NCBI GenBank assembly: GCA_015062745.1
Contig: SUUB01000005.1
Span: forward strand, 60,928-100,561
Length of the DNA stretch: 39,634 bases
Direction of reading: 5' to 3'
Source: Actinomycetaceae bacterium
GTDB lineage: Bacteria; Actinomycetota; Actinomycetes; Actinomycetales; Actinomycetaceae
Under the pieces are notes generated by a model that saw only the letters and a program-made list of their open reading frames with translations, was not told where the DNA came from and did no database searches. Positions 1 to 39,634 of this stretch are shown one piece after another. Position 1 is the first letter of the stretch. The number at the start of each line of letters is the position of its first letter. The translations under genes and the position numbers were made by a program.

Positions 1-300
1 GGGCGGCAGCCGCTTGAAACACGGAGACTTCTTGACCACGTCGCGAATAAATCAGGAATCGGCAATATACGGCAGGGTGTGGGGATATCCCGGCGGGAGT
101 GCGGGTATCGCTCTGCCCGGCTGCCGTGGCGGTTGATCATGGGCCGACGTCGTGCGGGTGTTCTACCGCTCGCCGTGACGGGTTTTGAGGCTCCCGAGAT
201 TTCGGCATACCGGCGTCCTCTCGAAGAGTAAGCGCTCTCTGGGTAAGATGAGCTATTGCGTGCCTTCGTATGTGCGCACCTGATGCAAAGGAGAATAAAC
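1..300. other. Upstream region of thrS with an unassigned open frame
   Basis: Plus-strand frame 1 is open from the window edge to a TAA at 229-231 (76 codons, Arg-rich). It could be the 3' end of an upstream gene, but I recognise no family and third-position base use looks unbiased, so chance is equally likely. The rest is the thrS leader. I saw no T-box or other riboswitch architecture. Confidence 0.25.
221..249 (+). promoter_or_regulatory. Candidate thrS promoter
   Basis: TAAGAT at 244-249 is a good -10 hexamer. The best -35 with a 17-base spacer is TCGAAG at 221-226, which is poor. It would give a leader of about 45 bases containing the thrS ribosome binding site. Confidence 0.4.
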
Positions 301-2352
301 GTGCCCGTGATCTTGATCGATGGTGAGTCGACGTCGGTAGAGCAGAAGACAACCGGCGAGGACCTGTATGCCGAACAGCGCAATATCATCGCGCTGCGAA
401 TAGACGGCGTATTACGCGATCTGACCACGGAGCTTTCCGATTTGCCGGAGGGGGCGGCTGTTGAAGGCGTGGATATTTCCTCGCCGGATGGCCTGGGAAT
501 CCTGCGCCATTCCTGCACGCATGTGATGGCACAGGCCGTGCAAGACATGTTCCCGGATGTAAACCTCGGAATCGGTCCGTTTATCACCGACGGCTTCTAT
601 TACGACTTCGGCAATATCGATGCGGTGACACCGGAGATGCTGCGCGAACTCGAGAAGCGGATGAAGCGCATCGTCAAGGAGGGGCAGACCTTCCGCCGCC
701 GCGTCGTCAGTGAGGAAGAGGCACGCACAGAACTTGCGGCACAGCCCTACAAGCTCGAACTGGTGACCACAAAGGGAGCCGGCGCGGAGGGCGCATCCGT
801 GGAGGTCGGTGGCGCTGAACTCACCATGTACGACAATGTGCGCCGCGATGGCACCGTCGCGTGGAGCGATCTGTGCCGTGGCCCTCACCTGCCCTCGACT
901 CGGCTAATCGGCAACGGCTTCGCCCTGACCAAGGCCTCGGCCGCATATTGGAAGGGGAACCAGGCGAACGACCAGCTACAGCGGATCTACGGCACCGCTT
1001 GGGCATCCAAAGAGGATCTTCTCGCCTATCAAGAGCGGATCAAGGACGCCGAACGACGCGACCACCGTCGGTTGGGTTCCGAGCTTGACCTTTTCTCCTT
1101 CCCGGAGGAGATCGGCCCGGGGCTCGCGGTGTTCCACCCCAAGGGCGGAATCTTGCGGCATGTCATTGAGTCATACGTACGGCAGCGCCATTTGGAGGAA
1201 GGATTTGACTTCGTCCATACTCCGGAGATTTCCAAGGGAGGGCTCTTCCACACCTCGGGCCATTTGCCTTACTACGCGGATACCATGTTCCCGCCCATGC
1301 AGGTCGATGAGGAGCGAGACGAGGCCGGTAATATCACCCGGGCGGGTCAGGAGTACTATCTCAAGGCCATGAATTGCCCGATGCATAATCTCATCTTCCG
1401 TTCGCGGGGGCGCTCCTACCGGGAGTTACCGCTGCGCTTCTTCGAAATGGGCCACGACTACCGGTATGAGAAGTCCGGTGTTGTGCACGGCCTGACACGC
1501 ATGCGTGGCTTCACTATGGACGACTCACACACGTACTGCACCCCGGAGCAGGCAAAAGATGAGATCACCAAGCTACTCAACTTCTTCCTCGGTATTCTGC
1601 AGGATTTTGGACTGACGGATTTCTATCTGGAGCTCTCCACCCGCAGCGATGACGATAAGAAGAAAGACAAATTCATCGGCTCGGACGAGGACTGGGCGGC
1701 GGCGACGCAGATCTTGGAGGAGGCATGCGCCTCCACGGGCCTGGATCTCGTGCCCGATCCGGGCGGTGCGGCCTTCTACGGCCCGAAGATCTCAGTGCAG
1801 GCCAAGGACGCCATTGGCCGTACCTGGCAGATGTCAACCGTGCAGTACGACTTCAACCAGCCGGAGCGTTTTGATCTGGAATACACCGCATCCGACGGAT
1901 CGCATCGTCGTCCGGTGATGATTCACTGCGCCAAGTTGGGAGCAGTGGAGCGGTTCATAGGTGTTTTGACGGAGCACTACGCCGGGGCGTTCCCAACGTG
2001 GCTGGCTCCCGTACAGGCGCGCGTTATTCCGGTTGCGGAGGCCTTCGACTCCTACTGCGACGACGTCGCTGCGAAACTCCGCGCAGCCGGAATCCGCGTC
2101 GAAGTGGACCACAGTGATGACCGTTTCGGGAAGAAGATCCGCAACGCGGCCAAGGAGAAGATTCCCTTCACGATAATCGCGGGTGGCGACGACGTCGCCG
2201 CCGGAGCAGTCTCATTCCGTTATCGCGATGGCACGCAGGAGAACGGCATCCCAGTGGCTAACGCTGTGGCACATGTGGTTGATGTTGCCGAACGGCGGGT
2301 CAATGATCCGGAAGAAGAGCATTTGTGGACATCCGCCGAACGGGACGACTGA
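301..2352 (+). CDS. thrS: Threonine--tRNA ligase
   Basis: Cytosolic class II aminoacyl-tRNA synthetase that charges tRNA-Thr. The GTG at 301 is chosen because AAAGGAG lies about 9 bases upstream; an in-frame ATG at 256 would add 15 residues with no ribosome binding site. The product is 683 aa, normal for the family. An N-terminal TGS-like region (about 1-60) is followed by the editing domain with its HxxxH motif (HSCTH, about residue 70) and the catalytic core with KAMNCPMH, containing a zinc-ligand Cys, and motif 2 near [10 protein letters not shown]. An anticodon-binding domain closes the protein. In many actinobacteria a HIT-family gene lies between thrS and pgsA; here only 142 non-coding bases separate them. 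Confidence 0.97.
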
Positions 2353-2494
2353 CGCGCACGTGCTGGGGAATGCGAATCACGGAGAGCGGTCAGCAAGCCG
2401 CTATGTGCTCCCCGCACTCGAAGCCCGGTGCGATGAAGGGAATGAGCACCCACACACCGGCACAACACAGTTCGCTGTACAGGAGTGAAGAACA

Positions 2495-3127
2495 ATGCTG
2501 AGTCGTTCCGGTCGTCCCCTTGCCCAAGTCCTCTTTGGACCGATCGCCCGGCTCTGCGTCAAAGCGCATATCAGCGCGGACGCGGTGACAATCACGGGCA
2601 CGCTGGCAGGTGTGGCTGTCGCGCTGACGCTGGTTCCTTTTGATCATTTGACGGTGGCTGCGCTGACAATCACCGTGCTCGTCATCTTTGACAATCTCGA
2701 CGGCCAGATTGCCCGCTTGACGGGGACATCTTCATCGTGGGGAGCATTCCTTGACTCAACGCTGGACAGGGTGTCCGATGCGGCAATTCTCAGCGGTGTG
2801 CTGATCTGGGCCTTACGGTGGTGCGATCCGCGTTACGCACTGTGGACAGTGATCGGCACGTTGGGAGCGCTGTGCCTGGGAAGCGTCGTGCCCTACGCGC
2901 GTGCTCGGGCCGAGGGGCTGGGTATGACGGCATCAGTCGGATTGGCCGAGCGTGCCGATCGCCTGACCATCACCCTGGTCGCCATGCTGCTGGTCGGTAT
3001 GGAGCTCGGCGATATCATCATGACCATTGCCATGTGGATTCTCTTCATCGCGGCACTGGTCACCGTGATACAGCGAATGGTGGTCGTGTATCGGCAGGCT
3101 CACTCCAGCGAGGCGAGGGCATCGTGA
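2495..3127 (+). CDS. pgsA: CDP-alcohol phosphatidyltransferase, likely phosphatidylinositol phosphate synthase
   Basis: Integral membrane enzyme that transfers a phosphatidyl group from CDP-diacylglycerol to an inositol phosphate, the first step toward PI and its mannosides. The 210 aa product carries the complete family signature D-x2-DG-x2-AR-x8-G-x3-D-x3-D, starting at DNLDGQIAR (about residue 66), with the expected spacings and several hydrophobic segments. The ATG at 2495 has AGGAG nine bases upstream. It overlaps the next gene by 4 bases (GTGA), and the following acyltransferase and mannosyltransferase make PI phosphate synthase far more likely than PG phosphate synthase. The inositol specificity comes from gene context, not from a residue I can point to. 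Confidence 0.93.
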   Translation: MLSRSGRPLAQVLFGPIARLCVKAHISADAVTITGTLAGVAVALTLVPFDHLTVAALTITVLVIFDNLDGQIARLTGTSSSWGAFLDSTLDRVSDAAILSGVLIWALRWCDPRYALWTVIGTLGALCLGSVVPYARARAEGLGMTASVGLAERADRLTITLVAMLLVGMELGDIIMTIAMWILFIAALVTVIQRMVVVYRQAHSSEARAS

Positions 3128-4209
3128 ACCCGGTCCGGGTCTTCGCCCTGGCACAGGCCGCCGTCAATCGGCTGCCGGAAGCAGCCGGTCGGGGTCTTTT
3201 CAACGTCGTCGGTACCGTGGTGGGCCTTTCCGGCCAGGGTGGCGTGCGCCAGCTGCGCAGGAATCAGGAGCGTCTGCGGCCCGGCCTGAGTCGCCAGCAG
3301 GCGCGGCGGTTATCCGCACGGGCCATGCGCTCGTATATGCGCTACTACTATGAGGTGTTCCGCCTCGGGAAGTTGAACGAGCGGCAGATTCTGGCACGCG
3401 TCAGTATCAGCAATGACGCCGCATTGCGGGAAGAATTCGCGGCGGGCCGCTCTGTTACCGCGGCGCTGACACACGCCGGAAACTGGGATCTGGCGGGCGC
3501 TTGGTCGAATATTGACCTGGCTGAGGTGCATACCATCGCGGAAAAGCTTGAGCCGCCGGAACTGGCAGAGGGCTTTTACGAGTTCCGCCGCTCACTGGGA
3601 ATGACGATCTATCAGCTTGTCAAAGGCGGAGGAGCCTTGCGTTCCCTGGCGCGTGACATGGAGGAGAGCGTCTGTTTCACGCCGATTCTGGCAGATCGTG
3701 ATCTCACGGCCTCCGGAATCGAGGTCCATCTGGCGGGTCATGCCATGCTGGTTGCGGCCGGGCCAGCGCTGCTTGCACAACGTACCGGCGTTCCGATTTA
3801 CCCGATCTTCACCAGGTATGAGAAGCTGACCGGGCAACGGCGGCGTGAAGCGGGAACTCGCTGGGGATTGCATATCGACGTCGCCGACGCCGTGTACGCT
3901 CGCACCACCGCGCAGTCCTCCCCGCAGGAACGGGAGGCGGATCTGCGGCGAATGAGTCAAGAATGGGTGACGAAACTCGAGCCCTTCCTGCGTGAGTATC
4001 TGGTTGACTGGCATATGTTGCAAAAGGTTTTTGTTGCCGACCTCGATCCCGAGCGTCTTGCACGAGCCCGAGCGCGCGCGCAAGGGCTTGGTCGGGCGCC
4101 AGTGGCGGGAATCGACGCCGAGATGGCGGCTCCTACCAACACCGACGGGTGCTCGCCGGACGGCGGCTCGGGTCGAGAAGAAACGGCGTCCTCAGGGAAG
4201 GAAGAATGA
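3124..4209 (+). CDS. Phosphatidylinositol mannoside acyltransferase (PatA-like)
   Basis: Member of the lipid A acyltransferase-like (HtrB/LpxL/PatA) family, expected to acylate the mannose of PIM at the inner face of the membrane. The GTG at 3124 overlaps the pgsA stop (GTGA) and gives 361 aa; the same frame extends further upstream inside pgsA but that is not coding. The catalytic HX4D motif is visible as HAGNWD at about residues 116-121. The last 45 or so residues form a Gly/Ser/Glu-rich tail beyond the catalytic domain, with no recognised function. It sits in the typical pgsA-patA-pimA order and is followed at once by pimA. Confidence 0.9.
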   Translation: MNPVRVFALAQAAVNRLPEAAGRGLFNVVGTVVGLSGQGGVRQLRRNQERLRPGLSRQQARRLSARAMRSYMRYYYEVFRLGKLNERQILARVSISNDAALREEFAAGRSVTAALTHAGNWDLAGAWSNIDLAEVHTIAEKLEPPELAEGFYEFRRSLGMTIYQLVKGGGALRSLARDMEESVCFTPILADRDLTASGIEVHLAGHAMLVAAGPALLAQRTGVPIYPIFTRYEKLTGQRRREAGTRWGLHIDVADAVYARTTAQSSPQEREADLRRMSQEWVTKLEPFLREYLVDWHMLQKVFVADLDPERLARARARAQGLGRAPVAGIDAEMAAPTNTDGCSPDGGSGREETASSGKEE

Positions 4210-5336
4210 TGCGCATAGGTATCGCCTGCCCCTACTCGTGGGACGTTCCCGGAGGCGTCCAGTTCCATATTCGCGACCTGGCGGCGGAACTGATTCGGCG
4301 CGGCCACGATGTGCGGGTGATAGCGCCGGCGGAGGATACCGATGCGCTTCCCGACTTCGCCAGTTCGACGGGATCGGCCATCGCCATCCCGTACAACGGT
4401 TCGGTGGCCCGCCTTTCCTTCGGCCCGCGCGTCAACCGTGCCGTGCGCGCCTGGTTGCGTGAGGGGGACTTTGATGTCCTGCATGTTCATGAGCCCTTTG
4501 TGCCCTCGGTCTCCATGTTGGCGCTTATGAGTGCCAGTTGTCCCGTGGTCTCCACCTTCCACACGGCGATGGATCGTTCGCGGGCGCTGGAGATCGGAAC
4601 GCCGATGCTGCGGCCATTCCTGGAGAAGATCCAGGCCCGTATCGCGGTATCGCAGGAGGCGCGTCGGACCGCGGTGCAGTACTTGGGTGGTGACGCGTAC
4701 GTGATTCCAAACGGCGTCTACACCACGGATTTCGAGAAGGCATCGCGTGACGAACGGTTCACCGGCGAGATCGGCCGCCCCACGCTCGGCTTTCTCGGGA
4801 GGCTTGACGAGCCGCGCAAGGGCCTGCCTGTGGTCGCCGGGGCGTTTCACGCCATTCGGGAGCAATTCCCGGGTGTGCGCCTGTTCGTGGCGGGCCGAGG
4901 GGATATTGACGAGGCCCGCGCCGCCTTCGGTGCGGATGCCGAAGCGGTGGAGTTCCTCGGTGGAATCTCCGATGAGGACAAAGCCGCCATGCTCTCCAGC
5001 GTTGACATCTACCTCGCCCCGAACACCGGCGGTGAATCATTCGGCATCATTCTTATCGAGGCGATGAGCGCGGGAAGCTTCGTCGTCGCCTCCGATATTC
5101 CTGCCTTCCGGGCGGTGCTGGGAGGTGGAAACTTCGGCGATCAGTTCGCCAATGGCGACTCTGCGGCGCTGGCCGCAACCGTCGCGCAGGCGCTGCGAGA
5201 GCCGGAGCGACGGGCTGCAACGGTGCAGCGCGCTCGCGCCGAAGCACATCGCTATGACTGGTCAACCGTTGCATCGCAGGTATATGCGGTATACGAAACG
5301 GCAGTACGCACCGCGAGGTTGGAGGTTGACGAGTGA
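4209..5336 (+). CDS. pimA: Phosphatidylinositol mannosyltransferase PimA
   Basis: GT4-family glycosyltransferase that moves mannose from GDP-mannose to phosphatidylinositol, giving PIM1. The N-terminus MRIGIACPYSWDVPGGVQFH is the typical PimA opening, with its Gly-rich donor/acceptor loop. The C-terminal half has NTGGESFGIILIEAMSAG, the E-x7-E nucleotide-sugar motif of GT4 enzymes. ATG-ATG stands at 4206 and 4209; I chose 4209 (375 aa) because of its better spacing from the GGAAGGA element, but 4206 (ATGA overlap) is nearly as good. It is coupled to the genes on both sides by overlapping stop/start codons. Confidence 0.93.
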   Translation: MRIGIACPYSWDVPGGVQFHIRDLAAELIRRGHDVRVIAPAEDTDALPDFASSTGSAIAIPYNGSVARLSFGPRVNRAVRAWLREGDFDVLHVHEPFVPSVSMLALMSASCPVVSTFHTAMDRSRALEIGTPMLRPFLEKIQARIAVSQEARRTAVQYLGGDAYVIPNGVYTTDFEKASRDERFTGEIGRPTLGFLGRLDEPRKGLPVVAGAFHAIREQFPGVRLFVAGRGDIDEARAAFGADAEAVEFLGGISDEDKAAMLSSVDIYLAPNTGGESFGIILIEAMSAGSFVVASDIPAFRAVLGGGNFGDQFANGDSAALAATVAQALREPERRAATVQRARAEAHRYDWSTVASQVYAVYETAVRTARLEVDE

Positions 5337-5896
5337 GCGCTCCATGGTGGATTGCCCTGGTCCTTGTTCTGTTCGTTTTATCCATGGTTGCCGTTGTGGT
5401 CGCCCGTCGTATTGATCGCCTGCATCGCCAAGTGCTCCGCTCACGCCGTGCGCTTGAGTATGCCCTCACTGCCCGTGCACAGTACGCGCACGATTTCGCC
5501 GTGAGTGGTGCGCTCGATATTGCGGGAGCAGTCCTCCTTGCAGATGCGGCGGACACCTGCCTGCGGGAAGGCATGCTACCGATTGTCGACGACGGTCTGG
5601 ACGCGCTTCTTCCTGTGACCCCACCTGAGTCCCCCGGAGACCGGCGCTCGCTCGAATCAGACTTGTCTCGTACACTACGGCTAACGGTTGACGAGATGGA
5701 CCCGGAGGAGAAGACCGGTGCCGGAAGCCTCGCGGAGAGGTTGGAGCGGGCGCGCCTCGACGTGCGCATGACCCGCTCCTTCCATAACTCCCATGTGGAC
5801 CAGATCCGGCGCCTACGCCGTAATCCACTGGCTCGGTTACTCCATCTGGCCGGGAATGCCCCGCTTCCCGTCACCGTTGACATTGACGACGAATAA
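5333..5896 (+). CDS. Small membrane-anchored protein, LemA-like in layout
   Basis: 187 aa of uncertain function. A hydrophobic N-terminal helix (about residues 5-24, WWIALVLVLFVLSMVAVVVA) would anchor it in the membrane with a short N-terminus. The remainder is charged and helix-rich, starting RRIDRLHRQVLRSRRALE, a pattern reminiscent of LemA-type helical proteins, though I cannot establish homology. GTG at 5333 overlaps the pimA stop (GTGA), so it is probably made with the PIM enzymes. Genes of this shape often follow pimA in actinobacteria, which suggests envelope work, but no catalytic motif is visible. Confidence 0.8.
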   Translation: MSAPWWIALVLVLFVLSMVAVVVARRIDRLHRQVLRSRRALEYALTARAQYAHDFAVSGALDIAGAVLLADAADTCLREGMLPIVDDGLDALLPVTPPESPGDRRSLESDLSRTLRLTVDEMDPEEKTGAGSLAERLERARLDVRMTRSFHNSHVDQIRRLRRNPLARLLHLAGNAPLPVTVDIDDE

Positions 5897-5930
5897 GCGA
5901 CGACAGCACGCAACAGATGATGAGTAACAC

Positions 5931-7373
5931 ATGAGTAGTTTCGACCCGTACCCGGCCCGGCCCGGTAACAACAATCAGAGCGGCCCGCAGGGGGCGGCGC
6001 CTGTGCAAGGCGGATACTACACACCGCCAGCAGGTTCCGGGTTCGTCGCGGGAAACTACGGCGTCGGCTACGCGCCCCCGGCGTTTGCCGCAGGAACGGG
6101 TCTGGCCCTGGATGGCACGCGGCCTCCGAGCAATATCGGCGAGATCAGCCAAAAGGAGCCGCGCTGGCGCGCCCCGCGCGGGAACAAGATAGCGCTGCAT
6201 ATTGGTGTCGGAATCATTGTGTGCGCCGCGTTGGCCGGTTTCGTCTACCTGTTGCCGGCCCTGAACCAGGCGGGAGCAACACGCACTGTGACATTCGCAG
6301 TGATGGCGCTTATGCCTGTTGTGGTGATATCCGCCATTGTCGCCTGGATCGACCGCTGGGAACGTGAACCGGTGGGCATCTACGTAGCTGCCTTCGCCTG
6401 GGGCGCGGGCATTTCTACGGCGTTGACAATCGTGTTCTCGAACACCGGAACCTACTTCAACTGGCTGTACCGCGCCGGCGATACACCACAGAGCTTTGAT
6501 GAGAGAGCTGCGGTATTCGGCGCTCCCCTGATGGAGGAGGCCTGCAAGGGGCTCGGCGTAGTCTTAATGGTGTTGATCTTCCACAAGCACGTTAACGGCG
6601 CGGTGGATGGTCTCGTGTACGGAATGCTGGTTGGGCTGGGCTTCGCTTTTACTGAGAACATTGTCTACTTCGCCTCCGCGTACACCGAGGCTCTGAACTC
6701 CGGAGCCTCCACCAGCGAAGCATTTGGTTACGTCGAGGAAGTCTTCCAGATACGTGCCATTCTGAACCCCTTCGTTCACCCGATAGCGACGGGCTTCACC
6801 GGGTTATCCCTCGGTATAGGGACAACGATGCGATTCCGCCCCTTCGTCATTCCTGTCACTCTTGTCGGGTACGCCATTGCGGTGCTGCTGCACGGGCTGC
6901 ACAACTACTCGGCGGTACTCAACATGTCGGATGGGGAGAGACTGTTGTACCAAATCCCAATCTATGCGGTGACTCTCACAGTGATCCTCATTGCGCGCAG
7001 TTCCGAACGACGACATGTGCTAGCTGCGTTGCGCGAGTACGAGGGCGCCGGGTGGTTCACTCCCAACGAACTCTCGATGATCCAGAGCGTCTCCAATCGG
7101 CGGGCCGCTACCGAATGGGCTGCGGTGGCTGTTGGACGCAGTGGCGGGAACCCGGCACAGGGCCGCGATGCGATGAAGCTGTTCCAAAAGGAGATGATCC
7201 AACTCGGCTATGCCAGGTCCGGCCAACTGCGACGCGGCACTGCAAACAGGCTGGAGAATCGTGTGGAGGAAGAAAACCGGTTGAGCCTTCTCAGCGATCT
7301 GCGCCTAGTGTTCACCGGTCAAACGAGACAGGTTGCCGCTGGAGCCTACACAGGGACATTCGGGTATGCGTGA
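5931..7373 (+). CDS. prsW: PrsW-family intramembrane protease
   Basis: Multi-pass membrane protein of 480 aa. The PrsW signatures are all present: LMEEACKGLG (the EExxK motif, about residue 200), FAFTENIVYF (FxxxEN) and NPFVHPIATGF (histidine motif). PrsW proteases cut within or next to the membrane and in Bacillus act on the anti-sigma factor RsiW; the substrate here is unknown. The first 75 residues are a cytosolic Pro/Gly/Tyr/Asn-rich, probably disordered segment. A soluble C-terminal region of about 120 residues follows the last membrane helix. It starts 34 bases after the previous gene with only a weak ribosome binding site, so it may share that operon. Its 3' end overlaps the Nudix gene. 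Confidence 0.9.
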   Translation: MSSFDPYPARPGNNNQSGPQGAAPVQGGYYTPPAGSGFVAGNYGVGYAPPAFAAGTGLALDGTRPPSNIGEISQKEPRWRAPRGNKIALHIGVGIIVCAALAGFVYLLPALNQAGATRTVTFAVMALMPVVVISAIVAWIDRWEREPVGIYVAAFAWGAGISTALTIVFSNTGTYFNWLYRAGDTPQSFDERAAVFGAPLMEEACKGLGVVLMVLIFHKHVNGAVDGLVYGMLVGLGFAFTENIVYFASAYTEALNSGASTSEAFGYVEEVFQIRAILNPFVHPIATGFTGLSLGIGTTMRFRPFVIPVTLVGYAIAVLLHGLHNYSAVLNMSDGERLLYQIPIYAVTLTVILIARSSERRHVLAALREYEGAGWFTPNELSMIQSVSNRRAATEWAAVAVGRSGGNPAQGRDAMKLFQKEMIQLGYARSGQLRRGTANRLENRVEEENRLSLLSDLRLVFTGQTRQVAAGAYTGTFGYA

Positions 7374-8073
7374 GGTTGAGCAGGCGCATGCACCCGACGC
7401 CTGCACGGGTAGACAGTCCCGCACGGAGTGGATTCCGGACGCGGACGGGATCCCAAGCCGGGAGGCGGCTCGCGTGCTTGTTATCGACCCGGATAACCGC
7501 GTGTTACTCATTCGTGGCCACGACATTGACCGGCCCGACTTCTGGTGGTGGTTCACTGTTGGCGGTGGTATTCAAGGTCAGTCACGGCGAGAGGGGGCGG
7601 TGCGCGAGCTGTACGAGGAGACTGGTCTGCGTGCGCAGGCGCAGCGTCTCATCGGTCCTGTGCTCTACCGTCGCGCAGTCCTTAAATTTACGCGCGGTGT
7701 GCAGCGGCAGAACGAGTACTTCTTTCTGCTGCGCGTTACCGCTGCCGAGGCGAGTAGCGTCGTCGCCGGAAAGGAACTCAGCGCACTGGAACAGGAGCTT
7801 CTCGACGAATACCGCTGGTGGGATGCCAGCGCGATTGAAGAGGCCGAGCGAGCTGGAGAGATCTTCTATCCGGTCGGCTTAGGCGCATTGGTACAGGGCT
7901 GGATCAACGGCTGGGATGGGACGTGCGATGTTATCGACGAGAATGACACCGCCGAGGAGCATGGGGAGGAGAAGGCCGAGACGGCCGACGAGGCGGTAGC
8001 CCCTTCGCGCCGGAAAACGCCGCTGCGCAAACCTCCACCCGTGCAAAGGCGGACCCCGACAGGGCCGAACTGA
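7366..8073 (+). CDS. Nudix hydrolase with an altered Nudix box
   Basis: Predicted nucleoside-diphosphate-X hydrolase, 235 aa from ATG 7366, which overlaps prsW by 8 bases and has AGGGA upstream; a longer start inside prsW is possible but less likely. The Nudix region is GGGIQGQSRREGAVRE followed by LYEETGL. The metal-binding REUxEExGU part is intact, but the first conserved glutamate (the E of G-x5-E) is Gln and the loop is one residue shorter than usual. The last 55 or so residues are a charged tail rich in Glu, Lys, Arg and Pro. Substrate unknown. A Nudix gene between pimA and yebC is common in actinobacteria. Confidence 0.88.
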   Translation: MREVEQAHAPDACTGRQSRTEWIPDADGIPSREAARVLVIDPDNRVLLIRGHDIDRPDFWWWFTVGGGIQGQSRREGAVRELYEETGLRAQAQRLIGPVLYRRAVLKFTRGVQRQNEYFFLLRVTAAEASSVVAGKELSALEQELLDEYRWWDASAIEEAERAGEIFYPVGLGALVQGWINGWDGTCDVIDENDTAEEHGEEKAETADEAVAPSRRKTPLRKPPPVQRRTPTGPN

Positions 8074-8118
8074 CACGGTGCATATGGCACGGTGAAATGT
8101 ACGGTGCCGTGGACTCGT

Positions 8119-8124
8119 TAGAAT
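8119..8124 (+). promoter_or_regulatory. Candidate -10 element for yebC
   Basis: TAGAAT at 8119-8124 is a good -10 match about 35 bases before the yebC start, but no convincing -35 lies 16-18 bases upstream. Confidence 0.35.
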
Positions 8125-8160
8125 GGGTAGTGGAGAAGTCATCAAGTCCAAGGAGAATCT

Positions 8161-8919
8161 GTGTCCGGACACTCGAAGTGGGCAACCACGAAGCACAAGA
8201 AGGCTGCCATTGATGCAAAGCGCGGCAAGCTTTTCGCTCGGCTCATCAAGAACATCGAGGTAGCTGCCCGCACCGGCGGTGGTGATCCTGCCGGTAACCC
8301 GACGCTCTACGATGCGATTCAGAAAGCGAAGAAGAACTCGGTTCCCGCCGACAACATCGATCGCGCCGTCAAGCGTGGATCGGGTGAGGGCAGCGACGCG
8401 GTGAATTACGAGTCGATCACCTACGAAGGCTACGCATCGGGTGGAGTCGCCGTTCTCATCGAATGCCTCACCGACAATCGGAACCGCGCGGCATCGGAGG
8501 TGCGAACCGCTCTGACACGCAACGGTGGACAGCTTGCCGATCCCGGATCGGTGTCGTACTTATTCACCCGCAAGGGCGTTGTTGAGGTTGCCAAGGCCGA
8601 CTCACTGTCGGAGGACGACATCCTGACGGCCGTCCTGGATGCCGGGGCAGAGGACGTCGTTGACGAGGGTGAAAGCTATTCGGTGGAGAGCGAGCCCAAC
8701 GACGTCGTCGCGGTGCGTATGGCCTTGCAGGACGCCGGTATCGACTACAACTCTGCCGAGGTGCAGTTCGTGCCATCGATGAAGGTGGAGGTCGACAAGG
8801 AAGGGGCGCAAAAGGTGTTGCGCGTACTTGACGCACTCGATGAGTGCGACGACGTGCAGAACGTGTACTCCAATGTCGATATCTCGGACGAGATTCTGGC
8901 CGAACTGGATGCGGAGTAG
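8161..8919 (+). CDS. yebC: YebC/PmpR-family protein
   Basis: 252 aa protein of the YebC/TACO1 family. Members act as transcription regulators (PmpR type) or help ribosomes through difficult sequences; the sequence does not decide between these. The N-terminus [20 protein letters not shown] is the family hallmark, and the length is standard. GTG at 8161 is preceded by AAGGAG at good spacing. It lies directly upstream of ruvCAB, the usual actinobacterial order. In Mycobacterium and relatives pdxS-pdxT often sit between the pimA region and yebC; they are absent here. Confidence 0.95.
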
Positions 8920-8964
8920 GGGCTGCTGATACTGCGCGGCATCGCGTATAAGGCCACGACAGTG

Positions 8965-8988
8965 AGGGCTGGCACATGTGCCAGCCCT
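8965..8988 (+). terminator. 24-bp perfect palindrome after yebC
   Basis: AGGGCTGGCACA and its exact reverse complement lie back to back with no loop bases, 45 bases after yebC. An RNA hairpin of about 10 bp could end yebC transcription, but only two T's follow. A protein-binding site is the alternative. Confidence 0.45.
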
Positions 8989-9025
8989 TCGCCGTGCCTC
9001 CTACCGACTTCCGGGTGGGCGACGA

Positions 9026-9031
9026 TAGGTT
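9026..9031 (+). promoter_or_regulatory. Candidate -10 for a leaderless ruvC mRNA
   Basis: TAGGTT ends 6 bases before the ruvC ATG at 9038, which would place the transcription start at or next to the start codon. No Shine-Dalgarno sequence is visible. Confidence 0.5.
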
Positions 9032-9037
9032 AAAGAC

Positions 9038-9676
9038 ATGAGGATTCTCGGTGTGGACCCGGGCCTGACGCGCTGTGGCGTCGGAGTTGTCGACTGCGAC
9101 AGCAGTAGACGCGTCAGCCTGGTCGATATGCGGGTGGTGCGCTCCCATCCGGAGATGGCACCCCATAAGCGCCTCCTCATCATTGCGCAGGGGATCGATG
9201 AGGCATTGGAAACCTTCCACCCCGATGTTGTCGCGGTGGAGCGTGTGTTTTCGCAGGCCAATGTTCGTTCGGTCACCGGGACGGCACAGGTTGCGGGCAT
9301 CGTGATGCTGGCCGCCGCACGAGCTAATCTCCCCATCGGACTGCATAGCCCTTCGGAGGTGAAGGCTGCCGTGTCGGGGAATGGTCGCGCCGAGAAACGG
9401 CAGGTGCAGCTCATGGTGCAACGAATTCTTGGTATGAACGAGCTTCCACGTCCCGCCGACGCTGCCGACGCGCTCGCGATCGCCATCACGCAGGCATGGC
9501 GCGGGGGAGCGGCATCACTGGATGCAGAGCCGGATCGCATGCAACATGGCGGTGCCGGCACACTGCCACGGGCAAGTGGCGGTGACCTCACACCCGCGCA
9601 GCGCATGTGGGCCGGTGCCGAACGGATGTCACGGCGTCACGGGGCTGTTGCGCCAAGTGCGCGGCGCGGCTCCTAA
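9038..9676 (+). CDS. ruvC: Holliday junction resolvase RuvC
   Basis: Endonuclease that resolves Holliday junctions with the RuvAB branch-migration motor. The acidic catalytic set is visible: Asp7 in ILGVDPGLTRCG, Glu in VAVERVFSQAN, and the paired Asp of ADAADALAIA. The product is 212 aa; the catalytic domain ends near residue 165 and a tail of about 45 residues follows. ATG 9038 is the only sensible start. Instead of a ribosome binding site a -10-like TAGGTT stands 6 bases before it, so translation is probably leaderless. It is followed by ruvA and ruvB on the same strand. Confidence 0.96.
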   Translation: MRILGVDPGLTRCGVGVVDCDSSRRVSLVDMRVVRSHPEMAPHKRLLIIAQGIDEALETFHPDVVAVERVFSQANVRSVTGTAQVAGIVMLAAARANLPIGLHSPSEVKAAVSGNGRAEKRQVQLMVQRILGMNELPRPADAADALAIAITQAWRGGAASLDAEPDRMQHGGAGTLPRASGGDLTPAQRMWAGAERMSRRHGAVAPSARRGS

Positions 9677-9702
9677 CGGGTGTTGCCACGGCCGTGGCAT
9701 GT

Positions 9703-9708
9703 TAAGCT
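9703..9708 (+). promoter_or_regulatory. Candidate ruvA -10 element
   Basis: TAAGCT at 9703-9708 would start transcription near 9715, inside the LexA-like box. The -35 is unclear: TTGCCA at 9683-9688 leaves only 14 bases of spacer. Confidence 0.45.
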
Positions 9709-9711
9709 ACT

Positions 9712-9727
9712 TCAAACGGATGTTCGA
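9712..9727 (+). promoter_or_regulatory. LexA (SOS) box upstream of ruvA
   Basis: TCAAACGGATGTTCGA matches the actinobacterial SOS box TCGAAC-N4-GTTCGA at 11 of 12 specified bases. The box covers the expected start of transcription from TAAGCT (9703-9708) and lies 11 bases before the ruvA start codon. Repression of ruvAB by LexA is the known arrangement in many bacteria. Confidence 0.7.
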
Positions 9728-9738
9728 TAGGGGGGCGG

Positions 9739-10326
9739 ATGATCGCAACGGTACGTGGGGAAGTGCTTGCCGTGAAGGCGACCGTCGCCATTATCGAGGT
9801 GGGCGGCATCGGCTTGACCATCCGTGCCACGGCGGCAACGTTGGCGAAACTGCGCGAAGGGGTCGGGGCCTTCTTACATACAACCTTGGTGGTGCGTGAG
9901 GACTCCCTGACGTTGTACGGCTTCGATGAGGCGGACGAGCGAGACACCTTCGAGGTGTTGCAGGGCGTTTCTGGCGTCGGCCCACGTACAGCCCTCGCCA
10001 TATTGAACGTGCACACCCCGGACGCCCTCCGGCGTGCGGTCGGTGCACGCGATGCGAAGGCGTTGCAACGAGTGCCGGGGATCGGCGCGAAGGGTGCGCA
10101 GCGCCTGCTGCTCGAACTGGATAAGAAACTTGGACCTGCGCGCGGAGCAACGACGGCGGCGGGCAGCGCGGCGGACGGCGCGGATGTCATTGAGGCACTG
10201 ACCGGCCTCGGATGGCCCGAAAGGGACGCCTATGCGGCTTTCGATGCCGTTCGCCAGGAGCAGGCCGGAGCCGACACGGCCACGTTGCTGCGCGCCTGCC
10301 TACAATTCCTTGGAGCGAGGAAATAG
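9739..10326 (+). CDS. ruvA: Holliday junction DNA helicase subunit RuvA
   Basis: Binds the four-way junction and loads RuvB. 195 aa, normal length. The N-terminus MIATVRGEVL opens the OB-fold domain. Two helix-hairpin-helix motifs are clear in the middle: GVSGVGPRTALAIL and RVPGIGAKGAQRLLLEL. The C-terminal domain III, which contacts RuvB, follows after a short Ala/Gly linker. ATG 9739 is preceded by a G-rich ribosome binding site (AGGGGGGCGG). It has its own candidate promoter with a LexA-like box and is followed by ruvB after 3 bases. Confidence 0.97.
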   Translation: MIATVRGEVLAVKATVAIIEVGGIGLTIRATAATLAKLREGVGAFLHTTLVVREDSLTLYGFDEADERDTFEVLQGVSGVGPRTALAILNVHTPDALRRAVGARDAKALQRVPGIGAKGAQRLLLELDKKLGPARGATTAAGSAADGADVIEALTGLGWPERDAYAAFDAVRQEQAGADTATLLRACLQFLGARK

Positions 10327-10329
10327 TCA

Positions 10330-11355
10330 ATGCTGGAAGACGATGGGTTGGTCAATCCACAAGCTGCTGACTCTGAACGGGCCGCCGAAGCTGCACTACG
10401 TCCCCACCAGCTTTCCGAATTTGTTGGGCAGGAGAAGGTGCGCACGCAGTTGTCCTTGGTGTTGGAGGCGGCTATCGGTCGGGGGAAAACACCTGATCAC
10501 GTTCTGCTGGCCGGTCCGCCCGGCTTGGGGAAGACGACGCTTGCCATGATTATCGCCAATGAGGCCGGTGGCGCGCTGCGCCTAACATCGGGCCCGGCGA
10601 TACAACATACGGGAGACTTAGCCGCCGTGCTCTCCTCCATGCAGGAGGGCGACGTCCTCTTCATCGATGAGATACACAGACTGGCCCGCACGGCAGAAGA
10701 GATGCTCTACCTGGCCATGGAGGACTTTCGTGTTGACGTGATGGTGGGGAAGGGGCCCGGTGCTACCTCAATTCCGTTACCACTGCCGCCGTTCACGGTT
10801 GTGGGGGCGACGACGCGGGCGGGCCTCCTGCCTGCTCCGCTGCGTGACCGTTTCGGTTTTACCGGATACCTGGAGTATTACGCGGAGCGGGATTTGAGCA
10901 CTATTGTGCGGCGAAACGCGGCGAAGCTGAACGTGGAGCTCACCGCAGACGCGGCGCGGGAGATCGCTTCCCGTTCGCGTGGTACGCCGCGTATCGCAAA
11001 TAGACTGCTGCGGCGTGTGCAGGATTGGGCGCAGGTTCGCGGGACGGGCATTCTCGATCTGGAGGCGGCGCGTGCGGCGCTTGACATGTTCGAGGTGGAT
11101 AAGCGTGGACTGGACCGTTTGGATCGTGCCGTGCTGGAGGCCTTGTGTAAGCGCTTCGGAGGAGGGCCGGTAGGGCTGACCACCTTGGCGGTGTCGGTTG
11201 GAGAAGAGCCTGAAACCGTCGAGACAGTTGCGGAGCCCTACCTGGTGCGGGAGGGTTTTCTCGTACGAACACCGCGGGGGCGGGCGGCGACGGCGCTGGC
11301 ATGGAGTCATCTCGGGCTAACCCCACCGCCGCAGAACGACACGCTGTTCGGATAG
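10330..11355 (+). CDS. ruvB: Holliday junction branch migration ATPase RuvB
   Basis: AAA+ motor of the RuvAB complex, 341 aa. Walker A is GPPGLGKTT (about residues 61-69) and Walker B is LFIDEIHR (about residue 111). The sensor segment [10 protein letters not shown], the arginine finger region (LRDRFGFTG) and the C-terminal winged helix follow in the normal order. ATG 10330 has GAGG upstream, within the end of ruvA. The last codons (LFG-stop) are part of a 22-bp imperfect tandem duplication that continues beyond the stop codon. Confidence 0.97.
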
Positions 11356-11386
11356 CAACGACGGGCTGTTCGGATGGCAGTACGGC
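11343..11386 (+). repeat. 22-bp imperfect tandem duplication across the ruvB stop codon
   Basis: GCTGTTCGGAT occurs at 11343-11353 and 11365-11375; over the full 22-base units about 16 positions match. The first copy contains the last ruvB codons. Confidence 0.6.
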
Positions 11387-11622
11387 GCGCCGGGGAGAAC
11401 AACGTCACGGTATCGTTGCTGGTCGCGGCGCTGTGGGAGGTATACCGCAACACTCGGGCAGAGCGCTTAGCTAAACGTGATCAAGGACACGGCTTGCGTG
11501 CGGCTTCGTAGGAATCCGGGTGTGGCGAGTACACTAGCGGCGTATGTGTCTGCCCGGAACCGGGTCGGCTCTTATGCTGAAGACCGCCCAACGGTGACTG
11601 GGCCTATGATGAAGGAGACCAC
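11356..11622. other. ruvB-yajC intergenic region with a candidate promoter
   Basis: No gene seen in these 267 bases. TACACT at 11530-11535 is a good -10 hexamer, without a clear -35. The presumed yajC leader downstream can form two small hairpins: CCCGG-AA-CCGGG, and GCCCA pairing with TGGGC across 8 bases. Confidence 0.4.
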
Positions 11623-12039
11623 GTGCCACCCGAACTGATGCTGCTCGTTATTGTCCTGCCCGTCATTCTGATGGTTTGGTGGGTGAGTCGCTCGAGCAAT
11701 AAGATGCGCGAGCGTATGGCCAGTGAACGAGACGCCGCTATTCAAGTAGGAGCGAACGTTGTCACAACGTCCGGTTTCTACGGCACAATCGTGGATATCG
11801 ACGGGGATGCAATCACGCTGCAGTCCCCCGATGGGCATGAGTCGGTGTGGATCCGCACGGCGATAAGCGGCGCCTCCGAGCTGCCGTTGGCATCCTCTGG
11901 GGAAGAAACTGTCGACGACGCGGACCTTGCGGATGGCCTGCAAGACGCCGATGAGTCCAAAGAGGTTGTGGCCGAGTCCGCCGCAGAGAAAACCGATGTC
12001 CCCAGTCGCAGCGACGATGAGAGCACTCCGGCTCTCTGA
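11623..12039 (+). CDS. yajC: Preprotein translocase accessory subunit YajC
   Basis: Single-pass membrane protein that associates with SecDF and SecYEG. 138 aa: an N-terminal membrane helix (LMLLVIVLPVILMVWW, about residues 5-20), then the conserved soluble part with GANVVTTSGFYGTIVDIDGDAITL, then an acidic tail of about 45 residues. GTG 11623 is preceded by AAGGAG. The order yajC-secD-secF is the classical one. Confidence 0.93.
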   Translation: MPPELMLLVIVLPVILMVWWVSRSSNKMRERMASERDAAIQVGANVVTTSGFYGTIVDIDGDAITLQSPDGHESVWIRTAISGASELPLASSGEETVDDADLADGLQDADESKEVVAESAAEKTDVPSRSDDESTPAL

Positions 12040-12085
12040 CTAGGCCCACGACGTAGTAACCAGCTCTGAAAGAAATACAAACAAT

Positions 12086-14413
12086 ATGGCTTCGCACCGC
12101 AGTGAGCGAGCCGCGGTAACTCCGTGGCGGCGGCTCATCCTACTTATTGTGCTCGTCATCGCTCTTCTTGCTGCCCTCATAGTCGGCACGGTGACAACGC
12201 ACAAGTCGAAATGGGTTCCCGAGTTCGCGCTCGACCTGGAAGGCGGCACCCAGATCATTCTGACCCCGGTGACAACCGATGGGTCCACGGTGACGCAGGA
12301 CGACGTCAACCAGGCCATCGAGATTATCCGCCAGCGTATTGACGCATCCGGTGTGGCAGAAGCAGAAATCACCTCGCAGGGCGGGCAGAACATCGTCGTC
12401 GGTATCCCCGGGACGCCGTCCCAGGAGACGCTGGACCTGGTTCGTACCTCCGCCGTTATGCGTATGCGGCCCGTACTGCAAATGCTGAATCCGACGGAAT
12501 TGCGGCCGACTATCTCGCAGGGGTCCGATGGCTCCGACGCCGCCACCTCGGAGGCAACGGTCGACGAGGCAACGTCTGAGGCAACGGTCGACGAGGAAGT
12601 TGGTACGGGCGAGAATACAGCGGCCGCTGGCTCCGACGCGGATGCGGCAGGTGATGCCGCCGCGCAGGATACCGAATCTGCCAGCACTCAGGATGCAACT
12701 GCCGAAGCCACGGCCGACGCCACGGCAGGTGAAGCCACGGCCGACGCCACGCCTTCCACGCAGGCGACATACAGCGCGGAGGAACTCGAGGAACAGGCCA
12801 AGGCTCTGGCGGACACCGACGGCGACGGTCAGCTTTCCGATGAGCCCGCTACAACACCGGAGAACGCCTCGGATACGGCATGGATTACCGAGCAGGTGCT
12901 CTACGAGTCCTATCTGCTCGACTGCACGGACCCAAATGCCCACGTGTCGGCCGAGTCCGATGATCCGGATAAGGCGATGGTGGCCTGCGATCACGACACC
13001 GGTGCGAAATACATCCTTGGCCCGGCGGAGATTGAAGGAACCGAGCTCTCCCGTGCCGCCTCCGGTTTCGACACGGAGAAGGGCAGCTGGGTTGTTAACA
13101 TCAACTTCAATTCCTCGGGTGCCGATACCTTCACCGAGGTGACAACGCGGCTTATCAGTCTTGAATCGCCACGCAACCTCTTCGCCATTACACTCGACGG
13201 CGATATCATCACCGCAGCACGGCCAGAGGGCGTCATTTCCGGCGGTAACGCACAGATCTCCGGGTCCGGGTTCACATCGGATTCCACGACGACCCTGGCG
13301 AATCAACTGAATTTCGGATCGCTGCCGTTGAGCTTCGAGGTACAGTCCGAGGAACAGATTTCGGCCACGCTCGGCTCAGAATCATTGCAGGCAGGTCTGT
13401 TGGCGGGTTTGATCGGCATCATCCTCATCGTTCTCTACCTACTCTGGCAGTATCACGGTTTGGGTGTTGTCGCCATTGGATCTATCGCCCTGGCAACTGG
13501 ATTGTCTTATTTGATCGTCTGTCTGTTGTCCTGGACCATCGGATACCGGTTGTCACTGGCCGGCGTCGTCGGACTCATTATCTCCATCGGCATCACCGCA
13601 GACTCCTTTATCGTGTTCTTCGAGCGCATCCGCGATGAGATTCGCGACGGTCGCTCGCTGCGGGTTGCCGTCCACCGCGGCTGGCATCGTGCAAAGCGCA
13701 CAATTATCGTGGCCGACAGCGTCAACCTCGTATGCGCGCTGGTGCTGTACTTCCTTGCGGTGGGCTCGGTGCGTGGTTTCGCCTTCACTCTCGGCCTGAC
13801 CACCATCCTCGACCTAGTGATTGTCACCATGTTCACCTACCCGGTGATGATGTTGTTGGTTCGCACCAGGTTCTTCGGGCAGGGGCATCGCTTCTCCGGT
13901 ATGGATCCGGTCGCGCTGGGCGGCGAACCGCTGTACCGCGGAGCGGGCTCCTTCTCGGACAAGCCTCGTTCCCGGCGTCGCGCCCAGCCGGAAGAGACTA
14001 CTACGGCAGACACGGGGTCCGCACGCCGGAAGAAGAAGTCGGATCACGCGGTAGTCGATGAGGCCGACGCCGGAACCACGCGCGCCCACTCCGACAGTTC
14101 CGAGCCGGATCGGTCCACGGCAGGTGGAGAGGCCGCCACTGAGGAAGAAGATTCCGCAGTGGAGAGTGCCGAGGGCCGCGCTGCCTCCGAAACAGCCGAT
14201 GCCGCAGCGCAGACGGCGAAGGCGGACACATCCAATGAGGAGCGCCAGGTAAACGAAGAGGCGGCGGCGGAGGATCCGGAAATGGTCGGACTCTCGCTGG
14301 CCCAGCGGCGTGCGCTGCAACGCCGTCGTGCTCGCGAAACGGCGGCGGCTTCTGACGACGGTGAAACAACCGGCGGCGGTACATCTGCCGACTCGGAAGA
14401 GGAGAATGTGTGA
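12086..14413 (+). CDS. secD: Protein translocase subunit SecD
   Basis: Membrane subunit that uses the proton gradient to help pull exported proteins across the membrane. 775 aa. One N-terminal helix is followed by the P1 region beginning FALDLEGGTQIIL. An insert of about 110 residues (about 145-255), rich in Ala/Thr/Asp/Glu, interrupts P1 and contains 9-residue repeats. The transmembrane domain includes the signature GIGITADSFIVFFERIRDE. A highly acidic, probably disordered tail of about 150 residues ends the protein; actinobacterial SecD often carries such additions. ATG 12086 lacks a strong ribosome binding site. The stop codon overlaps the secF start. Confidence 0.95.
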   Translation: MASHRSERAAVTPWRRLILLIVLVIALLAALIVGTVTTHKSKWVPEFALDLEGGTQIILTPVTTDGSTVTQDDVNQAIEIIRQRIDASGVAEAEITSQGGQNIVVGIPGTPSQETLDLVRTSAVMRMRPVLQMLNPTELRPTISQGSDGSDAATSEATVDEATSEATVDEEVGTGENTAAAGSDADAAGDAAAQDTESASTQDATAEATADATAGEATADATPSTQATYSAEELEEQAKALADTDGDGQLSDEPATTPENASDTAWITEQVLYESYLLDCTDPNAHVSAESDDPDKAMVACDHDTGAKYILGPAEIEGTELSRAASGFDTEKGSWVVNINFNSSGADTFTEVTTRLISLESPRNLFAITLDGDIITAARPEGVISGGNAQISGSGFTSDSTTTLANQLNFGSLPLSFEVQSEEQISATLGSESLQAGLLAGLIGIILIVLYLLWQYHGLGVVAIGSIALATGLSYLIVCLLSWTIGYRLSLAGVVGLIISIGITADSFIVFFERIRDEIRDGRSLRVAVHRGWHRAKRTIIVADSVNLVCALVLYFLAVGSVRGFAFTLGLTTILDLVIVTMFTYPVMMLLVRTRFFGQGHRFSGMDPVALGGEPLYRGAGSFSDKPRSRRRAQPEETTTADTGSARRKKKSDHAVVDEADAGTTRAHSDSSEPDRSTAGGEAATEEEDSAVESAEGRAASETADAAAQTAKADTSNEERQVNEEAAAEDPEMVGLSLAQRRALQRRRARETAAASDDGETTGGGTSADSEEENV
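12551..12751 (+). repeat. 27-base periodic repeats inside secD
   Basis: A 19-base segment at 12551-12569 recurs exactly at 12578-12596, and a 21-base segment at 12704-12724 recurs at 12731-12751. Both pairs are offset by 27 bases, giving 9-residue repeats (SEATVDEAT and the related EATADATAG) in the P1 insert. Confidence 0.85.
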
Positions 14414-15543
14414 TGTCTTTATCCTCCTTGGGAAATGATCTCTACCGCGGCAATAAGTCCTTCGACATTGTCGGCAAGCGGAAGATCTGGTTTACCATCG
14501 CCGGCGTGGCGGTACTGTTGTCCATTGTTGCCGTGTGCGTCAAAGGGCTGAATCTGGGTATTGAATTTACGGGCGGTTCGCAGTTCACCGTGTCGAATGC
14601 GACGACGACGGAGCAGAAACTCGCTTCGGATGTGCTCGCTGAGTACACCGCCGGAGGTGATGTGCGTGTGGTTCAAGTCGGTGACTCCACGCTGCGTATT
14701 CAGACCTCCGATAAGGAGCTCACGAACGCACAGACGGAGCAGATCCGCACCCGGCTGGCAGATGTCTATGGCGTAGACAGCTCCGATGTGACATCCACCT
14801 ATATCGGACCAACGTGGGGCCAGAACATTTCTGTGAAGGCCCTCCAGGGATTCGTGGTGTTCATCATTCTCGTTGCGGTGGGCCTAACCCTGTATTTCCG
14901 CAGTTGGCGCAACGCGGTGGGCGCGATCCTTGCCCTGTTCCACGATCTGGCCGTGACGGTGGGAGTCTACTGCCTGTGCGGATTCGAGGTCACACCTTCC
15001 ACGGTGATCGGCCTCTTGACGATTCTCGGTTACTCGCTTTACGACACGGTCGTGGTCTTCGACAAGGTTCGCGAAAACACGGCAAAACTGACCGTGCAGA
15101 CGAGTTACACCTTCGCGGAGTCCACTAACCTCGCCGTGAATCAGACTCTGATCCGTTCGATCAACACATCCGTCACATCTATTCTGCCGATCGCCTCCAT
15201 TCTGTTCATTGGGGTATTCCTTCTCGGTGCGGGGACGCTGCGCGATCTGGCATTGGTTATGTTCGTCGGTTTGATTCTGTCGACCCTGTCATCGATCTTC
15301 GTCGCCTCGCCGTTGGCTGTAACCCTGACGGAGCGCAGCCCGGAGATCCGGGATCATACGGAGAAAGTGCTCGCAGCACGCTCGGCACGGCTGGAGGAAC
15401 GCGACGCGCGTATCGCTGCTGGAGAGGATGTCGGAGATGAATACGACGACGCGCTCAACCCGACACATGGCATGATTCGAGTGTCGGGACAACACCTCGG
15501 TGTTGGAGCACAACCCAAGCGTAAGAGCAGGAGCAAGAAGTGA
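14413..15543 (+). CDS. secF: Protein translocase subunit SecF
   Basis: Partner of SecD, 376 aa. It has an N-terminal membrane helix, a periplasmic-type domain starting LNLGIEFTGGSQF, and five more membrane helices with the conserved segment YSLYDTVVVFDKVREN. A basic C-terminal tail (PKRKSRSKK) follows. GTG at 14410 and ATG at 14413 are both possible; AGGAG at 14399-14403 suits 14413 slightly better, and either overlaps the secD stop. The 3' end overlaps apt by 4 bases (GTGA). Confidence 0.95.
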   Translation: MSLSSLGNDLYRGNKSFDIVGKRKIWFTIAGVAVLLSIVAVCVKGLNLGIEFTGGSQFTVSNATTTEQKLASDVLAEYTAGGDVRVVQVGDSTLRIQTSDKELTNAQTEQIRTRLADVYGVDSSDVTSTYIGPTWGQNISVKALQGFVVFIILVAVGLTLYFRSWRNAVGAILALFHDLAVTVGVYCLCGFEVTPSTVIGLLTILGYSLYDTVVVFDKVRENTAKLTVQTSYTFAESTNLAVNQTLIRSINTSVTSILPIASILFIGVFLLGAGTLRDLALVMFVGLILSTLSSIFVASPLAVTLTERSPEIRDHTEKVLAARSARLEERDARIAAGEDVGDEYDDALNPTHGMIRVSGQHLGVGAQPKRKSRSKK

Positions 15544-16085
15544 CCCACGATAACGGCTTTTCCCCGGAATTCACCGCACTCGTTGAATCCCACCTGCGTG
15601 AGGTGGAGGACTTTCCCAACCCGGGAGTCCTGTTTCGCGATATCACGCCCTTGATCGCCGATCCCAAGGCTTTTGCGGAGCTCATCAGCGTGCTCGCCGA
15701 TCGCTACCGTGGACAGGTGGATTCGGTGGCGGGCCTTGAGTCCCGCGGGTTTATTCTCGGCGCTCCGCTCGCGGTGAGCATGGGGGTCGGTATGCTCACT
15801 GTCCGGAAGGCGGGTAAGCTCCCCGGCCCGGTGGTCGGCGTCGACTATTCGCTTGAGTACGGATCGGCGCGTATGGAGCTACAACCTTTCACTGTCGCAC
15901 CGGGGCAGCGTGTGCTGGTGATTGATGATGTGCTCGCCACGGGAGGAACTGCGAATGCCGCCTTTGAGCTCATCGAGCAGGCGGGAGGCATTCCGGTGGG
16001 GCTATGCGTGTTGATTGAATTGACGGCGTTGGGTGGTCGGCGCAAGCTGGAGAATCGACGTATCGACTCCGTGTTGTCCTACTGA
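15540..16085 (+). CDS. apt: Adenine phosphoribosyltransferase
   Basis: Salvage enzyme that makes AMP from adenine and PRPP. 181 aa. The PRPP-binding loop is VLVIDDVLATGGTANAA (about residues 124-140), and the family N-terminal features FPNPGVLFRDITPL and ESRGFILGAPLA are present. GTG 15540 overlaps the secF stop as GTGA and has GGAG 7 bases upstream. The order secDF-apt-relA is typical of actinobacteria and joins purine salvage with (p)ppGpp metabolism. Confidence 0.96.
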   Translation: MTHDNGFSPEFTALVESHLREVEDFPNPGVLFRDITPLIADPKAFAELISVLADRYRGQVDSVAGLESRGFILGAPLAVSMGVGMLTVRKAGKLPGPVVGVDYSLEYGSARMELQPFTVAPGQRVLVIDDVLATGGTANAAFELIEQAGGIPVGLCVLIELTALGGRRKLENRRIDSVLSY

Positions 16086-16105
16086 ACCTACATCCAATAG
16101 ACTCG

Positions 16106-16134
16106 CACGCCGCTGCTGGATCCAGTTCAGCGTG
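16106..16134 (+). terminator. Weak stem-loop after apt
   Basis: CACGC (16106-16110) can pair with GCGTG (16130-16134), and inside lies the perfect palindrome CTGGATCCAG (16116-16125). No T-run follows, so terminator function is doubtful. Confidence 0.3.
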
Positions 16135-16215
16135 TGAGGCGGTGGGATGGCAGCGAGCCGGTCGCGCTTGAGCGGCAATCGCCGACGGTGAAGCGCATTG
16201 GTACCTGTCGGCGGT

Positions 16216-16221
16216 TATCAT
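16216..16221 (+). promoter_or_regulatory. Candidate -10 for a leaderless relA mRNA
   Basis: TATCAT ends 6 bases before the relA ATG at 16228. No ribosome binding site is present and no clear -35 is seen. Confidence 0.5.
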
Positions 16222-16227
16222 TGTTCC

Positions 16228-18537
16228 ATGGCGGAGCAACAGAGCGGCGAGGTGACAACACCCAGAGTATTTTCGCGCTTGAACTGGCTGGCGAATCGGG
16301 GCAGTTCACAGGTGCCGCCCGCTCTGGAACCTCTTATGCGCGCGCTGGGCACGAAGAACGTCAACAAGGCGCGGATTATCCGCGCCTTTGACATCGCCAA
16401 CCGCTGCCACGAAGGGCAGTTCCGCAAATCGGGTGAACCGTACATCACCCACCCGGTTGCGGTTGCCACCATCCTCGCCGAGCTCGGCCTAGACGAAGAC
16501 ACGATTGTCGGCGCCTTGCTGCATGATACGGTTGAGGACACCGGGTACACCTTGGAGCAGGTGCGTTCCGAGTTCGGCTCGACGGTGGAGCTGCTTGTGG
16601 ACGGCGTCACCAAGTTGGACAAAGTGGAATACGGAGAAGCTGCCCAGGCTGAGACGGTCCGCAAGATGGTTATCGCCATGTCGAAAGACATCCGTGTTCT
16701 ACTCATCAAGCTGGCCGACCGGCTCCACAATGCCCGGACCTGGAAATACATGCCCGCAGACCGGGCGCAAAACAAGGCGCGTGAGACGCTGGAGATATAC
16801 GCTCCTCTCGCTCACCGGCTGGGCATGAACTCCATCAAATGGGAGTTGGAGGACTTATCCTTCCACACCCTTTACCCGGCGGTATATTCCGAAATTGAGA
16901 GGCTGGTGGCCGAGCGCACTCCCGAGCGTGAGGTTTACATCACCCAGATCAAGCAGATTCTTGAGCGTGAACTGCGCAACGCGCATATCCGGTGCACGAT
17001 CACCGGGCGTCCCAAGCATTACTACTCGATTTACCAGAAGATGATTCTGCGCGGTAAGGACTTCGAGGACATCTACGACCTTGTCGGTGTGCGGGTGCTT
17101 GTGGAGACGATTCCCGACTGCTATGCCGCGCTAGGTGTTGCCAATACGGTATTCACTCCGATCCAAGGGCGGATCAAGGACTACATCTCCAGCCCGAAGT
17201 TCAACCTCTACCAGTCGATCCATACCACCGTTATCGGCCCCGGAGGCAGGTCGTTGGAGATCCAAATCCGCACGTATGACATGCACCGGAGGGCCGAGTA
17301 CGGTGTTGCCGCTCACTGGCGTTATAAGGAGAACCCGAACGCCAACCGTAAGAAGGGCGACGAGAAGACATCGGAGCAGGAGACGCAGCTGAACTGGCTC
17401 CGGCAACTGGTGGACTGGCAACGCGAGACCGCCGATCCCGCAGAGTTCCTCGATTCGCTGCGCTTCGAAATCTCCGGCAATCAGGTCTACGTTTTCACAC
17501 CCAAGGGGCAGGTTATGGGCTTGCCCGCCGGCTCGACACCCGTCGACTTCGCCTATGCGGTTCACACCGAGGTCGGCCATCGCACGGTGGGGGCGAAGGT
17601 CAATGATCGGCTAGTAACCCTCGATCACCGGCTCGAATCAGGCGATACGGTGGAGATCATTACCGCGAAGAGCCCAGATGCGGGGCCTTCACAGGGCTGG
17701 CTCGACTTCGTTGCTTCTCCCCGGGCACGCGCGAAGATCAAGTCGTGGTTCAAGCACTCACAGCGTGACCAGGCCGTGGAGCAGGGCAAGGAGAAACTGG
17801 CAAAGGCGATTCGACGCAAGAACCAGCCGGTCCAACGCCTTATGAGTCATGACACTCTGCGTGCCGTCGCCCAGGACTTGAACTGCGACGACGTCACGGG
17901 CCTGTACGCAACCATTGGATCGGGTGGCCTCTCCGCCGAGACGGTCGTGCGGCGTCTGATCAGTTCGCAGGGGGGCGAGGCCGGCGTCGAGGAGACCCTG
18001 GCCGAGGCGGTCACTCCGACTCGTATCCAACACCGGCGTACGGTAGGTGGCGATTCTGCAGTGGTCGTTCAATCCTTGGATTCCTCGGATGTGCTGGTGA
18101 AACTCGCCAAATGCTGCACCCCCGTGCCGCCGGATCGAATCGTCGGCTTCGTGACGCGTGGCAACGGACTGTCGGTCCACCGGTCCGACTGTCCGAATGT
18201 GACATCGCTACGCAAGGAGCCGGAGCGTTTCATCGACGTCGCCTGGGCTGAGGGAGCCGACGCCGTCTACCTGGTTCAGGTCCAAGTCGAGGCGCTAGAC
18301 CGGCAGGGCCTTCTCTCGGATATCTCACGTGTTCTCTCCGAACACGGAGTGAATCTACTCCGAGGAAATATGACGACCACGAAGGAACGCGTCGCCGTGT
18401 GCAGTTTCGTCTTCGAGATGGCGGACCCGCGCCACCTTGAACAGGTGTTACGTGAGCTGCGCAAGATCGAGGGTGTCTACGACGCCCACCGCGTTACCGG
18501 TGTGAAGGGGCGGACAAGCGCGCGTGAGCGCTCCTGA
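16228..18537 (+). CDS. relA: Bifunctional (p)ppGpp synthetase/hydrolase (Rel)
   Basis: Long RelA/SpoT homolog, 769 aa, that makes and degrades (p)ppGpp in the stringent response. Domains in order: HD hydrolase with His75 (THPVAV) and HDTVEDT at 99-105, which suggests hydrolase activity; synthetase domain with DIYDLVGVRVLV and YQSIHTTV (about 270-340); TGS domain VYVFTPKGQVMGLPAGSTP (about 420-480); a Cys-containing segment KLAKCCTPVPPD (about 622-633); and a C-terminal ACT domain (about 680-760). ATG 16228 is preferred over a longer GTG start at 16198 because of the TATCAT element 6 bases upstream, implying a leaderless message. It ends overlapping a convergent gene by 44 bases. Confidence 0.96.
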   Translation: MAEQQSGEVTTPRVFSRLNWLANRGSSQVPPALEPLMRALGTKNVNKARIIRAFDIANRCHEGQFRKSGEPYITHPVAVATILAELGLDEDTIVGALLHDTVEDTGYTLEQVRSEFGSTVELLVDGVTKLDKVEYGEAAQAETVRKMVIAMSKDIRVLLIKLADRLHNARTWKYMPADRAQNKARETLEIYAPLAHRLGMNSIKWELEDLSFHTLYPAVYSEIERLVAERTPEREVYITQIKQILERELRNAHIRCTITGRPKHYYSIYQKMILRGKDFEDIYDLVGVRVLVETIPDCYAALGVANTVFTPIQGRIKDYISSPKFNLYQSIHTTVIGPGGRSLEIQIRTYDMHRRAEYGVAAHWRYKENPNANRKKGDEKTSEQETQLNWLRQLVDWQRETADPAEFLDSLRFEISGNQVYVFTPKGQVMGLPAGSTPVDFAYAVHTEVGHRTVGAKVNDRLVTLDHRLESGDTVEIITAKSPDAGPSQGWLDFVASPRARAKIKSWFKHSQRDQAVEQGKEKLAKAIRRKNQPVQRLMSHDTLRAVAQDLNCDDVTGLYATIGSGGLSAETVVRRLISSQGGEAGVEETLAEAVTPTRIQHRRTVGGDSAVVVQSLDSSDVLVKLAKCCTPVPPDRIVGFVTRGNGLSVHRSDCPNVTSLRKEPERFIDVAWAEGADAVYLVQVQVEALDRQGLLSDISRVLSEHGVNLLRGNMTTTKERVAVCSFVFEMADPRHLEQVLRELRKIEGVYDAHRVTGVKGRTSARERS

Positions 18538-19066
18538 TGGCAATCCGCCTGCGGTGCTGCACGTAGGCGGGCAGCTGCGCGGCTATGGCGCGGGCTCGTG
18601 GCAGGCCCGGGCGTCGCGATTCCATCTGGAGATGGGCCTGGAGTTCGTGCACACTCAGGCAGGTATCAAATAGCCGGAGAACGCCCTCAATAGCCACATC
18701 TGTTCGTTCCATCAGCAGCAGATCGGCGCCCGTTCGAGCCGGGTTCGTCACAGCGAGTCCACCGATCACCCGCACATATGCGGTGGGAATGCTCCGTCGA
18801 AAGATGATGGGTGGCCGACTGTGCCCGGGATGCGCACCTAGAACTGCCGGCGGACGGTCGGGAGGCCACCATCCGGTGTGAATCCACAGCGCGCTCAACG
18901 AAACGGCCGTGGCTCCAACAGGTAGCAGGGGTACGAGTAGGGCAGCGCGGAGGCAAGGTCTGGTCGTCAGATCCGCAGGTGCGGCTCTTCCCGGTGCGTA
19001 TTCAACCAGCAGGCCCTCACGGACTAGGATTCGCTGTGGTCCACTGACTGTTTCGTTTTGTGCCAT
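18494..19066 (-). CDS. Orphan protein resembling AbiEi-type antitoxin proteins
   Basis: 190 aa from the ATG at 19066. The middle segment VRVIGGLAVTNPARTGADLL resembles the motif (v-dGLpVT-PaRTaaDLL) common to actinobacterial proteins annotated as AbiEi-family antitoxins. A stretch like EGVLRLFDTCLSVHELQAHL follows, as in those proteins. I see no winged-helix N-terminus of the usual length and no AbiEii-like nucleotidyltransferase partner nearby, so it may be a degraded or repurposed member. A start at 19150 would run through the DUF349 terminator, so 19066 is preferred. TATGAA lies 6 bases upstream (leaderless). Its 3' end overlaps relA tail to tail. Confidence 0.5.
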   Translation of the reverse strand: MAQNETVSGPQRILVREGLLVEYAPGRAAPADLTTRPCLRAALLVPLLPVGATAVSLSALWIHTGWWPPDRPPAVLGAHPGHSRPPIIFRRSIPTAYVRVIGGLAVTNPARTGADLLLMERTDVAIEGVLRLFDTCLSVHELQAHLQMESRRPGLPRARAIAAQLPAYVQHRRRIAIRSAHARLSAPSHR

Positions 19067-19072
19067 GCATGA

Positions 19073-19078
19073 TTCATA
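19073..19078 (-). promoter_or_regulatory. Candidate -10 for the AbiEi-like gene
   Basis: On the minus strand TATGAA ends 6 bases before the ATG at 19066. No ribosome binding site is visible, consistent with a leaderless message. Confidence 0.35.
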
Positions 19079-19129
19079 GCGGTTGGGGCAGGCCCACCGC
19101 ATCTGCAATCCACCGCATTGGCAGGAAAA

Positions 19130-19170
19130 CGCCCTGTGGAAAACCGCCAACAGCAGCTTCCCACAGGGCG
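19130..19170 (-). terminator. Rho-independent terminator of the DUF349 gene
   Basis: On the minus strand CGCCCTGTGG (19170-19161) pairs perfectly with CCACAGGGCG (19139-19130) around a 21-base loop, followed by GTTTTCC. It lies 46 bases past the DUF349 stop codon. Confidence 0.75.
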
Positions 19171-19215
19171 AGTTGGATAGCTCGGAAGATTTGGCGAACT
19201 CAAAGGTCCGGCGAC

Positions 19216-20568
19216 TCAGAGATCCTTCGTGACCTGATCAAGCCAAGCCTGACGGGCCTTCTTGTTCTCCTCCAGCTGCGCTACCTGTTTGGTGTCACCC
19301 GCAGCCTGCGCGGCCGCAATTTCCTCGTCGAGGTCAGCGATCAGTTTCTGCAACTGGGCCGCCATGCCGTCGGAACGCTGCTGCTTCTCTGGGTCGGTTC
19401 GCCGCCACCGCTCGTTCTCGGCGGCACGTACCGCATCCTCGATCTCCCGCAGCCGCCCCTCGGTGCGGTTAATATCACCGCGTGGAACCATGCCGATCGC
19501 GTCCCAGCGGTCTTCAATATCGCGTAGCGTCGCGCGTGCCGCCTCCGGGTCGCGTACGGGCAGAATCTTCTCCGCTTCCGCGACGAGGGCAAGCTTCGCG
19601 GCCAGATTCTCGTTGAACTCCTCGTCGCGCGCGGAGAAATGCGCCGAGCGCGCGTCGAAGAACGCCTGTTGTGCGCGGTGGAAACGCTCCCAGAGTTTAT
19701 CGTCGTCCTTGCGCGTGGTTCGGCCCGCCTGGCGCCATTCATCCATCAGCTGCCGGAACTCGGCGGCGGTCGCATTCCAGTTCGTCGACGCCGACAGTGC
19801 TTCCGCGCGCTCGATGAGCGCATTCTTCCGAGCGGTCACCTCACTGCGCTGCGTCTCAAGAGCTGCGAAATGCTGCCGGCGCATACGATCGAATTGGGTA
19901 CGCGCGCGCGAGAAGCGTTTCCACAGCGCCTCCTCGGTGGGCCTATCGATGCGCGGTCCAGCCTTTTGAGCAGCCTTCCACTGCTCAAAAATCTGCCCGA
20001 GTTCGTCTCGTGAGTTTCGCCAGTGGATCTTGTCTGGATCCGCTGCGGCAATTGCTTCCGCGCGCTCCACGAGCTGCGTGCGCTCGGCCAGCGCCTGGGC
20101 ACGTGCCTCTTCCCGCTGTGCGTTCAGCTGCTCACGACGTGAGCTGATGCGTTCGCGCAGTGAGGCAACACGGGTGCGCAGTGCATCAACATCACCGACC
20201 ACGGCGGGATTGACGAGTTGTTCGTCCAGAGCCTTCAGCGAGGCGGAAGCCTCCTCGGGGCTGATGTGTTCAATTCGAGTGGTCAGTAGTGTAACCTGCG
20301 CCTCAAGATCAAGGTATCGCCGTACGTACAGCGACAACGCGTCCTCGGCGGACCCGCCGGCGGCATACTGGCCAACAATCCGTTCGCCATCGCCGGAACG
20401 CAGCCAGACATTGCCGTCATCGTCGACTCGGCCCCAAGCGGCGGCGCGGGCTGCTGCGGCCTCGTCAAGGGGAGTCGGTGTGCCAGCGGGCTGCGGGGCG
20501 GCCGGACGTGGCCGAGGAATGGGTCTGGGAACAGGGTGCGGCTTCGGTGCGGGAGTGGACTCACTCAT
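19216..20568 (-). CDS. DUF349 domain protein
   Basis: 450 aa cytosolic protein. After a Pro/Arg-rich disordered N-terminus (about 1-32) comes a conserved segment around GRVDDDGNVWLRSGDGERIVGQ, then long charged helices containing several DUF349 repeats (for example EQWKAAQKAGPRIDRPTEEALWK, split by the usual F-x-x-AR-x-x-F pattern). The fold is predicted coiled coil. DUF349 proteins lack a firm biochemical role. ATG 20568 has AAGGAG 7 bases upstream. It is a single-gene unit ending in a strong terminator, and diverges from the metallo-hydrolase gene across 283 bases. Confidence 0.9.
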   Translation of the reverse strand: MSESTPAPKPHPVPRPIPRPRPAAPQPAGTPTPLDEAAAARAAAWGRVDDDGNVWLRSGDGERIVGQYAAGGSAEDALSLYVRRYLDLEAQVTLLTTRIEHISPEEASASLKALDEQLVNPAVVGDVDALRTRVASLRERISSRREQLNAQREEARAQALAERTQLVERAEAIAAADPDKIHWRNSRDELGQIFEQWKAAQKAGPRIDRPTEEALWKRFSRARTQFDRMRRQHFAALETQRSEVTARKNALIERAEALSASTNWNATAAEFRQLMDEWRQAGRTTRKDDDKLWERFHRAQQAFFDARSAHFSARDEEFNENLAAKLALVAEAEKILPVRDPEAARATLRDIEDRWDAIGMVPRGDINRTEGRLREIEDAVRAAENERWRRTDPEKQQRSDGMAAQLQKLIADLDEEIAAAQAAGDTKQVAQLEENKKARQAWLDQVTKDL

Positions 20569-20851
20569 GTGGGCTCCTTAGAGGAGACGACGCCGGTCGA
20601 CGTCGTTCGTACGGCAGTGACGATGCCAGTCTACGTTCTTTCGCCGTCGACTTCGGCCACTGACTGAAATAATCTACCAGCGGAAGGGCCGCAGAGGCGA
20701 CGGGACATGGCGGACTGCCTCAAAGCACCCGTGCGCGGTGATACTTCGCCGTGCACGTTGAAGGAAGAGCGAAGCGCGACTGGAATGATACGACCCGGCA
20801 GAATGAGCGGCTGCCGTGCATTGCAGGGGCTCAACGTAATACGGTGGGTAC
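20569..20851. other. Divergent intergenic region between DUF349 and metallo-hydrolase genes
   Basis: No gene seen in 283 bases. On the minus strand TAGACT (rc of AGTCTA near 20620) is a possible -10 for the DUF349 gene. The plus-strand -10 candidate for the hydrolase is listed separately. Confidence 0.35.
20840..20845 (+). promoter_or_regulatory. Candidate -10 for a leaderless metallo-hydrolase mRNA
   Basis: TACGGT ends 6 bases before ATG 20852; the intervening GGGTAC is a poor ribosome binding site. Confidence 0.35.
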
Positions 20852-21583
20852 ATGATTCTGCTGCGATACTCTCAGACGCTTATCGAGGCCAACTGCTATA
20901 TCCTTGCCGATTCGGATCAGCGGCAGGCGCTTGTTGTTGATCCCGGTGCGGGAGCGGCCCAGTGGGTGAAAGCTACTTTACAGACGCGAGGCTTGGAACT
21001 CGCAGCCGTTCTGTGCACGCACGGGCATTCGGATCACGTATGGGACGCCGCTCTGGTTGCGGGCGACGCTCCCGTCTACATTCCCGAACCGGATATGTAC
21101 CGGCTTGACGACCCCACGAGTACATCTGCGGCTTACGCGGGCGCCTTCGTGACCTTCTCCGGCCACGAGTGGGAACGCCCACAGGTCTGTTTGCGCGCTC
21201 CTGCGGCCATGTTCGAAGGTGGAGGGATGGAACTTGTACCCGGAATTTGGCTACGCGCGGTTCCGGCACCCGGACACACCGAAGGGTCAACGGTGTTCCT
21301 CTTCTCCGGATCGATCGACGAGGACCGTGAGGCTCCCGGTATTCCGGAGTGGGCTGGGGGAACAGCTCTGATGCTGACCGGAGATGTTCTGTTCAACAAC
21401 GGAGTGGGGCGTACCGATCTTCCCGGTGGTGACCCGCGGGCGGCCGCCGAGTCTCTGCGCACGCTGGTGCAGGTTATCGACCCGGCAACGATCTTCTTCC
21501 CGGGGCACGGGCCGTCCTCGACCATGGGGCGCGAGATCAAACATTCTTACTACCTGCGCCAGGCGATGGCCGCCGGAGAATAG
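20852..21583 (+). CDS. Metallo-beta-lactamase-fold hydrolase (glyoxalase II-like)
   Basis: 243 aa. The HxHxDH metal motif is THGHSDHVWD (about residues 56-65). The remaining metal ligands are seen in PAPGHTEGST, LMLTGDVLFNNGVGRTDLP and FPGHGPSST. This set is typical of hydroxyacylglutathione hydrolase-like proteins that use two metal ions. Actinobacteria mostly lack glutathione, so the natural thioester or other substrate is unknown. It lies just upstream of hisS, a common actinobacterial neighbour, but 141 bases separate the two. Confidence 0.9.
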   Translation: MILLRYSQTLIEANCYILADSDQRQALVVDPGAGAAQWVKATLQTRGLELAAVLCTHGHSDHVWDAALVAGDAPVYIPEPDMYRLDDPTSTSAAYAGAFVTFSGHEWERPQVCLRAPAAMFEGGGMELVPGIWLRAVPAPGHTEGSTVFLFSGSIDEDREAPGIPEWAGGTALMLTGDVLFNNGVGRTDLPGGDPRAAAESLRTLVQVIDPATIFFPGHGPSSTMGREIKHSYYLRQAMAAGE

Positions 21584-21693
21584 AACGCCGGTGCGGCACA
21601 TTGTGGCCTCGCCACGTCGGTGCATGCACATGCAACCGCGTTAAACGGGTGCCGACAGTTACTTTTGCCCTGTTACGGCCTGCCAAAATGAGG

Positions 21694-21699
21694 TATAGG
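21694..21699 (+). promoter_or_regulatory. Candidate -10 for hisS
   Basis: TATAGG at 21694-21699 would give a leader of about 20 bases. TGTTAC is the hexamer 17 bases upstream and is a weak -35. Confidence 0.35.
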
Positions 21700-21724
21700 G
21701 CCGAATCGTGAAAGAATATGCGCC

Positions 21725-23044
21725 ATGAAGATTGCCCCTCTGTCAGGATTCCCCGAGTGGTTGCCCGCTGAGCGAATTGTCGAGCAGCGCATCCTGGACA
21801 CCCTGCGTTCAACATTTGAGCTACATGGATTTGCCGGCATCGAAACACGTGCTGTTGAGCCACTGGATCAATTGTTACGCAAGGGTGAGACGTCCAAGGA
21901 GGTATACCTGCTCAGGCGTCTGCAGGGTGATGAGCGAGACTCCGAACTGGGACTGCATTTCGACCTCACGGTGCCACTGGCACGTTATGTGCTAGAGAAC
22001 GCCGGAAAGCTCGAGTTCCCCTTCAAGCGTTACCAGATGCAGAAAGTGTGGCGCGGAGAGCGGCCGCAAGACGGTCGCTACCGCGAATTCGTGCAAGCCG
22101 ATGTCGATGTTGTCGGCACCGATACGCTGGCCTTCCACCACGAAATCGAACTGCCGCTGGTGATGGTTGATGCGCTGGGTAAATTACCCATTCCCCGTGT
22201 TATCGTCCGTGCCTCCAACCGCAAGGTTGCGCAGGGTTTCTACGAGGCCATCGGTATCCAAGACATTGACGAAACGCTCCGCGTCGTCGACAAACTGGAT
22301 AAAGTCGGGCCGCAGGTCGTGGCGGAAATGCTGCAGGAACGGGTGGGCGCCACCGAAGAACAGGTGCGTCTCGCCCTGGCACTGGCAGACATCTACGGTG
22401 CGGATGCCTCGGTGGTCGATCGCGTACGTGAATTGGGCTACACGTCGGATCTGTTGGAGCAGGGGCTCGAAGAGCTAGCAGCTCTGCTTGAAGGTGCGAA
22501 TGCCCTGATCCCCGGGTCGGTTGTCGCCGATCTGAAGATCGCCCGCGGTTTGGATTACTATACCGGGACGGTCTACGAGTCGACCTTGGTAGGACACGAG
22601 GATCTTGGTTCCGTATGTTCCGGCGGTCGTTATGATTCATTGGCCAGTGACGGAAAGCGTGTCTACCCGGGTGTTGGGCTTTCGATTGGGGTCTCACGCC
22701 TGGTGTCGCGTGTTATCAATCGTGGTCTCGTCAAGGCGACGCGCTCCGTTCCGACCGCTGTGCTAGTAGCTGTGAACAATGAGGAGGAGCGCAGGCATGC
22801 CGAGAGGACGGCAATGGCACTGCGGCGGCGTGGCATCCCGGCAGACGTTTCGCCAAACAGCTCCAAATTCGGCAAGCAGATTCGCTTCGCAGATCGCCGG
22901 GGTATCCCATATGTCTGGTTCAACACGGAGGAAGGCGAACAGGTCAAGGACATCCGTTCCGGAGAACAAATCGCGGCCGACCCGGCCACGTGGAAACCGG
23001 CGGAGGAAGACCTCTATCCGCGCCTTGTAAGTGAGTCCGAGTGA
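21725..23044 (+). CDS. hisS: Histidine--tRNA ligase
   Basis: Class II synthetase that charges tRNA-His, 439 aa. Motif 2 is seen around YQMQKVWRGERPQDGRYREF, with the substrate-binding segment LKIARGLDYYTGTVYES (the HisA motif family pattern RGLDYYTG) and motif 3 in GVGLSIGVSRLV. The C-terminal anticodon-binding domain follows. ATG 21725 has only a weak ribosome binding site (GAAAG). The last four bases overlap the start of a dynamin-like GTPase gene (GTGA), an unusual partner for a synthetase. Confidence 0.96.
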   Translation: MKIAPLSGFPEWLPAERIVEQRILDTLRSTFELHGFAGIETRAVEPLDQLLRKGETSKEVYLLRRLQGDERDSELGLHFDLTVPLARYVLENAGKLEFPFKRYQMQKVWRGERPQDGRYREFVQADVDVVGTDTLAFHHEIELPLVMVDALGKLPIPRVIVRASNRKVAQGFYEAIGIQDIDETLRVVDKLDKVGPQVVAEMLQERVGATEEQVRLALALADIYGADASVVDRVRELGYTSDLLEQGLEELAALLEGANALIPGSVVADLKIARGLDYYTGTVYESTLVGHEDLGSVCSGGRYDSLASDGKRVYPGVGLSIGVSRLVSRVINRGLVKATRSVPTAVLVAVNNEEERRHAERTAMALRRRGIPADVSPNSSKFGKQIRFADRRGIPYVWFNTEEGEQVKDIRSGEQIAADPATWKPAEEDLYPRLVSESE

Positions 23045-24765
23045 GTATCCCAACACTGTCATATTCCGGCATTCTCGAACCCTTAGAAGAGCTGCGAGGT
23101 TCGCTGGGCCGCGCCACCTATCCACTGGAGACGCCTGCGGTGGCTGAAGCACGCGAGCAGCGTGGAGACATCGTCAGCCAACTCGACGACTACATCCTGC
23201 CGCGTTACAAGTCGTTGGATGCGCCACTGCTAGCCGTTGTCGGCGGATCAACCGGTTCGGGTAAGTCCACGTTGGTCAACTCCTTGGTACGTGAGCAGGT
23301 GGCTGCGGTGTCCGCGATCCGCCCGACAACCCGCCGCCCACTTCTGCTTCATAACACGCAAGATGCGCGGTGGTTCGAGCCGACGCGTATCCTTCCCGGT
23401 CTTGCGCGCGTGGCGGCGGACCGCAGTGATGGAGATGCGCACAGTGAGTTGGCTTTGGCCGCAAGTGACCATCTCCCCAGCGGTCTGGCGCTTCTCGACT
23501 CTCCCGATATCGACTCGGTGGTCGAAGAGAACCGGCGTTTGGCCGGGCAGCTCCTCAACGCCGCCGACCTATGGGTTTTCGTCACGAGCGCCGCCCGCTA
23601 CGCGGACGCGATACCGTGGGCTTTACTCGATGAGGCGGCCGCACGTAATGTGGTGGTGGCCGTGGTACTGAACCGGCTTCCGATGGGTGCCGGAGCCGAA
23701 GTACGACCGGACCTGGCGCGCCGCCTCGAGGAACGCGGACTGGGGGCTGTACCGCTGTTCTCAATTACCGAACGCCTCGACGAGGAGGGTTTCATCCCTC
23801 GCGAGGACATTGCGCCCGTGCGCGGCTGGTTGCAGGGTCTTGCGCGCGACGCTGGAGCCCGTTCATCCGTTGCCCGTCAGACGCTCGGGGGAGCTGTCGA
23901 CAGTCTGCTGGCGCAGCGGCCCGCGGTGCTCGAAGGACTGACAGAACAATTCGCCACCCGTGACCGACTTGCGACCGCCGTGGAGGACGCGTCCGCCGCG
24001 ACGGAGCAGAGCATTGTGTCTGCTCTTGAAGATGGCAGCATGCTACGAGGCGAGGTGCTGGAACGATGGCAGGAGATCGTCGGCACCGGTGCTTGGATGA
24101 AACGGCTGGAGAGCGGCGTGTCATCTCTGCGTGACCGCATGGGGAGTTGGCTACGCGGAAAACGCAAACCGGACGACGTCGCCACGGAAGATGCCATCGA
24201 GGATTCGCTGCATAGCCTGTTCGTGGCCCACTCTGAAGATACCCTAGCCGCCATCGGTACCGCTTGGACGAACATTCCGGGCTCCCAGCCACTGCTGGAC
24301 GCGGCGCGCCGTAACGTGCGCAGCCATGCGGAAAGAAGCGAAGCAGCAACAGAGTCCATTCGGGCGTGGCAACGCGATGTGATCGATATGATCCGCGAGG
24401 AAGGTCACGGTCGAATGGCGACGGCCCGGGCGCTATCGGTAGGTGTGAACCTTCTCGGTGCAGCATTGATGATCACCATCTTCGCTTCTACGGCGGGGCT
24501 CACGGGTGGTGAGGTTGCGGTGGCGGGTGGAACCGCTGTGCTGGCACAGCGACTGCTCGAGGCCGTTTTCGGCGATGATGCGGTCAGGAGAATGGCACGG
24601 CAGGCGCGCGAGAGCCTGCTTATTCGGGCGTCGGCTTTCCTGGCTACCGATACCGCGCCGTTCGACGACGCCGTTGCCGGTATCGATTTGGATTCGGATA
24701 ATTACGACGCCGTCGTGGCGGCGTTTTCGGCCGTTGCAGCAGCACGTGGGAAGGAATCGCGGTGA
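23041..24765 (+). CDS. Dynamin-like GTPase, first of a tandem pair
   Basis: 574 aa. Walker A (G1) is GGSTGSGKST (about 69-78), a threonine-rich switch segment IRPTTRRP follows (G2), G3 is LLDSPDIDS (about 154-162), and the G4 region is VVLNRLP, not the usual NKxD. A helical middle region precedes one or two hydrophobic segments (about 465-505, LLGAALMITIFASTAGL), so membrane contact is likely. GTG 23041 overlaps the hisS stop and the 3' end overlaps the next GTPase gene, both as GTGA. Dynamin-like pairs in other actinobacteria (Streptomyces DynA/DynB, mycobacterial IniA/IniC) act on membranes in division or stress; the role here is an inference. Confidence 0.85.
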   Translation: MSIPTLSYSGILEPLEELRGSLGRATYPLETPAVAEAREQRGDIVSQLDDYILPRYKSLDAPLLAVVGGSTGSGKSTLVNSLVREQVAAVSAIRPTTRRPLLLHNTQDARWFEPTRILPGLARVAADRSDGDAHSELALAASDHLPSGLALLDSPDIDSVVEENRRLAGQLLNAADLWVFVTSAARYADAIPWALLDEAAARNVVVAVVLNRLPMGAGAEVRPDLARRLEERGLGAVPLFSITERLDEEGFIPREDIAPVRGWLQGLARDAGARSSVARQTLGGAVDSLLAQRPAVLEGLTEQFATRDRLATAVEDASAATEQSIVSALEDGSMLRGEVLERWQEIVGTGAWMKRLESGVSSLRDRMGSWLRGKRKPDDVATEDAIEDSLHSLFVAHSEDTLAAIGTAWTNIPGSQPLLDAARRNVRSHAERSEAATESIRAWQRDVIDMIREEGHGRMATARALSVGVNLLGAALMITIFASTAGLTGGEVAVAGGTAVLAQRLLEAVFGDDAVRRMARQARESLLIRASAFLATDTAPFDDAVAGIDLDSDNYDAVVAAFSAVAAARGKESR

Positions 24766-26375
24766 CAGACACAGTGACCCTGGTCGACGGTCTGGAGCAA
24801 CTGGACGTTGCAGTGAATCTCGCTGCTGGAAAGCTTCCTGGCCGGGCCACGGATGAGGCCGCCGCATTGCTGGAACGTGCGCGCGGCAGGCAAGCCCAGG
24901 GGCTCGAACACACGGTGGTTGCCTTTGCCGGTGCCACCGGTTCGGGAAAGTCCTCGCTTTTGAATGCATTTGCGGCCCACGACGTGGCCGAGGCGACGAT
25001 GCGTCGCCCGACCACCAGTGAAGCGTTGGCGGTCAGCCGGGGGCAATCTTCTGCTCTTTTGGCCTGGATGGGCGTCGAGAATCAACACACGGTGGAGGAC
25101 CTACCCGAAGACGGGGGCAATCTAGTGCTGCTGGATCTGCCGGATATCGACTCCACGGAGGAAGACAATCGGAGGCAGGCCGAGTATCTGGTGGCGCGTT
25201 CCGATGTGATTGTGTGGGTCCTCGATCCGCAGAAGTATGCCGATGCGGTAATTCACGAGGACTTCTTGCGAGCGCAGGTCGAGCACTCGGCTGTTCTGCT
25301 CGTCGTTCTCAACCAGATTGACCGCATCGATCCCGCCGAGGTGCCCGGCGTACTCAGCGACGCGCAAAAGCTGGTCCAGGCCGATGGAGTGACTGTCGAA
25401 GTCTTGGCGACATCGGCGGCAACGGGGGAAGGGATTGACGAGCTGCGCGAACGCGTCTTCGCCGTCGCGCGAACCAGAACGGCGGCCGCGCAGCGGCTCG
25501 CGGCCGATCTACGGACGGCGGGAACCCAGTTACGTGACGCCGTGTACGAGCAGGGCGGTGAGGAACCCGGCGCTGCCCAGGAGCCGAGCTTTGCAGAAGC
25601 CGGAGCTGCGATTGCGCGCGCCAGCGGCTCCGATATTGTTGTCGAGGCGGCGGCGCGGTCGTACGAACTGCGCGCGAAGCGGGCGATTTCATGGCCGTTG
25701 AAGGCCCTATGGCATCTGCGTGCCGAGGATCCACTTACCCGCCTACATCTGCGGCGCCGGACCACCGAGTCGGGGATTACACCGGTAACCTCCTTGGCAA
25801 CCTCGCCCGTACTGGCCGTGGGAGCACGCGGTGCGGTGCAAAGATACGCGGAAGAGGCGGTGAGCTCGATGCCGCGGGTCTGGCGGGAGCGGGTCGCCGA
25901 ATCTGCCGTCGCTTCCGCGCAGGATTTCCGTGGAGCCGCCGACGAGGTCCTGGCACGCGCAGATCTGGAGGAGAAGCGTCGGCCGTTGTGGTGGCTCGTG
26001 CTGGGTGCGATGCAGTGGCTGGCCTTCCTGGCCATGCTCTTCGGACTTGTCTGGTTCCTTGGTCTATGGCTGGTGGATGTATTACACATACGATTGCCGG
26101 AGCCGCCGTATGCGGGAATCTTCCCTCTGCCCCTTCTGCTGGCGGTAGGCGGACTCCTACTGGGCATTGTGTTGTCCCTCATGGCGGGTGCGCTGATCGA
26201 CCGGGGAAGGGACAGGCTGCGTGAGCGCGTGACGAAGCGTCTTTCGGCCGGGATCTCCCAGCAGGCGGAGGAGAATGTCTTGCAACCGATTACGCAGGCA
26301 CGCGAGCAATATGCGACATTCTGGAACTGTGTGGAATCCCTGCGGCGTGTGCGCGCCACGGGGGAGAACGACTAA
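24762..26375 (+). CDS. Dynamin-like/YfjP-type GTPase with C-terminal membrane helices
   Basis: 537 aa. G1 is GATGSGKSS (about 57-65), G2 includes RRPTTSEA, G3 is LLDLPDIDS (about 123-131) and G4 is VLNQIDRID (NQID in place of NKxD). Two membrane helices lie near residues 407-440 (WLVLGAMQWLAFLAMLFG) and 453-480 (PLPLLLAVGGLLLGIVLS), with a soluble tail of about 60 residues. GTG 24762 overlaps the upstream GTPase gene (GTGA). The two proteins share only the GTPase layout, as expected for partners forming a mixed complex; no direct evidence shows they do. Confidence 0.85.
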   Translation: MTDTVTLVDGLEQLDVAVNLAAGKLPGRATDEAAALLERARGRQAQGLEHTVVAFAGATGSGKSSLLNAFAAHDVAEATMRRPTTSEALAVSRGQSSALLAWMGVENQHTVEDLPEDGGNLVLLDLPDIDSTEEDNRRQAEYLVARSDVIVWVLDPQKYADAVIHEDFLRAQVEHSAVLLVVLNQIDRIDPAEVPGVLSDAQKLVQADGVTVEVLATSAATGEGIDELRERVFAVARTRTAAAQRLAADLRTAGTQLRDAVYEQGGEEPGAAQEPSFAEAGAAIARASGSDIVVEAAARSYELRAKRAISWPLKALWHLRAEDPLTRLHLRRRTTESGITPVTSLATSPVLAVGARGAVQRYAEEAVSSMPRVWRERVAESAVASAQDFRGAADEVLARADLEEKRRPLWWLVLGAMQWLAFLAMLFGLVWFLGLWLVDVLHIRLPEPPYAGIFPLPLLLAVGGLLLGIVLSLMAGALIDRGRDRLRERVTKRLSAGISQQAEENVLQPITQAREQYATFWNCVESLRRVRATGEND

Positions 26376-26414
26376 CGCCGGATGCTGGACGTAACCGCTG
26401 AGTAATACGCTTGT

Positions 26415-26430
26415 TCGTATAGTTATACAT
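26415..26430 (+). promoter_or_regulatory. ARG-box-like operator over the argC promoter
   Basis: TCGTATAGTTATACAT has the same layout as the actinobacterial ARG box TTGCAT-N4-ATGCAA (recalled, not looked up): GTAT-N4-ATAC instead of GCAT-N4-ATGC. It covers the -10 and ends directly at the argC start codon. Confidence 0.5.
26418..26423 (+). promoter_or_regulatory. Candidate -10 for a leaderless argC mRNA
   Basis: TATAGT, a near-perfect -10, ends 7 bases before ATG 26431; there is no ribosome binding site. It lies inside the proposed operator. Confidence 0.6.
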
Positions 26431-27477
26431 ATGACGTGGAAGGTGTCGGTTGCCGGAGCAACCGGGTACGCAGGAGGCGAGGTTCTCCGCCTGATCGAAG
26501 CTCATCCGGACCTGGAGGTCGGCGCTCTATGCGCGGGAACATCCACCGGCACGTTGGAGCAGTATCAACCGCATTTGCGCTCGCTGGCTGAGCGGGAGGT
26601 TCAGCCGACCGAGGCCGAGGTTCTCGCCGACGCCGATATTGCGATCCTGGGCTTACCCCATGGAACCTCTGGGCGTATCACCGCGCAGATTCAAGCCATT
26701 AATCCGCAGTGTTACATCGGTGACCTTGGTGCGGACCATCGGCTCGAGTCGGCGGCAGACTGGGAATCCTTCTACGGCAGCGAGGCAGCCGAGCCATGGG
26801 CCTACGGCATGCCGGAACTGGCAAGGGCGCAGGGCCCATCGCAGCGGGAGATTCTCCGCCGATCACGTTACATCGCCTCGCCGGGATGCAACGCGTCGGC
26901 TGTGACCTTGGCCGCCCAGCCCGCCGTCAAGGCGGGGCTGGCCGATGGTGCGGATATTGTGGCCATCCTTTCCGTCGGTTATTCGGGTGCTGGAAAAGGA
27001 TTGAAGCCCCACTTGCTGGCAGCCGAGGCGCTGGGATCCGGTGCGCCTTACGCTGTCGGTGGCAGTCACCGGCATATTCCGGAAATCGCGCAGAACCTAC
27101 GTGCCGCAGGTGGAACAACCACGACATTGGCATTCACTCCGGTTCTTGTCCCGATGTCTCGCGGGATTCTCGCCACGGTGTCAATTCCGGTGCGGCCGGG
27201 AACGACTGCCGACGATGTCGTGGACGCCTATACGGCCGCATATCGCTCCGAGATCTTTGTCCGGATCAGTCAGGCCTGGCCTACCACGGCCATGGTGCAG
27301 GGCTCAAATACGGCGCTGGTCAAGGCGGTTCTCGATCGTGATGGGCGACGACTGACCGCGATATGCGCCATCGACAATTTAGTGAAAGGGACGGCGGGTG
27401 CCGCCATTCAGTCCCTCAATGTGGCGCTCGGCCTGCCCGAAGGCCGAGGGCTGACCGCGAATGGAGTAGCACCGTGA
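26431..27477 (+). CDS. argC: N-acetyl-gamma-glutamyl-phosphate reductase
   Basis: Third step of arginine synthesis: NADPH-dependent reduction of N-acetylglutamyl phosphate. 348 aa. The N-terminus has the Rossmann pattern VAGATGYAGGEVLRL, and the active-site cysteine is Cys153 in SPGCNASA. The conserved GGSHRHIPEI segment follows. ATG 26431 has no ribosome binding site but a -10 element 7 bases away, so a leaderless message is likely. First gene of argC-J-B-D-R-(G); argJ follows with a 4-base overlap. Confidence 0.96.
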   Translation: MTWKVSVAGATGYAGGEVLRLIEAHPDLEVGALCAGTSTGTLEQYQPHLRSLAEREVQPTEAEVLADADIAILGLPHGTSGRITAQIQAINPQCYIGDLGADHRLESAADWESFYGSEAAEPWAYGMPELARAQGPSQREILRRSRYIASPGCNASAVTLAAQPAVKAGLADGADIVAILSVGYSGAGKGLKPHLLAAEALGSGAPYAVGGSHRHIPEIAQNLRAAGGTTTTLAFTPVLVPMSRGILATVSIPVRPGTTADDVVDAYTAAYRSEIFVRISQAWPTTAMVQGSNTALVKAVLDRDGRRLTAICAIDNLVKGTAGAAIQSLNVALGLPEGRGLTANGVAP

Positions 27478-28631
27478 CAGTTACCGCTGCCAAGGGATTT
27501 CGTGCCGCCGGAGTCGCCGGAGGCTTGAAGGAGGATGGGCGGGAGGACATCGCCGTCGTCGTTAATGATGGCCCGGAATACAGTGCAGCGGCGGTGACCA
27601 CCTCAAATCGTGTCTATGCGGCACCTGTGGCGTGGACCCGCTTAGCTGCGAGTGATGGCAGTCTACGCGCCGTGGTACTGAACTCGGGCGGCGCCAACGC
27701 GTGCACGGGCGAAGCCGGCTACGCCGATGCCGTGGCCACCGCGCACCTTGTCGCCCGTAGTCTTGATATAGCGGCGGCGGATGTGGCCGTCTGTTCAACC
27801 GGGCTGATTGGGCAGCGGTTGGATATGCGCGCCATCCGGCGCGGCGTCGGCATGGCCCTCGAGGCATTGACGGATGACGGCGGGGAGGCGGCTGCCCGTG
27901 CGATTATGACAACAGACACCGTTCCGAAAACGGCCGCAGTCACCGTAGATTTCACGATCGGCGGCATGGCGAAGGGCGCCGGTATGCTCGCGCCGCAACT
28001 GGCCACGATGCTTGTGGTGATTACTACCGATGCGTCGGTGAGCCGCGAGACCGCGCAGTTTGCCCTGAATACGGCGGTTGAGATGTCATTCAACCGCATC
28101 GATTCCGACGGCTGCATGTCTACCAATGACACGGTTATTCTGCTGGCCAACGGCGCTTCGGGATATCGCCCCGATCCGGAGGAGTTCACCGCGGCCTTGA
28201 CAGGAGTGGCGCAGGATCTTGCGGCACAGCTTATCGGGGACGCGGAAGGAGCATCGCACGATATCGCGATCGAAATTGCCGGTGCGTCGTCGCAAGACGC
28301 CGGTTTGGCTGTAGCCCGGGCCGTTGCGCGCTCCAATCTGCTCAAAGCCGCCATTTTCGGCAATGATCCGAATTGGGGCAGGGTTCTGGCATCAATGGGC
28401 ACCGTGCCCCAGGAGATTGCGCCGTTTGACCCGGATGCGGTTGATGTCATCATCAATGGCGTGTCGGTATGCCGCAATGGCGGGATTGGTGATCCACGTG
28501 AGAACGTCAATATGGATGAGCGCCTGGTGACCATCGGTATTGATTTGAAGGCGGGCACGGAATCCGTCCGTGTGTTGACCAACGATTTGACCTACGACTA
28601 TGTGACGGAGAATTCGGCGTATTCATCATGA
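27474..28631 (+). CDS. argJ: Glutamate N-acetyltransferase/ornithine acetyltransferase ArgJ
   Basis: Recycles the acetyl group between acetylornithine and glutamate; it may also use acetyl-CoA, which cannot be told from sequence. 385 aa. It is a self-cleaving Ntn-type enzyme: the cleavage motif [14 protein letters not shown] places the new N-terminal nucleophile at Thr178. The conserved [11 protein letters not shown] oxyanion-hole region and [14 protein letters not shown] segment are present. GTG 27474 overlaps argC (GTGA) with GGAG 7 bases upstream. The 3' end overlaps argB (ATGA). Confidence 0.96.
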
Positions 28632-29752
28632 GTGAGATTCTGAATCGGCTACAACGCGCGCGCGAGAAGGCCGAGGTGCTGGTAGAGGCCTTGCCTTGGA
28701 TCCGCGAGTTCGAAGGCCAAACCTTCGTCATTAAATACGGCGGAAACGCCATGCTCTCCGAAGAACTCAAGGCCGCATTCGCGCAAGACGTCACTTTTCT
28801 GCACCACGTCGGTATCCGCCCGGTGGTTGTACACGGCGGTGGTCCGCAGATCAACCGGATGTTGGAACGCGTTGGCATCGAATCCGAGTTTCGCGGCGGA
28901 CTGCGCGTGACCACCAGCGACACCATGGATGTGGTGCGCATGGTGCTGACCGGTAAGGTGCAGCGCGAGATTGTGTCCTTGATGAATGTTCATGCACCGT
29001 ATGCGGTCGGGCTGTCCGGAGAGGACGCCGGGCTTCTGACCGCGCAACGGCGAAGGGCGACGATCGACGGGCAGTTGGTCGATGTGGGGCATGTGGGCGA
29101 CATCGTCGAAGTCAATCCGCAGGCCATCAGCCAGTTGCTGGATGCAGGCCGGATCCCCGTCGTCTCCACGGTGGCTGTGGATGTGGAGCGACCGCAGGAC
29201 GTCTTGAACGTGAATGCCGATACCGCGGCCAGCGCGATTGCGGTGGCACTGGGTGCCCGGAAGCTGATCATGTTGACAGATGTCGAGGGTCTATATCTGA
29301 ACTGGCCTGATAAGTCATCTCTAATCGACAAGATCTCCGCCAGTCGACTGCGAGACCTGTTGCCGTCCCTTGATTCCGGCATGGCGCCGAAAATGGAGGC
29401 CGCGCTGCGTGCGGTTGATCGAGGCGTACCCCGTGCACACGTCATCGATGGGCGCATGGCGCATTCCATGTTGTTGGAAGTGTTTACCAATGCCGGCATC
29501 GGAACGGTCGTCTCCTGGGATGGCGACGTGCACCGTCTGGCGGCGGAGCAGCAGAAGGCCGCTGATGCGCAGCGCAGGCAGGGTTCGGATTCTCCGGCAG
29601 CCGCGCGGATTTCCGACAAGGAAACCAGCGTGGAGGGTGAAGCGAATATCACGGTCGAGCATGGCGGGGCGGCCGGCCCGGACGGGGCAGTGGAGCACAG
29701 CGCGGGAGAGGGGTCAGAAGAAGATATGACCCACCAAGGAGAATCAGAATGA
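28628..29752 (+). CDS. argB: Acetylglutamate kinase with a long C-terminal tail
   Basis: Phosphorylates N-acetylglutamate, usually the arginine-feedback step. Kinase motifs: KYGGNAM (36-42), HGGGPQ (69-74), the NVNADTAA segment and the C-terminal [10 protein letters not shown]. The catalytic domain ends near residue 305 ([11 protein letters not shown]); a hydrophilic tail of about 70 residues rich in Glu, Gly, Ala and Ser follows, making 374 aa against the usual 290-300. The tail has no recognised function. ATG 28628 overlaps argJ, and the stop overlaps argD (both ATGA). Confidence 0.95.
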
Positions 29753-30927
29753 AAGCGAAGCCGGAAACAACGCTGAGCCAGCGGTACAGCCGGGTTGTGA
29801 TGAATACCTTTGGCCCGCCGCAGCTTGCTCTGGTCAAAGGTGAAGGTGTGACGGTGTGGGATGACACGGGCACGCCCTATCTCGACCTGCTGGGTGGCAT
29901 TGCGGTGAATGCACTCGGGTACGCCCACCCGCGCCTGGTTGAAGCGGTGGCAACGCAAATGCGCACGCTCGGCCATGTGTCGAATTTCTTTACGACGCCG
30001 CCGCAGGTGGAACTGGCAGAAAGACTGCGCGGCATTTTTGCGGCGGAGGGCTACGACGGTGCCTCGTTCCGGGTCTTCTTCGCCAACTCCGGTACCGAGG
30101 CCAATGAGGCCGCGTTGAAGGTGACCCGGCTGCATAAGCCCGGCGGCCGGGTGCTGGCGCTAACACATTCATTCCATGGGCGCACACTCGGTGCGTTGTC
30201 GGTCACGGAGAAGCCCGCCATGCGCGATCCCTTCGTCCCGCTGCCGGATAATGTCACTTTTGTCGAGCCGACGGCGCAGGCGCTGGAAGAAGCCTTCGAC
30301 GACGGCGTCGCTGCACTGTTCATGGAGCCGATTCAGGGAGAGGCCGGGGTCATCCCGCTGAGTCGCGAGACACTAATACGCGCGCGGGAACTCTGCGATG
30401 CCCATGGCGCGCTACTTGTGATGGACGAGGTGCAAACGGGCGTCGGTCGGACCGGTCGATGGCTCTGCTCAGCGGAGCACGTGCGCGCCGACGTCGTCAC
30501 CTTGGCGAAGGCCTTGGCCGGCGGTTTCCCGGTTGGGGCCTGCGTCGCGGTGGGAAATGCCGCCGGTCTACTCGGCCCGGGTAGTCACGGTTCCACATTC
30601 GGTGGAAATCCGGTGGCGAGTGCGGCCTCCCTTGTTGTGCTGGAAGAGGTTGAGAAGTTGCTTCCACATGTGCGGGAGGTCGGTAGCTGGCTGGCCGCAC
30701 AGTTGCGGGAATGTGGATACCGGGTGCGCGGTGCCGGTTTGCTCCTCGGGGTCGAAGTCAACGACTCGGCTCGCGCACGCGATTCATTGCTGGAGCGGGG
30801 AATCATTGTAAACGCGCCAAATCCGCAGACTATCCGGCTGGCACCTCCACTGGTCATCACCCAAGAGGATCTGGCGCCCTTCGTTGGCGCCATGAGTGAA
30901 CTAGCACCAGAACTGCAGGCCGGATAA
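29749..30927 (+). CDS. argD: Acetylornithine aminotransferase
   Basis: PLP-dependent class III aminotransferase that makes N-acetylornithine. 392 aa. The PLP lysine is Lys254 in [11 protein letters not shown]. The phosphate/substrate motifs [29 protein letters not shown] and [13 protein letters not shown] are complete. ATG 29749 overlaps the argB stop (ATGA), and AAGGAG lies upstream. Its stop shares one base with the argR start (TAATG). In most actinobacterial arg operons argF follows; here argR does. Confidence 0.96.
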
Positions 30928-31418
30928 TGAGTGCGTCACAGATCGCTATTCCTACGACCCGCGCTGCACGGCAGGCCCTGATTGTGCAGCTATTGGCCAA
31001 GGATGCCATTGGATCCCAGAGAGCCTTGCGCGCGCGTTTGGCGGACGAAGGAATCTCCGTGACTCAGGCGACTCTCTCGCGCGATTTGGAGGAGTTGCGG
31101 GCGGTGAAAGTAAGAAACAGCTCCGGTCAGCAGGTGTATCAGATCCCGGATCCGGGGGAGACGGTTGCTGCCGCGCAGGGGGCACGTGCCCAGCTCGATA
31201 GATGGTGCTCAGAGGTTTTGATCAGCGCGCAACGCGCCGTCAATCAAGTCGTGCTGCGTACACCGCCCGGAGCGGCACAACTGCTGGCGTCGGGAATCGA
31301 CCGGGCCATGCTGGACGGCGTGCTGGGCTGCATCGCCGGCGACGACACCGTCCTTGTAATCGCCAATGATGAGAGGCAGGCGGAGAGGCTACTACGCGAA
31401 CTTTTGGCATTGGCCTAG
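30927..31418 (+). CDS. argR: Arginine repressor ArgR
   Basis: Hexameric arginine-sensing repressor, 163 aa. The N-terminal winged helix has the recognition segment VTQATLSRDLEEL (about 49-61), and the C-terminal arginine-binding/oligomerisation domain has VLGCIAGDDTVLVI (about 129-142) with the Asp pair that binds arginine. ATG 30927 overlaps argD by one base, so the repressor is translationally linked to the enzymes it controls. Candidate target sites are visible before argC and between argF and argH. Confidence 0.96.
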   Translation: MSASQIAIPTTRAARQALIVQLLAKDAIGSQRALRARLADEGISVTQATLSRDLEELRAVKVRNSSGQQVYQIPDPGETVAAAQGARAQLDRWCSEVLISAQRAVNQVVLRTPPGAAQLLASGIDRAMLDGVLGCIAGDDTVLVIANDERQAERLLRELLALA

Positions 31419-31483
31419 CACTCAGCGCGCACACGGCCGATATTCGATAAATGAGCCGTCCCGCGGAGGGCGGTGAAGTCAAG

Positions 31484-31489
31484 CATAAT
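31484..31489 (+). promoter_or_regulatory. Candidate -10 for argG
   Basis: CATAAT lies 43 bases before argG. No -35 is visible. A hairpin in the resulting leader is listed separately. Confidence 0.3.
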
Positions 31490-31497
31490 GAGAAACG

Positions 31498-31515
31498 TTC
31501 CGGCGCAGGCCGGAA
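31498..31515 (+). other. Hairpin in the argG leader
   Basis: TTCCGGC-GCAG-GCCGGAA is a perfect 7-bp stem with a 4-base loop, ending 5 bases before the AAGGAG ribosome binding site. It has no T-run, so it may affect RNA stability or translation. Confidence 0.5.
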
Positions 31516-31531
31516 GATACAAGGAGATGAG

Positions 31532-32773
31532 ATGTCGGAACATAAGGATCGTGTTGTTCTTGCTTATTCGGGCGGCCTGGACACATCGGTAGCCATCGGC
31601 TGGATCGGTGAGCAGACGGGGATGGAAGTCGTCACGGTGTCTGTCGACGTCGGGCAAGGAGGCGAAGACCTCGAGACGGTGCGGCAACGGGCACTGGACT
31701 GCGGGGCGGTCGAGGCGTATGTTGCCGATGCGCGCGAAGAGTTTGCGACCGAGTACTGTATGCCGGAACTCCAGGCCAACGGTCTATACATGGATGCCTA
31801 CCCGCTGATTTCCGCTGTTTCCCGGCCGGTTATCGTCAAGCATCTTGTGACCGCAGCGCGGCAGTTCGGCGCTACCGTCGTGGCTCACGGGTGCACCGGT
31901 AAGGGGAATGACCAGGTACGGTTTGAAAACGGAATCACTTCGCTTGCACCCGATCTGACCTGCATCTCACCGGTCCGCGATCTCGCCATGACGCGCGAAT
32001 TCGCCATCAACTACGCCAATGAACATCAGTTGCCCATCGAGACCACTCACCACAACCCGTTCTCCATTGACCAGAACGTGTGGGGCCGGGCCATTGAGAC
32101 CGGTTTCCTGGAGGATCTGTGGAATGCTCCGACGAAGGATGTGTACAACTACACCGATGATCCGACATACCCACCGCTGCCGGACGAGGTGACAATCACA
32201 TTTGACAAGGGCATCCCGGTTGCTATCGACGGCCGGGCGGTAACACCGCTGGAGGCTATTCAGGAGATGAACCGACGCGCCGGTGCACAGGGCATTGGGC
32301 GCATCGATATCGTTGAAGACCGGCTTGTGGGTATCAAGTCGCGGGAGATCTATGAGGCTCCCGGCGCCATGGCGCTTATCACGGCTCATCGGGAGTTGGA
32401 GAATGTCACGATGGATCGTGACCAGGCGCGTTTCAAGCGCACGGTTTCGGATCAGTGGACAAATCTCGTATACGAGGGGCAGTGGTTCTCGCCGTTGAAA
32501 CGCTCCTTGGATGCCTTCATCCGCGATACACAGGAGTACGTGTGCGGTGATATCAGGATGACGCTGCACGGTGGCACCGCTGTGGTCACCGGCCGCCGCT
32601 CGGAGACGTCGCTGTACGATTTCAACCTCGCCACGTACGATGCGGGTGACACATATAACCAGGCCAACGCCAAGGGCTTCATCGAGATCTTCGGTCTGAC
32701 ATCGAAGCTGGCTGCGGCTCGCGACGTCCGGTTCGGACGCGGTGAGGCCATGGGAAAGCCGAACCTCCACTGA
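31532..32773 (+). CDS. argG: Argininosuccinate synthase
   Basis: Joins citrulline and aspartate with ATP to argininosuccinate. 413 aa. The ATP PP-loop is AYSGGLDTS (11-19). Other family markers are [15 protein letters not shown] and DNPFS-like contacts around [17 protein letters not shown] 31532 is chosen over the in-frame ATG at 31451 because AAGGAG at 31521-31526 sits just before it and the family begins close to the PP-loop. It lies 113 bases after argR and ends in a strong terminator. Confidence 0.96.
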
Positions 32774-32795
32774 TTCTCCTGTTTGAATAACGTAG

Positions 32796-32838
32796 ATCCG
32801 GTGCCCGCCGAGGCCCTAGCTCGCGGCGGGTGCCGGAT
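32796..32838 (+). terminator. Terminator of the arginine operon
   Basis: A 15-bp stem (arms 32796-32810 and 32824-32838, two G-U pairs) with a 13-base loop is followed by TACCTTTACTT. It lies 22 bases after the argG stop codon. Confidence 0.75.
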
Positions 32839-32910
32839 TACCTTTACTTGGTCGTCACCACCGTCGGCTCCGGAATGTGCCACGCATGGTCGCGACCGCT
32901 GCGGGGATGC

Positions 32911-32916
32911 CATACT
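32911..32916 (+). promoter_or_regulatory. Candidate -10 for a leaderless nitroreductase mRNA
   Basis: CATACT ends 6 bases before ATG 32923. No ribosome binding site is visible. Confidence 0.45.
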
Positions 32917-32922
32917 TGGTGC

Positions 32923-33681
32923 ATGGACCCGTTGAATAGCACTATTGCCAGCCAGCTGAACCACCGGACGATTCGTAAGTTCGGCGCGTCCCCAATTCCA
33001 CCCGAGCAATTTGAGCAACTGATTGAGGTGGCGCGGCGCACCGCAACGTCGCGCAATATGCAGCATGCGTCAATCATCCGTGTCACTGATCAGGCGCTGC
33101 GGGAGGATCTTGCGGAGGTCGCAACACAGGCGTATATGGCCGAGGCTCCAGAACTGTGGATTTTCATCGTAGATACGCATCGATCGCAGCGCATTCTTGA
33201 AGAGCAGAGTGCGGCCGGACCCGGCCCGGCATCCATGGATTCTTTCACGGAGGGATTCACGGACGCCTGCCTTATGGCGCAGAACGTCGTCGTTGCTGCA
33301 GAGTCCTTGGGGTTGGGAACCAATTACTTCGGCAACATCCTTAACGACGCCGAGCGAGTGATCGAGGTGCTGGCCCTGCCACCGCTGACATTCCCCGTGG
33401 TCGGGCTGTGTATCGGTACACCGGCCCAGGAACCGCAGTTGAAGCCGCGGATGGAGATGAAACTGCGTGTGATGGAGAACCGTTACACCGAGCCGGAGTC
33501 GTGGGCCGAGGCACTGGTGGATTACGACGAGGTCCTGCAGACGTACTATGACCTGCGTGAACCGGGGCGCGCGGTGGACTCGTTCACCAAGCAGACAGTG
33601 GCTCGTATGGCTGCAGTGAAACCCAACCGTGCGCAGCTGTTACGAGTCGTGCGCAAGCAGGGCTACGATCTGGCGTTGTGA
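32923..33681 (+). CDS. Nitroreductase-family flavoprotein (NfsA/FRP-like)
   Basis: 252 aa FMN-dependent NAD(P)H oxidoreductase by family. The N-terminal LNHRTIRKF segment binds FMN phosphate. A TATSRNMQHASII segment, and the FTDACLMAQNVVVAAESLGLG and NDAERVIEVLALPPLTFPV blocks, are typical of the NfsA/FRP group. The C-terminal region that caps the active site is present. The physiological substrate is unknown. ATG 32923 is preferred over an in-frame start at 32830, which would translate the region just past the argG terminator. It forms its own short unit, convergent with argF. Confidence 0.88.
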   Translation: MDPLNSTIASQLNHRTIRKFGASPIPPEQFEQLIEVARRTATSRNMQHASIIRVTDQALREDLAEVATQAYMAEAPELWIFIVDTHRSQRILEEQSAAGPGPASMDSFTEGFTDACLMAQNVVVAAESLGLGTNYFGNILNDAERVIEVLALPPLTFPVVGLCIGTPAQEPQLKPRMEMKLRVMENRYTEPESWAEALVDYDEVLQTYYDLREPGRAVDSFTKQTVARMAAVKPNRAQLLRVVRKQGYDLAL

Positions 33682-33718
33682 GATGGCGCGCGGCGCTGCC
33701 ATGGCGCCGGGCCAGCTC

Positions 33719-33741
33719 ACTGGAGCGCCGCAACCGGTGGA

Positions 33742-33758
<17 letters not shown>
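33719..33758. repeat. 22-bp tandem duplication across the argF stop codon
   Basis: GAGCGCCGCAACC occurs at 33723-33735 and 33745-33757; with flanks 16 of 17 bases match at a 22-base offset. The right copy is the 3' end of argF, which is read on the minus strand. Confidence 0.65.
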
Positions 33759-36214
<2,456 letters not shown>

Positions 36215-36215
<1 letters not shown>

Positions 36216-36862
36216 TGCTTGACCTGGCGGCGAGTCCGGTGGAGGTGGCTCCGCAACTGCTCGGCGCTTATATCGACGTCGCCGGAGTGCGTGTGCGTTT
36301 GACGGAGGTCGAAGCATACTGCGGCGAGGTTGATCCCGGCTCCCACGCCTTCCGGGGAAGGACGGAACGGAACAACTCGCTGTATCTCGCTCCCGGCCAT
36401 GCCTACGTGTATTTCACCTACGGAATGCACCATTGCCTAAATCTGGTGGCGTGGCCGGAAGGAACGGCCGGGGGAGTGCTTCTGCGTGCCGGTGAGGTGG
36501 TGGAGGGGCTGGAGATTGCGCGTCAGCGGCGACCGGGCGTGATAAGAGATCGCGAACTGGCACGTGGTCCTGCCAATTTGGTGCGCTGCCTCGCCATCGA
36601 TCGTTCAGCCGATGGTAGTCCGATAACTCTCGACGGCGTGCTATTAGACGACGACGCCGCCCCGGACGACGTCGTCGTCGCGGTGACGAGCAGGGAGGGA
36701 GCCACTCCTGGCAAGATACGCAGTGGTGGGCGTGTGGGAGTCTCCGGAATTGGCGGTGACGGACAAGCCTTCCCGTGGCGTTATTGGATTGATGGCGACC
36801 CGACAGTATCGGCATACCGTCGAGCAGCGTCTCCGCGGCGTCGCACGGCCAAACCGTCATAG
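36215..36862 (+). CDS. 3-methyladenine DNA glycosylase (AAG/MPG family)
   Basis: Removes alkylated or deaminated purines from DNA in base-excision repair. 215 aa. The active-site segment is TEVEAYCGEVDPGSHAF (30-46), with the catalytic Glu and the conserved Asp-Pro-x-SHA. NNSLYLAPGHAYVYFTYGMHHC (split across 54-75) supplies the DNA-intercalating Tyr region, and RGPANL is also typical. ATG 36215 overlaps the argH stop by one base, giving translational coupling. It is followed by an EVE-like protein. Confidence 0.93.
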
Positions 36863-36867
36863 CGGCT

Positions 36868-37101
36868 ATGAGAGCGCGAATGGTTAGCGGGCGCCTCGGT
36901 GGCGGCCTTGCATCCGCTGTGCGCTCCTCCAGTGCGGATGGCGGCGGTCGTGCTGATAGTGCTGGATCGGCGATGGAATCGGCTCGGTTGAAGTCTGCAG
37001 CCCTACCCGATGATGTGGCGCGAGTGCTGGCACGTCCGGTATTTCGGGTCGCGACCGCGCGGAAGGTGGCGGTGCGACGGCGACTGAGAGAGAAGCGGTG
37101 A
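36868..37101 (+). CDS. Small basic protein, uncertain
   Basis: 77 aa open frame that fits neatly between the glycosylase (5 bases) and the EVE-like gene (4 bases). Low-complexity Gly/Ala/Ser in the first half; the second half (ALPDDVARVLARPVF) is followed by an Arg/Lys-rich end. No family recognised and no good ribosome binding site. The tight fit argues for a gene, the composition argues against. Confidence 0.3.
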   Translation: MRARMVSGRLGGGLASAVRSSSADGGGRADSAGSAMESARLKSAALPDDVARVLARPVFRVATARKVAVRRRLREKR

Positions 37102-37105
37102 CGCG

Positions 37106-37570
37106 GTGACTGAGAAAGAACGTGAGCCTGAGAGGGAACAACGGGCGTTCCTTTTTCTTGTGAATCCGAAGCTGGCCTACGACCCTTACCCTGACTGGCA
37201 GCGATGGATTCCGCAGTTGGATGTCGGCGCGCGGATTCGTTCTACATGGAACACGGGGGCGCGTCGCCGCGGCATGGCCGCAGGAGACCTCGGCGTCGTC
37301 GTCAAAGTCGGGCAGGCTCCACGCGGTGCGGTTGCTCTTGTGGAGATTTGCAGTGAGATTCATATGGGACCGCACTGGAATCCGCTGGCGCGCTCCCGTG
37401 AGACGGGCTACGTCGATATCGAGTTCACGGATCTCATGGAGTTGGACGACCCGGTGCCATTGAGCATGTTGCGGCTTGTCGCCCCCGGCGTGCGGTGGAC
37501 TCCGCGGATGTCCGGCACGGAGATTCCTCTGCAGGTAGTGCTCGAATTGCAGCGGCTCGTACGTCGATGA
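37106..37570 (+). CDS. Hypothetical protein with a PUA/EVE-like domain
   Basis: 154 aa. The layout resembles EVE-like domains of the PUA superfamily: FLFLVNPKLA at the start, a WNTG segment, then GDLGVVVKVGQAPRGAVAL (the usual GD-x4-hydrophobic-G block), SEIHMGPHW, and the strand pair YVDIEFTDLMELDD near the end. EVE-like domains often bind modified nucleobases in DNA or RNA, and similar N-terminal modules occur in HNH-type restriction proteins. Here only the domain is present, with no nuclease motif. GTG 37106 has a weak ribosome binding site. Adjacent to a DNA glycosylase gene and 118 bases before tyrS. Confidence 0.65.
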   Translation: MTEKEREPEREQRAFLFLVNPKLAYDPYPDWQRWIPQLDVGARIRSTWNTGARRRGMAAGDLGVVVKVGQAPRGAVALVEICSEIHMGPHWNPLARSRETGYVDIEFTDLMELDDPVPLSMLRLVAPGVRWTPRMSGTEIPLQVVLELQRLVRR

Positions 37571-37648
37571 TGGCGGCGGACGCGGACGGGCAGACCAAGC
37601 GCCGGGCGAGATTAGCGATCTTAGTGCTGACAGGGCAGACTTAGGCAT

Positions 37649-37667
37649 GTGCCCGATGGTCGGGCAC
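37649..37667 (+). other. Hairpin in the tyrS leader
   Basis: GTGCCCGA-TGG-TCGGGCAC is a perfect 8-bp stem with a 3-base loop, 10 bases before the AGGCGGAG ribosome binding site of tyrS. No T-run follows. It does not resemble a T-box. Confidence 0.55.
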
Positions 37668-37688
37668 AACCGTAGGAAAGGCGGAGAA

Positions 37689-38945
37689 GTGACTGACGTC
37701 CTCGACGAACTGCAGTGGCGTGGGCTTATTGCTCAGCACACCGACTTGGAAGCGCTGCGCAGCGCTCTGAACAACGGGCCAGTCACTTACTATTGCGGTT
37801 TTGATCCGACCGCACCCTCTTTGCATCACGGTCATCTGGTGGCGGTGAAGGTGATGCGGCACCTGCAGCTGGCCGGTCACCACCCCCTGGCGTTGGTAGG
37901 GGGAGCAACCGGTCTTATCGGCGATCCGCGCGCCAAGGGAGAACGCACGCTGAACACGAAGGACGTGGTGGCGCAGTGGGCGGACGCCCTGCGTGGCCAA
38001 CTGGAGAGCCTGCTCGATTTCGAGGGGGAGAATCCGGCGCGCATCGTCAACAACCTCGATTGGACGGCATCCATGAGCGCGGTCGACTTCCTGCGTGACC
38101 TGGGCAAGCATTTCCGCCTTGGAACGATGCTCTCAAAGGATATCGTCGCCCGCAGGCTCGCCAGCGAGGAGGGCATCTCGTTCACGGAGTTCAGTTACCA
38201 GATCCTGCAGGCGAACGACTACTTGGAGCTGTACCGGCGCTACGGTTGCACCCTGGAGGTGGGTGGCAATGATCAGTGGGGCAACCTTGTGGGAGGCATG
38301 GAGCTCATCCACAAGGTAGAGAACACCGATGTACATGTTCTGACCAACCCGCTTATCACCAAGTCGGACGGCACGAAGTTCGGAAAGACGGAGGGCGGAG
38401 CAATCTGGCTGAACCCGGAGATGTTCAGCCCGTACAAGTTCTACCAGTTCTGGCTCAATATCGCCGACGACGACGTTATCCGTATGCTCAAAATCTTCAC
38501 CTTCCGCACAAGGGAGGAGATTGAAGAACTGGAGCGAATGGTGCAGGAGCGCCCGGCGGCGCGGCAGGCACAGCGCACTCTGGCGCAGGACGTGACGACC
38601 TGGGTTCACGGAGCCGATGCTACCGAGCGCGTCATTGCGGCATCCCGGGCGTTATTCGGCGGTGAGGAATTGAACGCGCTGGATGCCGAAACCCTGGCCG
38701 ACGCCGTGGCCGAGTTGCCACAGGCGACTATCACTTTTGGGGAGCCTGTTGTCAACGCGTTTGTTCAAGCTGGACTCGAGAAGGGCATCGGCGCGGCACG
38801 ACGCACCGTTGCCTCCGGGGGACTCTATGTGAACAACCGGAAGGTGGTCGATGGTCAGGAAGTGCAGAGCGGCGATGTTCTGCCCGGCGGCATCGTGCTA
38901 CTGCGCAAGGGAAAGAAGAATCTCGCGGTGGCGCGGGTGCAATAG
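37689..38945 (+). CDS. tyrS: Tyrosine--tRNA ligase
   Basis: Class I synthetase that charges tRNA-Tyr, 418 aa. The HIGH motif is HHGH (46-49) in PTAPSLHHGHL, and the KMSKS-equivalent is KFGKT in TKSDGTKFGKTEGG (about 226-239). GGNDQWGN binds tyrosine. A C-terminal S4-like RNA-binding domain includes RRTVASGGLYVNNRKV. GTG 37689 is chosen because AGG-GGAG lies directly upstream and the family starts shortly before DELQWRGL; an in-frame ATG at 37647 would run through the leader hairpin. Confidence 0.96.
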   Translation: MTDVLDELQWRGLIAQHTDLEALRSALNNGPVTYYCGFDPTAPSLHHGHLVAVKVMRHLQLAGHHPLALVGGATGLIGDPRAKGERTLNTKDVVAQWADALRGQLESLLDFEGENPARIVNNLDWTASMSAVDFLRDLGKHFRLGTMLSKDIVARRLASEEGISFTEFSYQILQANDYLELYRRYGCTLEVGGNDQWGNLVGGMELIHKVENTDVHVLTNPLITKSDGTKFGKTEGGAIWLNPEMFSPYKFYQFWLNIADDDVIRMLKIFTFRTREEIEELERMVQERPAARQAQRTLAQDVTTWVHGADATERVIAASRALFGGEELNALDAETLADAVAELPQATITFGEPVVNAFVQAGLEKGIGAARRTVASGGLYVNNRKVVDGQEVQSGDVLPGGIVLLRKGKKNLAVARVQ

Positions 38946-39353
38946 GACCTGCCTGCTCCAGTTGTTCATGTAAGCAGTTGGCTCTCTTCGCGTCGGCGCA
39001 GGCATTGGGCCGTTCCCGCTGGTATCGGGCGCGGAGTTTGCCTGCGCCGAAGGCAAAGTACTCGGAGCTGTCCCCTTGCCTATGGCGAGCTGTGCTCCGT
39101 GTATCCATCCGACGGCCGCGAGGGCAAGGCGCGAGGGGAGCCTCGTGGCCTGTGGCCCGCCCACGATCAGTGCGGCGAACGCATCGGACGTGGAACCTAC
39201 CGGCGGGCGATCTACGAAGAGGTAAACGGTTCCTCGACCGGTGGCGGGCGGTGTAGCCAGACTCGGTGCGACGGCGGCCCCGTCATGCCGATACTCCATA
39301 TCGCCACGATTGCAGCGGAAGGGCGCGCGTGGGCTGTCTCACCCGATTCTGAC
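38946..39353. other. Gene-free region after tyrS
   Basis: About 400 bases with no gene I can support; overlapping open frames on both strands are low-complexity and match nothing known to me. It contains one long inverted repeat (listed separately) and no obvious terminator with a T-run. Confidence 0.6.
38993..39050. repeat. Perfect 12-bp inverted repeat with a 34-base loop
   Basis: TCGGCGCAGGCA (38993-39004) and TGCCTGCGCCGA (39039-39050) are exact reverse complements. The loop can form a further small stem (CCCG with CGGG). Confidence 0.75.
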
Positions 39354-39382
39354 TTGACCGGGCCCAGACGGCTGAGTAATCT
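39354..39382 (+). promoter_or_regulatory. Promoter P1 of the presumed rRNA operon
   Basis: TTGACC (39354-39359), a 17-base spacer and TAATCT (39377-39382). Among the best sigma-70-type promoters in the window. Confidence 0.7.
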
Positions 39383-39482
39383 CTTATCTGCTGCCGGAGC
39401 GCGGCGGAATCCAATGATGAAAATCGGCGGAATCAGTGCGCTCTGGGGCGGCGAGTTCTTCGAGGAAATCGCCTGGTTGCGG

Positions 39483-39511
39483 TTGACGCGGCCGGCGCAA
39501 TCCGGTAAGCT
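39483..39511 (+). promoter_or_regulatory. Promoter P2 of the presumed rRNA operon
   Basis: TTGACG (39483-39488), a 17-base spacer and TAAGCT (39506-39511), with start expected near 39518. Tandem promoters are typical of rRNA operons. Confidence 0.7.
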
Positions 39512-39517
39512 TGTATA

Positions 39518-39634
39518 GTGCCCCTTCCGGAGTCTGAGGCTCTTAGCCGAAGTCTTCTGGGGTGTGGGTGTGGTGTTTGGGTGCTTGATAGTGTGTCTGG
39601 TTTTTGTTTTTGTTGGTGGCTGGCTGTCTGCTGC
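39518..39634 (+). promoter_or_regulatory. Leader resembling a pre-16S rRNA antitermination region
   Basis: Composition changes abruptly to G/T-rich. The stretch 39572-39620, with TGTTTGGGTGCTTGATAGTG followed by TGTCTGG and runs of T, resembles the segment before 16S rRNA in mycobacteria and relatives (boxA-like TGTTTGAGAAC, then AATAGTGTGTTTGG; recalled). The 16S gene itself is beyond the window. Confidence 0.65.

Follow-up and report, generated by a model that had tools for sequence, protein, structure and literature searches.

The window considered here is a 39,634-nucleotide stretch from the 2.53-Mb genome, in 93 contigs, of a member of the Actinomycetaceae. It carries yebC, ruvC, ruvA and ruvB in that order and in one shared direction, together with several candidate control elements:

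8161-8919, + strand: yebC, upstream of ruvC (NF001030, 348 bits)
9026-9031, + strand: -10-like TAGGTT, a possible leaderless ruvC promoter, 6 nt before the ruvC ATG and identical in a same-genus relative (L019)
9038-9676, + strand: ruvC, upstream of ruvA and without a LexA box (TIGR00228, 114 bits)
9703-9708, + strand: -10-like TAAGCT of the predicted ruvA promoter; TANNNT hexamers cluster near the box in the 76 loci with a box before ruvA (ruvA-type loci)
9712-9727, + strand: LexA (SOS) box TCAAACGGATGTTCGA before ruvA, one mismatch to TCGAAC-N4-GTTCGA, kept in relatives
9729-9738, + strand: purine-rich putative ribosome-binding stretch aggggggcgg before ruvA, recognised from the sequence
9739-10326, + strand: ruvA (NCBIfam TIGR00084, 185 bits against an 85-bit cut-off)
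10330-11355, + strand: ruvB, behind ruvA with a 3-bp spacing (NF000868, 484 bits)

Given this layout, ruvB is presumably part of one transcript with ruvA. The gap between ruvC and ruvA measures 62 bp. No terminator was found between these two genes, so read-through from ruvC could add ruvAB transcript that starts outside the putative LexA-controlled promoter. A search of the window against Rfam gave no match.

The box before ruvA differs from TCGAAC-N4-GTTCGA only in the change of G3 to A, which confirms the near-consensus LexA box reported in a preliminary description of this DNA, and it is the sole site in the window with at most one mismatch. When up to three mismatches are allowed, the window contains 24 matches, which is no excess over the chance expectation of 20.5 +/- 4.5. 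Genome-wide, sites with at most one mismatch number 15, versus 8 for a reversed-pattern control, and this control rate corresponds to ~2e-4 such sites expected in the ruvC-ruvA gap. The box begins 27 bp before the ruvA ATG, 3 nt after TAAGCT. From the position of this hexamer, ruvA transcription is predicted to start near 9715, inside the box; the geometry thus backs the earlier proposal that the box lies over the likely ruvA start. A strict sigma-70 promoter scan returned nothing passing. The element is very likely a binding site for LexA on the ruvAB promoter.

Single copies of lexA and recA are present in the genome. Its LexA contains the LexA DNA-binding domain (PF01726, E 1.1e-19), matches the NCBIfam equivalog TIGR00498 (206 bits), and has as its nearest solved relative 6a2q, which we take to be LexA of Mycobacterium tuberculosis; the LexA homolog on which the preliminary description depended is therefore present. 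Five of the 15 genome-wide sites with at most one mismatch are promoter-placed and precede imuA', uvrA, lexA, recA and ruvA, all of which are textbook SOS genes, and the other ten lie within gene-like reading frames. The same motif accordingly occurs before lexA and recA, where that description had proposed to look for it. The imuA' box is perfect (TCGAACAAAAGTTCGA), and the lexA box (TCAAACAAGCGTTCGA) has the TCAAAC type of mismatch that is seen at ruvA, which marks the deviation in the ruvA box as an accepted variant. A cluster of several LexA-box-like sites lies before this lexA gene (L004, 1480-1560). In a same-genus relative, recA reads in three frames (L266, G029:C1:1731606-1732686), reflecting frameshift or assembly errors.

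No LexA box with up to three mismatches occurs from 4404 to 9712, and hence there is none at yebC or ruvC. Across 90 kb upstream of ruvC in the 76 ruvA-type loci, just two weak matches were detected at up to two mismatches, so the lack of a ruvC box, originally remarked for this window, holds throughout the clade. The companion suggestion, that ruvC has its own leaderless promoter, fares less uniformly. It is plausible here, in the same-genus relative, and in the Georgenia/Cellulomonas group, where a similar hexamer is found at the matching ruvC position, but it does not extend to most other family members, in which ruvC directly adjoins yebC and is probably read together with it.

Within the family, a box is present at the matching place before ruvA in ~46 of 60 loci. 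The 30 nearest ruvC-ruvA junctions mostly show the same succession of a -10-like TANNNT, zero to several nucleotides, the box, a ribosome-binding site and ruvA, and over the 76 ruvA-type loci the TANNNT hexamers are concentrated at distances of 0 to 7 nt ahead of the box. A majority of the 14 box-less family loci come from genomes with a lexA gene. The LexA domain was not found in three genomes (G063, G040 and G006) that also have no box, but these represent one genus and therefore one loss, not three. We considered loss of LexA as the cause for all box-less relatives and rejected it, since the other box-less genomes tested have lexA. In two genomes ruvC does not adjoin ruvA, lying on a different contig or 1.8 kb away (G020, G048), and the box before ruvA is kept despite this displacement, with one mismatch in G048 and three, a weak match, in G020. 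At a single locus (L063, from G026) the ruvC and ruvA genes overlap and a LexA box with one mismatch nevertheless stands 28 bp ahead of ruvA, apparently within the last part of ruvC.

To place this arrangement in a wider context, we drew on a comparison set of about 200 relatives, and box placement was counted in 179 actinobacterial loci with ruvC upstream of ruvA, a box being defined by at most two mismatches. It is found before ruvA in 76 loci, before ruvC in 55 (ruvC-type loci), before neither in 48 and before both in 0, whereas the reversed-pattern control at the same threshold yields 0/179 at ruvA and 2/179 at ruvC. In 75 of the 76 loci with a ruvA box, ruvC and ruvA are separated by 15 bp or more; in 50 of the 55 that have their box before ruvC, the two genes overlap or nearly do so. 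In a maximum-likelihood phylogeny of RuvC plus RuvA (162 loci), which is a tree of the genes themselves and not of species, placement changes once, compared with 37-46 changes when labels are shuffled, and the branch dividing ruvA-type from ruvC-type has moderate support (SH-aLRT near 90). Outgroup classes of the phylum (20 loci) have a ruvC box with up to two mismatches in 12 cases and a ruvA box in none, which makes the ruvC-type ancestral and the ruvA-type derived. The branch that these sequences place in the derived state consists of Actinomycetaceae, relatives of Cellulomonas and Promicromonospora, Georgenia and Kineococcus. Apparently, the operator moved from ruvC to ruvA once in one actinobacterial branch, and the overlap between ruvC and ruvA opened up together with this move.

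The two halves of the operator have not been conserved equally. In ruvA-type loci the right half-site is largely intact and the left half-site is altered, with A at position 4 in 27 of 76 loci, versus all 55 ruvC-type loci. When 30 genomes are set side by side, the left half TCGAAC is found in 28 recA boxes and in 0 ruvA boxes; left halves of the ruvA boxes in these genomes include CCGAAC twice and TGGAAC once. The alteration at ruvA of a half-site that is intact at recA suggests that the ruvA operator is the weaker of the two for one and the same LexA. The same left-half variants recur in some ruvC boxes of the outgroup, so ruvA-type loci are not alone in this weakening.

These observations lead us to propose, with considerable confidence, that 9712-9727 is the LexA operator of the ruvAB promoter, that ruvC is outside direct LexA control, and that this layout was derived in one branch. 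What is established about the SOS system leads us to infer LexA binding, the start site and induction: LexA at the box would cover the predicted ruvA start and repress ruvAB, and upon DNA damage RecA filaments would trigger LexA self-cleavage and so derepress ruvAB. ruvC would be expressed from its own promoter or from that of yebC, beyond direct LexA control.

Could the box instead be a chance match to the LexA motif? The reversed control does yield eight sites with at most one mismatch in this genome, but the tiny number expected in the gap, the retention of the box in most family loci and the near-empty control counts at ruvA and ruvC go against this idea, which is refuted by conservation of the box and which we regard as having practically no chance of being correct. 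It is also very improbable that the box is a relic, or that it mainly blocks read-through from ruvC and does not serve a separate ruvA promoter. The failed strict promoter scan would fit this explanation, as would the left half-site, which deviates from consensus almost throughout the ruvA-type loci but is kept in the recA boxes of those genomes. However, many genera have conserved the right half and the inner AC/GT bases, as well as the location of the box behind a -10 hexamer, and the box persists before ruvA where ruvC is located elsewhere and read-through from it is absent.

A more serious alternative, although still a doubtful one, accepts the operator before ruvA but holds that ruvC is damage-induced too, through the LexA-independent activator PafBC acting at its own promoter, so that both halves of the system respond by different routes. 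RuvA and RuvC belong to the mycobacterial PafBC regulon (PMC8223512), two neighbouring genes in this genome encode WYL-domain proteins of the size of PafB and PafC, and several Streptomyces ruvC promoters contain a perfect TTGTCRGTG-N8-TANNNT. At the corresponding place before ruvC in the window is TTCCGGGTG-N8-TAGGTT, with three mismatches to this motif, and across 26 ruvA-type loci the 9-mer shows a mild enrichment at position -29 (permutation fraction 0.004, not corrected for relatedness). On the other hand, the same-genus relative has the motif with four mismatches, matches across the genome show no excess (191 versus 201 in a reversed control), and in most family members the corresponding place is coding sequence of yebC. 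A PafBC-type element at this ruvC is possible but weak. The situation is different in Streptomyces and relatives (L149, L167, L168, L182, L185, L188, L192, L195 and L196), where a perfect PafBC/RecA-NDp motif precedes ruvC and a LexA box is lacking or weak; in these bacteria PafBC may replace LexA control of ruvC.

The LexA of E. coli is a proteobacterial LexA with another motif. A LexA operator that serves ruvAB and not ruvC is of a kind known from Escherichia coli and some Vibrio, found here in a new lineage and with an unusually clean single switch. In E. coli, ruvC is likewise split from ruvAB and SOS control extends only to ruvAB (PMC3323433), but the origin is separate, since the switch described here arose inside Actinomycetota. 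Independent LexA sites before ruvAB also occur in Vibrionaceae ruvCAB, and in some Vibrio species gene insertions were followed by loss of the site of ruvC (PMC3323433); however, sites before both are present in some Vibrionaceae species, whereas none of our loci has both. Closer relatives share the motif class and the order ruvC-ruvA-ruvB, and RuvA, RuvB and RuvC of Mycobacterium tuberculosis are described as SOS-box controlled (PMC8151990) and an SOS box precedes ruvC in Streptomyces venezuelae (PMC9380542). These species differ in having the box before ruvC and overlapping ruvC and ruvA genes, as do most ruvC-type loci sampled. Our literature search, in which subscription journals were thinly covered and which is therefore weak evidence of novelty, turned up no earlier description of ruvA-type loci from Actinomycetaceae or relatives of Cellulomonas, or of a switch within Actinomycetota.

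Because RuvC and RuvAB act together on Holliday junctions, split control of their genes is informative. We lean towards the view that a single ancestral event left only ruvAB under the SOS control that had covered ruvC-ruvAB, that selection has kept this state in parallel with the separate gammaproteobacterial change, and that the ruvA operator was tuned by weakening of one half (TCAAAC/TCGTAC), compared with the intact left half at recA. If this is true, it would suggest a general need under damage for more RuvAB, and not for more RuvC resolvase. Repeated loss of SOS control for ruvC, but not for ruvAB, supports a separate role of RuvAB at stalled forks, an argument already made for Vibrio (PMC3323433). 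The switch in Actinomycetota offers an independent case, and its clear before and after states in many culturable genera make the consequence testable by comparing sister lineages.

Inverted repeats also occur around ruvC. A perfect 16-bp palindrome, TGCCACGGCCGTGGCA, at 9684-9699 in the interval between ruvC and the ruvA promoter was evaluated as a terminator or second operator and rejected because it is missing from the same-genus relative L019. In the yebC/ruvC intergenic region, a perfect 24-bp inverted repeat, AGGGCTGGCACATGTGCCAGCCCT, at 8965-8988 resembles a terminator stem without a T run, and L019 has this repeat too. Two further loci (L028 and L048) have an inverted repeat upstream of ruvC, either GTGTCGC ... 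GCGACAC or TGTCGCAGGCCC ... GGGCCTGCGACA; in each, the right arm overlaps the -10 of the putative leaderless ruvC promoter.
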